Shown here: positions 1-64,000 of the stretch, piece by piece
Layout: the number at the start of each line of letters is the position of its first letter
How positions within the stretch are numbered: position 1 is the stretch's first letter
Source of the DNA: Methylobacter tundripaludum SV96
GTDB lineage: Bacteria > Pseudomonadota > Gammaproteobacteria > Methylococcales > Methylomonadaceae
DNA: 64,000 nucleotides
Assembly: GCF_000190755.2 (NCBI RefSeq)
Contig: NZ_JH109152.1
Span: 1,719,774 to 1,783,773 of the forward strand
Reading direction: 5' to 3'
The notes under the pieces: generated by a model
Seen by the model: only the letters and a program-made list of their open reading frames with translations
Database searches by the model: none
What the model was told of the DNA's origin: nothing
Position numbers and translations under genes: made by a program

Positions 1-575
1 GGTACATCCATGTCTTCTGGAAGCGGGGAATTGTCGGCGGCTTCAGCCAGTTTCATCAAGGTTTCAACTTCCTGTTTGAACTGGGCTTCCAGTTGATTGG
101 CGTAATCCCAGCTCAAGGCTTTATGCTTGCTGGCATTGGCTTTAATCTTGGTGCCGTCCAGGCTCACCGTACCCAGCTTAAGCAGCCCCAAGGTTTGTGC
201 AAGTACCAATATCTCGACAAATAGGCTTTCGATCTCTTTGCCAAAGCGCTTGCGAAAGCTGTTGATGGTGTCGTGATCTGGGTTTTCGTTGGCGCAGATG
301 TATTTAAAGGCCATCGAGTCATGAGTGGCTTTCTCCAGTTTGCGACTGGAAAATACGCCGGTCGCGTAACCGTAGAACAGCAACGCCAACAGCATCGCCG
401 GATGATAGGGGCGCTTTCCTTTGCCCGCATAGACGGCTGATAGCGTCCGTAAATCCAGTTGATCGACAATCTCGACAACAAAACGGGCCATATGATCTTC
501 AGGCAAATAATCCTGAACACACGGGGGCAGAATGTAGGGGGTATCGCGATCAATCAGGATGAATTGGGTAGCCAT
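1..575 (-). CDS. IS1182-family transposase, N-terminal part (cut by window edge)
   Basis: The frame starting at ATG 575 stays open to the left edge. It reads MATQFILIDRDTPYILPP, then YLPEDHMARFVVEIVDQLDL, PYHPAMLLALLFYGYATGVF, FKYICANENPDHDTINSFR and later GTVSLDGTKIKANASKHK. This is the DUF772 helix region followed by the first catalytic Asp of the DDE nuclease of IS1182/IS5-like transposases. About 190 residues are visible; the catalytic core and C-terminus lie outside the window. The gene mobilises its own element by cutting and joining DNA ends. No frameshift is seen in the visible part, so the copy may be intact and recent. Confidence 0.85.
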   Translation of the reverse strand, partial: MATQFILIDRDTPYILPPCVQDYLPEDHMARFVVEIVDQLDLRTLSAVYAGKGKRPYHPAMLLALLFYGYATGVFSSRKLEKATHDSMAFKYICANENPDHDTINSFRKRFGKEIESLFVEILVLAQTLGLLKLGTVSLDGTKIKANASKHKALSWDYANQLEAQFKQEVETLMKLAEAADNSPLPEDMDV

Positions 576-647
576 TTTTGTTTTTTGATTTGGTGTTTCG
601 ATAGGGTTATTTTAACACTTTTTGCACTGCTAAATCCGACAGTCTCC
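1..647 (-). mobile_element. IS1182-like insertion sequence, upstream end
   Basis: The element carries the transposase at 1-575 and ends near 647 with GGAGACTGTCGGATTTAGCA read on the minus strand. The boundary is inferred because the neighbouring peroxidase frame reads normal family sequence up to this point and then runs into GDCRI and a stop inside the element. The other terminal repeat is outside the window, so the inverted repeat and the target duplication cannot be checked here. Confidence 0.7.
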
Positions 648-1581
648 TAGAGATTCTTCAAAAGTAGCAATAGACTGGGTTACTGTCGCTTTGGTTAAGC
701 CTTCTGTTGGATATAACTCAGCAAACGCGGCTCGATAAGTTTCGACTTGATTTAGCGTTTCGATCACATGCTCCCACTCGGCACCCATTTCGCCAGGATT
801 GGCGACAGGTCCAGCTGCTTGTTCAATCAAATTCTTTGCGCGGCCATCCCAAAACTGGGCGATGTTGTACATCGCATTATAAACAGTAGGCGAGTTGATC
901 GGCCCCTGTTGTCCACGAATACCGGTGGCGACTTTAGCATGATCGGTGCCGCCCTTGACGAGACTATGGCAGGACGCACAATTCATGCTGTTGTCGCCCG
1001 ATAACCGGCGATCAAAAAACAGTTTCCGGCCTAGCTCTACTTTTTTCGGGTCTAGCGTGACTTGCAAGGGTAGCGGATGGATTGGCTCACCTTTTAGGGT
1101 CGGCACGGTGTCCGCACTCCAAGCCAATTTAGCGCGTTCTTCGGTAATCCAAGCCAAGATGGTGGTCTTTTCGTTATCATTTAGGCTATCGGTCCAATGC
1201 ATCGACAGGTATAAAGCCGGTGGCATGGAGTTATTGCGGAGTGCGCCTTCAATTCTGGCCAACATCAAGGGAGTAAAAAGGGTTTCGCCACTATACATGG
1301 ACTTAGAAATAACCAAGCGTGCAGAGGCATTTTCAATATCATGCGCCATGAGTTGTTTGGCGATAGGCAGTTCGGCATAAATTGGTCTACGCAGCATACC
1401 TGGCGAATGGCAATCAACACATTTATTTTGAAAAATTTGCGAAACTTGGGCAAAGTTAGCCGAAGTGCCAGCCACAGGAGCTATCGGCTCATTCTTGCTA
1501 TTTAAACCAAGCATGTTGGATAGCGGCAGGAACAACGCGACTGAGCCGAGTGCAGCTAATATCAGTTGATTTTTTTTTCAT
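648..1581 (-). pseudogene. Di-haem cytochrome c peroxidase (CCP/MauG family), truncated and frameshifted
   Basis: The frame contains two c-type haem motifs, CVDCH near the N-terminus and CASCH in the middle, then family sequence such as LGRKLFFDRRLSGDNSMNCA, INSPTVYNAMYNIAQFWDGR and IEQAAGPVANPGEMG. Such proteins are periplasmic di-haem peroxidases or MauG-like oxidases. The 3' end is lost: after IATFEESL the frame enters the IS1182-like element at about 647. The 5' end is also damaged. ATG 1581 is followed by nine A residues; with eight, the frame would read MKKNQLILAALGSVALFLP, a good signal peptide, joined to the rest. With nine, the leader is out of frame and only a TTG at 1535 remains. 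Confidence 0.85.
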
Positions 1582-1625
1582 AGTTATTTCAAGCGCGCTC
1601 CGAACCTTTTGTCCGGAGTGGGATA

Positions 1626-2743
1626 AGTAGTAATGCGAAAGTTATTAGGAAGTAAATTTATTGTGTCAAACTGGAAACGATTGCAATAACAGACAAAAAT
1701 TAGGAGTCCACCTGAAATTCATCGCCAAACTGACCCCGGAAGAGGAAGTAACGTTAACCGAAGCCTATCGTAACCACTCATTATTCCGGGTTAGACAACG
1801 GGCACATGCTATCTTATTGAATAATAGAAGGTATGTAATTGCACGGCTGAGCGAATTGTTTGAGTCCCAGCATGAGACTGTCAGTTCATGGTTAGACAAA
1901 TGGGAAACAGAGGGATTAATAGGGCTTTTAGATTTTTCCACGAAGCGGGAGGGCCTGTGCGCTTCACGGGTTGAGGGAACCAAGCCGTTTTTTTTGGGGT
2001 ATAATTGACAAAAAAACCCCCACCAGCCCAAGGCCGCCGCAGCACGATTGCTGGAGGAGACGGGCAAGGAAGCCAGCCTTGACACCTTTAAACGAATTTT
2101 AAAAAAGTGCCTATGCCTGGAAACGTTGTCGGCAATCAGTGAAGGGAAAGCGTAATGAAGCAGATTTCCAACGTGATAAGGCATATCTGAAGGCCTTGAA
2201 ACAGCAAGAGGATGATGGGGAATTGAAGCTTTACTACTTTGACGAATCCGGATTTAGCACGACACCCTGTGTACCCTATGGATGGCAACGGATTGGCGAG
2301 ACCCGACAAATACCCTGCTATCGTAGCAAGCGCATGAATGTGTTAGGTTTTTTGAGTCGCAGCAATGATCTGTTTTTCCACAGCTCCGAACAATCGGTGA
2401 CAACGGATACGGTTGTCAATGCCTTTGATGCGTTTGTCGAAACGTATGCAGGCAAGTACGAAGAAACTAAAGTGCCGTGCTGTGTGGTGTTGGATAATGC
2501 TTCCATTCATCGTAGCGGCGTATTCAAAGAAAAGCTGGCGGGCTGGCAACAACGTGGTGTGTGCTTACATTTTCTTCCGCCTTACAGCCCGGAGCTGAAC
2601 CTGATCGAAATACTCTGGCGTAAAGTTAAGTACGAATGGTTGCCGCTTGATGCCTATCAAAGTTACGGACACTTGAAAAAGTGGGTGTTGGAAATTCTGA
2701 GTGACATCGGTAAAAAATTCCAAATAACTTTTGCGTAACTACT
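1626..2743 (+). mobile_element. IS630-family insertion sequence (1118 bp) with inverted repeats and TA flanks
   Basis: The ends match as an inverted repeat. The left end reads AGTAGTAATGCGAAAGTT and the right end, on the opposite strand, AGTAGTTACGCAAAAGTT; about 22 of the first 26 positions agree. TA flanks both sides (1624-1625 and 2744-2745), the target used by IS630/Tc1 elements. The right end interrupts the RND pump gene. The sequence left of the element does not continue that pump, so a deletion or rearrangement followed the insertion. Confidence 0.85.
1712..2738 (+). pseudogene. IS630 transposase, inactivated
   Basis: The DDE transposase is recognised by YYFDESGFSTTPCVPYGWQR, CCVVLDNASIHRSGVFKEKL and LPPYSPELNLIEILWRKVKY, which carry the three catalytic acidic residues. 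The N-terminal helix-turn-helix part reads LTPEEEVTLTEAYRN and later RLSELFESQHETVSSWLDKW. Three lesions are visible. The expected start after the AGGAG at 1702-1706 is CTG (1712), not ATG. There is an in-frame stop at 2006-2008, after aberrant sequence. A frameshift near 2110 separates TFKRILKK from YAWKRCRQSVKGKRNEADF. The copy cannot make a full transposase by itself. Confidence 0.85.
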
Positions 2744-4193
2744 TAAAAACGACTGCGCCGATCCACGACAGCAACAGCGAGATGCCCATCACCTGAAATA
2801 TCGAAACGGTGTACTCGCCGGCTTGCGATTTAGCCAAACCCACCGGCAGGAAGCCGACAATCGTGACCAAGGTGCCGGTCAGCATCGGAAAAGCGGTGGC
2901 GCGATAAGCATAAGTCGCCGCATCGATCCTGTCCCAACCCTCTTCCAGCTTGCGCGCCATCATCTCGATGGAGATCATCGCGTCGTCGACCAATAAGCCG
3001 AGCGCCAGAATCAAAGCGCCTAATGAAATGCGGTGGATTTCCATGCCGAACAGCAACATGCACAGCAGTGTGCCTGACAGCACCAGCGGCACCGTCAGCG
3101 CGACCACGGAGCCGGTGCGGAAACCGAGGCTCAAAAAGCTGACCAGCAGCACCGCGGCCAAGGCTTCAAAGAAGGTGGACAGGAATTCCCCGATGGCTTT
3201 GTTGACTACGCGCGGTTGGTCGGCGATCTGATCGACGTCCATCCCGACCGGGAGTTCGCCCTCGATTTGAATCTTGGCGGCTTCCAGCGCCTTGCCCAGT
3301 TCCAGCACATCGCCGCGTTTGTTCATGGTGATGCCCAGGCCGACGGCTTCCTTGCCGTTGATGCGCATTTTGAGTTCCGGCGGGTCAAGGTATCCGCGCT
3401 TAACGTGGGCGAAATCGGCGACGCGTAAGGTGCGGCCTTGAATATGCACCGGCAATTTGGCGATGCTGTCCACCGAATCGAATTGGCCGGTGAGTCGGAT
3501 CGGCAAATTACGCTGGGCGGTGTACACCGTTCCCGCCGATGTCATGCTGTTTTGCGCTTGCAAGGCCTCGGCGACCGCGTTGGCATCCAATCCCAATTCA
3601 GCCAATTTTTTGTCGGAAAATTCGATGTAAATTTTTTCATCCTGGGTGCCGATCAGGTCGACTTTTTCGACATCCTTGACCCTCAGCAGTTGTTGGCGGG
3701 CTGAGTCGGCGGCTTGTTTCAGCGCGGCGTAACTAAAACCGTCTCCCGAGAAGGCATAGATCAGGCTGTAGGTATCTCCGAATTCGTCGTTGAAAAACGG
3801 CCCGATGCTGCCGGGCGGCAAAGTCAGGCGAATGTCGTCAACCTTTTTGCGCACCTGATACCACAGATCGGGGATTTCCTTGGGCGGCGTATCTTCACGC
3901 GGGGTCACGAAAATGACCGACTCGCCCGGTTTGGAGTAGCTGCGCAAAATATTCAGGTTCGGCAATTCCTGGATTTTCTTTTCCAGGCGGTCGGTCAGCT
4001 GTTGTTCGACCTCCTGCGCGGTCGCGCCCGGATAGAGGGTTTTGACCACCATGACCCGAAAGGTAAACTCGGGGTCTTCCCGTTGGCCGAGACGGAAATA
4101 GGCAAAAATCCCGCCGAACAGCAACAGCGCCATGATGAAACCGGTGAAAGCGCGGTGCTCCAGCACCCAGGCGCTCAGGTTGAATTCTCTCAT
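2739..4193 (-). pseudogene. RND efflux permease (HAE1/AcrB type), C-terminal half missing
   Basis: The protein starts MREFNLSAWVLEHRAFTGF, with the first membrane helix, then the porter domain (YPGATAQEVEQQLTDRLEKK; LGLDANAVAEALQAQN) and helices including the conserved GLLVDDAMISIEMMARKLEE. It stops at residue 484 with SWIGAVVFK, where the family continues for about 550 more residues. The stop lies in the IS630 terminal repeat. An intact homologue would be the inner-membrane proton-driven pump of a tripartite exporter. Its start overlaps the end of the adaptor gene (ATGA at 4190-4193), so both were one operon. The half protein lacks the second porter and membrane repeats and should not function. 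Confidence 0.9.
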
Positions 4194-5665
4194 GGACGGG
4201 CTTCCTCGTTTGCGTCAATGGCGGGTTTAACGGGGTGCGGCAAGCGTACGGGTTGACCCTCGACCAGACGGCTTGCACCGGCGCTGACGATCAGTTGCCC
4301 AGCTGCAAGTCCGGTGATGGCAACCCGTTCGCCGCTCAGTGTGTCGCCGATCCGTACCGGCACGGCGTTGACGGTTGAGCTGCGCTCGTCAACCAGCCAG
4401 ACGCTAGGCTGTTCAGGCTGATTCTGGGGAGTAAAAACGGCCGAGAGCGGAACGGTGGGGTTTGAAGGCGTGTTTGAAGGTATCCAAACCGTCGCCGTCA
4501 TGCCGAGCCGTGCATCGTCTTGGCCTTCCAACAGAGTCACCTTGACACGATAGGTGCGGCTGGCCGAATCGGCTGCCGCTGCGATCTCTCGGATACGCGC
4601 CTTGATTCGCTTGTCGCCGTCGGCCCACAGCGTCACGGCGACTTCCTGCTGTAGATCGATTCCGGTAACGCGATGCTCGGGGATGTCGATAGGGATTTCC
4701 TTTTCATTGAGTTGGGCTATCCTGATAACCGGCTGGCCGGGGGTAACGACTTGCCCCGCCTCGACTTCCAGCGCCGTCACCACGCCGTCGCGATCGGCCC
4801 GTAAATCGGTATAAGCCAATTGGTTGCCTGCCTCTCCGAGCTGGGCTTCGAGCGCTGCAACCTTTTGCTGTGCGGTAATGTCGAGCGTTTGGTGATGATC
4901 CAATTCAGGCCGGCTGATAATGTTTTGATTGAACAATTCCCGGTACCGGCTTAAGTCGTCCTGGCTATATTTGCGGTCGGCTTTAGCGGCTATAAGCTGG
5001 GCTTTGATACTTTGCGAGGCCAACCGGTAATCGCTGGGATCAAGCCTTGCCAGCATCTGTCCTTTGCGCACCCGATCCCCCATATCGACCGAGCGGTTTA
5101 TCAGTTTTCCAGCCACGCGGAACGATAAAGTCGTCTCAAATCGCGCCCGAACCTCGCCGGGAAACGGCCTGTCGTTCTGTGTCTGTTGGCTCGTTATCCG
5201 GATAACGTTGACCGGACGGAGTGTTTGCCGGTCTTGGTCTTGATGGCTGCATCCCGCCAGCATCAAAAGCAGCAAGCCTATCAATGGGTTGATAGCGGCA
5301 AGGATAGGATCGGCAATGACTAACTCATCGTTCCCACGCAGAGCTTGGGAACCATAAGTGAATGTTATTGTTGCTAGTTCCCAAGCTCCAGCTTGGGAAT
5401 TCAGTGCGGGAAGCTCCAGCTTCCCGTCTCGCGAAGCTGGAGCTTCGTCATCCGGGTTCCCAAGCTGAAGCTTGGGAACCAGCGTATCTCTTAACTTAAT
5501 GGCTGTGACGTAGCACGTTGGGGCAAGGTGAGTCCTGGACTCATCATTCCCAAGCAAAACGCGGTAACCATAAGCGGAAGTTATTTTTGCTAAAATTCTA
5601 AGTTGGGAGTGAATCGCTAATCGGCAGCTGCCGACTAAATAGCGGCAGAAATTGCGGAAATTCAT
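4190..5665 (-). CDS. RND periplasmic adaptor lipoprotein with repeat DNA in its leader
   Basis: The body is a membrane fusion protein: barrel-sandwich and hairpin regions (SFRVAGKLINRSVDMGDRVR; GQMLARLDPSDYRLASQSIK; ADRDGVVTALEVEAGQVVTP) and the C-terminal beta-barrel ending near VRLPHPVKP. It would link the inner-membrane pump to an outer-membrane channel. A lipobox is seen at residues 136-139 (LAGC) after a hydrophobic stretch. The first about 135 residues are abnormal, because residues roughly 20-120 are encoded by hairpin repeats of the GCTTGGGAAC type. Removing them would join the basic N-terminus MNFRNFCRYLVGSCRLAI to NPLIGLLLLMLAGC, a plausible lipoprotein signal. The true start is therefore uncertain; an internal ATG at 5263 is another candidate. 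The partner pump is truncated. Confidence 0.75.
   Translation of the reverse strand: MNFRNFCRYLVGSCRLAIHSQLRILAKITSAYGYRVLLGNDESRTHLAPTCYVTAIKLRDTLVPKLQLGNPDDEAPASRDGKLELPALNSQAGAWELATITFTYGSQALRGNDELVIADPILAAINPLIGLLLLMLAGCSHQDQDRQTLRPVNVIRITSQQTQNDRPFPGEVRARFETTLSFRVAGKLINRSVDMGDRVRKGQMLARLDPSDYRLASQSIKAQLIAAKADRKYSQDDLSRYRELFNQNIISRPELDHHQTLDITAQQKVAALEAQLGEAGNQLAYTDLRADRDGVVTALEVEAGQVVTPGQPVIRIAQLNEKEIPIDIPEHRVTGIDLQQEVAVTLWADGDKRIKARIREIAAAADSASRTYRVKVTLLEGQDDARLGMTATVWIPSNTPSNPTVPLSAVFTPQNQPEQPSVWLVDERSSTVNAVPVRIGDTLSGERVAITGLAAGQLIVSAGASRLVEGQPVRLPHPVKPAIDANEEARP
5328..5480. repeat. Hairpin repeat cluster (GCTTGGGAAC type) inside the adaptor leader
   Basis: Four hairpins occur in about 105 bp: 5378-5399 (arms TTCCCAAGC / GCTTGGGAA, loop TCCA), 5408-5425 (GGGAAGC / GCTTCCC, loop TCCA), 5432-5447 (CGAAGC / GCTTCG, loop TGGA) and 5455-5480 (11-bp arms starting GGTTCCC, loop TGAA). 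A half-copy, CGTTCCCACGCAGAGCTTGG, begins at 5329. The stems share the GGAAGC/CCAAGC theme but differ in length and sequence. The cluster lies within the open frame of the adaptor gene without stopping it. Confidence 0.75.
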
Positions 5666-5825
5666 CTGTACTCCAGTTTAATTTGGCTACTCAGGAAAAA
5701 CTTTTTATTAGACAAACCAATCGCGTTCAAAACAGATTGAACCGGCTGTAATGCCCTATGAGTCAACAATTTAAACCAATCGATTTAACAGCGCGTCACC
5801 CGTTCGGGTGAAAAAGGAAAATTAT

Positions 5826-6197
5826 TAACTGATGTTACGCAGTTAGTTGAATTTCGACCGCTTTAACATTAAGGAGTCGCTAGCGCGACACTTGATTGAA
5901 TCGGGTTGTCGCACCCGAAGGCGAGTTACTTTCTTTTGCTTCGCCTCGGCAACTGCTCCTGCGTTGCTCTACCTCCTGCATCCATGCAGTCGAAAAGAAA
6001 GTAACCAAAGAAAAGGCGACCCGGTTGCCGCTTACTTCCTGCGCTCCTCGCTTTTATCGAGGGTCAGCAGAAGGGGCTCCTGCCCCTCTGCTGACGCGCG
6101 GCATCCCTGCCGCGCCCCTAACGGGCTGTTCTCGATAAAAGCTCCGATGCTCGGCGCGGCAAACGGGAGAAATACCATCCGTGCGTAACATCAGTTA
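5826..6197. mobile_element. 372-bp non-coding element with 16-bp perfect terminal inverted repeats
   Basis: The left end TAACTGATGTTACGCA (5826-5841) is repeated exactly, inverted, at 6182-6197. No protein gene fits inside; the short open frames there are low-complexity shadows of hairpins. The interior has a 13-bp stem GTTACTTTCTTTT / AAAAGAAAGTAAC (5925-5937 with 5993-6005) and hairpins with TCCT, TCCA, TCCT and TCCC loops, that is NGGA on the minus strand. A MITE-like element moved by a transposase acting in trans is the likely nature; the partner transposase is not identified. The rest of the gap 5666-6250 shows no gene. Confidence 0.75.
5949..6115 (-). repeat. Array of hairpins with NGGA loops (array A)
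   Basis: Read on the minus strand, the hairpins are: 6096-6115, arms GCGCGGCA / TGCCGCGC, loop GGGA; 6063-6095, arms of 14 and 15 bases beginning GTCAGCAGAGGGGC, loop AGGA, one bulged base; 5976-5989, arms CTGCA / TGCAG, loop TGGA; 5949-5967, arms GCAACGC / GCAGTTGC, loop AGGA, one bulged A. GGAGGTAG lies between the last two, so GTAG almost abuts the 5949-5967 hairpin. The same order and spacing recur at 23.8 kb. Confidence 0.7.
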
Positions 6198-6250
6198 TTA
6201 AGGTGAATTTTGGAATGCCATTTCGCCCAACGAATATAAGCAACCGAAGA

Positions 6251-7411
6251 TCAATCTTTTATTACGGCAGCCTTGGTCGGAGCTGCCAGCATGCCGAAAC
6301 CCGTTGTCAGCAATTGTATGAGTTCGGATTGTCGATGCGTTCCCGTTTTTGCCAGCACCTGCTTTAGCTGCGTTTTTACCGTGTTATTGCTGATGGCTCG
6401 CGTTTGGGCATAATCGCTTGGCATTTGTCCGCGCAGTAACGCGGTCGCGAGTCTGGCTTCGGCCGGAGACAGTCCGTAGCATTGCGTCAACAGGCTGTCG
6501 TCTAAATCAAGCGGTCTATCCGGGTCATAAATAAATAGGGCAACGGATGGCCCCGATCCGATAAAAGGTACCGGCTGGTTTTGTAGAGAGACGACGATGG
6601 CCGATAACGGACGGTTTGAGTGGTTCCGATGCAAGCTCATCGCGTTGCCTTGCCCCCGCTCTGCGGCATTGCCGATTAACTGGCGCAAAGCGCGGGTTTC
6701 GTTAGCGTTACCGGCCAGGCAGCGACCTGCGGCATTGAGGCAAAAGCCGTCTGAACAGCGGGCTAAATTTTCGGCCGTCTGATTGACAAATACGGCTTGG
6801 CCGCCCTTATCGAACAAGACTAATCCGACCGGCAAGCGGTTCAAGAGGCTGGTGTCCGTAGCCAGCACCCGTTTAACTTCGGAAAAATTTTTGTGGATCA
6901 TGCAAGAACGGCGCAAATGCGGCACCAAGCGCGCGAACCCTGCCGTTTCGTCGGCGGAAAACGGTTGTTGCTTGGATCTGAAAATCGACAGCCGCACCGC
7001 CAGCGTATCCTGCTTGAGAAGATGACCGATCATCGCATGAAAATAACCCTGAGGTTTAAGCCAATCGTTATACCATTCAGTCCTGACAAGTTCCCGCACG
7101 GGAAACAAGCGATCAGTTGTTATCAATTCGCCTTCAGGTAAATCCTTGGAGTTTTCAAGCCAGACATTGACCTTGGAATAATAACGTTCGTAAGACACAA
7201 TGGTTTCAGGGTCGGTACGGGCGGATTGAATAAAAGAAACTTCATCGCTACGGCAAGTGGGACTGCGGCTGGCAAAATCCATCAGATAAATGACGGTGCC
7301 CCTGCTTCCGAAAACCTCTGACAGCTGCTCCAAAAAAACCGGCCATAACTCCGGCATGACCGCAGCATCGTAGATTTTTCCGATTAAATTATCATATTGG
7401 CTTTCGTTCAT
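6251..7411 (-). CDS. LuxR-type transcriptional regulator
   Basis: The protein has about 386 residues. The start is placed at ATG 7411 (MNESQYDNLIGKIYDAAV); the frame is open further upstream, but only through repeat DNA. The N-terminal part resembles sensory regions of LuxR-family regulators (VFGSRGTVIYLMDF; WYNDWLKPQGYFHAMIG), and a PAS-like segment follows (LNRLPVGLVLFDKGGQAVFV). The C-terminus is a LuxR/GerE helix-turn-helix: YGLSPAEARLATALLRGQ then ISNNTVKTQLKQVLAKTG. It should bind DNA and control a regulon that cannot be named from the sequence. No operon partner is seen; both flanks are repeats. Confidence 0.8.
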   Translation of the reverse strand: MNESQYDNLIGKIYDAAVMPELWPVFLEQLSEVFGSRGTVIYLMDFASRSPTCRSDEVSFIQSARTDPETIVSYERYYSKVNVWLENSKDLPEGELITTDRLFPVRELVRTEWYNDWLKPQGYFHAMIGHLLKQDTLAVRLSIFRSKQQPFSADETAGFARLVPHLRRSCMIHKNFSEVKRVLATDTSLLNRLPVGLVLFDKGGQAVFVNQTAENLARCSDGFCLNAAGRCLAGNANETRALRQLIGNAAERGQGNAMSLHRNHSNRPLSAIVVSLQNQPVPFIGSGPSVALFIYDPDRPLDLDDSLLTQCYGLSPAEARLATALLRGQMPSDYAQTRAISNNTVKTQLKQVLAKTGTHRQSELIQLLTTGFGMLAAPTKAAVIKD

Positions 7412-7439
7412 AACTGATGAGCACGCCCTATAGCGGATA

Positions 7440-7545
7440 TTACCCTCGTTCCCACGCGCCGCGTGGGAATGCAGTGCTGGACGCGCTGCGTCCCGTATAC
7501 CCAAGAGGCTGGTCGTGCCTCGCAGCGCAGCTCGTGGGAACGCGG
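7440..7545. repeat. GTTCCCACGC-type hairpin repeat upstream of the LuxR gene
   Basis: Hairpin arms TTCCCACGC / GCGTGGGAA begin near 7448, followed by GGACGC / GCGTCC around a GCT loop and an inverted GTGGGAACGCGG copy near 7530. A nearly identical block (CTCGTTCCCACGCG, TGCTGGACGCGCTGCGTCCC) lies at 60182-60315, so this is a dispersed family. The start of the regulator lies just downstream on the minus strand, so the block is in its upstream region. Confidence 0.8.
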
Positions 7546-7612
7546 GTAAAGAAGCGGGTATCCAGCGCCATGGAGGCGAACTATGCATGTCCATGTAGCC
7601 TGGATCCCCGCA

Positions 7613-7672
7613 CAAATCCGTCTGGAACGGATTTGCATTAACCCAAAGGGTGTCAGGCAGGATAGCCTGACA
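7613..7672 (+). repeat. Two hairpins with GGA in the loop, between LuxR gene and yajQ
   Basis: 7613-7635 has 9-bp perfect arms CAAATCCGT / ACGGATTTG around CTGGA. 7651-7672 has 8-bp perfect arms TGTCAGGC / GCCTGACA around AGGATA. The following sequence contains AAATACTTGTGTATAA, resembling AAATACGTGTGTATAA at about 22387. No gene is seen in 7412-7790; this and the preceding repeat fill the gap. Confidence 0.6.
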
Positions 7673-7790
7673 TGAATCCCTGCCGGGATGACGCGCTTTA
7701 AAAATACTTGTGTATAACGACGAGCGCGGAACGTGGGAATCCTAAGAGGTCGTTATTTTTAGCGACATTTAGATTCATTGAGCTTTGCTT

Positions 7791-8273
7791 CTAATCCCTG
7801 AAATTCTCAAACTGCAACGGCATTTCCAGCTTTTCTTCTCTCAGCATCTTAATCACATCCTGTAGATCATCCCTGTTTTTGCCGGTCACCCTGACCTGAT
7901 CGCCCTGTATGGCGGCCTGGACTTTCAGTTTTTTGTCCTTAATCAATTTAACGATTTTTTTGGCTACTTCCTTATCTAGCCCCTGCTTCATGGTAATTTC
8001 CTGACGCATTCCCTTGCCGCTTGGCTTTGCATCGCCCGTCTCCATGCAAGCTATATCAATGCCGCGTCGCGTAAGTTTTGCGCAAATAACACTGAACATT
8101 TGCTGTAACTGGAACGTCGATTGAGACGTCATGATCACTTTATCGTCATTCAATTCAAAGCTTGAGTCGGTGCCCTTAAAATCAAAGCGCGTGCTGACTT
8201 CCTTATTGGCTTGGTCAACCGCGTTAGTAAGCTCGTGTTTGTCGAATTCGGAAATGATGTCGAAAGAAGGCAT
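7791..8273 (-). CDS. yajQ: YajQ-family nucleotide (c-di-GMP) binding protein
   Basis: This 160-residue protein matches YajQ throughout: [20 protein letters not shown] at the start, [18 protein letters not shown], and the C-terminal [20 protein letters not shown] and FENFRD. YajQ has two ferredoxin-like folds. In Xanthomonas a homologue binds c-di-GMP and acts with a transcription factor; elsewhere the role is unclear. It is a monocistronic cytoplasmic protein here, with cca upstream on the same strand. Length and ends are normal for the family. Confidence 0.95.
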
Positions 8274-8361
8274 GGTTATGATTACAACATAAGGTAAAAA
8301 AGGAATTTAACTATAATGATCTTTGCGGCATTATTCAACACCCTTCCCGGTGCCGGGGCTT

Positions 8362-9585
8362 TTATTCCGCTTTGATAAACTCGGCGACGGCCTTGATTCG
8401 CAAGCGGCGAATCGCCTCGCCGATATGCGCCCCTTTAAGTTCGCCATTCAGGATAGCCGAGGTGTCAACGGATGCCGCCGCCCTGGCTGCGCCGCTCAAC
8501 AGCGCGGCTTGAGGGTAGGCAATGTTTTCAAGCCCGGTTCTGCCTCTAGCGTCCGCCTCGCAGGCCAGCAAAAATTCGGGCAATTTATTAACCGGCTTAA
8601 AGGCTCCCAAAGCGGCCAGCATATCGGTTATTGTTGAGGCGCGTAATTCAAAAGCCCGGTGGCAGTGAGTATGGTATTGCATGACTTGCAAGGCCAGCGC
8701 TTTAAACGAGTTAGGCACCCGCAAACGGCTGCACATGCATTCCAAAATGGGCAGTCCCTGGGCTTCATGCCCGTAATGATGCGGCCAGTGTTCTTTAGGC
8801 GACATGCCCTTGCCCAAATCGTGGACTAATGCCGCAAACCGGACTTCGAGGCTGGATGACAACCGCGCCGCCTGCTCCAAACAGAGCATGACATGAATGC
8901 CGGTATCGATTTCCGGGTGATATTTTTCCGGCTGCGGCACGCCGAATAAACCATTTATTTCCGGGAAAATTTTATCCAGTGCCGCACAATCTTTTAAGGT
9001 ATAGAAAAAAGCGCTGGGCGATTTCTCACCCAACGCTTTAAACAATTCCGCCCAGACCCGTTCGGGAACCAGATGATCGACCTCCCCCGCCGTCACCATG
9101 GACCGCATCAAAATCCGGGTTTCCTCAGCCAGCGTGAAGCCGAGATGACCGTATCGGGCGGCAAAGCGGGCGATACGCAAGATCCGCACCGGGTCTTCGG
9201 CAAAGGCCGGTGAAATATGCCGGAAAATACGTTTTTCAAGATCACGTTGCCCGCCGTAAGGATCAACAAGCTGCCCTTCTGGCGTCATTGCCATCGCATT
9301 GATGGTCAGGTCGCGGCGGATCAAATCCTGTTCCAGACTGACATCGGGCGATGCGTGTACGGTAAAGCCTTTATAACCGGGCGCGGTTTTTCTTTCGGTT
9401 CTGGCTAATGCATATTCTTCATGCGTTTTCGGATGCAAGAATACCGGAAAATCCTTGCCTACCGGCCTGAACCCCTGTCGCACCATGGACTCAGGCGTCT
9501 CGCCGATCACTACCCAGTCCCGTTCCTTGACCGGAAGTTCAAGCAATTTATCGCGCACCGCACCGCCAACAAGGTATATTTCCAC
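8362..9585 (-). CDS. cca: CCA tRNA nucleotidyltransferase with HD domain
   Basis: The enzyme adds or repairs the 3' CCA of tRNAs. The N-terminal class II nucleotidyltransferase motif [19 protein letters not shown] is followed by [23 protein letters not shown] and the tRNA-binding head ([17 protein letters not shown]). An HD phosphohydrolase motif, VHDLGKG, lies in the second half, as in the multifunctional gammaproteobacterial form. Length is 407 residues. The start is GTG at 9585; no better ATG exists before the VGGAVRD motif. The gene is divergent from the TauE/SafE permease gene. Confidence 0.95.
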
Positions 9586-9689
9586 TCAGTTACTCAAGCC
9601 GTTTAATAATGCGCCTAGAATAGCACAGCCGCATTCAAAAAAAGGCATAATGGCCGTACAGCTGAGCAACACATCATCAGGGGAATAAA

Positions 9690-10481
9690 GTGATCGCAAT
9701 TTTTTTAGCCAGTCTTTTATTAGGCACCGTTTCAGGATTAATGGCAGGGCTTTTCGGGATAGGCGGCGGCCTGATTATTGTGCCGGTTTTAGCGGTATTG
9801 TTTGCCGGGCAAGGATTTCCCACAGAACTGGTCATGATCATGTCGGTGGCAACCTCACTGGCGACCATTATTTTCACCTCGATCTCTTCGGTGCTGGCAC
9901 ATCATCGTTTGAATTCCGTGTTGTGGGATAAAGTACTGGCCATGGGGCCGGGGATTATGATCGGCGCGGCTGTCGGAGCCGTGGTCGCGGACCATATAGC
10001 CGGTGACGTATTACGCTTTATTTTTATCATCTATCTATTATCCGTAGGTGTGCAAATGGCGTTGCAATTCAAGCCGAAACCTGGGCAGCAGCAACCCTCC
10101 AAAGAGTTGGATTTTGGTGTGGCCGGCATCATGGGGCTGCTGTCGTCACTACTCGGAATAGGCGGAGGCACACTCACTGTGCCTTTTTTAGTCCATTTCC
10201 AAACGCCGATGCGCAATGCCGTAGCCATAGCCAGCGCCTGCGGCTTGCCGCTAGCTTTGGTGGGAACGGTGGGCTATGCCCTGCTGGGCAAGGATGCATC
10301 GCAGTTACCGGAGTGGAGTTTAGGCTATATTTACGTGCCTTCTTTTCTGGGCATAGTGCTGACCAGCACCTATACCGCCCCGATTGGCGCAAAGCTGGCG
10401 CATAAGCTTCCTGCGGAGAAATTGAAACGCTATTTTTCGTTACTACTGTTTGTGATGGCGGCCAAGTTGATATGGTTTTGA
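9690..10481 (+). CDS. TauE/SafE-family membrane permease
   Basis: The 263-residue protein has eight or so hydrophobic segments and the duplicated TauE/SafE signature GLFGIGGGLIIVPVL near residue 20 and SLLGIGGGTLTVPFLVHF near residue 155. The family exports sulfite, sulfoacetate or other organosulfur anions across the inner membrane; the substrate here is not known. The start is GTG 9690, with AGGGGA 9 bases upstream. The gene stands alone. Confidence 0.9.
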   Translation: MIAIFLASLLLGTVSGLMAGLFGIGGGLIIVPVLAVLFAGQGFPTELVMIMSVATSLATIIFTSISSVLAHHRLNSVLWDKVLAMGPGIMIGAAVGAVVADHIAGDVLRFIFIIYLLSVGVQMALQFKPKPGQQQPSKELDFGVAGIMGLLSSLLGIGGGTLTVPFLVHFQTPMRNAVAIASACGLPLALVGTVGYALLGKDASQLPEWSLGYIYVPSFLGIVLTSTYTAPIGAKLAHKLPAEKLKRYFSLLLFVMAAKLIWF

Positions 10482-10503
10482 AGATGTTCACTGTGTCAGT
10501 GTT

Positions 10504-10690
10504 TTAAAGCCCTTCTACGTTCGTGCCGTGCTCGGCAAGCCAGGTTTTTCTTCTTCCGAAGTCCGACATTGCACGTTCTACGCGCGGCCGGAACGCAGGG
10601 ATGATGCAAATGTGCAAGCTCATGCACCACCACGTATTCGGCAATGCGCGGCGACAACCCAGTAAACGCTTGAGGCTTACTTGATCTCGC
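10504..10690 (-). pseudogene. YgjP-like (DUF45) metallopeptidase, C-terminal relic
   Basis: The minus strand reads PRIAEYVVVHELAHLHHP, the HExxH-like zinc motif of the DUF45/M48-like family. The frame is then broken: HPCVPAARRT in one frame, while the adjacent frame continues FRPRVERAMSDFGRRKTWLA and ends EGL-stop at 10504. The N-terminal two thirds of the gene are absent, replaced by the IS5-type relic next to it. It is a non-functional remnant. Confidence 0.75.
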
Positions 10691-10693
10691 TAC

Positions 10694-10993
10694 TACCTTG
10701 GCCATTGATGTTTCTGAGCACCCCATCGAACGCCCTGTCAAAGGCCCAAAAAGCCTACTACGCAGGAAAAAAAACGCCACACGATCAAGAACCCAGCTCG
10801 TAATCTGCGTATCGCCGCTAGCCATTCTCTCCGTAGGGGTAGCTAAAGGGCAACCGCATAATTTTTCGGTCTTTAAGGACGGTGTTGCATCCCGGTACCT
10901 TGCTGTTAGCCGATTCGGGATACCAAGGGATGCACAAATACCATCAGAACTCGACCCTCCCGGTGAAAAAGAAAAAAGGGGCGAAGGAGGCAA
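10694..10993 (+). pseudogene. IS5-family transposase relic
   Basis: The frame reads AIDVSEHPIERPVKG, then TQLVICVSPLAILSVGVAKG, HNFSVFKD and a lysine-rich tail, matching the region of IS5/IS1031-type transposases that holds the first catalytic Asp and the GKxHDxxxFK segment. Several frameshifts and substitutions are visible (a lost YYSGKKKRH stretch appears as LLRRKKNA). The start and the rest of the catalytic domain are missing. Confidence 0.7.
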
Positions 10994-11092
10994 AACTAAT
11001 AACTATATCCAATGCTCTATAGTAAGCTATGCGGCATTTCCCCCCTGCTCAATTTTCTATCGGTGCCAACACTAAATCTTCGTGAGATTCCA

Positions 11093-13606
11093 ATGAAAGG
11101 CTACTTATCTGAATTTAGGGTGGGTGCGTCTGTTTTAATCGTTTTTGCATTTAGTTTGTTGCTCCTGCCTTTTGCAAGGGCGGACGAGCCTATTTATGCT
11201 GCAAACAGCGAATCGAAGGGGTTTGGCGCTCAGAGCCCGGATCAGCTCGCCGGCATCAAGCCCACCATCTCCAAGCAATCCAAAACAAAAGCCGACACGC
11301 CGGCCGCCGCGATCGGATTCGCTCGTACCGACACAGCCAAATCCTCGACGGTTCTGAAAGACGTGGCAGATATGGATCTTGATGAACTGGTCAAGGTCAG
11401 AGTCTCCCCTTTCGAGGTTTCCACGCGTATGGACACCGGCTACCGCGCCTCGAACTCGGTGTCCGGCTCCCGATTCGACACGCCAATCCAAAATCTTCCG
11501 TTTGCCATTCAGGCCTTCACCGATTCCTTCATCAAAGACCAAAAGCCGGTGAATATCTTCGATGTCGCCCGCTACTCGCCGGGCGTCACCTACCGCAGCA
11601 ACGATTTCACCGAGGGTAACGCAAACCTCGCCATCCGCGGCTTCGCCGTCAGTGCCACCCCCGGCAACGTCCAAATTTTGCGCGACGGGGTCCACGGCCC
11701 CTCGATCTTCGATTTCACCAACATCTCCCGCGTCGAGGTGGTCAAGGGCCCCGCCTCGTTTCTTTACGGCCAGGTCGCTCCCGGCGGTGTCGTCAATATC
11801 ATCACCAAGAACCCCCAATCCAAGTTCGCCGCCACCGCCGATGCCCGTTACGGCGCATACGGCCAATATCGTTTCGATACCGACGTGACGGGACCTGCCT
11901 CGAACACCCTGTTTTACCGGCTTGCCTCCTCCTACGACCATGACATCGATTATTGGAATCCTTACGACGCGCATTCTTGGGACGTCTCGCCGTCTTTGCT
12001 CTGGCAACCCAGCGAGCGCCTGAGCGTTTCGCTTAAGTACGAAAACTTCCGCAAGGAGGAACAACCGCAGCTGATGCAAAAACCCGGCTACGGCACTCAA
12101 GCCGGCGTGGTGCCGACTCCGTCCGACCCCAACCTCTCGGGTGTCGATGTTCCCAATCTGCCCGACCATTGGAACAGCATGTCCAACGCGGATTTTCGCG
12201 ACAGCCAAACGCATAACCTGAGCACCTGGATCGATTTCAAGGCCGACGACCACTGGAACCTGCGTACCGGCTATTCGCACCTTGAATACGAAGTCGACGC
12301 GCTATTTTCCGGCAACCTCGGCATGGCCAACAATCAAACCCTGATGCAGGGCCGCCGCGTCAGGAAACAGACCTACACCAACCGCGACGATACCGTCGAA
12401 ATTCAGTCCGTCGGCAACTACAACTTCGGTTGGACCAGCCTGCACCTGCTGTTCGGCGGCCAGTATGTCATCCGCCGTTTCGACAACAGGGCCGCGCAGG
12501 CTGCCAATGACCCAGCACTCGGCAGCAATCCCACCGCGTCGCCGCTGCCGCTGTGGAACCTCGGCGACCCTAACACTTGGAACCGCGATGTAACGGTACC
12601 TGTTTCCGCGCTGACCGCAAATGCTACCGATCAGACCAGCGAGTATGTGGACAAGTCCGTTTACAGCGGCACGACGTTAGGCTTCTTCGACAACCGCTTG
12701 CTGGTGCTTGCCGGTGGGCGCCTAACCTCGACGCAAAGCCGGCTGACCAACCGCCTGACCAGCCAGTCCCAACCCGAAATCACGGCGTCCGCGGTCACGC
12801 CTCAATACGGCGTGCTCTACAAGCTCACGCCCGGACTCTCGGCATTTGCCACCTATGCCGAGTCGTTCGTTCCCGGTTCGCAAATGCTGAATAATCCCGA
12901 TGGAACCAGCACGCCCGCGGCCCCAACCGAAGGCCAAGGCTACGATATCGGCATCAAGGCCGATTTGTTCGGCGGTCGCGTTTCCAGCACGCTGACTTAC
13001 TTCGATATTGTTAACAAAAATATCGTCAACGATCTCGCTACGACCAACGCCGCCGGTTCGGTAGTGGTCTCCAACGTCCAAAGCGGCGAGCAACGCTCCC
13101 AAGGCATCGAGTGGGACGCCACCGCCAAGGTGACCGATAATTGGCAGGCCTACCTTTCTTACAGTTACATGGACGCACGTATCACGGAATTCAGCGGCAA
13201 CGACGCCGCCGTTCTCGCCCAAGACCCGTTGACGCTGGACGCCACCGGACAGGCCAATTACAAGAACGTAAAACGTTTTCATAACGCCCCGCTGCAAATG
13301 AGCGCGCCGCATCTCGCCAACCTATGGACACGCTACGACTTCGGCACGGAGAAACTTAAGGGGCTTTACCTCGGCGGCGGCGTCAACTTCGTCTACGACC
13401 AGACGCTGCTGCCCGACAGCCCCAAATTCGCCCATCAGACTTATGCGCTGCTTAACGCGATGATAGGCTACTCGTGGAAAATGGGCGGCCACGGCATGAA
13501 CGTCAACCTGATGGGCAAGAACCTCGCCGATGAACACTACCGGCCCTCGCAAAGCACGCGCAGCCGTCCCCGCGAATTTCTGCTCAGTTTCTCGCTCAGA
13601 TTCTGA
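11093..13606 (+). CDS. TonB-dependent outer-membrane receptor (siderophore type)
   Basis: This is a protein of about 837 residues. The ATG at 11093 gives a good signal peptide (MKGYLSEFRVGASVLIVFAF...). The plug domain reads VSPFEVSTRMDTGYRASNSV, LPFAIQAFTDSFIKD, RGFAVSATPGNVQILRDGV and VEVVKGPASFLYGQVAPGGV, followed by NIITKNP; the barrel ends SRPREFLLSFSLRF with the terminal Phe needed for barrel assembly. Such receptors import ferric siderophores or similar ligands using TonB energy. The PFEVST / NSVSGSR style of plug is common in Verrucomicrobia receptors. The gene is visibly richer in GC, with GCC/GGC/ACC codons, than its neighbours, so transfer is possible. YfiR and a sensor kinase follow directly. 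Confidence 0.9.
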   Translation: MKGYLSEFRVGASVLIVFAFSLLLLPFARADEPIYAANSESKGFGAQSPDQLAGIKPTISKQSKTKADTPAAAIGFARTDTAKSSTVLKDVADMDLDELVKVRVSPFEVSTRMDTGYRASNSVSGSRFDTPIQNLPFAIQAFTDSFIKDQKPVNIFDVARYSPGVTYRSNDFTEGNANLAIRGFAVSATPGNVQILRDGVHGPSIFDFTNISRVEVVKGPASFLYGQVAPGGVVNIITKNPQSKFAATADARYGAYGQYRFDTDVTGPASNTLFYRLASSYDHDIDYWNPYDAHSWDVSPSLLWQPSERLSVSLKYENFRKEEQPQLMQKPGYGTQAGVVPTPSDPNLSGVDVPNLPDHWNSMSNADFRDSQTHNLSTWIDFKADDHWNLRTGYSHLEYEVDALFSGNLGMANNQTLMQGRRVRKQTYTNRDDTVEIQSVGNYNFGWTSLHLLFGGQYVIRRFDNRAAQAANDPALGSNPTASPLPLWNLGDPNTWNRDVTVPVSALTANATDQTSEYVDKSVYSGTTLGFFDNRLLVLAGGRLTSTQSRLTNRLTSQSQPEITASAVTPQYGVLYKLTPGLSAFATYAESFVPGSQMLNNPDGTSTPAAPTEGQGYDIGIKADLFGGRVSSTLTYFDIVNKNIVNDLATTNAAGSVVVSNVQSGEQRSQGIEWDATAKVTDNWQAYLSYSYMDARITEFSGNDAAVLAQDPLTLDATGQANYKNVKRFHNAPLQMSAPHLANLWTRYDFGTEKLKGLYLGGGVNFVYDQTLLPDSPKFAHQTYALLNAMIGYSWKMGGHGMNVNLMGKNLADEHYRPSQSTRSRPREFLLSFSLRF

Positions 13607-13620
13607 ATCCGCGCGAATTC

Positions 13621-14193
13621 ATGAAAGGCATTTATTTTATTCGCTGGGCAGCCGTTCTGTTGCTCATGCTTTATTGGCCAAGTCTGAGCGTAGGCCAGGA
13701 GTTGGCGGCAGAGAACCCGAACAAGGTCGAAGCCGCTTTCCTGCGCAATTTCGCCCGCTACGTGACTTGGCCCCCCGGTGTATTCGCTGACGACCGTTCA
13801 TCCTGGCGTATCTGCATCCTGGGCAACGATCCGTTTGGCGATGTGTTGGATAACACGCTGACGGGGCGCGCTGAGCAGGAGCGCTCATTTGAAATTGTTC
13901 GTGCGGATACCCTGAATGAATTGCCGAATTGCCAGATTGTCTTTGTCGCCTATCAAGATGCCGCGAAACGCCGCGCAGCGCTCGCGGCATTGAAAAACCG
14001 GCCGATCCTGACGGTCAGCGATGCCCCCGAGTTTTTGCAGGAGGGTGGAATCATCCAGTTTCATGTCGGGGATCGCGTGGAAATGAGCATTAACCTCGAT
14101 CAGTCGCGTTCCGCATCGTTGACGATACAGACCAAGATGCTGGAAGTCTCTCGAGAAGTGGTCGAAAACGGGGAGGTGAGAAGATGGCGTTAA
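13621..14193 (+). CDS. YfiR-family periplasmic regulator
   Basis: The protein has 190 residues. An N-terminal signal (RWAAVLLLMLYWPSLSVGQ) is followed by the YfiR/DUF4154 fold: VEAAFLRNFARYVTWPPGVF, WRICILGNDPFGDVLD, NCQIVFVAYQDAAKR, PILTVSDAPEFLQEGGIIQF and a C-terminal MLEVSREVV. YfiR proteins sit in the periplasm and restrain an inner-membrane partner, a diguanylate cyclase in Pseudomonas. Here the partner is likely the next gene, a CHASE-type kinase, whose start overlaps this stop by 10 bases. The receptor gene lies 14 bases upstream, so the three form one operon. Confidence 0.9.
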   Translation: MKGIYFIRWAAVLLLMLYWPSLSVGQELAAENPNKVEAAFLRNFARYVTWPPGVFADDRSSWRICILGNDPFGDVLDNTLTGRAEQERSFEIVRADTLNELPNCQIVFVAYQDAAKRRAALAALKNRPILTVSDAPEFLQEGGIIQFHVGDRVEMSINLDQSRSASLTIQTKMLEVSREVVENGEVRRWR

Positions 14194-16766
14194 TCAACTT
14201 TCGGCAACAGAGCTTTCGCAAAAAGCTCATCCTCGCATTGTTTATCGCGGCGCTGCTGGCCTTTGCGGCGGCGAGCGCGGCGTTTATGCTGTTTGAGCAT
14301 CTTTCGCTGGAAAGCCGCGCCCGGCAGGTCATGGAGCCATACGCTCAACTGGTTTCCGTTAGTGCGGAAGCGGCGGTTGCTTTTGAGGACTCGGGACGCT
14401 CCCAGGAAATTCTCGATACCTTACGGGCCAATCCGCAAATTCTTGAAGCGCAAATCAATTTGCGTGACGGACGAATGCTGGCCCGCTACAGCATTCGCTC
14501 CAACACAACATTACCCCAGCCTCTACCTACAGCTAACGGTATTTACCTGGATCGAAACACCGCGGTTTTGGTGCAGCGTCTGCAAGATAACGCGTATTTG
14601 TATCTTGCCATGAATCTGGACGAACTTAACCGTCAAACCCGTAACACCCTGCGGGTGTTTGCTATAGGCGTGATCGTGCTGCTGGCGACCGTTGCCCTGG
14701 GCCTGCTGGCCGCTCTCCAAAAAAGCATCGTCGGTCCCATCTCCACGCTGGCCGAGACTGTCGAACAGGTGCATTCCCACGCGGATTACAGCCAACGCGT
14801 GTTGACTTCCGGTACCGACGAGGTCGCCCGGCTGAGCCAAAGCTTCAACGCCATGATGGACGCGATACAGGAACGTGAAGACGATTTGCGTCGACTCATG
14901 CTGTTCCAACGGACGCTTTTGGATAATGTGGCCCATGGCATTATCTCAACGGCGCCCGACGGCACGGTGACCAGCTTCAATCGTGCCGCCGAGTCATTGC
15001 TGGGTTACACGGCCGATGAAGTGATAGGCAAACAAACGCCGGCGCTCTGGCACGATACGGAAGAAGTTGCACAGTACGCCCTGCACTTGTCCGAAGAACT
15101 GGGCGAAACGATATTGCCGGGATTCGCAGTGTTTTCGGCCCGCCCCCGGCGCAACCTGACCGAGGAAAAAGAGTGGACATTCATTCGCAAGAATGGCGCG
15201 CGCGTGCCGGTGCTGTTGTCCGTGACCGCACTACGAACGGAGAGTGGGCAAATCACCGGTTTTGTCGGCCTGACTTATGATCTTACCGAACGCAAGCAAG
15301 CGGAGAATGAACTTAGGCGGCACAAGGATCAACTGGAGGAAACGGTACAGCAACGCACGGCGGACTTGCTTCTTGCCAGGGACGCGGCCGAAGCGGCCAA
15401 CAAGGCCAAAGGCCTGTTTCTGGCTCATATGAGCCACGAACTGCGCACGCCGTTGAACGGCATTCTCGGCTATGCGCAGATATTGCAGCGGGATGAGCTC
15501 GTTGGCGAGCGCAAGGCTGCCGCTCTCAATATCATTCGCCAAAGCAGCGAATACCTGCGGGCGCTGATTGACGATATTCTCGATTTGTCCCGTATCGAAA
15601 CCGGCAGGCTTGATTTCGTCTTGAGCAACATCTCTCTGGCTAAGTTCCTGCGCGGCGTCACCGATATAGTCGGCCTCAGGGCGCGGCAAAAGGGGCTGGA
15701 GTTTTCCTGCGAGCTGGCAGCCGATTTACCCGCGGGCATCCGTTGCGACGAGCGGCGGTTGCGGCAGGTGTTGCTCAACCTATTGACCAATGCGGTCAAA
15801 TTTACCGACAGCGGGCAGGTTGTGTTGCGTGTCGGCCGGGTCGGGCCGTCCCGGTTCTCCTTTGCTGTTGAGGACACCGGCATCGGTATCGAGCAAAACG
15901 AACTGGAACTTATCTTCCGGCCCTTCGAACAGGTCGGCGACTTGCAGCGGCGGCTTGGCGGCACCGGTTTGGGTCTTGCCATCAGCCGTCAACTGATGCG
16001 CTATCTGGGCAGCGATATCGTGGTTGAAAGCCGCGTCGGCAAGGGCAGCACCTTCAGATTTGAAGTTGAACTCCAGGCGGCGAGTAGTTCCACACCGGTA
16101 TTGCTGAACCCGATGCAGGTTATCACCGGATACAAGGGGCCGCACCGCAAAGTGCTGATTGTCGATGATGTCGCTTCGAACCGCGCCGTCCTGGTTGACC
16201 TGCTTAGCCCATTGGGTTTCGGAATTATCGAGGCATGTGACGGCATTGAGGCACTGGAGCTGGCCCAAGCCGCGATACCTGACCTCATCCTGATGGATAT
16301 CGTCATGCCGAAGATGGATGGCGAGGAAGTGACGCATCTTCTGCGCCAGTTACCGGCTCTGGCGCAGGTGCCTATTATCGCGCTGTCCGCCAGCGCCTCA
16401 AACGCCGATGAGACGAAATGCCTGCAAGCCGGAGCCAATGCCTTTCTGCCTAAACCTGTCGATCAGGACGAACTGCTCGCGCAGATGGCGGCGCTGATGC
16501 AACTTGAATGGATCACCGTGCCGCGAACAGAGCTTACTCCGAACCCAGGGGAGCTCGCCGAAATGCTGATTCTGCCGCCTGCCGCAGAGATGCAGGAGTT
16601 ATACCGGCTGGCGCTGACCGGCAACATGCGCGACATCTTGCAGTATGCTGAGCGCATTGCCGGAATCGACCCCAGCTATCAAGCTTTCGCTACGCACTTG
16701 CGTCAGTTGGCCAACGGCTACCAATCGAAGGCTATTTTGGCTTTTGCTGAAGCGCATTTAACATGA
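14184..16766 (+). CDS. Hybrid sensor histidine kinase (CHASE8-HAMP-PAS-HisKA-HATPase-REC)
   Basis: The protein has 860 residues. Membrane helices at about 13-38 and 155-178 enclose a periplasmic CHASE8-like sensor (LESRARQVMEPYAQLVSV; FEDSGRSQEILDTLRANP). HAMP follows, then PAS (about 245-365), HisKA with H in FLAHMSHELRTPLNGI (about 417), HATPase (LRQVLLNLLTNAVKF; DTGIGI; GGTGLGLAIS) and REC with the phospho-acceptor in DLILMDIVMPKMDG (about 703). A tail of about 65 residues (MRDILQYAERIAG... LANGYQSKAILAFAE) recurs in the kinase at 60.3 kb and in the fragment at 22.5 kb. It likely signals envelope or receptor state sensed with YfiR. No separate response regulator is adjacent. Confidence 0.92.
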   Translation: MALINFRQQSFRKKLILALFIAALLAFAAASAAFMLFEHLSLESRARQVMEPYAQLVSVSAEAAVAFEDSGRSQEILDTLRANPQILEAQINLRDGRMLARYSIRSNTTLPQPLPTANGIYLDRNTAVLVQRLQDNAYLYLAMNLDELNRQTRNTLRVFAIGVIVLLATVALGLLAALQKSIVGPISTLAETVEQVHSHADYSQRVLTSGTDEVARLSQSFNAMMDAIQEREDDLRRLMLFQRTLLDNVAHGIISTAPDGTVTSFNRAAESLLGYTADEVIGKQTPALWHDTEEVAQYALHLSEELGETILPGFAVFSARPRRNLTEEKEWTFIRKNGARVPVLLSVTALRTESGQITGFVGLTYDLTERKQAENELRRHKDQLEETVQQRTADLLLARDAAEAANKAKGLFLAHMSHELRTPLNGILGYAQILQRDELVGERKAAALNIIRQSSEYLRALIDDILDLSRIETGRLDFVLSNISLAKFLRGVTDIVGLRARQKGLEFSCELAADLPAGIRCDERRLRQVLLNLLTNAVKFTDSGQVVLRVGRVGPSRFSFAVEDTGIGIEQNELELIFRPFEQVGDLQRRLGGTGLGLAISRQLMRYLGSDIVVESRVGKGSTFRFEVELQAASSSTPVLLNPMQVITGYKGPHRKVLIVDDVASNRAVLVDLLSPLGFGIIEACDGIEALELAQAAIPDLILMDIVMPKMDGEEVTHLLRQLPALAQVPIIALSASASNADETKCLQAGANAFLPKPVDQDELLAQMAALMQLEWITVPRTELTPNPGELAEMLILPPAAEMQELYRLALTGNMRDILQYAERIAGIDPSYQAFATHLRQLANGYQSKAILAFAEAHLT

Positions 16767-16768
16767 CA
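16575..16768 (+). repeat. Direct repeat copy 1 (tail of the hybrid kinase)
   Basis: This 194-bp segment is matched at 22521-22714 in the same orientation without gaps and with about 12 differences by eye (near 94 percent identity). It encodes the last 65 residues of the kinase and its stop codon. The two copies bracket the RAYT relic and the copper locus. Confidence 0.9.
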
Positions 16769-16823
16769 GCAAGGGATATTTTTAGCCTAATTAGAGCAAA
16801 ACAGGTGAAAAAAAGGAGGCAAG

Positions 16824-17223
16824 TTACTTTTTTCCACCCTCTTGTGACTTTCTTGGCCGTCCCTGTGGTTTAATTTTAGTGCGCCGCCCCAAAGCGGCTT
16901 CGACTTCATCCTGAAACTTGCCCGAACCAGAAAGTTCCAGAATGCCGATACATCCTGTTGATATAGTGCACATAACGTCGACCAACCGATTGCATTAAAC
17001 CGGAAACCCCACCCTGCATTTCACCTGGCGCCAACAAGTGAACATAATTAGTCATCTGTACAAACGCATAAAGCTTGCAGTTATTCTTCACCAAAGCTTC
17101 ACGCAGGTATTCAAGGTAGGTGCAATAATCGCCTTCATGAAAGAAAATGGGCTGACGGTTATTGCCCCGTTGCACAATATGTTGCGGGATATTCGGCAAG
17201 TTAAGGCGAGGAAGACGCGGCAT
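16824..17223 (-). pseudogene. REP-associated tyrosine transposase (RAYT, Y1/HUH type), inactive relic
   Basis: The start MPRLPRLNLPNIPQHIVQRG at 17223 and the following NNRQPIFFHEGDYCTYLEYL are typical of REP-associated transposases. The HUH motif reads MTNYVHLL, with Tyr where the first catalytic His (TNHVHLL) is expected. After GTFWFG the frame jumps: the next frame continues KFQDEVEAALGRRTKIKPQG and RPRKSQ, the normal C-terminal tail, so an internal stretch of roughly 70-80 codons is deleted. Such enzymes process REP hairpins as single-stranded DNA. This copy should be dead; repeat array B lies just upstream of it. Confidence 0.9.
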
Positions 17224-17280
17224 AATGGTTATGTATGTGATAACACACAATAATGTAACCTGCCCCCCTTTTCCTCGAAA

Positions 17281-17507
17281 ACACGAAGGCCACGGAGAAA
17301 AACAGTCGTTTTAATTCAATGCATTGAAAACTTCGTGTTCTCGGCAATTGCTAAGTTACATGGATGTAATGAATGCAGAAAATGCAGGAGCATTTTTCTG
17401 CCCTGCATTGCTAAACCACAGGGATGTGGCGAATGCAGAAAACGCAGGAGCGGTTTTCTGCCTACCTCCTGTATCCGTACAGTCGTTCGTGCCTTCGTGG
17501 TGAATTC
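17281..17507. repeat. Repeat array B: two tandem 60-bp units with covarying hairpins
   Basis: Unit 1 (17345-17404) and unit 2 (17405-17464) align base for base at a 60-bp period. Each has a small hairpin (TTACA / TGTAA around TGGA at 17356-17369; CCACA / TGTGG around GGGA at 17416-17429) and a larger one around AGGA (GCAGAAAATGC / GCATTTTTCTGC at 17375-17401; GCAGAAAACGC / GCGGTTTTCTGC at 17435-17461), both with one bulged base. 17469-17482 (CTGTA / TACAG) has CGGA on the minus strand. CACGAAGGC at about 17282 and GCCTTCGTG at about 17491 close the array as an outer inverted repeat. No gene is seen in 17224-17638. Confidence 0.85.
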
Positions 17508-17638
17508 TTTAATTGTTCTAAAAACGAATATTTTCACAGCTTCAGGAGCTTGGGAGCTAGCGAAAACAGATGACGTTATTTGCGGGTGAAGAAGGGATGC
17601 AACACAGCAAGTGTGCTGCATCCGCGATTAAACAACTA

Positions 17639-20029
17639 TCAATATTTGATAGTAATACCGACAAAGGCTGAGCGCCCCATGCCGGCTATGTTTCTCCCCC
17701 AAGGCACGGTGACATTTGCCGCCGCCGTTGGGTTCATGCCGTAACGGTCGCCTAGATAAGCCCCGGCCAGCGGCTGGTAATACTGTTTGTCCAGTACGTT
17801 ATCCAAGCCGACATCCAAACGCACTTTGCCCCATTCGTAGCCGGTTCTGGCATTCAGCAGAACGTAGGACGGCGTTTGGGTTTCGTTGCGGATTGCCTGA
17901 ACATCGCTTTTGCTATCGACGAACTGCATTTCCAGCGCACTTTGCCAGTTGCTCAAGCGATGATCCAGGCTGAGTTTCATGTTGAACGGCATCATGTGGT
18001 AGAGATTGCCGCCATCCATACGTTCTCCCCGCACGTAACTCATCGTGGTATGCGTGGCGAATTCTCCCAGCTTTTTGTCCTTATACAGCTGGGCTCGGCC
18101 TGAGACATCGGCGCCCCACAGCCGTGCATCGTGATTGGCGTATTGCAAATAGACAAAGCTGTTGGTTGCGGTTTGAGGGGTTGCTTTACAACCACTGGCA
18201 GCAGCTGTCGATGTACTCCGGCAACGATCCGCATCAATGAAATTATTCACATAGGTGAAATAGGGCGTGGCGCTGAATTCCCAAAGACTGCTTTTCGGTT
18301 CGTGAAACGCCGCGGTAAAACTGACGGTATGCGCGGTTTCTTCGGTCAAATCCATGTTGCCGATATAGCCGTTGCCATCGCCATGCCAGCCAATCATCGC
18401 CATGTCCATATTGCGCGCTCCCCAAGTGTAGCGTTCGTACAGATTGGGCGCACGGTTTTTGCGCGCATAGCCCAATTCATACTGGCTCAGATCGTTGGGG
18501 GTATACTGCACCAATGCCGTGACATCGAAGGTATCGTTATTACGCTTGTGATCGCGTGCATTGAATGCATTGGCTGCATTCAAATCGGTTCGAGCGCCGG
18601 CTGCATCAGGCGCCGCTATGCTAGTGCCTAAGAGGTTGGGATTGTAAGGCTGGACATTGCCGGTATCGGTGCTGGTGTGATCGTAACGCAAGCCCAGCTG
18701 GCTTTTCCACTGCGCTGTCCAGTTGGCTTCCCATTCCCCGAAGAAACCGATCCGTTCCCGCTCGCCATTATTGATGTTGATGTAGGTTTCCGGCGCCATC
18801 ATCCAATAAGCGCCGGGCGGGGTTGGCCCTGTAAGATTGCTATGCACCGCCGGCCAAAAATCATTGAGACGGTTGTTGTGATACTCGTTACCGATACGGA
18901 AGGTATCTCGCTCAGAAAAAGGTATTTCCGCCTGGATTTTGTAACCCAGGTTACGGCCACGGGTCTCCATCGGCATTTGATCGTTAGGCGGCGCAAAGCC
19001 TCCTCCGGTAACTGAGCCGTCCAGGAACTGCTTATGCTTGTCCTGACCCATATCCATGCTGTGCTGGGTACTTTCAATATAAAACTTGCTCTCCAAGTTA
19101 CCCCAGTCGAATGTGCCTTTGTGCAGGATATTGCCAAAGATGCTGTCGTTGTTGGTCAAGTCCATCCGTTGGTTCGGGAAGCCTTGGAAAGGCATGTGCT
19201 GTTGACCGCCTCGGATCACCACGAGATGGTCGTCAGTTTTGAACGACAAGGCTGCCGAGTGGTTTTGATTCTCGTAAGCGCTGGATTGTACGGCTTGGCC
19301 GTTGCCGTCTCTGTAATTCCTGCTTTCGGTATGCGAGCCGGCATACTCCAGCCGCACGTTCCGGTTGGCCACACCGGCGGCGATACTGCCGCCAAACGCA
19401 TCGCCGTTGCTACGGTAAAACGATGACGCGCTGCCATCCAGTAAAATATCCTTGCCTGGCTCGGCAAACACTGGATCAGGCGTTTGTATCGAGATTGTTC
19501 CGCCGATACTGTCGCCCCCCAAACTCACCGGTGTTACCCCGGACAAAATGGTGATCTTACCGATATTGCTGCGGTCGATATAAGACAGTGGCGGGTTCAT
19601 GTGGTTGGCACAGGCCGAGGTCAGGGTCATACCGTTGATGTCGATTTTGACACGGTCGTCGTTCAGGCCGTGAATCACAGGAAGGCTGGACACACCGCCC
19701 GCACCGTATAAGCTGACGCCCGGCGTATCTTCCAGTAATTTGGCGGTATCGCTGATCGCCGCGCGTTTACTGTCGAGAATATCGGCCTCCATTTCGGAAG
19801 TGCCCAAATTTTTCATGCTAGGGAACTTGCCGGTGACGATCAGTTTTTCTAATACGACGGCGTTTTGTTCCGTGGGTTGATCCTGAGGATTTTCGGCCGC
19901 CATTACCGAAGTCGCCAGGCACAACGGCAACACGCCGATAATTCCGCCATAACGGGCTTGCGCGCTAACTGCATTGGCAATGGGCTTAAGAGGAAAGCAG
20001 GGATGAGTGAACGAATTGAAGGCTTTCAT
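17639..20029 (-). CDS. TonB-dependent copper receptor (OprC/NosA-like)
   Basis: The 796-residue protein has a long signal peptide ending near LATSVMAAENPQ, a plug domain (AKLLEDTPGVSLYGAGGVSS; PVIHGLNDDRVKIDINGM; ITILSGVTPVSLGGDSIGG) and a barrel ending FVGITIKY. The plug contains TSACANHMNPPLSY near residue 140; OprC of Pseudomonas binds copper through a CxxxM motif at this place. His/Met-rich loops follow (STQHSMDMGQDKHKQF; PPNDQMPMETRG). It should import copper across the outer membrane with TonB energy. The HMA-TauE and His/Met-rich genes upstream on the same strand fit a copper role. About 120 bp upstream is AT-rich and may hold the promoter. Confidence 0.88.
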   Translation of the reverse strand: MKAFNSFTHPCFPLKPIANAVSAQARYGGIIGVLPLCLATSVMAAENPQDQPTEQNAVVLEKLIVTGKFPSMKNLGTSEMEADILDSKRAAISDTAKLLEDTPGVSLYGAGGVSSLPVIHGLNDDRVKIDINGMTLTSACANHMNPPLSYIDRSNIGKITILSGVTPVSLGGDSIGGTISIQTPDPVFAEPGKDILLDGSASSFYRSNGDAFGGSIAAGVANRNVRLEYAGSHTESRNYRDGNGQAVQSSAYENQNHSAALSFKTDDHLVVIRGGQQHMPFQGFPNQRMDLTNNDSIFGNILHKGTFDWGNLESKFYIESTQHSMDMGQDKHKQFLDGSVTGGGFAPPNDQMPMETRGRNLGYKIQAEIPFSERDTFRIGNEYHNNRLNDFWPAVHSNLTGPTPPGAYWMMAPETYININNGERERIGFFGEWEANWTAQWKSQLGLRYDHTSTDTGNVQPYNPNLLGTSIAAPDAAGARTDLNAANAFNARDHKRNNDTFDVTALVQYTPNDLSQYELGYARKNRAPNLYERYTWGARNMDMAMIGWHGDGNGYIGNMDLTEETAHTVSFTAAFHEPKSSLWEFSATPYFTYVNNFIDADRCRSTSTAAASGCKATPQTATNSFVYLQYANHDARLWGADVSGRAQLYKDKKLGEFATHTTMSYVRGERMDGGNLYHMMPFNMKLSLDHRLSNWQSALEMQFVDSKSDVQAIRNETQTPSYVLLNARTGYEWGKVRLDVGLDNVLDKQYYQPLAGAYLGDRYGMNPTAAANVTVPWGRNIAGMGRSAFVGITIKY

Positions 20030-20267
20030 TTTTTATTTTTTATAAAGTTGGAAAAAAGAGCTGGAAAATTCCAGGGGCCAAGGAAAGTTAACGCAAAAAT
20101 CATACCGAATTGTAAGATGTTATAATATTAGAGAATAATAATTAACTTATAGCTCTGAATAAAAAAACTATGTTATTTAGCGCACTTTATTGCGTTAAAT
20201 GCCGAGCTTTATTCTTTATTAAGGAATAAGCATGAAATAATTTGAACAACTCGCGCCGTAAGTTTTC

Positions 20268-20300
20268 AGCCGGAGTGCAAGCTTTGCTTGCACTCCGGCT
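20268..20300. repeat. Perfect 15-bp inverted repeat
   Basis: The arms AGCCGGAGTGCAAGC and GCTTGCACTCCGGCT are perfect complements around TTT. No run of T follows on either strand, so it is not a clear terminator. It is the only structured feature in the gap 20030-20452, between the copper receptor and the HMA-TauE gene. Confidence 0.7.
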
Positions 20301-20452
20301 ATTGGCAACTTGCTCAAGTTATTTTGTGCATGTTCCTAAGCGCGACGAGAGATGGTTATTCTGGAACCGGCCTGAATTTCAGCTAATACACAGCAAAGAT
20401 CAGGACAATAAACGATACGATCAACCAGGAGATAGAACGGAGGGATAATTTT

Positions 20453-21505
20453 TTATAAGTGAATACTGGAAAACCCATGGATCAGCGATTGAAAATCATA
20501 CCCTGAACCGGTCAACTTCAACCCTCGGTTGAACATCATCAAACCCAGGGCGATGACGATGACACCGGATAAGGCGATCAGCCGTTGGCTGACCTTGTGG
20601 GAGATCAAGCTGGTCATCGCCCCGAAACTCAACAAGACCGGCAAGGTTCCGGTACCAAAGACAAATAACATCTTGGCGCCTTCCACTATGCTGCCAGTCC
20701 CCGCCGCCAGCACATAGATAGCTTGCAAGGGACCGCAACCGATCATTAAACCGGTCAACAAACCAATCACAAATGGATTGCTGGTTTTTCCGGACTTAAC
20801 AAAAACGAACCGTGACAGGAAAGACGGCATACGTAGGCTGAACATCCTGAAAAACCGGAAGTGAGTGAGATTGTTCAACCCGAACAGAATCAGGAATACA
20901 CCCGCTACGAGTTGGGCAATGCCTCGCAGATACGGCGTAAAGGTCACGATCGATCCCAGCAATCCAAATGCCGCTCCCATGGCGGTATAGGATAGCGTTT
21001 TGCCGATACCGTACTTCAGATGGGCCATTACATAGGAAGGGCTTGTTTGCTCGGATTCCCGTGCTGTATAACCAATCACGAAGCCGCCGCACATGCCGAT
21101 GCAATGAAATCCAGTCAATAGGCCGGTGACGAACAGCAACCCGTAACTGACACCCTGCTCGAAACGAGGTATATGGGGCCGACCTTGGGTGAGCAGTGCG
21201 CCGACCACAAGAAGTGCGGCTATCCCGGCCAAACCCAAAGACACTATGAAAACTGTCTTCAGTTTTTCCCGCCTGGGTTCAGGCGAAGACATCGGTGCGC
21301 AGGCGTAGCCTTTGTCCTCGATGGCCTGGAAAATCTTAGCAAGACTCGTCTTTGAATCTTCCCAGGTAACCTTGACCTTTTCCTTGGCAAAATCTGCTCG
21401 CACGGAGCGTATGCCCTCGAGTTCATTGACCGCCGATTCGATCGCGGCTTCACAGCCGCGACAGTGCATTCCTGTTACGCTAAATGTTCGGGTCTGAAGG
21501 GGCAT
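20453..21505 (-). CDS. HMA domain fused to TauE/UreH-like membrane protein
   Basis: Residues 1-70 are a heavy-metal-associated domain with the CxxC site in FSVTGMHCRGCEAAIE. After a linker, residues 85-350 form a membrane part with about seven helices and the motif GFHCIGMCGGFVIGYTARE, typical of the UreH_2/sulfite exporter-like family linked to copper delivery for cytochrome oxidase assembly. A Cu(I)-handling role at the inner membrane is inferred from the HMA site and from the copper receptor downstream and His/Met-rich protein upstream. The direction of transport is not known. The N-terminal start MPLQTRTFSV is the only good one. Confidence 0.85.
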   Translation of the reverse strand: MPLQTRTFSVTGMHCRGCEAAIESAVNELEGIRSVRADFAKEKVKVTWEDSKTSLAKIFQAIEDKGYACAPMSSPEPRREKLKTVFIVSLGLAGIAALLVVGALLTQGRPHIPRFEQGVSYGLLFVTGLLTGFHCIGMCGGFVIGYTARESEQTSPSYVMAHLKYGIGKTLSYTAMGAAFGLLGSIVTFTPYLRGIAQLVAGVFLILFGLNNLTHFRFFRMFSLRMPSFLSRFVFVKSGKTSNPFVIGLLTGLMIGCGPLQAIYVLAAGTGSIVEGAKMLFVFGTGTLPVLLSFGAMTSLISHKVSQRLIALSGVIVIALGLMMFNRGLKLTGSGYDFQSLIHGFSSIHL

Positions 21506-21526
21506 GAATTTCCTGAGGCGGTTAGA

Positions 21527-22072
21527 TTATTGCTTGTGCATGTCATGCATATCATGCATGGCGCCGTGAGCATGTCCTGGTACGGCATCCGGGCCGTGAT
21601 CTGCCAGTTGGGCATCGAACCAGCGATGAATGGCATTGAGCACGCCGGGTTCCTTCGAAGAGTAAGTAATCTCGGCGCCAGTCTCAAGCTCTTTATATTC
21701 AACGCGCAGCTGTCCAGGTTCGGCCTTGCGCAATTCCGCCAGGCCGGGCATATCCTGACCGTGGATTTTCGCCGGATTAGAGAAGTCTCCACGGGTAAAC
21801 TCCTGTGCAATCTTGCTGAGATGTTGACGGATCAATTCGACTTGTTGCGTATTGGGCGGGTTTCTGACGATAACCTGTTGTAAGCCGCCAGCCTCTGTTT
21901 TATTAAAAATGTGTTGGGTTTGTTTAAGATCGAAAGGCATGACGTGCATACCGCGCTGGGTAACTTCTTTCAAACGCTCGGGACTCGCTGTTTGCGCAAG
22001 AACCGGTTGGGTTAGCGTTAATCCGATTATAACGCTGGCGAAGATGGAAAGTGGCTGGCTAGGGAATAACAT
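21527..22072 (-). CDS. Periplasmic His/Met-rich protein, probable copper binder
   Basis: The 181-residue protein has a signal peptide (FASVIIGLTLTQPVLAQ), a globular middle (MPFDLKQTQHIFNKTEAGGL; QVELIRQHLSKIAQEFTRGD; GAEITYSSKEPGVLNAIHRW) and a tail rich in His and Met (GHAHGAMHDMHDMHKQ). Homologues are widespread and often carry an unhelpful enzyme name; no enzymatic motif is visible. The tail and the gene order argue for binding Cu(I)/Cu(II) in the periplasm. It lies 21 bases upstream of the HMA-TauE gene, so the two are probably cotranscribed. Confidence 0.75.
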   Translation of the reverse strand: MLFPSQPLSIFASVIIGLTLTQPVLAQTASPERLKEVTQRGMHVMPFDLKQTQHIFNKTEAGGLQQVIVRNPPNTQQVELIRQHLSKIAQEFTRGDFSNPAKIHGQDMPGLAELRKAEPGQLRVEYKELETGAEITYSSKEPGVLNAIHRWFDAQLADHGPDAVPGHAHGAMHDMHDMHKQ

Positions 22073-22457
22073 GGAAGAATCTCCTATAGAAATTTAGATA
22101 TGTTCTTATTCGAACTGGCATATTAGAACATAGTAATATAAATGAAGCTTTTTCACCAACCAGACTTCTAAGCAACATGCATAAATTAATTTAAGCTATT
22201 ACCATAAAAGACATGAAGACTTAAGGCTGAGTATCAATGGTGGAGGCGCTACGCTTATCCACCCTGCGACAATTGCCTTTTAAAGCTTAACTTAATGGCA
22301 GTGACGCTCCGGCGCCCATCTTTAACACGAAGTCTCACCTCCCTGAGCCTGGGTTCCGGCATCCCAGCAGGAACAACGGTCTCTCATAAATACGTGTGTA
22401 TAAGCCGACAAGAGACTGTCCTGAAAGGGCCGTAGGGTGCGGTGAGAACAAAGCATG

Positions 22458-22509
22458 GGGTCAGGCCTTACGTTTTGACACCTCTAGTGTAAATTGTAAG
22501 GCCTGACCC
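22458..22509. repeat. 14-bp inverted repeat (REPIN-like)
   Basis: GGGTCAGGCCTTAC at 22458-22471 is the exact complement of GTAAGGCCTGACCC at 22496-22509; the 24-bp interior holds ACAC...GTGT. A GGTCAGG-type palindrome is typical of elements spread by REP-associated transposases. The truncated kinase tail begins 11 bases after the right arm, so this repeat sits at the junction. The rest of 22073-22457 shows no gene, only scattered repeat pieces. Confidence 0.75.
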
Positions 22510-22511
22510 GA

Positions 22512-22712
22512 ATGGCACTACCGCCTGCCGCAGAGATGCAGGAATTGCACCGACTGGCGCTAACCGGCAACATGCGCGACATCTTGCAGTATGCTGAGCA
22601 CATTGCCGGAATCGACCCCAGCTATCAAGCTTTCGCTACGTACTTGCGTCAGTTGGCCAATGGCTACCAATCGAAGGCCATTCTGGCTTTTGCCGAAGCG
22701 CATTTACCATGA
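22512..22712 (+). pseudogene. Second copy of the hybrid kinase C-terminal tail
   Basis: Sixty-six codons repeat the last residues of the kinase at 14184-16766: ALPPAAEMQELHRLALTGNM, then MRDILQYAEHIAGIDPSYQ and NGYQSKAILAFAEAHLP. Most of the differences in the DNA are at third positions (such as CTG/CTA, AAC/AAT). No kinase sequence precedes it, so it is a relic of a duplication or of a deleted paralogue. Whether the ATG at 22512 is ever used is unknown. Confidence 0.85.
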
Positions 22713-22813
22713 CACCAACAAATACTCGCCGTTTGTCCGAAATTTACTTTATTTTTACTCCGCCAAATTTGCGATAATGCACAGTCATTTTATTTACAAA
22801 GGTTCCGTTGCAC

Positions 22814-23722
22814 ATGTGGTTTAAAAATCTGAGCATTTTTCGTCTTACTGAAGATTTCACTTTGGCTCCAGCAGACCTGGAACTAAAACTTGAACAAATG
22901 GCTTTTCGCCCCTGCGGCAGTCATGAAGAATTTACTTTCGGCTGGACTTCACCGCTGGGAAAATCGTCCGAACAGCTGGTGCATAGCGCGAACGGCTTTT
23001 TGATGCTGTGCGGAAAAAAAGAAGAACGTGTCCTGCCCGCGTCCGTCGTCAATGAAATGATGCAGGACAAGATTCTTGAAACCGAAGAACAGCAAGGCCG
23101 TAAATTATCCAAAAAAGAACGCACCGCGATCAAGGACGAGTTGATCTTTGAGTTGTTGCCCAGAGCCTTCACCTTCTCAAACAAGACTTACGCTTATATC
23201 GACCCTAAAGGCGGCTGGCTGATTGTCGATGCGGCTTCGGCCAAAAAAGCCGAAGATTTGCTGAGCAGTTTGCGCAAATGCCTGGGTTCGTTACCGGCCG
23301 TTCCGCTTAATACCATCGAAAAACCGGTCAAAGTCATGACCGAGTGGCTGGTCAATAATCAAGCGCCGGACGACATCACTATCGAAGACGAATGCGAATT
23401 GCGCTCACCTGAAGAGGAAGGCGGCATTATCCGTTGCAAGCGCCATGACCTGAGTCTGCCGGAAATCAAGAACCATCTGGATACCGGCAAAGAAGTCATC
23501 AAACTGGCGGTAAATTGGGCTGATCGTATTTCTTTCATTATCGATGAAAATCTGGCCGTTAAACGCCTTAAGTTTCTTGACCTGATTCAGGATCAGGTGT
23601 CCGACATTAATACCGACTCTGAAGCAGAGCAGTTTGATGTGGATTTCTCGATTATGTCGCTGGAACTGGCCAATTTCCTGCCGCGTTTGCTGGAGCTGTT
23701 CGGCGGCGAGAATAAGGCGTAA
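22814..23722 (+). CDS. rdgC: Recombination-associated protein RdgC
   Basis: The protein has 302 residues and matches RdgC along its length: MWFKNLSIFRLTEDFTLAP, FRPCGSHEEFTFGWTSPLG, LPASVVNEMMQDKILETEEQ, KKERTAIKDELIFELLPRAF and the C-terminal FDVDFSIMSLELANFLPRLL. RdgC forms a DNA-encircling ring dimer that limits RecA loading. The ATG at 22814 matches the family start; the upstream in-frame TTG is not needed. It is monocistronic. Confidence 0.95.
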   Translation: MWFKNLSIFRLTEDFTLAPADLELKLEQMAFRPCGSHEEFTFGWTSPLGKSSEQLVHSANGFLMLCGKKEERVLPASVVNEMMQDKILETEEQQGRKLSKKERTAIKDELIFELLPRAFTFSNKTYAYIDPKGGWLIVDAASAKKAEDLLSSLRKCLGSLPAVPLNTIEKPVKVMTEWLVNNQAPDDITIEDECELRSPEEEGGIIRCKRHDLSLPEIKNHLDTGKEVIKLAVNWADRISFIIDENLAVKRLKFLDLIQDQVSDINTDSEAEQFDVDFSIMSLELANFLPRLLELFGGENKA

Positions 23723-23770
23723 TCGTAATTTCTGATTGATAATCAGATAACTAATTAAAAGATTATCGCC

Positions 23771-23935
23771 ACGAAGGCCCGAAGGACACGAAGAAATACA
23801 ACTTCGTGTCCTTCGGGCCTCGGCAATTGCTCCTGCATTACCCTACCTCCTGCATAACCCACAGGGATGTGGGGAATGCAGATTTTGCAGGAGCAAAAAT
23901 CTGTCCTTGCAGTCGTTCGTGGTGAATAAAAGAAG
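23771..23935. repeat. Repeat array C: long hairpin plus covarying NGGA hairpins
   Basis: A 19-bp perfect stem (23775-23793 with 23802-23820, starting AGGCCCGAAGG) opens the array. Then come 23822-23842 (minus strand arms GGTAATGC / GCAATTGCC, loop AGGA, one bulged A, preceded by GTAG), 23858-23873 (CCCACA / TGTGGG around GGGA) and 23879-23903 (CAGATTTTGC / GCAAAAATCTG around AGGA, one bulged base). The array ends AGTCGTTCGTGGTGAAT, like array B. No gene lies in 23723-24064. Confidence 0.85.
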
Positions 23936-24064
23936 CTTTTTTTCACGTCCAAGACTAATTAACGCACATACCTCCGGGTTTTATGGGGCTTGCAGTGAAA
24001 CTTTGATTGCGCTTACACTGCGGTTTCAGGTTTTAACAATCCGTGAACTCGCAAGGAGATTCCC

Positions 24065-24529
24065 ATGTTAGAAAAACACCAAAAAGCCCCCCTGTTCAGC
24101 TCAAAAAATCAATTTAATGAAACGGTTAATTTGTCCGACTACTTAGGGAAAAAGAATGTCGTGTTGTATTTTTATCCCAAGGATGACACGCCGGGCTGCA
24201 CCATAGAAGCCAACCAATTCACCCAGCTCGCCGGGGAATTTGCCAAGGCAGATACCGTGATTATCGGTGTGAGCAAGGATTCTTGCGCCAGTCATACCGA
24301 TTTCATTAAGAAATTCGACCTGAAAGTGGATTTACTGGCCGACGTCGATGGCGAACTTTGTGAAAGTTATGGCGTATGGCAGGAACGGGAAAAAAATGGC
24401 GTTAAAAGCATGGCGATTCTTCGTTCCACCTTCCTTATTAATAAAGAAGGCGTATTGGTCGATGCCGCGTATGGCGTCACGCCCGAGGGACATGCCCAGG
24501 ACGTATTGGACAAAGTAAAACACTTGTAA
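24065..24529 (+). CDS. bcp: Thioredoxin-dependent peroxiredoxin (Bcp/PrxQ)
   Basis: The 154-residue cytoplasmic enzyme reduces hydroperoxides. The peroxidatic Cys lies in FYPKDDTPGCTIEANQF; the resolving Cys expected five residues later is Asn (C-TIEA-N), so this is a one-Cys-type PrxQ or uses another Cys, such as that in DSCASH. Other family sequence includes VIIGVSKDS, FDLKVDLLADVDGELCESYG and STFLINKEG. AAGGAG precedes the ATG. The gene is followed 26 bases later by a VOC-family gene. Confidence 0.92.
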   Translation: MLEKHQKAPLFSSKNQFNETVNLSDYLGKKNVVLYFYPKDDTPGCTIEANQFTQLAGEFAKADTVIIGVSKDSCASHTDFIKKFDLKVDLLADVDGELCESYGVWQEREKNGVKSMAILRSTFLINKEGVLVDAAYGVTPEGHAQDVLDKVKHL

Positions 24530-24555
24530 TTCAAATAGATTTTCCAGATAGCCTA

Positions 24556-24930
24556 ATGCCAAATTTTAATTTTACCCTGCATCATGCCAGTCTCATTGTT
24601 GCTGATACCGTCGCTTCGCTGACATTTTATTGCGATGTGCTCGGCATGCAACAAACCGACCGGCCCGATCTGGGCTTTCCGGGCGCATGGTTGCAGTTGG
24701 GCGCGCAGCAGATTCATTTGCTGGAACTGGAAAATCCCGACCCGGCAACCGGCCGCCCCGAGCACGGCGGTCGTGACCGACATATCGCCTTAAGTGTGCA
24801 GGAACTGGCGCCGGTTCGGGAGGTACTGGATAAAAACGGTATCGCCTACACCTTGAGCAAGTCGGGTCGACAAGCGCTGTTTTGCCGTGATCCGGACGGA
24901 AATGCGCTGGAGATTCTCCAGCGGGCATAA
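24556..24930 (+). CDS. VOC-superfamily (glyoxalase/bleomycin resistance-like) protein
   Basis: The 124 residues form the two beta-alpha-beta-beta-beta modules of the VOC fold: LHHASLIVADTVASLTFYCD and VLGMQQTDRPDLGFPGAWLQ, then GGRDRHIALSV and the metal-site end FCRDPDGNALEILQ. Likely metal ligands are His (HHASLIV), His of QQIHLLEL, His of RHIAL and Glu of ALEIL. The substrate is unknown. The gene follows bcp and may be cotranscribed with it. Confidence 0.85.
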   Translation: MPNFNFTLHHASLIVADTVASLTFYCDVLGMQQTDRPDLGFPGAWLQLGAQQIHLLELENPDPATGRPEHGGRDRHIALSVQELAPVREVLDKNGIAYTLSKSGRQALFCRDPDGNALEILQRA

Positions 24931-24936
24931 ATTTGA

Positions 24937-25212
24937 TTATGCTTTTTTCTTGTACACTACGTTGTATATCTTGAAAAACAGTATCGACGCGGCCAGCAGC
25001 AGTGTTATTGCATTTGCAAAAATAATGGCCTTATCATCAAGATAAATCCCGTAAATAAGCCAACACAATACGCCCAGCGTAAAGGTGCTGTACATGCCCA
25101 AAGAAAGGGATTCGGTATCTTTGGTTTTTATCGTCAATATTGCCTGAGGTACAAAGGAGGCGGTAGTGAGTGTCGCGGCTAAATAGCCGATAATTTCAGG
25201 GGCGATTGTCAT
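24937..25212 (-). CDS. SemiSWEET (PQ-loop) small sugar transporter
   Basis: The 91-residue form starts at ATG 25212 (MTIAPEIIGYLAATLTTASF) and has three helices with the PQ motif in FVPQAILTIKTKDTESLSLG, then GVLCWLIYGIYLDDKAIIFA. SemiSWEETs dimerise to move sugars across the inner membrane; the substrate is unknown. A longer start (GTG 25233) overlaps the stop of the upstream DUF1289 gene. Neither start has a clear ribosome site. Confidence 0.85.
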   Translation of the reverse strand: MTIAPEIIGYLAATLTTASFVPQAILTIKTKDTESLSLGMYSTFTLGVLCWLIYGIYLDDKAIIFANAITLLLAASILFFKIYNVVYKKKA

Positions 25213-25232
25213 AGGTGTTTTGGCTAACTCCA

Positions 25233-25448
25233 CTATTTTTTTGCAGCGGATTTCTTTAGTTTTTTAAGTATGCTCTGTCCGATAGCGTTTGCAAAATCCT
25301 CAATATTTTCATAACCCTGCGTTTGGGCAAAATCCACTGCCGCCATGACCAGCTTTTTAGTTTCGGCTATTTCTTCGTGCGTTCGGCCGCACCCTTCGCA
25401 ACGAGTTCCTTCGTAAGTGCAGTTATCAGTACATGGATTAAATTTCAT
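25233..25448 (-). CDS. DUF1289-type small Cys-rich protein
   Basis: The 71-residue protein has four Cys in FNPCTDNCTYEGTRCEGCGR, followed by THEEIAETK as in DUF1289 proteins, a possible metal or Fe-S site. The C-terminus is lysine-rich (KKLKKSAAKK). The function is unknown. The stop touches the SemiSWEET frame, so the two are probably cotranscribed. Confidence 0.75.
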   Translation of the reverse strand: MKFNPCTDNCTYEGTRCEGCGRTHEEIAETKKLVMAAVDFAQTQGYENIEDFANAIGQSILKKLKKSAAKK

Positions 25449-25679
25449 AGTATTTTCTCAGTATTTATTAATGTTTTTTTGTCTTGCTCATTTTTAAAGC
25501 CACGAACGTTGTCAAGATAGGCTCCGGCAAGCTCTACGACACTCCATCCCTGGCTTTATGCAGGTAAAGGATGGAGGATAGCGGGAATACATAATATCCC
25601 CCGTTTGTGTTATCCCGAGAGCGATTTTATCACATCTATCCTTGTCAATAATCAAACCAGGAGATAGCGTTTGCCCGTT

Positions 25680-27359
25680 TCAGTGTGATTCATTGACGCT
25701 CAACATGATGTTTCCAAAAACAATTTCATTCTCGACGATTTGAAAAACACCTTTACCTCGTTCTTCGTTATTTTTCCAAACTGCATTTCCAATCTGGATT
25801 TCGGCGCCGGCATGAACAGCCTCTTCGACAATAACCTGGACATGCTCGGCAAGAGTCATTTCCGACAGAAGATGGGTTCGGTCGACATGAAGCCGGGTGC
25901 AATCCATTTCAATTTTTTCCCTGGTGTGGAGGGCTTTGTTTAATAAGCCGTTTTTGTCTTTTTCAGGATGCGCCAGAACAAAGGCGATAATCTTCTTCAG
26001 GTCCTCCTGTTCCTTTTCAAGAGCCTCAATCTCAAGCTTAAGCCGGTCCTGTTCAGCCTGAAGGTAAGGGTTAAAACCTGCCCTGACCTTGGTTACAAAA
26101 CCCGCGCTCGAACCGATTATGGCTGTTTTTACCAGGTCCGATGCACTGGTAATGCCGCCGATGATGCGGCCTTTTTTTCCGACGGATTTCCCCACCAACA
26201 CCCGATTAAGTGCGGTCAAATGGTTATGCATGGAGAATTCTTCAATAATAATATCTACGCCCGCTTCCATACAGGCGTTTTCGGCAAAGTGCGCGCTGAT
26301 TGAACCTTTGCTGATAATTATCGCGTTAAAGGTAGACACTTCGTTTGGATCGCCGCTATGTTCGCTATGACCGATCACGCCGCCTTTTATAACGATATTT
26401 CCACCCGCTTCAATTTCTGCCGCTTCGACGGTCCCTCCCACGAACACATCTCCAGTCGCGTGGATTTTCATCCCGTCCTTGACGTCGCCTTTGATATTGA
26501 TCGTGCCATCGAAACTCATGTTTCCGGTTGAAATATCCACCAGCGACAGCGCGATGGTAGGTTCCACCACAACGCCATTAGGAACCAACTTGGGTTGACC
26601 GGCGATCGCAGCCAACAGTAGGGAGTTATTATCCGGGTCGAGTTCGGCATCAGTATCCAATTCTACGCCTTGTAGCCCCGGGGCAAACTGTACGTCCTGC
26701 CCAGGTTGAGGCATAAGCGCTTGCCCGGTAATGTCCCAGCCTTTTTTACCTTCGGTGGGCGGGGTACGGCACATCAGCGGATCGCCGGGCTTTACCACAA
26801 TAAGCTGCCCAAGATCGCGGTAGTTAGCGATACCGCGCTCGTTGACCTGGGGTTTCCGTTCTCTTATTTGCGGTATCAGGCTTTGAAACCGCGCGTCAAT
26901 GCCCCGTACGGGGCGCAACCCTTGAGCGATGATACGTTCTGTGGCGTAGCCTTCCTTTAAGGCCGCCTCGATTTCTTTTATCATGACGCCTCTGACGACC
27001 CCTTTTTCCTGCAAAGCCAGCTGGATTTGAAATAAAGCGACGGGGGCGCCCCCGTATGGAGGGATTAAAGTAAGCCTGGCGGTCATTTTGTCGTCGTCAA
27101 TTTTGAGTGTACATCCGCCATCCCGGCGCTCGCCAATTTCCAGCACAAAACCCTCGCCAGGACTGTTGTACCGTTTTACCAGGTTTGAGAGTGCGTTTTC
27201 ATGCAGAAACAGATTGGACAAGCCTTGCTTAGCCAATGTCGCTTTGATTGTTGCTTCATCCAGCAGAGGTTTGCACTCACTCGCTTCAAATGTTGCGAGC
27301 AACTTGCCGTCATCGCTCAGCTTAAATGTCAGTCCATCTGTAGGTGACGCATCATTCAC
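25680..27359 (-). CDS. FapA family protein (DUF342)
   Basis: The 559-residue protein shows an N-terminal alpha/beta region, the DUF342 core (DPLMCRTPPTEGKKGWDITG), then a parallel beta-helix (MSFDGTINIKGDVKDGMKIH; GDVFVGGTVEAAEIEAGGNI; VGKKGRIIGGI) and a C-terminal coiled coil (LKLEIEALEKEQEDLKKI). FapA-like proteins act as bactofilin-like or polymer-associated scaffolds, with unclear roles in flagella, pili or polarity. The start is GTG 27359, with AAGGAG 8 bases upstream. The nearest upstream feature on this strand is the terminator at 27615-27651. Confidence 0.9.
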   Translation of the reverse strand: MNDASPTDGLTFKLSDDGKLLATFEASECKPLLDEATIKATLAKQGLSNLFLHENALSNLVKRYNSPGEGFVLEIGERRDGGCTLKIDDDKMTARLTLIPPYGGAPVALFQIQLALQEKGVVRGVMIKEIEAALKEGYATERIIAQGLRPVRGIDARFQSLIPQIRERKPQVNERGIANYRDLGQLIVVKPGDPLMCRTPPTEGKKGWDITGQALMPQPGQDVQFAPGLQGVELDTDAELDPDNNSLLLAAIAGQPKLVPNGVVVEPTIALSLVDISTGNMSFDGTINIKGDVKDGMKIHATGDVFVGGTVEAAEIEAGGNIVIKGGVIGHSEHSGDPNEVSTFNAIIISKGSISAHFAENACMEAGVDIIIEEFSMHNHLTALNRVLVGKSVGKKGRIIGGITSASDLVKTAIIGSSAGFVTKVRAGFNPYLQAEQDRLKLEIEALEKEQEDLKKIIAFVLAHPEKDKNGLLNKALHTREKIEMDCTRLHVDRTHLLSEMTLAEHVQVIVEEAVHAGAEIQIGNAVWKNNEERGKGVFQIVENEIVFGNIMLSVNESH

Positions 27360-27614
27360 AGCTTGCTCCTTGGAGAATTATTGCGGCCTATCAAGAATAA
27401 AAATATTGAAAAACCAGCCATTTTTTATCAATCCGAACATCATCACCAACAGTAGGCGAAAAACGAAAGCAATGTTTAATTAACAAGATAATCTAGTTTG
27501 AAGGGTAGCACATTATTAAAAAACCACTTAATGGCAGGAAAACCAAGGGGCAGGTTTATCCGCATCGGGATGTGCGAATGGTCGATTACAGTGTGAGTAC
27601 ACGGTGCTGATTTC

Positions 27615-27651
27615 AAAAAAAAGTCCCAGAACACGGGGGTGTGCTGGGACT
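27615..27651 (-). terminator. Rho-independent terminator on the minus strand
   Basis: A 13-bp stem with one mismatch (AGTCCCAGAACAC / GTGTGCTGGGACT, 27622-27651) around GGGG is followed on the minus strand by eight T (27615-27622). No protein gene is seen upstream on that strand before the his operon, so it must end an RNA starting within about 27.65-28.0 kb. Confidence 0.75.
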
Positions 27652-27760
27652 AAAAATCGCCGGTTTGGTTGGCATTTCGTTCCATCCTTGGCAACATCCT
27701 ATTGAACTTTCTTAAAATCCGTCTCCTATTTTGGCGACATGGCTATTGTCTCAAAAAATA
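27615..27760 (-). ncRNA. Candidate small RNA with several GGA motifs ending at the terminator
   Basis: The minus strand upstream of the terminator has GGA at least five times in about 75 bases (ATAGGAGACGGATT, ATAGGATGTTG, AAGGATGGAACG). CsrA-binding RNAs of the RsmY/RsmZ/CsrB type have repeated GGA and a strong terminator. The 5' end is only a guess; no promoter or GacA box was firmly found. The gap 27360-28005 contains nothing else of note except the leader and promoter of hisB on the plus strand. Confidence 0.35.
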
Positions 27761-28005
27761 ACCACAAAAAAAGCCAGTCAAAGCTGAAGATAATGTACGC
27801 TCAAAATTACATCGACATCGCGGCCTGAGCAGGCTCGGCCATTGCGCGGGTCTGTCCAATTGCTCATCAAAAACATCGTCTTCTCCGTAACCGGACCAGC
27901 GTCCATGAACCGTTTTATAAACTGCACATTTACAAATAACAAACACTGCAAAATCTTGCTTGTCATAGTAAAATGCCGACAGACTTTAATATACATAATG
28001 CAAAC

Positions 28006-28599
28006 ATGGATCAACGTACTGCAGAAATAGAGCGAAATACGCTTGAAACTCAAATCAAAATTAAAATCAACCTGGATGGATCGGGTAAAACCTCATTTTC
28101 GACGGGCGTACCCTTTCTTGAGCACATGCTCGATCAAATTGCCAGACACGGCTTGATTGACATGGATATTGTAGCCAAAGGCGATTTGGATATTGATGAC
28201 CACCACACTGTTGAAGACATCGGCATTACCTTAGGCCAGGCGTTTGCTAAAGCCATGCAAGACAAAAAAGGCATTGTTCGTTACGGACATGCCTACGTAC
28301 CGTTGGATGAAGCATTGTCGCGAGTCGTCATCGATTTTTCCGGACGCCCCGGCTTGTTTTATGAGGTTAAATACCCGAAAGCCATGATCGGCCGTTTTGA
28401 CGTTGATTTGTTCCGCGAGTTTTTTCAAGGCTTTGTCAACCATGCCGGCGTAACGTTGCATATCGACAACTTGAAAGGCGCAAACGCCCATCACGTCGCC
28501 GAAACCATTTTTAAAGCCATGGGCCGCGCCATCCGCATGGCGATTACCGCCGACCCGCGCATGGCGGGCATGATGCCGTCAACCAAAGGCAGCCTTTAA
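28006..28599 (+). CDS. hisB: Imidazoleglycerol-phosphate dehydratase
   Basis: The 197-residue monofunctional enzyme catalyses the sixth step of histidine synthesis. Metal-binding motifs are seen in [28 protein letters not shown] and [20 protein letters not shown]. The start is placed at ATG 28006 ([15 protein letters not shown]); the upstream in-frame ATG at 27973 has no support. It is the first gene of the run hisB-hisH-hisA-hisF-hisI-hisE, with a 16-bp gap to hisH. Confidence 0.97.
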
Positions 28600-28615
28600 C
28601 CTTCCCGTATTTCTT

Positions 28616-29260
28616 ATGTCTTCTGTCGCTGTAATTGATTATGGAATGGGTAATCTGCATTCAATCGTGAAGGCCCTGCAACATGCAGCGCCTGAAGTCG
28701 ATGTTGTTTGTGTGTCCGATGCCGATTCGATCCTTCGCGCTGACCGGGTGGTTTTTCCCGGTGTCGGCGCGATACGGGATTGTATGCAGGCGCTCAATCA
28801 ATTGGGCTTATCCGATGTTATCCAACAGGTTGCCAAAAGCAAGCCTTTACTGGGAATTTGCTTAGGCATGCAAGCCTTATTGAGCGACAGCGAAGAAAAC
28901 GGCGGCATAAAATGCCTGGACGTTTTTTCCGGGCATGTCGTACATTTCCCCGAATCATTAAAAGACAGCGACGGAAATTCCCTGAAAATTCCGCACATGG
29001 GCTGGAATGAAGTTCATCAGCTGCAACAACATCCGCTATGGGAAAATATTCCCCAAGACAGTCGCTTTTATTTCGTGCATAGTTATTATGCCCAGCCGAA
29101 TGATGCAGCGATAATGGCGGCGACTACGCAATACCCGGATGCATTTACCTGCGCTTTGGCACAAGATAATGTTTTTGCCGTACAATTTCACCCTGAAAAA
29201 AGCCAGGCAGTTGGTTTGCAACTGTTGGAGAATTTTATGCATTGGGATGGGCAAGCATAG
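28616..29260 (+). CDS. hisH: Imidazole glycerol phosphate synthase, glutamine amidotransferase subunit
   Basis: The protein has 214 residues. It supplies ammonia to HisF. The catalytic Cys lies in LLGICLGMQALL, and the His/Glu pair in AVQFHPEKSQ. IDYGMGNLHSIVKAL at the start and VFPGVGAIRDCMQ are typical. It is separated from hisA by 93 bases that include a TATAAT near 29317, so an internal promoter is possible but unproved. Confidence 0.97.
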   Translation: MSSVAVIDYGMGNLHSIVKALQHAAPEVDVVCVSDADSILRADRVVFPGVGAIRDCMQALNQLGLSDVIQQVAKSKPLLGICLGMQALLSDSEENGGIKCLDVFSGHVVHFPESLKDSDGNSLKIPHMGWNEVHQLQQHPLWENIPQDSRFYFVHSYYAQPNDAAIMAATTQYPDAFTCALAQDNVFAVQFHPEKSQAVGLQLLENFMHWDGQA

Positions 29261-29353
29261 GGATGAATTCACTTGTACCCTCTGGGTATTTCGTCTTTGG
29301 GCAGATAAATCCGCCCCTATAATAATTACACGCCGCTGAGGATTTTATAAGTT

Positions 29354-30088
29354 ATGTTGCTAATACCTGCAATCGATTTAAAAGAAGGAAAATGTGTTCG
29401 TTTGCGTCAGGGACGAATGGATGATAATACGATTTTTTCCGATGACCCGGTCGCTGTAGCAGGCAAATGGGTTGCCGCGGGCGCAAAAAGAATCCATTTG
29501 GTTGACCTGGATGGCGCGTTTGCCGGAAAACCAAGAAATGCCGACGTGATTCATGCCATCGTCGAAGCCTACCCCAATGTGCCGGTGCAGATAGGCGGCG
29601 GCATTCGCGATGAAGAAACTATCCAGGCTTATCTTAATGCCGGCGTGGAATACGTCATTATCGGCACCAAGGCGGTTAACGAGCCGCATTTTGTCAGGGA
29701 TATGGCGCTGGAATATCCGCGTCACATCATCGTCGGGCTGGATGCAAAAGACGGCAAGGTAGCCATTGACGGCTGGTCCAAACTGTCCAAACATGATGTG
29801 ATCGATATGGCCCAGCACTTTGAGGAATACGGCGTCGAGGCCATTATCTACACCGATATTTCCAGGGACGGCATGATGTCCGGCGTTAATGTCGAGGCGA
29901 CAGCGAAATTAGCCCGCGCGATTCGGATTCCGGTTATCGCTTCCGGCGGCATTACCAATATGGATGACATCAGGGCCTTGGGCGCTGTTGCAAGTGACGG
30001 CATTATGGGCGCCATCACCGGCAGGGCGATTTACGAAGGCACCCTGGATTTTGAAGCGGCCGAAAAATTAGCAGAATCATTTGAATAG
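29354..30088 (+). CDS. hisA: Phosphoribosylformimino-5-aminoimidazole carboxamide ribotide isomerase
   Basis: The 244-residue TIM barrel isomerises ProFAR to [24 protein letters not shown] carries the first catalytic Asp, [12 protein letters not shown] the second; the phosphate-binding ends are [12 protein letters not shown] and [11 protein letters not shown]. hisF starts three bases after the stop. Confidence 0.97.
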
Positions 30089-30090
30089 CC

Positions 30091-30864
30091 ATGAGTTTAG
30101 CCAAACGCATTATTCCCTGCCTGGATGTCGATAATGGCCGCGTCGTTAAAGGCGTAAAATTTGTCGATATTCGCGATGCCGGCGACCCGGTAGAAATCGC
30201 CAGACGCTATGACCGCGAAGGCGCGGATGAAATCACTTTTCTGGACATTACCGCCACCCATGACAATCGGGACACCATTGTTCATGTCGTTGAGCAGGTG
30301 GCCAGCGAGGTTTTTATTCCGCTGACGGTCGGCGGCGGCATTAGGACACTGGACGATATTCGCCGCATGTTGAATGCGGGAGCCGATAAAGTCGGCATTA
30401 ACAGCGCGGCGGTTGCAAACCCGGAATTTGTCCGCGAGGCGGCGGAGCGTTTCGGCTCGCAATGCATCGTGGTCGCCATAGACGCCAAAAAAGTCAGTCA
30501 AGCAGGCGAACCCAGTCGATGGGAGATTTTTACCCACGGCGGCCGCAAGCCGACAGGTATTGACGCCATTGCCTGGGCAAAAAAAATGGTCGACTACGGC
30601 GCCGGGGAAATCCTGCTGACCAGCATGGACAGGGACGGAACCCGCGAAGGTTTCGATTTGCCGTTGACCCGCGCCATTAGCGAGGCGGTACCCGTGCCGG
30701 TGATTGCATCCGGCGGCGTAGGCAATCTCGATCACCTGGCTGACGGCATTATTGAAGGCAAGGCGGATGCGGTGTTGGCTGCCAGTATTTTCCATTTTGC
30801 CGAATACACCATTGAACAGGCAAAACGGCATATGGCCTCACGCGGTATAGAGGTGCGCCTGTGA
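30091..30864 (+). CDS. hisF: Imidazole glycerol phosphate synthase, cyclase subunit
   Basis: The 257-residue TIM barrel forms imidazole glycerol phosphate and AICAR with His[54 protein letters not shown] and [13 protein letters not shown] carry the two catalytic Asp and the phosphate loops. The stop overlaps hisI by four bases. Confidence 0.97.
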
Positions 30865-31253
30865 GTGCATCTTGGCTGGACGAGATACGCTGGACCGAGG
30901 ACGGTCTGGTGCCGGTTATTGCGCAACAGGCGGAAACCGGAAAAGTATTGATGTTCGCCTGGATGAATCGTGAGTCATTAGCGTTAACCGTTGCCGAAGG
31001 TTATGCGGTTTACTGGTCGAGGTCGCGCGGAAGATTATGGCGCAAAGGCGAAGAATCCGGAAACAGGCAGAAAATATTAGGTATATTTCAGGATTGCGAT
31101 GAAGACGTAATTCTGCTTAAAATTGAACAAGAGGGCGGCATTGCCTGCCACACCGGTCGTGAAAGCTGTTTTTATCGCAGCTTGGTTGACGGGCAATGGC
31201 AAGCCGTCGAGCCGGTTTTGAAAGATCCCGAAACTATTTATAAAAAATCATGA
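30861..31253 (+). CDS. hisI: Phosphoribosyl-AMP cyclohydrolase
   Basis: The 130-residue monofunctional enzyme opens the adenine ring of PR-AMP. Metal and active-site motifs are [50 protein letters not shown] and [12 protein letters not shown]. It overlaps both hisF and hisE by four bases (ATGA), showing translational coupling. Confidence 0.97.
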
Positions 31254-31567
31254 GCGACGTATTACAACAACTGGCGCAAATTCTGGAACAGCGTAAACTG
31301 GAAACTGCCGATAAATCATACGTAGCCAGTCTGTATGCCAAAGGACTGGACAGCATACTGAAAAAAATCGGCGAAGAAGCGACGGAAACCGTCATCGCAG
31401 CTAAAGGCGGCGATAAAAAACAGATTATTTATGAAACTGCCGATTTGTGGTTTCATTGCATGGTGTTGCTGGCCGATCAGGGACTGGGGCCGGATGATGT
31501 ATTGCAGGAACTGCAACGTCGTTTCGGCTTGTCCGGTCTGGAAGAAAAGGCGCAACGTAACAAGTAA
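31250..31567 (+). CDS. hisE: Phosphoribosyl-ATP pyrophosphatase
   Basis: The 105-residue all-alpha MazG-like enzyme hydrolyses PR-ATP to [24 protein letters not shown] and [17 protein letters not shown] hold the acidic metal ligands. It is the last his gene here; hisG, hisD and hisC are not in the window. Two copies of TTGCCTTGCAA followed by GTCTCC stand between it and tatA (31570-31620). Confidence 0.96.
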
Positions 31568-31622
31568 AGACTTTGCCTTGCAAGGTCTCCAGCAAATAAG
31601 GCGTTGCCTTGCAACGTCTCCA
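31568..31622. repeat. Short direct repeat between hisE and tatA
   Basis: TTTGCCTTGCAAGGTCTCCA and TTGCCTTGCAACGTCTCCA recur 33-34 bases apart; each contains a CCTTGCAAGG or GTTGC...GCAAC palindrome. No T-run follows, so it is not a clear terminator. It may act as a processing or attenuating structure between the two operons. Confidence 0.5.
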
Positions 31623-31635
31623 TTGGAGTTAAAAA

Positions 31636-31848
31636 ATGGGTCTCAGCGTTACTCACTTATTAGTTGTATTAGCCATCGTCATTGTTGTTTTCGGCACCAA
31701 GCGTTTACGCAATATCGGCACCGATTTGGGCGGAGCCATCAAAGGCTTTCGCACGGCCATCAAAGAAGGCGAGGAAGACAAGCCGGCCGCAGATAAAGGT
31801 GAAGCCATTGAGGGCGAAGTCACTTCCAAAAAAACCGATAAAGATTAA
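31636..31848 (+). CDS. tatA: Sec-independent translocase subunit TatA
   Basis: The 70-residue protein has one N-terminal helix ([19 protein letters not shown]), the FG hinge and an amphipathic helix ([19 protein letters not shown]), then a charged tail. It forms the pore of the twin-arginine pathway. GGAG precedes the ATG by seven bases. tatB begins five bases after its stop. Confidence 0.95.
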
Positions 31849-31853
31849 TTCCT

Positions 31854-32237
31854 ATGTTTGATGTAGGATTCTCGGAACTTTGTCTGATCGGTCTGGTCAG
31901 CTTATTGGTGATAGGTCCTGAAAGATTGCCCAAGGTGGCCAGGCTTGCAGGGTTCTGGCTGGGTAAAACACGCAGCATGGTGGCTTCCGTCAAGGAAGAA
32001 ATCAAGCTGGAACTGCAAGCCGAAGAATTGCGCCAGATATTCAAGGAGCAGTCCGGCATGGCAGAGGTTCAGCAAATTATTGACGAAACTTCCGACACGC
32101 TCAAATCCACGATTGACCCGTTGCCGACGACTTCAAGGGCGCAGGATGACCTGGATGCAGGAACCGTTCCCGAACCAGAGCAATACAAGGAGCAGTTGCC
32201 GACAGATATAACAACCGGACAACATGAGCCAAAGTAA
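31854..32237 (+). CDS. tatB: Sec-independent translocase subunit TatB
   Basis: The 127-residue protein reads [20 protein letters not shown] then [20 protein letters not shown], the conserved N-terminal helix and hinge of TatB. An amphipathic and acidic C-terminal region follows. It receives twin-arginine signal peptides together with TatC. Its end overlaps the start of tatC by 14 bases. Confidence 0.96.
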
Positions 32238-33036
32238 TTTTAATGAGACTGGAGAGCAGCCTTTTATCAGTCACCTGATTGAATTGCGCAACCGCTTGTT
32301 GCGAATGGTTTTATGCGTATTAGTCGTATTTTTAGGGCTGGCTTCATTCTCCAATGAAATCTACAGCTTCCTGGCCGGCCCCCTGCTACAGCACATGCCG
32401 AAAAACAGCACCATGATCGCTATTGATGTGGCCTCCCCGTTTTTCACACCATTTAAACTGGTGCTGGTAGTCTCGGTCTTTATTTCCGTTCCCTATATCC
32501 TTTATCAGTTCTGGGCGTTTGTCGCACCAGGCTTGTATAAACGGGAGCGGCGCATGATTTTGCCGTTGCTGATTGCCAGCACCCTGCTGTTTTATATGGG
32601 CGTGGCCTTTGCCTACTTCGTGGTTTTCCCGCTGGTTTTCGGCTTCTTGACCGCCGCCGCACCCGAAGGTGTAGCGGTAATGACCGATATTGCCAAGTAT
32701 CTCGATTTTGTTCTGGCCCTGTTTTTTGCGTTTGGCGTTTGCTTCGAGGTGCCGATATTCACCATCGTATTGGTCTGGACCGGACTGGTAACCCCCGCCG
32801 ACCTCGCCGATAAACGCCCTTATGTCATCGTCGGCGCGTTTATCGTAGGGGCTGTTTTAACGCCTCCCGATGCCATCTCGCAAACATTATTAGCGGTACC
32901 GATGTGGATGCTGTTTGAGCTGGGCTTGGTCTGCTCCCGACTTTTTGCACCCAAGCCTGATGGCGATTATCAATCGCCCGATGATGCCGAAATGGAAGCC
33001 AGACTGGATAAGATTGAACGGCAGGAAGACGAGTAA
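32224..33036 (+). CDS. tatC: Sec-independent translocase subunit TatC
   Basis: The 270-residue membrane protein with six helices carries the family sequences [14 protein letters not shown] at the start, [28 protein letters not shown] and [16 protein letters not shown]. It recognises twin-arginine signals. The gene ends the tatABC operon. The gap 33037-33409 behind it holds only a weak 70-codon frame and the csp leader. Confidence 0.97.
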
Positions 33037-33409
33037 TTAAGGCACATACCGAAGCCGTGAGCACTTATTAAAAGCGCTTGGGCAAGTCCCGGTTCTCAGG
33101 TGTTCAACCAATGATTGCTAAAATTTGGGTATTAACCTATCGCCCCACACAACCGACAGCTTGCGAATGAATGACAGCGTCACACTTTCTCCCGCCGTAA
33201 GTAATAATCACCTGCCAAGCAATCCCGAATCTTTAACGCCGGACGGCTTTTTATACAATCTGCTGATGACAGTATCATCAAAAAAACAGTACAATACCCT
33301 GCGTCAGAAAACAGATGTTGAGTTAAGGGATTCCTAAATTGTTAGGTTGTCCGGTTATCAATGTTGTAGTTCTGTGTTAACCGTAAGTTTTTATTTTAGG
33401 AGTTTCAAA

Positions 33410-33613
33410 ATGGCAACAGGCACTGTAAAGTGGTTTAACAACACGAAGGGTTTTGGTTTTATTGCACCTGCTGATGGCGGCGAAGATGTTTTTGTTCACC
33501 ATTCAGTTATTCAGGGCGAAGGCTTCAAAACTTTGACTGAAGGCGACACGGTCACTTTTGACATCGAATCAGGTCCAAAAGGCTTAACTGCTGCTAATGT
33601 TTATTCCAAATAA
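33410..33613 (+). CDS. Cold shock domain protein
   Basis: The 67-residue protein is a single cold shock domain: [20 protein letters not shown] carries RNP1 (KGFGFI) and VFVHHSVI carries RNP2. It binds single-stranded RNA and DNA. The start is ATG 33410, after TTTTAGGAG; the in-frame extension upstream is not family-like. The preceding 100 bases may be the 5' leader typical of such genes. Confidence 0.96.
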
Positions 33614-33630
33614 GGAATAGACAGCTTTAA

Positions 33631-33668
33631 AAAAAGCCCTTGCGATTCACATCGCAAGGGCTTTTTTT
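33631..33668. terminator. Terminator of the csp gene (bidirectional)
   Basis: Arms AAAAAGCCCTTGCGAT and ATCGCAAGGGCTTTTT are perfect complements around TCAC, with A and T runs on both sides. It can end the csp transcript on the plus strand and that of the convergent TM2 gene on the minus strand. Confidence 0.95.
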
Positions 33669-33689
33669 TGTCTTACTGCTTTAAGAAAG

Positions 33690-34118
33690 CTATTTTAAAG
33701 GACGACCTTTAGCATCTTTGTTGATCTGTCCGCCAAACAGCAAAATGCTTTCTATAAACCCCCAGAGCGCCGCAAATCCGGGCAATCCGGTTACGTAAAG
33801 TATCACCGTCAGCGTTAACTGTATAAAGGCCATCCGGTAAAAGCCCAGATAAAACCGGTGCGCCCCTGTCCAACCCAAAAATAACGCCAGCACAGCAGCC
33901 AGGTATTTATATTTTACGGCTTTAGGCGGTTCCAAATACGCGCCCACCAGAGTAATGTTGCTCGCAATTGTTCCATTAACATCAAAGTTAACATCATCGC
34001 CTTCATCCGGCGATACGTCCGCAACCCAATCATCTAAATGAAACGTAAACAACGCTCCTTCGGTTTTTATCACCCCGGCTTGCGAATCGGGATCATAAGT
34101 TTCAATCTGTCCAATCAT
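33690..34118 (-). CDS. TM2-domain membrane protein with cold-shock-like N-terminus
   Basis: Residues 1-58 look like a small beta-barrel of cold-shock type (MIGQIETYDPDSQAGVIKTE; FHLDDWVADVSPDEGDDVNF). Residues 65-142 are a TM2 domain (KYLAAVLALFLGWTGAHRFY and LGFYRMAFIQLTLTVILYVT) ending in LLFGGQINKDAKGRPLK. The function is unknown. It is convergent with the csp gene and shares its terminator. Confidence 0.8.
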   Translation of the reverse strand: MIGQIETYDPDSQAGVIKTEGALFTFHLDDWVADVSPDEGDDVNFDVNGTIASNITLVGAYLEPPKAVKYKYLAAVLALFLGWTGAHRFYLGFYRMAFIQLTLTVILYVTGLPGFAALWGFIESILLFGGQINKDAKGRPLK

Positions 34119-34209
34119 TTATCATCTACCTTTTAAAAGTGGACGCCCATCGGTCGCCCTTTATTCTCTGAGGCCCCTACAATACCGCCACAGCCAGTCT
34201 CAATCAAGA

Positions 34210-34656
34210 TCAATTATCGTCGCGTAAACGTACGGCTAAAACATCGCACAGCGCATGATGCAACACGCCGTTTGCGGTCGAACCCAGCAACAGGGCGAAA
34301 CCATGCCGACCGTGCGAGCCCACTACGATTAAATCTACCTTGTTTTCTTCAGCAACCCTGATTATTTCCAATTTAGGGCTGCCCGTTTCCATCCACCGAC
34401 AGTCTTCAGCAATATTGAGTTTGTCAGCCAAATTGGCCAGTCTCTTTTTTGCCGCCGCCATTAACTCGGCGGTTAAATCGAGATCAAAAGGAATGGTCGA
34501 TCCATAAGCCGCATCGGTAATCAACAAATTGTCCATCACATGCACAATGCTCAGTTTTGCCTGATATTTCTCGGATAAATCCTTCGCTCTATCGGCAACG
34601 GCCTCGCCGTGCTCGGAAAAGTCGGCCGCCAGTAATATATGTTTATAGCTTTCCAT
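34210..34656 (-). CDS. Universal stress protein (UspA family)
   Basis: The 148-residue protein has the Usp alpha/beta fold: YKHILLAADFSEHGEAVADR at the start, LSIVHVMDNLL and the ATP-binding end VDLIVVGSHGRHGFALLLGS with TANGVLHHALCDVLAVR. It is cytoplasmic and probably stress-induced. It lies eight bases downstream of the membrane protein gene at 34665, a likely operon. Confidence 0.93.
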   Translation of the reverse strand: MESYKHILLAADFSEHGEAVADRAKDLSEKYQAKLSIVHVMDNLLITDAAYGSTIPFDLDLTAELMAAAKKRLANLADKLNIAEDCRWMETGSPKLEIIRVAEENKVDLIVVGSHGRHGFALLLGSTANGVLHHALCDVLAVRLRDDN

Positions 34657-34664
34657 GATGCCTC

Positions 34665-35177
34665 CTATTTAACACCGGCAACTTCAGGAAACAATAAAGC
34701 CATCACCTGATAAGATCCCAGTATGTATAAAAACGCCAAGCCTAAACTAAAAGTCCAGGTTTGTCCCAGCGCATTGCGAAAAATATGCCCGGTAACCGCC
34801 CAATGCCAAATCATTAAAGCTATTGTTAGAATAAATGCCAGTACAGCGCCTCTTCCTATCATCATTGAGGCCATTCCCGGCAGGGCGAAAAAACTAATCA
34901 ACGCATCGGTACCCAGTATGGCGCAGCTCGTTTGATAAAATCGCTCCCGCTTTCGACTTACATATAACATCAGCCAGCTAAATCCGACGATCAACAAGGC
35001 TCCGACAATAGCCTGCAACAGCGAGTTAAGCCAGTCCGTACGGATACTTACCATTAAAAAACTGACGATAACATCAATAACGATCAACAGCCGCAACAAC
35101 CATACGGAAGGCGGTAAATCCTGCGGCCCTTTTTTAAACAGGCAAATATCAAATAATAGTTTTATGACTTCAAACAT
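34665..35177 (-). CDS. Conserved hypothetical membrane protein
   Basis: The 170-residue protein starts MFEVIKLLFDICLFKKGPQD and has four or five hydrophobic helices (LLIVIDVIVSFLMVSI; LLQAIVGALLIVGFSWLM; AVLAFILTIALMIWHWAV; FSLGLAFLYILGSY). I do not recognise a named family with certainty; it resembles small Yip1-like proteins of gammaproteobacteria. The usp gene follows closely. Confidence 0.6.
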   Translation of the reverse strand: MFEVIKLLFDICLFKKGPQDLPPSVWLLRLLIVIDVIVSFLMVSIRTDWLNSLLQAIVGALLIVGFSWLMLYVSRKRERFYQTSCAILGTDALISFFALPGMASMMIGRGAVLAFILTIALMIWHWAVTGHIFRNALGQTWTFSLGLAFLYILGSYQVMALLFPEVAGVK

Positions 35178-35194
35178 GATTTTTCCCTGTTAGC

Positions 35195-35214
35195 GGGCGA
35201 CCGGCCGGTCGCCC
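35195..35214. repeat. Perfect 20-bp palindrome (GGGCGACCGG half-site)
   Basis: GGGCGACCGG followed by its exact complement forms a 20-bp palindrome between the membrane protein gene and the ABC-F gene. A related half, CATCGGTCGCCC, is at about 34149-34160. This motif is a common dispersed repeat in many bacteria. Confidence 0.8.
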
Positions 35215-35220
35215 CTACGC

Positions 35221-37104
35221 CTATTTAACCGCTTCGATCTTTTCCTCAGCCTCCATCCAGGCCGCTTCCGCATCATCCAACGCCTTATCGACTTTTACTT
35301 TCCGTTCCATCAGCTTTTTTAATTGCTCCTTTTCCGATTCCGCATAAATGGCAGGATCGGCCAATTGATGTTCCAGTTGCCGCTGTTCATTATGATATTT
35401 TTCAACGGCGATTTCAGCTTTTTTCAGGGCGTCAAATAAAGGCTTATGTTTTAGTCTGCGTTCTGCATCCAACTTTCTTTGATCTTTCCGCGATACTGTC
35501 TGCGCACTGTCAACAACGGTTTTTTCCTCGCCTTTTTTCTGCTCCGTCAGCCACACGCGGTAATCGTCAAGATCGCCATCGAAAGGCTGCACCTTGCCGC
35601 CTGACACCAATAATAGCTGATCGGTCACCGAGCGCAATAAATGCCGGTCATGCGAGACCACCACTATCGCGCCTTCATAGTCCTGCAAGGCCACGCTCAA
35701 AGCATGCCGCATTTCCAGGTCCAGATGGTTGGTCGGCTCATCCAATAATAAAAGATTGGGATTTTGATAAACCAACAGCGCCAATACCAGACGCGCTTTT
35801 TCACCGCCGGAAAAGGGTTTGACGGCTTCCATCACCTTGTCGCCGCGAAAATCGAAACCGCCCAGAAAATTGCGTAAATCTTTCTCGGTCGCCTGCTTGT
35901 CCAATTGTTGCAAGTGCCACAAGGGACTTTCATCAATGCGTAACTGCTCCAGTTGATGCTGGGCGAAATAACCGATTTTTAACGCTTCCGCTTCATTTCT
36001 TTTACCGGATAACGGCTGCATATCGCCTGCCAGCACCTTAATCAAGCTGGATTTACCCGCGCCATTCGGCCCGAGCAAACCGATACGGTCGCCCGGCGAT
36101 ATGGACAGTCCGGCCTGTTTGATCACGCAGGTTTGATCGTAGCCAATATCAACCTTATCCAGCGTTAATAGCGGATTGGGCATTTTTCCCGGCTTGGCGA
36201 AGCTAAAGTCGAACGGAGAATCGACATGCGCCTGTGCAATCAGCTCCATGCGCTCCAGGGCTTTGATCCGGCTTTGCGCTTGTCTCGCTTTAGTGGCTTG
36301 CGCCTTAAAGCGGTCGACAAAACTCTGCATATGGGCGATTTCCCGCTGCTGCTTTAGATAGGACGACTGCTGTTGCGCGAGCTTTTCTGCACGCATGCGT
36401 TCAAAAGCCGAATAATTGCCGGTATAAATTTCGGCCTTATTCTGCTCGATATGCACAATGTGATCGGTAATGGTATCCAGAAAATCCCGGTCATGGGAAA
36501 TCAGCAACAAGGTGCCGGGATATTTGCATAACCAGTCCTGCAACCAGATAACCGCATCCAAATCCAAATGGTTGGTGGGCTCATCAAGCAATAGTACGTC
36601 CGAGCGGCACATCAGGGCCTGAGCCAAGTTAAGCCGCATCCGCCAGCCGCCGGAAAACGAATTGACGGCATTGGTTTCCTGATCGGCGGTAAAACCCAAA
36701 CCGCTCATTAACCGCGAGGCTCTGGCCTGTGCGGTATAACCGCCGATGGTTTCCAGGGCCGCATGCAATTCGGCCTGTTTCAAACCGTCATCATTCTGTT
36801 CGGCAATAAACAATTGCTTTTGCAAACGTCTCAATTCCTGATCGCCGTCAATGACATAATCGATCGCAGAGCAGTCGGTGGCGGGCGTTTCCTGTGCAAC
36901 GTGAGCGATTTCCAGCCCCGGCGGCATGGAAAAATCACCCTCATCCAAATGCAGTTCACCTCTAACCAACGCAAATAAACTGGACTTACCCGCGCCATTA
37001 GCCCCGGTAAAGCCTACTTTTTGGCCTTTATGAATGGTGAAGGAGGCGTGGTCAAACAAAACCCGTACGCCACGGCGAAGGGCTATATTTTTAAAATTTA
37101 GCAT
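35221..37104 (-). CDS. ABC-F family ATPase (YheS-like)
   Basis: The 627-residue protein has two ATPase cassettes: Walker A GANGAGKSS near residue 35 and GPNGAGKSSL near 345; signatures NSFSGGWRMRLNLAQAL and KPFSGGEKARLVLALL; Walker B with LLLDEPTNHLDL in both. The linker between cassettes and a C-terminal coiled coil (ERRLKHKPLFDALKKAEIAV) match YheS. ABC-F proteins act on the ribosome in translation; it has no membrane part. It lies alone between repeats. Confidence 0.93.
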   Translation of the reverse strand: MLNFKNIALRRGVRVLFDHASFTIHKGQKVGFTGANGAGKSSLFALVRGELHLDEGDFSMPPGLEIAHVAQETPATDCSAIDYVIDGDQELRRLQKQLFIAEQNDDGLKQAELHAALETIGGYTAQARASRLMSGLGFTADQETNAVNSFSGGWRMRLNLAQALMCRSDVLLLDEPTNHLDLDAVIWLQDWLCKYPGTLLLISHDRDFLDTITDHIVHIEQNKAEIYTGNYSAFERMRAEKLAQQQSSYLKQQREIAHMQSFVDRFKAQATKARQAQSRIKALERMELIAQAHVDSPFDFSFAKPGKMPNPLLTLDKVDIGYDQTCVIKQAGLSISPGDRIGLLGPNGAGKSSLIKVLAGDMQPLSGKRNEAEALKIGYFAQHQLEQLRIDESPLWHLQQLDKQATEKDLRNFLGGFDFRGDKVMEAVKPFSGGEKARLVLALLVYQNPNLLLLDEPTNHLDLEMRHALSVALQDYEGAIVVVSHDRHLLRSVTDQLLLVSGGKVQPFDGDLDDYRVWLTEQKKGEEKTVVDSAQTVSRKDQRKLDAERRLKHKPLFDALKKAEIAVEKYHNEQRQLEHQLADPAIYAESEKEQLKKLMERKVKVDKALDDAEAAWMEAEEKIEAVK

Positions 37105-37258
37105 TTAAATAAAAGGCTCAAGGTGAAGGAGATTATGCTGGTTCGTGGGTTGTAGGATGGCTAGAAGCTATAGCCTCTAACCATCGCAAGGTGATTTGTC
37201 TATGATGGGTTTCACTTCGTGCTTTACAAGTCGCTACGCTCTAACCCATTCCTACGCG

Positions 37259-37651
37259 CTAAAATTTAAGCGTCCCGGCAAACACAAAAAATAAAATATT
37301 CAGCACTGCCAAGCCGATTAACAGATAAATGGTTATCTGCATGCCCAAAACTCTTTTCTTGAAATCCTTTGCGGGAAGTCCCATCGCATGCAATATCCGC
37401 CCGATTATCAATGTAGTACCCAATATATGGATAAGTATTTTCGGCGCTCCATTTAATTCCAGCGTTAATAAGAGCATCAGTGCGATGGGAATATATTCCA
37501 CTGCGTTTGCATGAGCGCGAATTGCCAGCTGTAGCCCCTCATTTCCGCCGTCGCCAACACTGACCCGATTTTTCCTACGCAGTTTTATTACCGAAAGCGT
37601 AAGCCTCACTATTAACAAGGCTGCGAGTGATGCGTATATTGATGTAATCAT
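37259..37651 (-). CDS. MAPEG family membrane protein
   Basis: The 130-residue protein has four helices, and the MAPEG signature is seen in LRRKNRVSVGDGGNEGLQLA with IRAHANAVEYIPIALMLLL. Eukaryotic relatives are glutathione-using membrane enzymes; the bacterial role is unclear. A repeat with inverted ATGGGTT...AACCCAT lies just downstream at 37205-37250. Confidence 0.9.
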   Translation of the reverse strand: MITSIYASLAALLIVRLTLSVIKLRRKNRVSVGDGGNEGLQLAIRAHANAVEYIPIALMLLLTLELNGAPKILIHILGTTLIIGRILHAMGLPAKDFKKRVLGMQITIYLLIGLAVLNILFFVFAGTLKF

Positions 37652-37732
37652 GGCTTTTTAACCCACAAGGGAGATTCGAAATGGCGTTCAGCAGGATAAA
37701 AATCCACCCTGCTACACAATGCCGTGTATTTT

Positions 37733-38263
37733 CTACGCAAACCGCTCAATCATCTTTTCCGCCTGTTCGGCAAATTGCTCAAGATTGCCTTTTTTTACCG
37801 TTTCTACCGGAATAACCAGTGCGGTATTCAAACTGATATAAATATAAACATAGCGTTTACCGTATTCCACCCTGACCAGCTCGCTCCAGGCCATTTTATG
37901 TTTGCCGCTGGGTGATTTTTCCAACAAATAATTGGGGTTAGCAGGATCAATGCTCAGCGTATAAGAGCCGAACATATTGATCTTTTCTTTATTGGTATAG
38001 TTTTTAAGTATCTGCCTACGCAAATCCAGCATCATAATTTTTGGAGACAACAATGCCCAAAGTATCGCAATAGCAACGACATATCCTGACGACTTTATAT
38101 CGCCGTAATAAAAATAATAAAACGATCCGATAAGCCCCATGATGCCCGGCACTATCCAGCGGTTTTTCCTGATATTGTTTTGTATATCTTCATTTCTCAT
38201 GAACTGTATTTCATTAAAATGGATTAAATCTTCTTCGCGGAATTCGTATTCAATTTCAAACAT
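37733..38263 (-). CDS. YcxB-like membrane protein
   Basis: The 176-residue protein starts MFEIEYEFREEDLIHFNEIQ, has two helices (WIVPGIMGLIGSFYYFYYG and GYVVAIAILWALL) and a C-terminal YcxB-type domain (WSELVRVEYGKRYVYIYISL). The family has no known function. It lies 63 bp downstream of the NADH dehydrogenase gene on the same strand. Confidence 0.75.
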   Translation of the reverse strand: MFEIEYEFREEDLIHFNEIQFMRNEDIQNNIRKNRWIVPGIMGLIGSFYYFYYGDIKSSGYVVAIAILWALLSPKIMMLDLRRQILKNYTNKEKINMFGSYTLSIDPANPNYLLEKSPSGKHKMAWSELVRVEYGKRYVYIYISLNTALVIPVETVKKGNLEQFAEQAEKMIERFA

Positions 38264-38326
38264 GTTTTTGATCTTTGTAAATAATTATAAAAAAGTCACT
38301 ACGCAGGCGTAGGTACATAAAAAATT

Positions 38327-39634
38327 CTAATGCATTTTTATTTTTGCATGAGCGCTACGCCTGAATAGATTGGAAAGCGTCAACATTGCCGTCCTGAAAT
38401 AACCGTGTACGGCCACCTGATGCATTTTATACAAGGACAGATAAACCACTCTGGCAATAAATCCGCCGATGCTGACCGATCCCATCAGATTACCCATCAG
38501 ATTGCCGACGGTGGTGTATTTACCAAGCGCCACCAGCGACCCGTAATCGAGATAAGTGTATTTCACCAACTTGCCGCCGTGTAAGCGGTTGACTATCGAT
38601 TTGCTTAACGTCGATGCCTGCTGATGCGCAGCCTGCGCTCGCGGCGGCACATTGCCGTCATGCCCCGGCCAGGGACAGGCCGCGCAATCGCCTATCGCAA
38701 AAATATTATCGTCACTGGTTTTCAAGGTTTCATCGACCACCAACTGGTTGATCCGGTTAACTTCCAGGCCGTCCAGGTCTTTCATCCAATCCGGCGCTTT
38801 AATGCCCGCCGACCAGACTTTAAGATCCGCAGGCACCATTTCGCCATCATGGGTATGAACGCCCTCTTTGGTTACCTCAATCACCCGGCGACCCAGCTTA
38901 AGGTCGATGCCCAGCTTGACCAGCTGTTGCTGTGTCGCATTGGCTAATTTGACGGGCAATGCGGGCAATAATTGATTAGCCGCTTCGATAATGGTCAATT
39001 TCACATCGCTGGACTCATCCAGACCGTAAACCGCCAGCAGATCGGTCACCTCGTGCAATTGCGCCGACAGCTCGACGCCGGTGGCTCCCGCGCCGATGAT
39101 AACGATAGACAAAGTCTTATCGTCGGCATTGTTTTTACCGGCATGGCTTTTGATATACGATTCAACCAATTGCTTTTGGAACTTGAATGCCTGAGCGGTG
39201 GTATCCAGAAACAGGCAATGTTCCGCCACGCCCTTGATATTAAAGGTGTTACTAATGCTGCCGACCGACATCACCAGCGTATCGTAACTGAAAGTGCGTC
39301 TGGGGATTAATTCCTCGCCGCTGTCGCTCAGCGTGGGACTGACATAAACTTCCTTTTTCTGCCGGTTCAAGCCTTCCATCTTACCCAACCTGAAGCGAAA
39401 ATGATTCCGATGCGCCTGGGCCAGATATTCAATCTGCTCGGATTCGTCCAACGTACCGGCTGCAACCTCATGCAACAACGGCTTCCAGATATGCGTCGGC
39501 GAAGCGTCCAGCAACATCACCTCGGCCAAGCCTTTTTTGCCTAATTTTTTACCCAGACTGGTAGCAAGCTCAAGACCCGCCGCCCCGCCGCCAACAATCA
39601 CTATCTTGTGTTTTTCATTATTCTTATCAGTCAT
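38327..39634 (-). CDS. ndh: Type II NADH dehydrogenase / NAD(P)-FAD oxidoreductase
   Basis: The protein has about 435 residues. FAD-binding KIVIVGGGAAGLELATSLG is at the N-terminus, the NAD-binding Rossmann motif TLSIVIIGAGATGVELSAQL near residue 180, and the FAD end NIFAIGDCAACPWPG near 310. The C-terminus has a hydrophobic and basic membrane-binding segment (VHGYFRTAMLTLSNLFRRSA). It passes electrons from NADH to quinone without pumping protons. The start is ATG 39634 (MTDKNNEKHK); GAGGGGGG precedes it. The gap 39650-40000 shows nothing. Confidence 0.88.
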   Translation of the reverse strand: MTDKNNEKHKIVIVGGGAAGLELATSLGKKLGKKGLAEVMLLDASPTHIWKPLLHEVAAGTLDESEQIEYLAQAHRNHFRFRLGKMEGLNRQKKEVYVSPTLSDSGEELIPRRTFSYDTLVMSVGSISNTFNIKGVAEHCLFLDTTAQAFKFQKQLVESYIKSHAGKNNADDKTLSIVIIGAGATGVELSAQLHEVTDLLAVYGLDESSDVKLTIIEAANQLLPALPVKLANATQQQLVKLGIDLKLGRRVIEVTKEGVHTHDGEMVPADLKVWSAGIKAPDWMKDLDGLEVNRINQLVVDETLKTSDDNIFAIGDCAACPWPGHDGNVPPRAQAAHQQASTLSKSIVNRLHGGKLVKYTYLDYGSLVALGKYTTVGNLMGNLMGSVSIGGFIARVVYLSLYKMHQVAVHGYFRTAMLTLSNLFRRSAHAKIKMH

Positions 39635-40000
39635 TGTTACCCCCCTCAAAAAACATTATTTTTCTGCACGCTAGCATTATATCGAATCAACCTCTTAATG
39701 ACCGATTTTACTAAGCATGGATTTACAAGGAGCTGAATTTCGAGTTAATAGCCGACTGGTTCAGGCACGCCAAAGGGGCCTTTTACCAGCGGCAATCATT
39801 AATTGGGGATCGGGTAAAAATGACGTAATACGGCTAACACCCATCTCATTCTTAAAGATGACTCTTTACCGATGATCGGATGTTGAATTGTAGAATCTGC
39901 ATGGCTGGAGGTGCAAACCGCTTAAGGACGCTGATTGTCACATCAACGCCCTTAGAAGCCGCTATTTTAAAGTCCCGATCTGAAATGAAGCGTTTTTGTT

Positions 40001-40246
40001 TTAGGCTATAAGGGAAATGCAAAACTCAGGGATGTCAAAGCGAGTTTCGCTGATCGGTTTGTCATGTTGGAGCATAATCGCGTTATTACTGCCTTTAGGC
40101 TGATATAACGTAATTTCTCCGAATTCAGCATGGCTACCTGAAAAGAACACTTCTCCGACCAAGTCTTTGCGCACCAAGTTGGTCATTTCTTCGTAGATTT
40201 TAGCGAAATTATCTAAGCTTATTTCTGAGAACTTTAACTCTTTCAT
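40001..40246 (-). CDS. Small hypothetical protein
   Basis: The 81-residue protein starts MKELKFSEISLDNFAKIYEE and ends FCISLIA. AAAGGGAAAAG precedes the ATG. The composition is normal for a soluble protein; no motif is recognised. It is isolated in an AT-rich stretch, with no gene on either side for over 270 bases, and could be a recent acquisition. Confidence 0.5.
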   Translation of the reverse strand: MKELKFSEISLDNFAKIYEEMTNLVRKDLVGEVFFSGSHAEFGEITLYQPKGSNNAIMLQHDKPISETRFDIPEFCISLIA

Positions 40247-40727
40247 TCTTTTCCCTTTCTTTTTAAGTGGAGCAAGGCATAAATTAAAATTTCCGCTATT
40301 TTTCCATAAAAAAATATTTATTTAAACAATAAGTTAATAGAAATAGATGATGTGGCTTCTTAATAGTTGCAGGTGTATTACATTTCAAGGAGTTACAACT
40401 TAAAGAATTCAAGGGAATGCCATTTTTTTGCAACGTACTGTAACTGTACACGCTGGATTACTAAAAAGCGGCACCCCAACTGCCGCTTTAGCAGATGCAG
40501 ATAAAAACCAGCCCACATCCTCATCCAATGCAAGTATCACCAAAAACAACCTCAACTAACGGCAGCTCCCATTGCTCCACCTTGCACCGCGCCTGATAGC
40601 CCTCTTCACTGTCCTCCCGATAACGCCTGGCCATAGCTAATACCGTGACCGACTCGATGGCGTTGATTTTAGCCGACCAAAACTGAGCGCCCTGTTTCGA
40701 TAACACCGCGACAACCCTGTTGATCTG

Positions 40728-41360
40728 TTAATTGACCGGACGCATGATCACGGTCGAAGCGGGGCAATGGTCTCTAACGCCTGAGCTGCATGTCTTGGGA
40801 TGCATGGCTTTATCGAAACAGAGACGAACTTCTTGCAGATATTCGCCTTTACAGGCAACGGCCATCTGCACATTTGGATTCGAATCCTGAAACTGTTTAC
40901 GGATTTGGGCAGCCGAAATATTGACCTGACGGCCGGGATTGGCGAAAGCGTCCGGGATTTTTATGGTCTGGAAAGCGCTCTTGATCAGGCCGAAGTATTC
41001 GCCGACCTTTTCGCCGCTGCATGTGCCGTGTTTTTCCCATTCGTGCTGGATCAGCTTCTCGCTGGGCATGATGGGAAGCATTTCCTGCACGACCGCTTCG
41101 GGAACGGCGGGAGTCGTCGAGCAGGAATCGGGGTAACCTTTATTATATTGCGGCCATAATCCATGCACGACGAATCCGTATTGCTTTCCTCCATCGCACT
41201 GGAGCTTGTCGCTCGGCACTTCGGCGCAATGCTCCGGCGACCAGGACAGGGTCAAGAGGTAATAGTCGAATTGCCCAGGCTGGCCGTCCGCATAAACCGG
41301 AAGGCTTAAACATAGAATCAATGCCAAGGCCGTTTTGCCGATTGTTTTTGTATACGACAT
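40728..41360 (-). CDS. Secreted ribonuclease T2
   Basis: The 210-residue protein has a signal peptide ending LSLPVYADGQ. Both catalytic segments are intact: YGFVVHGLWPQYNKG (CAS I, His) and IQHEWEKHGTCSGE (CAS II, two His and Glu). Six or more Cys support periplasmic disulfides. It degrades RNA in the periplasm or outside, giving 3' nucleotides, perhaps for phosphate or base scavenging. It lies just downstream of the membrane protein and phosphoesterase genes on the same strand. Confidence 0.92.
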   Translation of the reverse strand: MSYTKTIGKTALALILCLSLPVYADGQPGQFDYYLLTLSWSPEHCAEVPSDKLQCDGGKQYGFVVHGLWPQYNKGYPDSCSTTPAVPEAVVQEMLPIMPSEKLIQHEWEKHGTCSGEKVGEYFGLIKSAFQTIKIPDAFANPGRQVNISAAQIRKQFQDSNPNVQMAVACKGEYLQEVRLCFDKAMHPKTCSSGVRDHCPASTVIMRPVN

Positions 41361-41415
41361 TATTTTTCCTTTTGTTTGAATGTTGACTCAGGCTCTGTCG
41401 CCATTTTTATGCAGT

Positions 41416-42237
41416 TTATTTGCCGTCGGCTCCCGGTTTGTTGCCGGTGCCCCGCAGGCGAACCAGTTTTTGCAAAAGATCGAACCAAAACGGCGCTCCG
41501 AAAAGAGTTGTCGATGCGGTCACTAGCCAACCCGCTAATTGGGTGCCGCTTAGCGGTGGCGTGTCGGCTGTCCAGCCTATGGGTAAGGACATGAATTCTT
41601 TCCATGAGATATCCGCCGAAGGGGTCGACGCGCTGATTCCCGCCGCAATTGCCGGATGTTGCCAAAGTGTCGTGAAGAGGTGAAAGCTATCGATGTTGAA
41701 AAGGGCTGCAATGACCAAGGCGATTATCAAGCAATACAGCTGCGAGCGGCGCTTGTAGTTGCCTGATAACCGGTCCATCCCGGCGTCAAACCATGCTGCC
41801 ACTTCAGCATGGACATTTTCAATCTGTCCTGAGGCTCGTCCGTATATCCCTTGCAGCAGTCGTTTTAACTGGGGATCTTTCATTGCGTCGATGTCCTTGC
41901 CTAGCTGTGCAAAATCGCCGGGTATGGTTTGTATATTGTCGATAAGGGCGATAGCAAAATGCTTTGGATCGATATAAGAGGGTTTGTTTTTGAGGTCTTG
42001 TGCATTTTCGGCATTTCCTTGGCCTAGATGACTCACCAAACCGTGGTTGTATACATTGAGAGCAAGCCCCTCAAACTTTGGATCATTGAGCAGGGATTTG
42101 ACGCCCTCCAACAGCGAGTTGGATCGCAGCTTAAGAGCTGATGCAATGGCTTCGTTAATTGAACTGACAATAAGCGCGACGGAGGCGTAACAGAAGACGA
42201 ATCCGATTGCGACTTCCAAGGTGGTGCTGTTAAACAT
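41416..42237 (-). CDS. Hypothetical membrane protein
   Basis: The 273-residue protein has an N-terminal helix (VAIGFVFCYASVALIVSSIN), a charged middle (IDPKHFAIALIDNIQTIPGD; LKRLLQGIYGRASGQIENVH), a second helix (YCLIIALVIAALFNI) and a C-terminal one (GWLVTASTTLFGAPFWFDLL), then a short basic tail. I do not recognise a named family. It stands between the phosphoesterase gene and the RNase T2 gene on one strand; a shared role is only suggested by order. Confidence 0.6.
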   Translation of the reverse strand: MFNSTTLEVAIGFVFCYASVALIVSSINEAIASALKLRSNSLLEGVKSLLNDPKFEGLALNVYNHGLVSHLGQGNAENAQDLKNKPSYIDPKHFAIALIDNIQTIPGDFAQLGKDIDAMKDPQLKRLLQGIYGRASGQIENVHAEVAAWFDAGMDRLSGNYKRRSQLYCLIIALVIAALFNIDSFHLFTTLWQHPAIAAGISASTPSADISWKEFMSLPIGWTADTPPLSGTQLAGWLVTASTTLFGAPFWFDLLQKLVRLRGTGNKPGADGK

Positions 42238-42352
42238 AGATTTCTCCTTCTTTTGATTTTTCCCCGGTACTTCGCCCGAGTTTTCGGCCCATCGGTTTGA
42301 ATGTTTTTTTGATCATGTCACCGCTCCCAAAGTACCGGTGACAAATAATCGG

Positions 42353-43795
42353 TTACTTGACGACATTGCCCAAAAAGGTGCGCACTTTTTCGCTGATGAA
42401 TGGCATCGCAGCGACAGCGGTCCTGTGATCGGGAACTTCAGGCATTATCCCCTTCACCAGATTCTCGACATGATTCTCGATGTCGTCGAGAATATTTATT
42501 CCCCCGCGAATCGGGAGGTGGGCAGCCGCTTCGTGCATCGCCTTCTGGAAGTCGTTCAAGGGCGCGTTCAATGCTTTTACAAGTTCGTCGGGACTGACTG
42601 CGTAGGGCAAGGGCACGACTTTATCCGGGCCGAGATTGCTCGGGGTATCGAGGTTCAGCACGCATTCAAGATCAGGGGCGACCGCGTCGCGATGGCTGAT
42701 AGGCGCGCCGAGAGCAAAGCATTTCCTGAGGGTAGCGATGACCGAGGTATGATCGAAGGGAAAAGATGATCCTACCGGTGTCTTCAGGATGGTTCCGGCC
42801 TTGATATAGGGGGAGACAAGCACCGCCGGAACCCGAACTCCGTAGCGGTCGAAGCCGAATGGCTGGGAATGGCTGTTATCGGGAGGAACGGCTTTCGGCG
42901 GCGGGACATGATCGTAGTTTCCTCCGTGCTCGTCGTAGACGATGACGAGCAATGTCTTTTCCCAAGTCGGCGCGCTCCTTAACGCATTGTAAACCTCTGC
43001 GATCAGGTCCTCGCCCATTCCCACGTGGTGCGGGGGATGCTGGTCGTTGGGCAATTTCACGTCCGGAAAATAGCGCGGCTCGATAAAGGTATAGGAAGGT
43101 AATTTGCCGGCAGCGGCGTCCTTCGCGAATTCCGTCTCGAAAAGCCTGAACCGATCTATATGCGGCCACAAACGGCTGAGGGTGAGAGTCTGTGGGAAAT
43201 CGTGAAAATAGATTTTCCATGCATCAGGATTGCTGAATCGGTTGAAGACCGTCTCCATCAGGTAAGGAAAACGCGCGGGCGAATTGTTTTCATATCCCTC
43301 CGCGGTGGCGCAATGCAGGAAGAAGCGGTTCGGCCAGGTCTGGCAGGGCGCGGAGGCGAACCAGTTGTCGCACACTGCGAATTGCTTCGCTAGCGTGCTG
43401 ATGACCGGAAGCTGCTCCGGCGTGTAGTAATGCATGATCGATTCCGGCGAATAGTTTCCGGAAGCGTCGGCGGTTTGCCTGACATAGTTGTTGACGAAAC
43501 CGTTCATCGCCGGAGTTTCGCTGCCCGGTTTACCGTCGAGCCCGAACAGCTGCATGTTGATGTCGTTCCAGAGTTCGCCGGGATCCGGATCGGGAATCGA
43601 CATGGATTTCTGGTCGATGTTTCCGCTGTTCCACACCTTGACGTCATCCTTGCCGTGGTTCGGGTTGGTTTCATTGCCCGTGAGTCCGTCAAATTCGGGA
43701 TTTTCGGGATAAAGCTGTCCCAGGATACTATCGAAGGACCGGTTTTCCATCATCAGTACCACGACATGTTCGATTTTTCCGCCAAGATTTCCCAT
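42353..43795 (-). CDS. Phosphoesterase (phospholipase C / acid phosphatase family)
   Basis: The 480-residue protein belongs to the PF04185 family: IEHVVVLMMENRSFDSILGQ at the start, CDNWFASAPCQTWPNRFFLH, VIVYDEHGGNYDHVPPPKAV and RYGVRVPAVLVSPYIKAGTI. The ENRSFD and DEHGG segments hold metal ligands. Such enzymes release phosphate from phospholipids or phosphomonoesters. No export signal is seen in this frame, which is unusual; a Tat signal could have been lost or it works inside the cell. The gap 43796-44082 shows nothing. Confidence 0.85.
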   Translation of the reverse strand: MGNLGGKIEHVVVLMMENRSFDSILGQLYPENPEFDGLTGNETNPNHGKDDVKVWNSGNIDQKSMSIPDPDPGELWNDINMQLFGLDGKPGSETPAMNGFVNNYVRQTADASGNYSPESIMHYYTPEQLPVISTLAKQFAVCDNWFASAPCQTWPNRFFLHCATAEGYENNSPARFPYLMETVFNRFSNPDAWKIYFHDFPQTLTLSRLWPHIDRFRLFETEFAKDAAAGKLPSYTFIEPRYFPDVKLPNDQHPPHHVGMGEDLIAEVYNALRSAPTWEKTLLVIVYDEHGGNYDHVPPPKAVPPDNSHSQPFGFDRYGVRVPAVLVSPYIKAGTILKTPVGSSFPFDHTSVIATLRKCFALGAPISHRDAVAPDLECVLNLDTPSNLGPDKVVPLPYAVSPDELVKALNAPLNDFQKAMHEAAAHLPIRGGINILDDIENHVENLVKGIMPEVPDHRTAVAAMPFISEKVRTFLGNVVK

Positions 43796-44082
43796 GCTTT
43801 TCTCCGCTAGTCATTCGTTACAAGAGTTATTACGACAATGCCGTTTCGCCGATTTCCGGTTCATCCTATCGTGTTAAACGCGTCACCCAGCGGCCAACCG
43901 ACTCTATCCAAACATAACGCAGGATGGCGGTCTTGGCTTTCGTTGGCGATGTGGCGCGCAATTGTGGCGTAAAAAATTGTAGGCGTATGTAAGCCAAAGC
44001 TGAAAATGAACCTATAGCGTCATTTATGTCTTGCAGCTGTAAACATCAGCGGCCGATTAAACGCTGCACGGCGAAGATTTTG

Positions 44083-44766
44083 TCAGCCGTAATTCCGCTC
44101 GCCAAACAACGCGGTGCCGATTCTGACAATAGTGGAGCCTTCGGCAATTGCGGCCTTTAAATCCCCGGTCATGCCGAACGAGAAGGTATCCAGCTCGGCT
44201 TGTCCCAATTTTGCGACGGCCTGATACAGTGCTTTATAGGGCTGGCGTTGTTGCTCAAAATCGTCTTGCGGGGCCGGAATGGCCATGACGCCGCGCAGCT
44301 TCAGGTTAGGCAGTTTGGCAATCTGTTCGCACAGTTGCGGCAATTCGGCCAGGGTAATGCCGGACTTGCTCGGTTCGTTGCTGATATTGACTTGTAGGCA
44401 AATATTTAACGGCGGCAAATGGGCCGGGCGCTGTTCGCTCAGACGTTTGGCTATTTTTAAACTGTCCACGCTGTGTACCCAATCGAAATGCGTCGCCAGC
44501 GGCCTGGTTTTATTGGATTGGATGGGGCCGATAAAGTGCCAGGTAATAGCGTAGGCGCCCAGTTCCTGCTGTTTTCTCAAGGCTTCCTGCAAATAATTTT
44601 CGCCGAAATGGCGTTGCCCGGATTGATAGGCGGCGGCAATATCTTCGCTTGGCTTGGTTTTGCTGACGGCTAATAACAGTACCGATCCGGGCTGACGGTT
44701 GCAGGCAAGTTCCGCATCGCTGATCTGCGAACGTATGTGTTTGAGTCTTTCAGTTATGGTTGTCAT
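44083..44766 (-). CDS. YggS-family PLP-binding protein
   Basis: The 227-residue TIM barrel matches the PLP homeostasis family: LLLAVSKTKPSEDIAAAYQS with the PLP Lys, FGENYLQEALRKQQEL, WHFIGPIQSNKTRPLA, CLQVNISNEPSKSGI and FSFGMTGDLKAAIAEGSTIV, then RIGTALFGER. It has no racemase domain and acts in vitamin B6 and amino acid balance. It is divergent from pilT, as in many gammaproteobacteria. Confidence 0.95.
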   Translation of the reverse strand: MTTITERLKHIRSQISDAELACNRQPGSVLLLAVSKTKPSEDIAAAYQSGQRHFGENYLQEALRKQQELGAYAITWHFIGPIQSNKTRPLATHFDWVHSVDSLKIAKRLSEQRPAHLPPLNICLQVNISNEPSKSGITLAELPQLCEQIAKLPNLKLRGVMAIPAPQDDFEQQRQPYKALYQAVAKLGQAELDTFSFGMTGDLKAAIAEGSTIVRIGTALFGERNYG

Positions 44767-44876
44767 TGGGTGTCCGTTGTCAGTTAGTTACCGGTTATTA
44801 GACAACACACATTTAAAAAATGAAAATATGAACTATGGTATAAGGACAATTTTATTTTTGTCTTCAAGAGGATGTT

Positions 44877-45914
44877 ATGGATATTGCCGAATTGCTGGCT
44901 TTCTCAGCTAAAAACAAAGCGTCGGATTTGCATTTGTCGGCGGGACTCCCGCCTATGATCAGGGTTGACGGCGATATTCGGCGAATCAATATTCCCGCAT
45001 TGGACCATAAGGAAGTGCATGCGCTGATTTATGACATCATGAATGACAAGCAGCGCAAAGATTATGAGGAATTTCTGGAAACCGATTTTTCGTTTGAATT
45101 GCCCGGCGTTGCCCGGTTTCGGGTTAACGCGTTTAACCAGGAGCGCGGTGCAGCCGCTGTATTCAGGACGATTCCCTCGGTAATATTGAGCCTTGAAGAC
45201 TTGAAGGCCCCCAGGTTTTTTGAAGAATTATGCCAAAAACCGCGCGGCCTGGTTCTGGTGACCGGCCCTACCGGCTCCGGCAAGTCGACTACGCTGGCGG
45301 CGATGATTAATCATATTAACTGCAACGATTACGCGCACATCCTCACCGTAGAGGACCCTATCGAGTTCGTTCATGAAAGCCAAAAATCGTTGATTAACCA
45401 ACGGGAAGTCCATCGCGATACTCACGGCTTTTCCGAAGCGTTGCGTTCTGCCCTGCGGGAAGATCCCGATATTATTCTGGTCGGCGAAATGCGCGACCTG
45501 GAAACCATCCGTCTGGCAATGACGGCGGCGGAAACCGGTCACCTTGTGTTCGGAACATTGCATACGACCTCTGCCGCCAAAACCATCGACCGTATCATCG
45601 ACGTATTTCCTGCCGCGGAAAAAGACATGATCCGGGCCATGCTTTCCGAATCGTTGCAGGCGGTTATTTCGCAAACCTTGCTCAAAAAAATCGGCGGCGG
45701 CCGCATTGCCGCACATGAAATCATGGTCGGTACCGCCGCTATCAGGAACCTGATTCGTGAAGCCAAGGTGGCGCAAATGTATTCGGCGATTCAAACCGGG
45801 CGCAAGGACGGCATGCAGACGCTGGATCAGAATATGAAAGAAATGGTCGATAAAGGCCTTATCACTGCAAAAATGGCTATGGAAAAAGCGGTTAATAAGG
45901 ATATGTTCCGCTAG
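44877..45914 (+). CDS. pilT: Type IV pilus retraction ATPase PilT
   Basis: The 345-residue hexameric ATPase has Walker [17 protein letters not shown], the Asp box [10 protein letters not shown], Walker [17 protein letters not shown], the His box [18 protein letters not shown] and the PilT-specific [10 protein letters not shown] near the C-terminus. It depolymerises pili for twitching and DNA uptake. The usual pilU neighbour is not present; purC follows. GAGG precedes the ATG. Confidence 0.97.
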
Positions 45915-46038
45915 GAATTTCAGCCTGAAAACCGCAGTGGCGCGGCGTCCACACGATCCAACTGCGGTTTATGGAATGATGCGGACTCCAAGATTAATAA
46001 CTGGTAAAATCACCCTATTTGACACTCAGCGAGAACTT

Positions 46039-46932
46039 ATGACCGCTCCAGAAGCTCTATACCAATCAACACTGTCGTCTTTAAAGCTCCGCGCTCGCGG
46101 CAAAGTGCGGGATATTTACGACATTGACGACAAGCACATGCTGATTGTAACCACCGACCGGCTGTCTGCATTCGACGTAATCTTGCCCGATCCGATTCCC
46201 GGCAAAGGCCGCGTTTTAACCAGCGTATCCAACTTCTGGTTTGAAAAAATGAAGCACGTGATGCCCAATCACCTGTCCGACATTCCGCTGGAACAAGTCG
46301 TGCCCGATGCCGCCGAACGTGCGCAGATTGAAGGCCGCGCCATCGTCGTCAAATTGTTAAAACCGCTGCCGGTCGAAGCGATTGTGCGCGGTTATTTGAT
46401 CGGTTCAGGCTGGAAAGATTACCAAAAATCCGGCGCGGTCTGCTGCATTAAATTGCCCGAAGGTTTGCAGCAGGCGCAGCAATTGCCTGAGCCGATTTAT
46501 ACGCCGTCCACCAAAGCCGAAGTGGACCAGCATGACGAGAATGTCTCTTTTGATAAAACCGTTGAATTGATGGGACAGGAATTGGCCGAAAAAGTGCGCG
46601 ACGCCAGCCTGAAACTATACAAGGAAGCCGCCGCCTACGCCAAAGAGCGGGGTATTATCATTGCCGATACCAAATTTGAATTCGGCGTCGACGATGACGG
46701 CGTTTTATATTTGATTGATGAGGCGTTAACCCCCGACTCATCAAGATTCTGGCCTGCCGATCAATATCAGGTCGGCATCAGCCCGCCCAGTTTCGACAAA
46801 CAATATATCCGTGATTACCTAGAAACGCTGGACTGGGATAAAACCGCGCCGGGGCCGCATTTACCCGCTGAAGTGGCGGAATACTGCGCGGCAAAATACC
46901 GCGAAGCGGAAGTCAGGTTAACGCAAGGTTGA
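46039..46932 (+). CDS. purC: Phosphoribosylaminoimidazole-succinocarboxamide synthase
   Basis: The 297-residue enzyme joins aspartate to CAIR in purine synthesis. [60 protein letters not shown] and [20 protein letters not shown] are family motifs; the length is that of the longer PurC type. The start is ATG 46039 ([16 protein letters not shown]); the upstream open frame is not conserved. Confidence 0.96.
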
Positions 46933-46933
46933 T

Positions 46934-47332
46934 TTAAGGGCGGACAAGGGTAATCTTTAAATTGATATTCAAGTCGGCCCATGCGCGGTCTGCTGTCAGG
47001 ACGGGTAAATTCCCAAGCACTCGTGCAGTAGCCAAGCAGGCTCTGTCGCCTAGCGACAAACCCAGCTGGCGTGTTGTTAGCCGCAACATGCCAGCTTCCA
47101 ACGCCATCGTTTCACTAAAATCGGCAACCTCAATCGGCAGCTCGGCTTGAAAAGCTTCAATCGCAGTTTTGGGCATTCCGGTTTCAGCCAACTTCCCAAT
47201 GACTTCACTTAAGTTAACCGTGGAAATTATCGCCTTGCCTTGGGTGATGGCTGCACTGACCAGCTCCGCGCCCGCCTCATTTTGAATAAGTACCAACAGA
47301 GCCGATGCATCGAGCACCACGGTACTATTCAT
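46934..47332 (-). CDS. PIN-domain toxin (VapC-like)
   Basis: The 132-residue protein carries the acidic PIN residues in VVLDASALLVLIQNEAGAE, STVNLSEVIGKL, LGLSLGDRACLATA and PVLTADRAWADL, so a Mg-dependent RNase fold is intact. The start MNSTVVLDAS at 47332 overlaps the antitoxin end by eight bases. It should cleave tRNA or rRNA when its antitoxin is lost. Confidence 0.9.
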   Translation of the reverse strand: MNSTVVLDASALLVLIQNEAGAELVSAAITQGKAIISTVNLSEVIGKLAETGMPKTAIEAFQAELPIEVADFSETMALEAGMLRLTTRQLGLSLGDRACLATARVLGNLPVLTADRAWADLNINLKITLVRP

Positions 47333-47573
47333 TAGCGGCTTCTGCACGTCGATCTGCGATAAGTGCATCGCTCAAATCAGGGCTGCCAACTAAATGTTTG
47401 CGGGCGATTGCCAGCGCGTTTTGCAAAGCCAAGGCTTTAGGGGTGATATGGATTTCGCCGTTGACGACCGAGATAAGTAATTCGTCTCCTTCATGGATGC
47501 CAAGGCTGGCGCGCATTTGGGCGGGAAGCACAATGCGACCGCCCGCTGAAATTTTGGCTGCTTGTTGATTCAT
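47325..47573 (-). CDS. AbrB/MazE-type antitoxin
   Basis: The 82-residue protein starts with an AbrB/SpoVT swapped-hairpin DNA-binding domain (KISAGGRIVLPAQMRASLGI and HEGDELLISVVNGEIHITPK); the C-terminal part (LVGSPDLSDALIADRR) should wrap the toxin. It precedes and overlaps the PIN toxin gene, and would repress the pair. Confidence 0.9.
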   Translation of the reverse strand: MNQQAAKISAGGRIVLPAQMRASLGIHEGDELLISVVNGEIHITPKALALQNALAIARKHLVGSPDLSDALIADRRAEAANE

Positions 47574-47764
47574 GGCAAATGTTTAACCCAAGTCATTTTT
47601 ACAAAAAATGACATTATAGTGCTAAATTTTAATCCGACAAGTCTGGTGCATTAATTTGTTGTTTTTGCAGGAAACGCCTGCTCTCGCTGTCGCTCGAATC
47701 GGCTTATTCCGGCCTACTGGGCTAGCTCAATGGCGTTCTCCGACTTGTCCGATGCAACGCCTTG

Positions 47765-48598
47765 CTAACTCATGTACTCGTTAAAAAACTTATGCTCGAT
47801 TTCATAGGTTGTTACTGGTTTGACACCTAACTCATATTGCTCGAACATATTTACTAACATTTCACCATCAACTAACTCAATTGGGGGAACTCCGTCTCTC
47901 CGTGCTTCCTTCTTTGCTTCTTGTGTGAAGCGCCCCGTAGTTATAAAAATTCCTTTGTCGGCTCGCCCCGCCATTGCACCTCGAAAATCTCTGATCTGAG
48001 GTGAGGATACAGAATCTTTATACCTTTTACATTGGAAGATGACATTGAAACTTACTAATGGATTTAACTTTAGAACTCCATGGCCATCAATTCCACCATC
48101 ATTAGTTTTACCAGTAACGACCACCTGTTCAAATCCAGATTCGCGAAGCAACCTTTGGCAAATGCGCTCAAAACCTGCTGGTGAGAGAGATTTTAAGATT
48201 TCTAAAAGCTCTGTCTCATGAGGTTCCGTATCTATTAACTCTTCATAATTTGTATTTGTTGTATTGGGCTTAGTAAAACGAACAGCTTTTACGATATTGT
48301 AAATATCATCAGCTTCTAAAGGATGTTTAAAACCCTGCTCAGTTAAAGACCAAACTCCACGCTTCGAAGAATCAATTAGGTCAGCACTTACGCAATATTG
48401 CCGAGCCCACGCAACTTGATTTCGAACCCTGGAAGCACCATTTTTTAATGTTTCAGAGAGTTCCTCTTCTGATAAATTCATTTTGTCAATGACGGCATCA
48501 GTAACCTCTCTAGAGCTACCAGAGCCACCAATTTCCCTTAGAATTTCTATTAGTGGTTTGATAAATCTTGAAAACTCACCACCTTTTTTCTGTGACAT
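47765..48598 (-). CDS. Mrr-type restriction endonuclease
   Basis: The 277-residue protein has an N-terminal winged-helix Mrr_N domain (SRFIKPLIEILREIGGSGSS; RVRNQVAWARQYC) and a C-terminal Mrr catalytic domain with the PD-(D/E)xK site in TGKTNDGGIDGHGVL and VIFQCKRYKDSVSSPQIRDF. Type IV enzymes of this kind cut methylated foreign DNA. The base composition is more AT-rich than its neighbours, and a toxin-antitoxin pair stands next to it, so a small defence cassette is likely. No methyltransferase is adjacent. Confidence 0.9.
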   Translation of the reverse strand: MSQKKGGEFSRFIKPLIEILREIGGSGSSREVTDAVIDKMNLSEEELSETLKNGASRVRNQVAWARQYCVSADLIDSSKRGVWSLTEQGFKHPLEADDIYNIVKAVRFTKPNTTNTNYEELIDTEPHETELLEILKSLSPAGFERICQRLLRESGFEQVVVTGKTNDGGIDGHGVLKLNPLVSFNVIFQCKRYKDSVSSPQIRDFRGAMAGRADKGIFITTGRFTQEAKKEARRDGVPPIELVDGEMLVNMFEQYELGVKPVTTYEIEHKFFNEYMS

Positions 48599-48667
48599 TT
48601 CTCTATTCCTATTTAGGAGTTAACTGTAAACGTAACTGGCATATGATCGCTATATCCCAACCGCTCT

Positions 48668-50206
48668 TCAGCGCATCCGACCAGTCAAATGCTTTAACCT
48701 TAAGCCCGTTACCAGCAACGTTACCGCGTAAATCGCCAAGCCTAGCCCTATCCATTTAACCAGATTGATCACGCGCACCGTGGAACTCCAGTCATTCCAC
48801 CAAGTGGCATCGACAAAATAATACAGGCTTGCCGCCATGACTCCACCGGCCAGCGATACTCTGACCAAAAACAGCCACCAGCCGCTTGCCGGTTGGTACA
48901 CCTTGTCCTTATGTAATTTTCTCAGCAACAAAACGGCGTTAAAAAAAGCGCCCAAGGACGTCGCTAAAGCCAGTCCCGCATGCGCCAGCGGGAAAACCAG
49001 CGCCAAGTTCAGGCCCAAGCTGACGATCATCGCGTAAACCCCGTAGCGTACCGGCGTTTTCATGTCGCCGCGCGAGGTAAAGCCCGGCACCAACACTTTA
49101 ATCAGAATAAATCCCAGCAAACCCAGCGAATACGCCTTCAAGCTCAATCCTGCAAAATGTACATCGCTGACGCCGAATTCATTGTATTGAAACAGCGTCG
49201 ACAGCATCGGTTCGGCCAGCAATACCAAACCGATGGTAGCGGGCAATCCTACCAAAACCACCAGCCGCAAGCCCCAATCCAGCGCATTTGAAAAAGCGGC
49301 CGTGTCTTCCGCAGCATGGCTTTTGGCTAAATTCGGCAAAATAACCGTCCCCAACGCAAGACCCAAAATACCCAGCGGAAACTCCACCAAACGATCGGAA
49401 TAATACAGCCAGGACACGCTGCCGACGGTTAAAAAGGAGGCAATCAAGGTATCCAACAACAAATTGATCTGCGTCACTGAAACGCTAAAAATGGCCGGTA
49501 GCATCAGGCTTATAATCCGTTTAACGCCCGAGTCATCAAAACCCAGTCTTAATCTCGGCATCAGTCCCAAGCGCATCAACGCGGGAAGCTGAAACAACAG
49601 CTGCACGATGCCCGCCGCAAAAACGCCCCACGCTAGGGCCGTGACCGGCTCGTCCATCAATGGCGCCAGCCAGATCGCGGCGGCAATCATGCAGATATTC
49701 AGAAAAACCGGCGTTAAAGCGGGAATCGCAAATTGCCCGTGCGCATTTAAAATACCTCCGGCAAAGGCCACCAAAGCAATAAAAAACAGGTAAGGAAAGG
49801 TAATTTGCAACAGTTGCACGGACAGCTCGTACTGGCTTCCCTGCCACATAAAACCGGGAGCCAGCAACATGATCAGCACCGGGGCGGCCACTACACCGAC
49901 CACCGTAATCAACAGTAAAAACACGGACAGCGTTCCGGCGGTTTTATCGATAAACTGTTTTAACGCGGCCTTGCTGCCCCGCTCTTTGTAATCGGACAGC
50001 ACCGGGACAAAGGCATGTGCAAAAGCGCCCTCGGCAAATAAACGACGCAAAAAATTGGGAATTTTAAATGCTACAAAAAACGCATCGGTTGCCGAATTCA
50101 CACCGAAAATATGTGCAATCAACATATCCCGGATAAACCCTAGAACACGAGAGATCAAAGTCATGCCGCCGACAACTAAGGTCGATTTAAAAAGCTGCCT
50201 GCTCAA
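48668..50206 (-). CDS. murJ: Lipid II flippase MurJ
   Basis: The 512-residue protein with about 14 helices starts SRQLFKSTLVVGGMTLISRV then LGFIRDMLIAHIFGVNSATD and FFVAFKIPNFLRRLFAEGAF, all typical of MurJ/MviN. It flips lipid II for peptidoglycan synthesis. It is divergent from rpsT, a conserved gammaproteobacterial arrangement. Confidence 0.96.
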   Translation of the reverse strand: MSRQLFKSTLVVGGMTLISRVLGFIRDMLIAHIFGVNSATDAFFVAFKIPNFLRRLFAEGAFAHAFVPVLSDYKERGSKAALKQFIDKTAGTLSVFLLLITVVGVVAAPVLIMLLAPGFMWQGSQYELSVQLLQITFPYLFFIALVAFAGGILNAHGQFAIPALTPVFLNICMIAAAIWLAPLMDEPVTALAWGVFAAGIVQLLFQLPALMRLGLMPRLRLGFDDSGVKRIISLMLPAIFSVSVTQINLLLDTLIASFLTVGSVSWLYYSDRLVEFPLGILGLALGTVILPNLAKSHAAEDTAAFSNALDWGLRLVVLVGLPATIGLVLLAEPMLSTLFQYNEFGVSDVHFAGLSLKAYSLGLLGFILIKVLVPGFTSRGDMKTPVRYGVYAMIVSLGLNLALVFPLAHAGLALATSLGAFFNAVLLLRKLHKDKVYQPASGWWLFLVRVSLAGGVMAASLYYFVDATWWNDWSSTVRVINLVKWIGLGLAIYAVTLLVTGLRLKHLTGRMR

Positions 50207-50303
50207 CGCTGCTCCTGTTATGATGCGTTAAAAAGTTTGACAATAATATCACTTGTAATGATAATACACGGTTTAATTAACTTACCACAAGAATCGAGAC
50301 ACT

Positions 50304-50567
50304 ATGGCTAATACAGCACAAGCTAAAAAGCGTGCGCGACAAGCGGAAAAAAGCCGTATTCGCAACGCAGGACAACGTAGCAACTTACGCACATTCATCA
50401 AAAAAATCATTGCCGCAGTAAAGCTTGGCGACAAAGAAAAAGCGCAAGCCGCCTACAACACTGCCGTTCCGATTATCGATTCAGCAGTTACCAAAGGCAT
50501 TATTCACAAAAATAAAGCCGCACGCGGTAAAAGCAGACTGAATGCAAAAGTAAAAGCTATCGCTTAA
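50304..50567 (+). CDS. rpsT: 30S ribosomal protein S20
   Basis: The 87-residue basic protein reads [20 protein letters not shown], then the helical [20 protein letters not shown] and [20 protein letters not shown]. It binds 16S rRNA. It is divergent from murJ and ends at a strong terminator. Confidence 0.98.
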
Positions 50568-50584
50568 TCGCTGTAGTCTTACTC

Positions 50585-50626
50585 AATAAAAAAGGCCGGA
50601 CTCATCGAGTTACGGCCTTTTTTATT
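50585..50626. terminator. Terminator between rpsT and proB (bidirectional)
   Basis: Arms AATAAAAAAGGCCG and CGGCCTTTTTTATT pair perfectly, with T runs on both strands. It ends rpsT on the plus strand and the obgE-proB transcript on the minus strand. Confidence 0.95.
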
Positions 50627-50640
50627 GCGCGCTAATCGCG

Positions 50641-52786
<2,146 letters not shown>

Positions 52787-52824
52787 TCACATGCCGCCAA
52801 ACTTCAAACTCAACCGATAAAAAC

Positions 52825-52861
52825 AAAAAAAGCCCCACCATGAACGGCGGAGCTTTTTTAA
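52825..52861 (-). terminator. Terminator between rpmA and obgE
   Basis: Arms AAAAAAAGCCCCACC and GGCGGAGCTTTTTT pair with two G-T wobbles around ATGAAC, with a T run on the minus strand. It probably ends the rplU-rpmA transcript before obgE; partial read-through is possible. Confidence 0.8.
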
Positions 52862-52928
52862 AGTTGCCGGGGTACACAAACCCGACCTAACTGTCTCGCC
52901 ATGCTATGGCGCGATACAGCCGTATGTC

Positions 52929-53186
52929 TTATGCAGCAACAATACTGATAAATTTGCGGTTATTAGGTCCTTTAACCTGAAAAACCACTTTACCATCAGC
53001 CGTTGCAAACAAGGTATGATCTTTTCCGCAACCTACGTTATCACCAGCGTGAAACTTGGTTCCACGTTGACGAACGATGATATTGCCCGCCGTCACACTC
53101 TCTCCACCGTAACGCTTAACACCTAATCTTTTCGCATTAGAGTCACGTCCGTTACGCGTACTACCACCAGCTTTCTTATGAGCCAT
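52929..53186 (-). CDS. rpmA: 50S ribosomal protein L27
   Basis: The 85-residue protein starts [20 protein letters not shown] without the Firmicutes N-terminal extension and continues [20 protein letters not shown] and [18 protein letters not shown]. Its N-terminus reaches the peptidyl transferase centre. It follows rplU by 17 bases. Confidence 0.98.
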
Positions 53187-53203
53187 CTGTAACTCCTAAT
53201 ATC

Positions 53204-53515
53204 TTAAGCAGAAATGCCAGTAATCTGGATTTCTGTATAGTACTGACGATGCCCCATTTGTTTCATATGGTGCTTACGTCTTCTGAATTTAATAATTTTG
53301 ACTTTTGCATGTCTACCTTGAGACAAGACAGTCGCTGTAACTTTGCCGCCTTCGATAAAAGGCATGCCGACCTTAACAGCATCGTCTGACTGAATCATCA
53401 GTACTTTATCGAATTCAATGCTGTCGCCTTCGCCTAGCTCCAGTTTTTCTATTTTTAAGTAAGTACCTTCTTCTACGCGGTACTGTTTACCACCTGTTTG
53501 AATTACCGCATACAT
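53204..53515 (-). CDS. rplU: 50S ribosomal protein L21
   Basis: The 103-residue protein starts [20 protein letters not shown] at ATG 53515; the six residues upstream in the frame are not part of the family. [14 protein letters not shown] and [20 protein letters not shown] are typical. It heads the rplU-rpmA operon and is divergent from ispB. Confidence 0.97.
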
Positions 53516-53771
53516 CGGCGCAAGCTCCATCAAGCATTAATCTGTTTAAAGTGAACAAAAAATTATATTTTTAAAACAGGACCAAGTCAATCTAAATTAA
53601 ATCGACGGCCTGAATATCTTACCAAAATAGCACAAAAAAGCTATTACCCTCAACCCCCCAATCAATAGCATGGGCGATTAATGTTCTATTAAGTTATAAT
53701 AGCTTAACAGAATTTGATTTTCATAGCTATCACCATGAAAAATAACCCAAACTTATACGCAGCACAACATA

Positions 53772-54782
53772 ATGGCATCGCACTCACAATCCCCCGCTAA
53801 CACTACTGCACCCATTGATTTTGATTCAATCAAAAAATTAACTACAGCCGAGGCAAAAGCTGTCGATCAGCTCATTATTAACGAGTTAAGTTCCGATGTT
53901 GTCCTCATTAACCAGATGGGCCATTATATAGTCGGCAGCGGCGGCAAACGATTACGCCCAATGCTGCTGTTACTGGCGGCCAAGGCCCTGGGAGGAGCCA
54001 ACGATAACCACCTGCTGATGGCGGCGGTCATTGAATTTATCCACACCGCCACACTGCTGCATGACGACGTTGTGGACGACTCCGACCTCAGACGCGGTAA
54101 AGAATCCGCTAATGCCGTCTGGGGCAACGCGGCCAGCATCCTGGTAGGCGATTATCTTTATTCCAGCGCATTTGAAATGATGGTGCGTACCGGTAATATG
54201 CGAGTCATGGAAATCCTGTCAAAAACCACCACAGCCATTGCCGAAGGCGAGGTACTGCAACTTTTAAACTGCAATAATCCCGAGACGACAGAACAAAAAT
54301 ACCTCGAAGTTATTGCCAGAAAAACCGCTATCTTATTCAGCGCCGCGACCAAATTGGCCGCCGTTATCGCCGGAGCGTCAACCGAAACCGAACAAGGCCT
54401 GTCACTATACGGACAGCATCTGGGCATCGCTTTTCAACTGATTGACGACGCACTCGATTACAAAGCCAGCAAAGACGAACTGGGCAAAAATCTCGGCGAC
54501 GACCTTGCCGAAGGCAAGCCGACCTTACCGCTGATTTACGCCATTCAAAACGGCAGCGAAAGCGAGGCCAAAATCATTATTGATGCGATCAAAAATGGTG
54601 ACCGTGATGTCTTTAACGAAGTTTACGCCATCGTGCAAAGCACTAAAGCCATTGATTACACAGAACAGCGCGCCGACGAGGAAGCCCAGAAAGCGATATC
54701 CGCATTAAGCGTTCTGCCTGATTCCGAATACAAACAAGCGTTGACGTTATTGGCGATGTTTTCTGTCCAACGCAATTACTAG
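53772..54782 (+). CDS. ispB: Octaprenyl diphosphate synthase
   Basis: The 336-residue trans-prenyl synthase has the first Asp-rich motif in LLHDDVVDDSDLRRGKESA and the second in LGIAFQLIDDALDYKASKDE. It makes the ubiquinone side chain. GSGGKRLRPMLLLLAAKAL is the conserved substrate-binding helix. It is divergent from rplU, as in many gammaproteobacteria. Confidence 0.95.
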   Translation: MASHSQSPANTTAPIDFDSIKKLTTAEAKAVDQLIINELSSDVVLINQMGHYIVGSGGKRLRPMLLLLAAKALGGANDNHLLMAAVIEFIHTATLLHDDVVDDSDLRRGKESANAVWGNAASILVGDYLYSSAFEMMVRTGNMRVMEILSKTTTAIAEGEVLQLLNCNNPETTEQKYLEVIARKTAILFSAATKLAAVIAGASTETEQGLSLYGQHLGIAFQLIDDALDYKASKDELGKNLGDDLAEGKPTLPLIYAIQNGSESEAKIIIDAIKNGDRDVFNEVYAIVQSTKAIDYTEQRADEEAQKAISALSVLPDSEYKQALTLLAMFSVQRNY

Positions 54783-54794
54783 AACCGCGCTTGT

Positions 54795-55202
54795 TTAGCC
54801 TTTAAGTAGCGCATTATAAGCATGCGCTTTTTCAAGCAGCAGATTATATTTACGCTCAACCTTGTCCATTACCTCGGTTAAAAACTGCGTTACCTCGGCA
54901 TCTTCAATACCTTCTGCCGCCGACAACATATAAGCTTCCAACTCGCCAACCGCATCGACATCGACAATCTCATCAAGCAGAGTCGCTGCCTCGGAAGCAT
55001 TAATAGCCTTAACCAGCTTATTTGCAGCCGAGCCCTGCTGTAACAACTGTTGCAGCATGTCAACCGCCTGAGCCATCTCCTGCGCTTTTTCATTAACTGC
55101 CTGAAGCAGCGTTAAATTTTCAGTGAACTCAAGAAAATCGTTCACCGCTTTTTTAAGCTCGTACAAGCGAAGCTCGTGTTTTGCCTTTATTGTTTGCCGC
55201 AT
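54795..55202 (-). CDS. Hypothetical helical protein
   Basis: With the start at ATG 55202 (MRQTIKAKHELRLYELKKAV) the protein has 135 residues, nearly all alpha-helical and acidic (NLTLLQAVNEKAQEMAQAVD; YMLSAAEGIEDAEVTQFLTE; YNLLLEKAHAYNALLKG). It looks like a soluble helical bundle. A TTG start at 55235 would add 11 residues. The family is not recognised. It is convergent with ispB. The gap to 55392 shows nothing. Confidence 0.7.
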   Translation of the reverse strand: MRQTIKAKHELRLYELKKAVNDFLEFTENLTLLQAVNEKAQEMAQAVDMLQQLLQQGSAANKLVKAINASEAATLLDEIVDVDAVGELEAYMLSAAEGIEDAEVTQFLTEVMDKVERKYNLLLEKAHAYNALLKG

Positions 55203-55391
55203 CGTTATATCCAGTTCACCAAAAAATTGCGTCAATTATAATTCAGATTTTGATTTATCCACCGATTCGGTGATGCTTTCAGGTTTTTCGGCCAATGCCG
55301 TTTAAGTAATCAGCTAACCCAATGCAAACCATTACCTCTTGAATTAATCATCGTTCAGACTGGGCCGGAATATGCGCATGGCTTGGCAAGA

Positions 55392-58300
55392 TTACCCTGC
55401 GACATACGCTAAAAACGCCTCGACCGGCATCGGTTTGGCATACAGATAACCCTGCACGTACTCGCAGCCGACCGCCATCAGCAACGCCCGCTGGCCTTCG
55501 GTTTCCACGCCTTCCGCTATCACCTTCAAGCCCAACCGGTGCGCCATCACTACAATGGCTTCCGCGATCGCCCGGTCGCCGGGATCGGTTTCCAGATCGC
55601 GGACGAAGGAGCGGTCGATTTTCAGGTAATCGATGTTGAATTTTTTCAAATAGGCCATCGCCGAATAACCGGTGCCGAAGTCATCCAGAGAAAGTTGAAT
55701 CCCCGCCGCGCGCAACAACTCCAATTTCTCGGTAACAGCCGAACAATCATCCAGTAACAGGCCTTCGGTGATTTCGACAACGAGATAGGACGGATCGATA
55801 GCAGCTTCCTGCAAATAATCAATGAAAGTTTGAACGCCGCTATCTTTGGTGAACTGGCGCGGCGACATGTTGACGCTAATCTGCCCTACCCCATCCTCTT
55901 CGCTCAGGCCATGCCAGCGTTTAGCGGTATCCGCAGCCTCGCGAAATACCCAAGCACCGATCTCCTGAATCAGATCGGTTTCTTCGGCGATGGGAATAAA
56001 CCGGTCGGGCGGCACCATGCCCAGTTCGGGATGGTGCCAACGCAACAGCGCTTCGGCCTTGACCGCCTTGCCGCTAACCACTTCGATTATCGGCTGGTAG
56101 TACACCTCAAGTTGGCCTGCATCAAGCGCGCCGCGCAAATCGTTGACCAGCTCCAGACGATGCCGGGCCTGCTCCAGCATGCCGTGAGTGAAGAAACTGA
56201 AACAGTTGCGACCCATGCTTTTGGCGACATACATGGCCTGGTCGGCACAGCCGATCAAGACTTCAGCGTTATCTGCATCCTGCGGATAACCGGCAATGCC
56301 GATGCTGGCGGAGACATAAGCATTCTGCTCGCCAAGCAGGAACGGCCGTACCATGGCATCAACGATACATTGCGCCACCCGATCCTGCGGAACGATTTCG
56401 TCGACTTTAGGCAAAATCACCACAAATTCGTCGCCGCCCAAGCGCGCTACGGTATCCGATTCCCGGACACATAAGCGAATGCGTTGCGCCGCTTCCACCA
56501 GCAAATCGTCGCCAGCATCATGGCCCAAGGTATCGTTGACTTCCTTGAAACGATCCAGGTCGATAAACAGCACCGCCAGACTATAAGCGCCGCGTTCGGC
56601 CTTGACGATTTCCTCGCGCAGGCGGTTACCGAACAAGCGCCGGTTAGGCAAGCCGGTCAGCTGGTCATAACTGGCTTGGCGGTACATTTGCTGTTCGATA
56701 CGCTTGCGCTCAATGGCGATGGAACTTAAATGCCCGGCTTGCAGCAGCAGGCTCAAATCAGCCTCATCGGGCACACCGCTCTGGTTAAGGTACAGGGTCA
56801 CAACCCCCAGCAATTGGTTCGATGAGGAAAAAATCGGCTCCGACCAGCAGGCGACCGCACCGATTTCGCGGATAAACGACTGGCAAAGCGACCAGCACGG
56901 GTGCTTTGTCATATCGGCCACGATTATCCTTTCGCCACTCAACGCCGATGCAACCCAGCCGTGGCAATTCCCGCTCTCCTCGTCCAGCATCTGCGGATTA
57001 AGCTTTGCCTTATACGATGCGGGAAACGAAGGCGCGGCCACGGTTTGCAAGTGTTTTTGCTCCTCATCCAGCAACAAAATAGCGCAATACCGCCCGGACT
57101 TTGAGGATTCGACATACAAAGCCACCTGTTCCAAAATACCGTTAATATTGTCGCCGTGCGCCATTTTCTCGAACACCCGCTGGCGGTTGGCCTCAACAAC
57201 TTGTTGCTGGCGGCGATCGCTTAAATCGAAACCCAACGCCAGCACACTATCGATTTTGCCATCGGCATCGCATTCCGGCACTATTTTCATTACGTGGCTG
57301 ATCAGGCGACCGTCGCCGTCTGTCCATTCCAACGATACCTCGGCTTTTTTGCCGCTACGCATCACGCCGGACAGAATAGCTTGGTAGGATTCCGCAGAAA
57401 TATTAGTAGCCCGCCATGATTTTTTGAGCGGACTGCCGAACATTTCCGCTTCGGTGCGGCCGATGATTTGCGAATAAGCCGGATTGACGTAAATGCGCTG
57501 GAAGTTACGGTCGTAGCGCACCACCATGGTCGGCAGATTTTCCACCAGCGTCCGCAATTCCCGCTCACGTTGATGTCGTAGATTTTCTGCCTGCTTGCGT
57601 TCGGTGATGTCGCGGGCAATTGAGATCACCCCTGCCACCTCGCCCTGCGGGCCGAACTCCGGTGCATAGCGGTTATGGAAATAATGCCGCTGTCCATCGT
57701 CAGCGATAAACTCCACCTCACTCTCGGCAGTCAAGCCGGTTTCCAGCACTTGCCGGATCGCCTGCACCAGCTTTTCTCCTTCGTATGCACTGACCACCGA
57801 CGCATCCGACGGCATCCTGTTTATCAGTTGAGAGGCGGGGCATCCGACCAGCTTTTCCACCGCCGGGTTAGCGTAAATACGGCGACAATCCCTGTCGTAA
57901 CGAAAGATGGGGTCGGGCGAGTTTTCCACCAATACACGAAATTCCAGTTCCCGTTGCCGTAGTTCCGTTTCCATCTGCTTGCGTTCGGTGATGTCGCGCA
58001 CCAAGGCAAAATTGTAGTATCGGCCCTGATAGACGATAGGATTGGCGTTGACTTCCAGCAGAATAATACCGCCCTCTTTCGTTTGATGCCGGGTTTCCAA
58101 CGTGATCGTGCTCATTCCTGAGATCAACTCGCCCCAATGCTGCCGCCACCGTTCCGGGCCTAAATCAAGATCGATGTCGACTATCCGCATCTCCAGCAAT
58201 TCAGCCCGCGTATACCCCAGCATCCGGCTCGCTTCTTCGTTAACCTGAAGAATGCGGGAATCTTCATCGGTCAGGTAGACGGCTTCGCCGACATGATCGA

Positions 58301-60110
58301 GCGCGTAATCCAGCAAAGCAAGTTGCTCATCGCTTGCTTTACGCTCGGTGATGTCGATCATCAGCCCATGCCACTCGGTACTGCCATCCGGCTGCCGTTG
58401 CGGTGTAGAACGGATTTCTATCCAGCGCAAGCCCTTGTGGGGGTGAAGAATTCGGATTTCGATACGGTACGGCGACAGCTTCCGCCCTGACTTTTCCAGT
58501 TGAGCAATCACGCGCGGCAAGTCCTCAGGGTGGTAGCGCGCACGTAGCACTTCTGCGTCGTCACGAATATCTTCGGGGCTCAACCCGAACAGCGCTTCGA
58601 TGCCTGCGCTGGCAAACGGGAAGCTGGCGTGTCCATCCAGGCTCAGGCGAATAGTGTAGATGAAGCCAGGCACACTGTCTGCCAGACAGGAAAGTTGTTC
58701 TTCGAGTTGCGCGCGTTTGAGCAGATTCAATTCATACTGCTTGCGCTCGGTAATATCCCTGATGATACCGACCAGAACAGGTTGTCCGTTATTATCCAAA
58801 AAACAGCTTTTCGTGGTAGAAATCGTCCTCTTTACGCCCTGTCCATCGGTAATTTCGTTTTCACTGCCGTTTTCCAGCCCGCTGTCGAACACCGCATCGT
58901 CACCCTCCTGTAATGCGCGCGCCTCGTGCTCCGGGAAATAATCCGAATCGGATTTGCCCAGCAGTTCGGCGCGGGAATGACCGATAAGCTCGCAACACGC
59001 TTGGTTAAGCAAAAGCCAGCGATGTTCCCTGTCCTTGACAAACACCGGGTCGGCAATGGCGTCGATGACCCTGACCAGGAACTGCCGCGACTCAAATATC
59101 GCCTGCTCCGACTGTCGACGCTCCAGTTCCGCCGCAGCGCTGGTCGCCACCAGTTGCAGCATTGATGTGACGGCAAGCTCATTGCACATCGGCTTGCCGT
59201 CCATCACCGCAATCAGGCCGATGACCTTGCCGGTGGAATCACAAAGCGGAAGGCCGATATAGCTTTCGACCTGCATATCCGCCAGCAGAGTATCTTCGGG
59301 AAACTGCTGTTGCACATCCCCCGGATAACAGCACAGCCCACCCGCCATAACATTCTCGCAAGGCGTGTGTTCGAGACTGTATCGCAGGTTAGGGAGCACT
59401 TCGCCCTTGGCGTAGATGGCAACCGTTTCGGCGTGGCTCGGCTCTGCGGACAGTTTGTCGATAATCACATAATCCACCTCCAGCAACCGCCCCAAATACC
59501 GGGACAGCGAGGTCAGGAACGTCTCGCCGCCTTCCATCCAGCCGCGCTGAGCGATGAATTTAAGCATATTCTCGACCCGCTTGCGTTCCTCGATTTCCTC
59601 GCGCAGCAAGCGGTTGCCGATACTCAGCTCAGCGGTGCGCTGGGCAACTTTCTGCTCCAGCTCCTCCTGATGCCTTTGCAATTGCTCATTCTGCAGTTGC
59701 AGTTGCCGCTGCATAGCTCTCAAGTTCAAATGCGCACCGACCCGCGCAATGACTTCGTCAATCTGCATGGGCTTGCTAAGGTAATCGACGCCGCCCACCT
59801 TGAATCCGGTGATTTTATGGTCGCTATCTCCCAGAGCAGTCATAAAAATTACCGGTATATCGGCTGTGTCGGCATCACCCTTTAAACGTCGGCAAACTTC
59901 GAAGCCGTCCAACCCCGGCATCAGCACATCCAGCAGAATCAGGTCCGGTTTTACGAAAGCGGCGCGTTTCAGCCCTTCTGTACCGTCCTGGGCTATCAGT
60001 AAGCGGTAGCCCCGATTTTCCAGGCTTTCCACCACCACGCCCAGATTGACCGGCGTGTCATCGACAATCAAAATGGTGGGCATATCGGCTGTGGCTGTTG
60101 CGCTGTTCAT
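55392..60110 (-). CDS. REC-GAF-PAS-GAF-GGDEF-EAL signalling protein
   Basis: The 1572-residue soluble protein has, in order: REC (about 10-130, acceptor Asp in DLILLDVLMPGLDG), a coiled coil (about 130-180), GAF (190-345), five PAS/PAC units (350-990, each ending DITERKQ or similar), a second GAF (1000-1150), GGDEF (1160-1325) and EAL (1335-1572). The cyclase site is intact (VARLGGDEFVVILPK), with an inhibitory RESD exactly five residues before GGDEF. The EAL site is also complete (EALLRWHHPE, VVEITEGLLL, DDFGTGYSAMAYL, IAEGVETEG). It may make or degrade c-di-GMP when phosphorylated. The hybrid kinase at 60.3 kb on the same strand is the likely partner. Confidence 0.95.
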   Translation of the reverse strand: MNSATATADMPTILIVDDTPVNLGVVVESLENRGYRLLIAQDGTEGLKRAAFVKPDLILLDVLMPGLDGFEVCRRLKGDADTADIPVIFMTALGDSDHKITGFKVGGVDYLSKPMQIDEVIARVGAHLNLRAMQRQLQLQNEQLQRHQEELEQKVAQRTAELSIGNRLLREEIEERKRVENMLKFIAQRGWMEGGETFLTSLSRYLGRLLEVDYVIIDKLSAEPSHAETVAIYAKGEVLPNLRYSLEHTPCENVMAGGLCCYPGDVQQQFPEDTLLADMQVESYIGLPLCDSTGKVIGLIAVMDGKPMCNELAVTSMLQLVATSAAAELERRQSEQAIFESRQFLVRVIDAIADPVFVKDREHRWLLLNQACCELIGHSRAELLGKSDSDYFPEHEARALQEGDDAVFDSGLENGSENEITDGQGVKRTISTTKSCFLDNNGQPVLVGIIRDITERKQYELNLLKRAQLEEQLSCLADSVPGFIYTIRLSLDGHASFPFASAGIEALFGLSPEDIRDDAEVLRARYHPEDLPRVIAQLEKSGRKLSPYRIEIRILHPHKGLRWIEIRSTPQRQPDGSTEWHGLMIDITERKASDEQLALLDYALDHVGEAVYLTDEDSRILQVNEEASRMLGYTRAELLEMRIVDIDLDLGPERWRQHWGELISGMSTITLETRHQTKEGGIILLEVNANPIVYQGRYYNFALVRDITERKQMETELRQRELEFRVLVENSPDPIFRYDRDCRRIYANPAVEKLVGCPASQLINRMPSDASVVSAYEGEKLVQAIRQVLETGLTAESEVEFIADDGQRHYFHNRYAPEFGPQGEVAGVISIARDITERKQAENLRHQRERELRTLVENLPTMVVRYDRNFQRIYVNPAYSQIIGRTEAEMFGSPLKKSWRATNISAESYQAILSGVMRSGKKAEVSLEWTDGDGRLISHVMKIVPECDADGKIDSVLALGFDLSDRRQQQVVEANRQRVFEKMAHGDNINGILEQVALYVESSKSGRYCAILLLDEEQKHLQTVAAPSFPASYKAKLNPQMLDEESGNCHGWVASALSGERIIVADMTKHPCWSLCQSFIREIGAVACWSEPIFSSSNQLLGVVTLYLNQSGVPDEADLSLLLQAGHLSSIAIERKRIEQQMYRQASYDQLTGLPNRRLFGNRLREEIVKAERGAYSLAVLFIDLDRFKEVNDTLGHDAGDDLLVEAAQRIRLCVRESDTVARLGGDEFVVILPKVDEIVPQDRVAQCIVDAMVRPFLLGEQNAYVSASIGIAGYPQDADNAEVLIGCADQAMYVAKSMGRNCFSFFTHGMLEQARHRLELVNDLRGALDAGQLEVYYQPIIEVVSGKAVKAEALLRWHHPELGMVPPDRFIPIAEETDLIQEIGAWVFREAADTAKRWHGLSEEDGVGQISVNMSPRQFTKDSGVQTFIDYLQEAAIDPSYLVVEITEGLLLDDCSAVTEKLELLRAAGIQLSLDDFGTGYSAMAYLKKFNIDYLKIDRSFVRDLETDPGDRAIAEAIVVMAHRLGLKVIAEGVETEGQRALLMAVGCEYVQGYLYAKPMPVEAFLAYVAG

Positions 60111-60181
60111 GATTCACTCCCGATCCAAAGTTTGTAACTATTCAGCCGCATATCAACATAGATTAAACAGATTGTTTTTAC

Positions 60182-60315
60182 CTCGTTCCCACGCGCTGCG
60201 TGGGAATGCGGTGCTGGACGCGCTGCGTCCCGTATACGCAATACCTTGGCCGTTGGTCGTGACTCGCGGCGCAGCGCGCCGATACTGCATTCCCACGCAG
60301 CGCGTGGGAACGAGA
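60182..60315. repeat. GTTCCCACGC-type hairpin repeat between the two large sensor genes
   Basis: CTCGTTCCCACGCG, arms TTCCCACGC / GCGTGGGAA around GCT, then GGACGC / GCGTCC around GCT, and at the right end the inverted TTCCCACGC / GCGTGGGAA around AGC (near 60290). The left half is nearly identical to 7440-7500. The outer CTCGTTCCC...GGGAACGAG makes the block an inverted repeat of about 134 bp. It fills the gap between the kinase stop and the next gene start. Confidence 0.85.
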
Positions 60316-60329
60316 AATATTTCAATTTA

Positions 60330-63300
60330 TCAGTGTTCATCTGTAAAACCCGGGGCTGAATAATTACAATTCCTGTCGATATATCGTTCCACCAAATCCA
60401 GAACGGCTTTGGATTGGTAGCCTTTAGCCAAACTGCGTAACTGCTCGGCAAACGGGCGATAGCTTGCATCAAGTTCATCCAGATAATCGGCCTGGATGAT
60501 AATATCCCGCATACTGCCTTCCGCTGCCAGTTGACGCAAAACCCTCATTTCCTCCAGCGGCGGCGCATCCAGCCAGTCGTCAGGCTTATGTTTCGGTGAT
60601 GGTTCGGTTTTAGGCAACGCATAAACCCAGTCGAGCTTTAAAAGCCCGGCGATTTGCCCCATTAGCCTTTTTATCTCGATAGGCTTGGTCAAAAAGACGT
60701 TAACCCCGGCTGCCATGGCTTCCGCAACATCTATGCCGGAAGCGCCGGCCGAAACAGCGACAATCGGCGTTTGCCCGAACCCCGGCATTTGTCGAAGACG
60801 ACGAGCGGTTTCCAGACCGCCCATTTCCGGCATGACCATATCCAGCAGAATCAGATCCGGCTTCCGGGTTTCGACGCTGTCCAGACACACCCTGCCGTTG
60901 GCTGCCTCGTCGGTTTCGAAACCTAAGCGACAGAGCATATCAATCAACAACGCCCTGTTTACCTCGGCATCGTCCACCACCAGCACCCGCTGACGCGGCC
61001 CCAAATACCCCGTGATATGTTGTTCGACCCGCATAATATCCCCATTGACATCAACAACCGGGGCGTCAAGATCGAACCAAAAGGTGCTGCCCTCGCCAAC
61101 CCGACTGCTGACGAAAATTTCACTGCCCATCAGCCTGACCAGCTCACGGCTGATCACCAATCCCAGGCCGGTGCCGCCGCCGCTGTACTGTATGTCAGCC
61201 GCCTGCTCGAAAGGCTTGAAAATGCTTTCCAGTTGCCCTGCCTCGATACCGATACCGCTATCCTGTATTTCAAAACGCAAACGGCCCAATTCGACAGGCG
61301 CTCCCTCTGAAAAGGGCTTTTTCAACACCGTCACCCGCAGGCTGATTTGGCCTTGTTCACTGTATTTAACGGCATTGGACAACAGATTGAGCAGCACCTG
61401 TTTTAGCCGCATATCATCGGCGCGTATCCCCTCAGGCACAGCCGCTGCAATGTCGCAGATAAAAGCCAGCTGCTTTTGTTCGGCCTTGACGCTGACGATG
61501 TCGGCGAGATTGTGCAGGAAGCTCGGCAGATGAATGTCGCTCAAGCTCAGCTCCTGCTTGCCCGCCTCAATTTTGGCAAAATCCAGAATATCGTTGATCA
61601 GGCTCAGTAAATGTTCGCCGCTTTGCTGCATAACGTTCACCATCACATGTTGGCGCTCGTTCAGCCTGTTTTCTCCCAGCAATATCTGAGAGTAACCCAA
61701 AATGCCGTTCAATGGCGTACGCAGTTCGTGGCTCATCCGCGCCATAAATTCGCTACGCAGTCTCGCCAACCTTTCGGCCTCGACTAAAGCTGCTTCCCGC
61801 GCCGCCTCCACTGCCTTACGCTCGCTGATGTCGCGGGAGACGCCCACCGTTCCCAGTACGCGGCCATCCTCATCCACCACGGGAGCCTTGAAGGTTTCAA
61901 CCCAAATAGCGCCGTCGCGCGCATCGACAAAAGGTTCTTCCACGGCCTTGCGCTGACCGGTCGCCATCACCTCCGCGTCGTCGGCGCGGTAGGTCTCGGC
62001 ATGTTCGCGCGGCCAGACATCCAGGTCGGACTTGCCGACCAACTCGTCCACGTTATGGGAGCAAGCAGCTGCCAAGGCCTGATTGACGACCAGAAATCGG
62101 CTGTCCGTATCTTTAAGCCAGGCAAACATCGGCAGCGTATCGATCATTGTCCTCAAATAGCGCGTCTGCTGGCGTAGCTCTTCGGTACGTTCCAACACCC
62201 GCAGCTCAAGGCTGGCATTGAGGGCGCAAAGTTCCTGCTCGCGGTTGGCCAGCGCTTCCTCCATGCGTTTGCGTTCGGTAATATCCCTGAAGATCGCGAT
62301 CAAGCGGACAGGATCGGTATCCGGCACAACAGCGACGGAAGTCTCGTATTCGCGCCGTTCGCCGTTACCGGCAACCAAGCCCAGCTCATAATTGTTGGGC
62401 GCCGCTTCACCCTTCATCCGGCTGACATGGTAGCCTATCACCCGCGCCCGGTCGTCAGGATGAACGAAATCGATGAACGAGGGATACCCATCAATGTCTT
62501 CGTCGGTAAAACCGAACTTCCGTGCCAATAGCTGATTGCCGAAATGGATCATGCGGCCATTCTCGATCACTATCAGTTGCATGCCGACATCGCATACAGC
62601 ATTTATTATTGTTTTCTGGAAATCGGCCTGGCTAAGCAGTTCGGTCTCCATGCGCTTGCGCTCGCTGATGTCTTTGCCGACAGTGATTACTCGGACAGGA
62701 TCGGTGCCCGGTACGATAGCAACGGAAGTTTCGTATTCGCGCCGCTCGCCGTTGCGTGTGACCAAGCCCAGTTCATAGCTGGCGGAAACCGCTTCGCCAG
62801 CCATCCTGCGAACGTGGTAATCAATTATCCGATCCCGGTCGTCGGGATGGATAATGTCGGCGAGTGCAGGGTGAGTGTCGATGTCTTCATCGGTAAACCC
62901 AAACTCGTAGGCCAGCTTGCGATTGCCGACATGGATAATGCGGCCCTCTTCGATCATCATCACCTGCATACCGGCATCGGCTACGGCGTTCAGAATGGTT
63001 TGCTGGAAATCCGTCTGGCTAATCAGTTCGGCCTCCATGCGCTTGCGCTCGGTGATGTCCTGCACGGTGCCCAGCGAGTTCAGAGGCTTGCCGTCGTCGG
63101 CATAAGCGGTTTCGCAGCGTTCGAGGACATATTTGACCCGCCCGTCCGCCATCAGCAGACGGTGCTCGATTTCGTAAGGCTCCCGACTTTTCAGCGACTC
63201 GGTATAGGCGCGCTCTACCGCCGCACGGTCATAGGGATGAACGGCATTGAGAAAGGCCTCATAGGTTGCGCCGAACTGCTCCGGGTCAACCTCGAAGATG

Positions 63301-64000
63301 CGGAAAATCTCATCCGACCAACTGAGGACATTATCCACATGATCCATCTCCCAACTTCCGACATGAGCGATGCGCTGAGCCTCGGTCAGAATTTGCCGGT
63401 TTTTGCGCAAGGCGTCTTCCATTTGCTTGCGCTCGCTGATGTCGCGGGCCAAGGCCAAATTGTAGCCCTGCCCGTCGAATTCGAAGTAATTGGCGTTGAT
63501 CTCTACAGGAAAGATACGGCCGTCTTTTGTCCTGTGGCGGCTCTCAAAGGTCAGCGAACCGTTTGCCTTAAGGTCGCGCCAATGGTCGGGCCAATGGTCC
63601 TGCTGATAGACGGGATCGATATTAGGAACGCCTAAACCGAGCATTTCATCGTAACTGTATCCCAGAGTAGTGCAGGCTTCTTTATTGACATAATAAAAAT
63701 GCGCATCTTCGCCTGTCAGCAAGACCGTATCTTTGACATGGTCGAGAGCATAGTTCAACAGGGCGAGCTGCTTTTCGATGGCCTTACGCTCGGTAATATC
63801 CAGCGAGGTGCCGATGAAACGCACCGGTTTTCCCTGCGCGTCGTATTGCGGCTCGCCCCGCTCCAGAACATGTTTAACCCGTCCATCCGGGAACAGCAGG
63901 CGGTGCTCGACCTCGTAGAGCGAGCGGTTAATAACGGCTTCGTTGTAGGCCTGCGATACTCGATCCCTATCCTCCGGGTGCACCGTTTCGAGGAACGCCA
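60330..64000 (-). CDS. Multi-PAS hybrid histidine kinase (N-terminus outside window)
   Basis: The frame is open to the right edge, where it reads FLETVHPEDRDRVSQAYNEA, the end of a PAS unit; the gene therefore starts outside. At least six PAS/PAC units are visible, each ending DITERK or DISERK, then HisKA (FMARMSHELRTPLNGILGYS, near 61.73 kb), HATPase (LKQVLLNLLSNAVKYSE; GGGTGLGLVISREL), REC (acceptor in DLILLDMVMPEMGGLE) and a 65-residue tail (MRDIIIQADYLDELDASYRP; LAKGYQSKAVLDLVE) shared with the kinase at 14.2 kb. No membrane helix is seen in the visible part. It probably signals to the REC of the next gene, 220 bases downstream. Confidence 0.93.
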   Translation of the reverse strand, partial: AFLETVHPEDRDRVSQAYNEAVINRSLYEVEHRLLFPDGRVKHVLERGEPQYDAQGKPVRFIGTSLDITERKAIEKQLALLNYALDHVKDTVLLTGEDAHFYYVNKEACTTLGYSYDEMLGLGVPNIDPVYQQDHWPDHWRDLKANGSLTFESRHRTKDGRIFPVEINANYFEFDGQGYNLALARDISERKQMEDALRKNRQILTEAQRIAHVGSWEMDHVDNVLSWSDEIFRIFEVDPEQFGATYEAFLNAVHPYDRAAVERAYTESLKSREPYEIEHRLLMADGRVKYVLERCETAYADDGKPLNSLGTVQDITERKRMEAELISQTDFQQTILNAVADAGMQVMMIEEGRIIHVGNRKLAYEFGFTDEDIDTHPALADIIHPDDRDRIIDYHVRRMAGEAVSASYELGLVTRNGERREYETSVAIVPGTDPVRVITVGKDISERKRMETELLSQADFQKTIINAVCDVGMQLIVIENGRMIHFGNQLLARKFGFTDEDIDGYPSFIDFVHPDDRARVIGYHVSRMKGEAAPNNYELGLVAGNGERREYETSVAVVPDTDPVRLIAIFRDITERKRMEEALANREQELCALNASLELRVLERTEELRQQTRYLRTMIDTLPMFAWLKDTDSRFLVVNQALAAACSHNVDELVGKSDLDVWPREHAETYRADDAEVMATGQRKAVEEPFVDARDGAIWVETFKAPVVDEDGRVLGTVGVSRDISERKAVEAAREAALVEAERLARLRSEFMARMSHELRTPLNGILGYSQILLGENRLNERQHVMVNVMQQSGEHLLSLINDILDFAKIEAGKQELSLSDIHLPSFLHNLADIVSVKAEQKQLAFICDIAAAVPEGIRADDMRLKQVLLNLLSNAVKYSEQGQISLRVTVLKKPFSEGAPVELGRLRFEIQDSGIGIEAGQLESIFKPFEQAADIQYSGGGTGLGLVISRELVRLMGSEIFVSSRVGEGSTFWFDLDAPVVDVNGDIMRVEQHITGYLGPRQRVLVVDDAEVNRALLIDMLCRLGFETDEAANGRVCLDSVETRKPDLILLDMVMPEMGGLETARRLRQMPGFGQTPIVAVSAGASGIDVAEAMAAGVNVFLTKPIEIKRLMGQIAGLLKLDWVYALPKTEPSPKHKPDDWLDAPPLEEMRVLRQLAAEGSMRDIIIQADYLDELDASYRPFAEQLRSLAKGYQSKAVLDLVERYIDRNCNYSAPGFTDEH

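Follow-up and report, generated by a model that had tools for sequence, protein, structure and literature searches.

Repeats of the GTAG REP, BIME and REPIN kind are the closest described relatives of the elements reported here. In the available text of PMC3733652 and PMC3116915, they bear a GTAG at the base of a short hairpin, reach high copy number, divide into subfamilies with compensating stem changes, form tandem groups, have copies in genes and, in some families, lie inside palindromes. The accessible part of PMC3733652 thus already describes REPs in palindromes and genes and subfamilies with compensating stem changes; it also states that REP copies often, not always, flank the RAYT gene, and it mentions Rickettsia palindromic elements. 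TnpA-REP enzymes recognise the GTAG, the loop or the bulge and cut at CT or CA, according to the available portion of PMC8266576, where the mechanisms of REP dissemination are called poorly understood. The elements analysed here share all the traits listed for GTAG REPs, and an earlier note on this DNA had likened them to REPs. That comparison is right in kind as to anatomy (GTAG, bulged hairpin), but the mobile unit, here called the core, is a fixed pair of unlike hairpins with defined ends and empty sites, it nests mutually with a second family, and no linked RAYT was found in the loci searched.

Non-autonomous IS200/IS605-type elements, as portrayed in the accessible parts of PMC8266576 and PMC6006769, likewise have hairpins near both ends, a guide-like motif 5' of a hairpin and no target duplication, and in our elements too the bulge and loop could be read as single strand. 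Our elements differ in measuring only 47-49 bp, in apparently using no fixed target tetranucleotide, and in having a transposase that we infer. Like Rickettsia palindromic elements, the core is a small palindromic repeat with in-frame insertions in genes for proteins, but it differs in sequence and host, and its copies are 48 bp long within genes and 47 or 48 bp between them. CsrB/RsmZ-type small RNAs string together hairpins whose loops carry GGA and whose stems vary. The array described below is built in this way as well; it differs in consisting of dispersed insertions, with no Rfam match at gathering score and no strand on which G-U pairs are preferred.

The window is the whole stretch of DNA analysed, 64,000 nucleotides from Methylobacter tundripaludum SV96. 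The array is a core with two insertions of a second element, the block (Table 1): removal of both blocks leaves exactly the canonical 47-bp core. On the minus strand the core reads CGA, hairpin X (stem, NGGA loop, stem), GAGGTAGA, hairpin Y (stem, GC-AGGA-GC, bulge, stem) and CGA. The block consensus, on the strand opposite to the core, reads AAN, CCACA-NGGA-TGTGG, N, GAAT and then a nine-bp stem with GC-AGGA-GC and a bulge. Core and block are of one design, with a hairpin X closed by an NGGA loop, a short linker with GTAG (core) or GAAT (block) as its guide-like motif, and a bulged hairpin Y closed by an AGGA loop. An identical block at the identical site as block 1 occurs in locus L002, and locus L032 has a block at the site of block 2.

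Table 1. Features of the array and related features of the window. A slash marks a point of insertion.
Feature	Position in window	Strand	Remarks
Host element (core), 47 bp	17341..17485 in three pieces: 17485-17462, 17412-17402, 17352-17341	minus	Spliced sequence CGACTGTACGGATACAGGAGGTAGAGCAATGCAGGAGCAATTGCCGA; uninterrupted copies elsewhere; model R1 matches
Block 1, 49 bp	17353..17401	plus	Inserted at TTGCT/CCTGC, the loop of core hairpin Y
Block 2, 49 bp	17413..17461	plus	Inserted at TTGCT/CTACC, between core hairpin Y and GTAG
Core hairpin X	17469..17482	minus	CTGTA CGGA TACAG; from DNA fold and splicing
Core GTAG, guide-like motif	17462..17465	minus	Cognate hairpin Y split by the blocks
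Block 1 hairpin X	17356..17369	plus	TTACA TGGA TGTAA; then GAAT, 17371-17374
Block 1 hairpin Y	17375..17401	plus	Nine-bp stem, GC AGGA GC, one-base bulge
Block 2 hairpin X	17416..17429	plus	CCACA GGGA TGTGG; then GAAT, 17431-17434
Block 2 hairpin Y	17435..17461	plus	Nine-bp stem, GC AGGA GC, one-base bulge
Uninterrupted 47-bp core	5946..5992	minus	Elsewhere in the window
Core with one block	23821..23915	minus	Block 23856-23904 (plus) in loop of core hairpin X
Broken Y1 transposase gene, group-1 RAYT type	16906..17250	minus	Profile positions 4-89 of 121; 90 bp from core

The earlier note had seen two adjacent, gap-free 60-bp units in this array, with compensating stems, constant loops and a constant bulge. 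Tandem Repeats Finder returns the same period (60, 1.9 copies, 82% matches, 0% indels, 17347-17462), but these are two insertions into a third element rather than tandem units, and the period is 60 bp because a 49-bp block is followed by 11 bp of core, the two insertions lying 11 bp apart. The stem differences (TTACA with TGTAA against CCACA with TGTGG; AATGC with GCATT against AACGC with GCGGTT) are as described and hold in further copies, and the TGGA or GGGA and AGGA loops and the one-base bulge beside the inner GC pair are present as claimed. The note had also placed a GTAG before a minus-strand hairpin; the motif is there, but the hairpin adjoining it is an inserted block read backwards, and the motif's own hairpin is the one that has been split. 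The array as a whole sits within a larger inverted repeat of CACGAAGG-type units (window 17273-17340 and 17486-17506), and numerous cores of the window's own genome sit in CACGAAGG-type repeats, at CACGAA/GACACG.

Both families are abundant. Model searches of the window's own genome, with 150 candidates scored in each, returned at least 146 core and 43 block matches, the former a lower bound because of the number scored. An exact 22-base core pattern occurs in at least 114 stretches of named genomes, which contain 136 core matches, and the matches listed include Shewanella, Pseudoalteromonas, Methylobacter, Methylomonas, Methylovulum, Zhongshania, Neptunomonas and Lysobacterales. With at most one mismatch, the core was found in 30 of 369 gammaproteobacterial genomes, while a backward control pattern was absent among the matches listed for the same 369. 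Head-to-tail core arrays with 47-bp steps occur in Shewanella, and Methylobacter loci have the nested form and the array's flanking repeats in common with the window. GTAG is invariant in all 35 aligned cores, whose retrieval pattern contained it and fixed most of the 5' side of hairpin Y; it is also present in own-genome blastn matches found before any pattern was used. The 78 own-genome cores left after removal of double listings measure 47 bp (45 copies), 48 bp (32) or 49 bp (one), and the family combines REP-type high copy number with a mostly intergenic location, 16 of these 78 lying in long open frames. One block pattern had no exact match in viral contigs, and five Pseudoalteromonas plasmid records hold about one fifth of the query.

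Evidence of movement comes from empty sites. For twelve core insertions, 70 bp from each flank were joined, and uninterrupted, near full-length counterparts exist in congeners for all twelve sites, for one of them also in the window's own genome. The core insertions are presence/absence polymorphisms; precise loss in relatives, conceivable for any single site, is not likely as an account of all twelve. The twelve empty loci that were fetched represent five of the sites, and three of these have clean junctions. L246 lies in an IS3-like element of which the same genome has a second copy; that copy lacks precisely the 47 bp, has an unaltered junction and differs by one A about 37 nt upstream. The junctions at L251 (47 bp) and L309 (48 bp) are equally clean except for substitutions, and those at L308 and L315 are blurred by substitutions. 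Neither target duplication nor target loss was found at the three clean core junctions. A 194-bp match in genome G384 to the L318 site looks like a filled site in a relative. The core does not match the description of a MITE of a DDE transposon, having no duplication at the three clean junctions and CGA...CGA ends that do not form a long inverted repeat.

A 47-bp core occupies one shared spot, T/GAAGTACGCC, in three IS3-like elements (L246, C1:263-309; L247, C1:540156-540202; L251, C1:1114111-1114157). The spot follows an A6-7G run and apparently falls between orfA and orfB, and empty copies exist for both element types. The AGGAGG and hairpin of an IS3-borne core might affect frameshifting.

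At its targets the core shows a preference for A/G but apparently no fixed tetranucleotide: the preceding base is A in 62 and the following base G in 70 of 85 rows, seven of which are copies listed twice. Hairpin loops recur among the targets. A core sits inside a block AGGA loop (GCA/GGAGC) at 11 places in 10 loci, on four kinds of stem, and the commonest hairpin invaded in this way has 11 uninterrupted copies in own-genome loci. Conversely, of 73 blocks extracted by loop, inner bases and linker, 47 lie at CAT/CC, the loop of core hairpin X, nine at GCT/CTA, eight at GCT/CCT and nine in other contexts. Blocks enter core loops at T/CC, and cores enter block loops at A/GG. Because the 73 blocks have core-like flanks, the case for independent movement of the block in its own genus rests on its presence at three different core sites, together with free-standing copies elsewhere; blocks free of any core are found in other genera (L096, L119, L120). 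The GCAGGAGC hairpin loop may be a candidate landing site for the core. Many core targets are not hairpin loops, and some are palindrome centres, as judged by eye. Cores also invade a third type of repeat, in which an NGGA hairpin (CCTACA NGGA TGTAGG) is followed by GTGAGCA/GGAGC (L036, L040, L052, L262, L298).

The minus strand of the array, folded as DNA, stands far outside its dinucleotide shuffles (z -4.78, 0 of 200 as stable); the plus strand, folded as RNA, does so to a lesser degree (z -2.93, 1 of 200). Among 35 distinct cores, aligned under the retrieval pattern noted above, 97.6% of cells pair, five of 12 pairs change on both sides, and the covariation score is 0.253 against 0.119 in shuffled data, a value reached by none of 500 shuffles; the number of two-sided pairs was matched in 15 and that of pair types in 230 of the 500. 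For 16 blocks the corresponding values are 96.9%, nine of 16 pairs, and 0.270 against 0.126, with 0 of 500 shuffles matching the score or the two-sided pairs and 20 of 500 the pair types. In both sets the signal is lost once the partners are slid. Covariation is mainly between a few subfamilies and represents few independent events.

Across 44 distinct block sequences, two-sided changes are Watson-Crick in 38 cases and not in two, whereas one-sided changes leave the pair intact in 33 cases and broken in 42 (31 and 28 without two out-of-register rows). Paired changes thus outnumber unpaired ones overall, 71 to 44, or 69 to 30 without those rows, so that the outcome named in the earlier note as refuting its view, unpaired changes no rarer than paired, is not seen in the total. 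The earlier note had argued that covariation shows selection on the folded form, and the two-sided changes and conserved loops support the covariation, but the one-sided changes indicate that single changes are almost free to drift. Covariation between subfamilies with decay inside them is as expected if selection acts on moving copies. One-sided changes in blocks yield G-T 19 times and A-C 16 times, so that nothing points to the plus strand in particular as a folded RNA; the parity fits folding as DNA, or no strand-specific folding. In either family the loops of both hairpins keep GGA, with a variable preceding base in hairpin X; some cores (two of 35 aligned) have lost the GGA.

Copies inside genes have a distinct length. 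Frames open for at least 160 nt on both sides surround 16 of 32 48-bp cores and none of 45 47-bp cores (Fisher p 4e-8), with a threshold picked after inspection of the list and with some of the 16 lying within other repeats; in 14 of the 16 it is the GTAG strand that carries the open frame. Ten core insertions fall in nine proteins matched by Pfam, a tenth protein being without a match, and all ten are 48 bp long, lie in frame and have GTAG on the sense strand (sign test p about 0.002). In leucyl-tRNA synthetase the core falls within the stretch matched to the editing domain; an ATP-grasp protein contains two cores, and further hosts include an M3 peptidase and a rod-binding/glucosaminidase protein. 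Genes flanking 47-bp cores tend towards this orientation too, with 14 of 20 lying so 5' of the core and 13 of 20 lying so 3' of it. Tolerance of the peptide, single strands exposed by transcription, or selection at the RNA level could each explain this pattern of the genic copies. The 48-bp genic copies and the 47-bp copies outside genes amount to a natural experiment in mobile DNA becoming protein, leucyl-tRNA synthetase included. In-frame cores of 16 codons within conserved genes (L302, L295, L309, L318 and others) use two of the three open frames and encode different peptides.

A transposase was sought among Y1 enzymes. The broken gene near the array lacks the stretch in which a relative has the catalytic-tyrosine motif, and the 2 kb of locus L349, which holds an intact relative from a congener, contain no core motif. 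A tblastn search for a linked autonomous copy, with 11 own-genome Y1 proteins against 114 core loci (815,788 bases), found Y1 genes in two loci only, and among the 11 own-genome Y1 loci elements occur only near the broken gene of the window. In 12 core-bearing genomes, 25 readable loci of 30 with Y1 genes revealed no hairpin Y of core or block type in the 600 nt on each side, in a scan for hairpins of at least seven pairs, a filter for which hairpin X is too short. A RAYT of group-1 type occurs in 24 of 30 core-bearing genomes versus 157 of 339 others, an association equalled by a control Y1 type (18 of 30 versus 87 of 339) and hence non-specific; genome G241 lacks any group-1-type hit despite its six core matches. 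RAYT subclasses 2.1 and 2.3 are reported, in the accessible part of PMC6006769, without flanking REP-like structures, which makes them candidates. Core strands along contigs (25 plus and 34 minus, 18 and 9, 5 and 7) gave nothing clear as to lagging-strand bias, nor did the GC skew of the flanks, taken on the core strand (mean -0.005 for 47-bp copies, 25 of 45 positive; +0.033 for 48-bp copies, 21 of 32 positive). A core-like stretch at L017:620-690, with hairpin X lengthened to 14 pairs and a CGGA loop, lies about 0.8 kb from a Y1 gene.

Other readings of the array were weighed against these results. A genuine tandem duplication of a 60-bp unit, whose copies then diverged while selection kept them folding, would account for the gap-free alignment at 82% matches, but it is scarcely credible: the 49-bp pieces occur singly elsewhere, the 11-bp spacer is core, and what remains is an intact core of 47 bp. 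The uninterrupted cores and single-block copies rule out duplication in this form. A reading at the RNA level takes the NGGA hairpins as candidate binding sites for CsrA/RsmA and the repeats as dispersed CsrA sponges or regulatory leaders. The CsrA consensus is RUACARGGAUGU, which the NGGA loops resemble; the GGA is constant in either hairpin of each family, with a variable preceding base in X, the GGA strand is sense in 10 of 10 cores in Pfam-matched genes, and the genes beside 47-bp cores share that lean. We nevertheless regard such a role as improbable, since on the GGA strand G-U is not favoured over A-C, some cores lose the GGA, and the nested families lie on opposite strands, so that one transcript never shows all the GGA loops. 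Moreover, the array locus has no Rfam match at gathering score, only noise with E above 6; a search of the window at gathering score gave no Csr/Rsm family, and neither did one of 17200-17650 that admitted E values up to 10. No paper linking CsrA with such repeats was found in the literature searched.

The elements might also be mobile through an agent other than a Y1 enzyme, either another recombinase or a capture of single-stranded DNA at hairpins resembling replication slippage. Consistent with this, linkage to a Y1 gene was not found, with Y1 genes in two of the 114 core loci and no hairpin Y in the 25 Y1 flanks, and the core ends in CCGA, unlike the CT or CA at which known GTAG-guided enzymes cut. 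Such an agent seems unlikely, although less so than a CsrA role: clean junctions lacking target duplication are expected of HUH-Y1 and not of the usual DDE enzymes, GTAG and the bulged hairpin match TnpA-REP substrates, and the element ends are precise across many genera. The combination of GTAG, bulged hairpin and absence of duplication fits HUH-Y1 enzymes, and the mover is probably a Y1 enzyme; that it belongs to group 1 is doubtful.

We therefore favour, as the likely explanation, two REP-like non-autonomous elements that move as single-stranded DNA by means of a transposase of the IS200/RAYT (HUH-Y1) type. The hairpins would be recognised, as folded single-stranded DNA, by this enzyme acting in trans, and insertion would proceed without target duplication, hairpin loops being one recurrent landing place. 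The folded form would be selected at the time of movement; stems would then covary among subfamilies around an unchanging loop, bulge and guide motif, and copies, once resident, would decay. More tentatively, core and block, each a pair of unlike hairpins packed into 47-49 bp, could rank with the smallest complete transposition units and be mobilised in trans by an orphan class of RAYT (group 1, subclass 2.1 or subclass 2.3) with folded loops as landing sites. If so, two families of elements parasitise each other. The evidence for movement of tiny repeats is unusually clean here, and since the sequence itself shows the unit, its exact ends, its preferred target and the polymorphic empty sites, candidate enzymes and targets are directly testable. 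In the texts available from the literature searched, largely outside subscription journals, we came across neither a two-hairpin REP-like unit with reported empty sites nor two such families each nested in the other. The Shewanella families in Figure 1 of PMC3733652 may already include core hairpin Y.

Two further features of the window lie apart from the repeats. A match to the Rfam cspA thermoregulator spans 33296-33665 on the plus strand (83.4 bits against a gathering score of 78). At 11012-16766, genes for a TonB receptor, a YfiR-like protein and a hybrid histidine kinase follow one another in a row and perhaps constitute one signalling operon.
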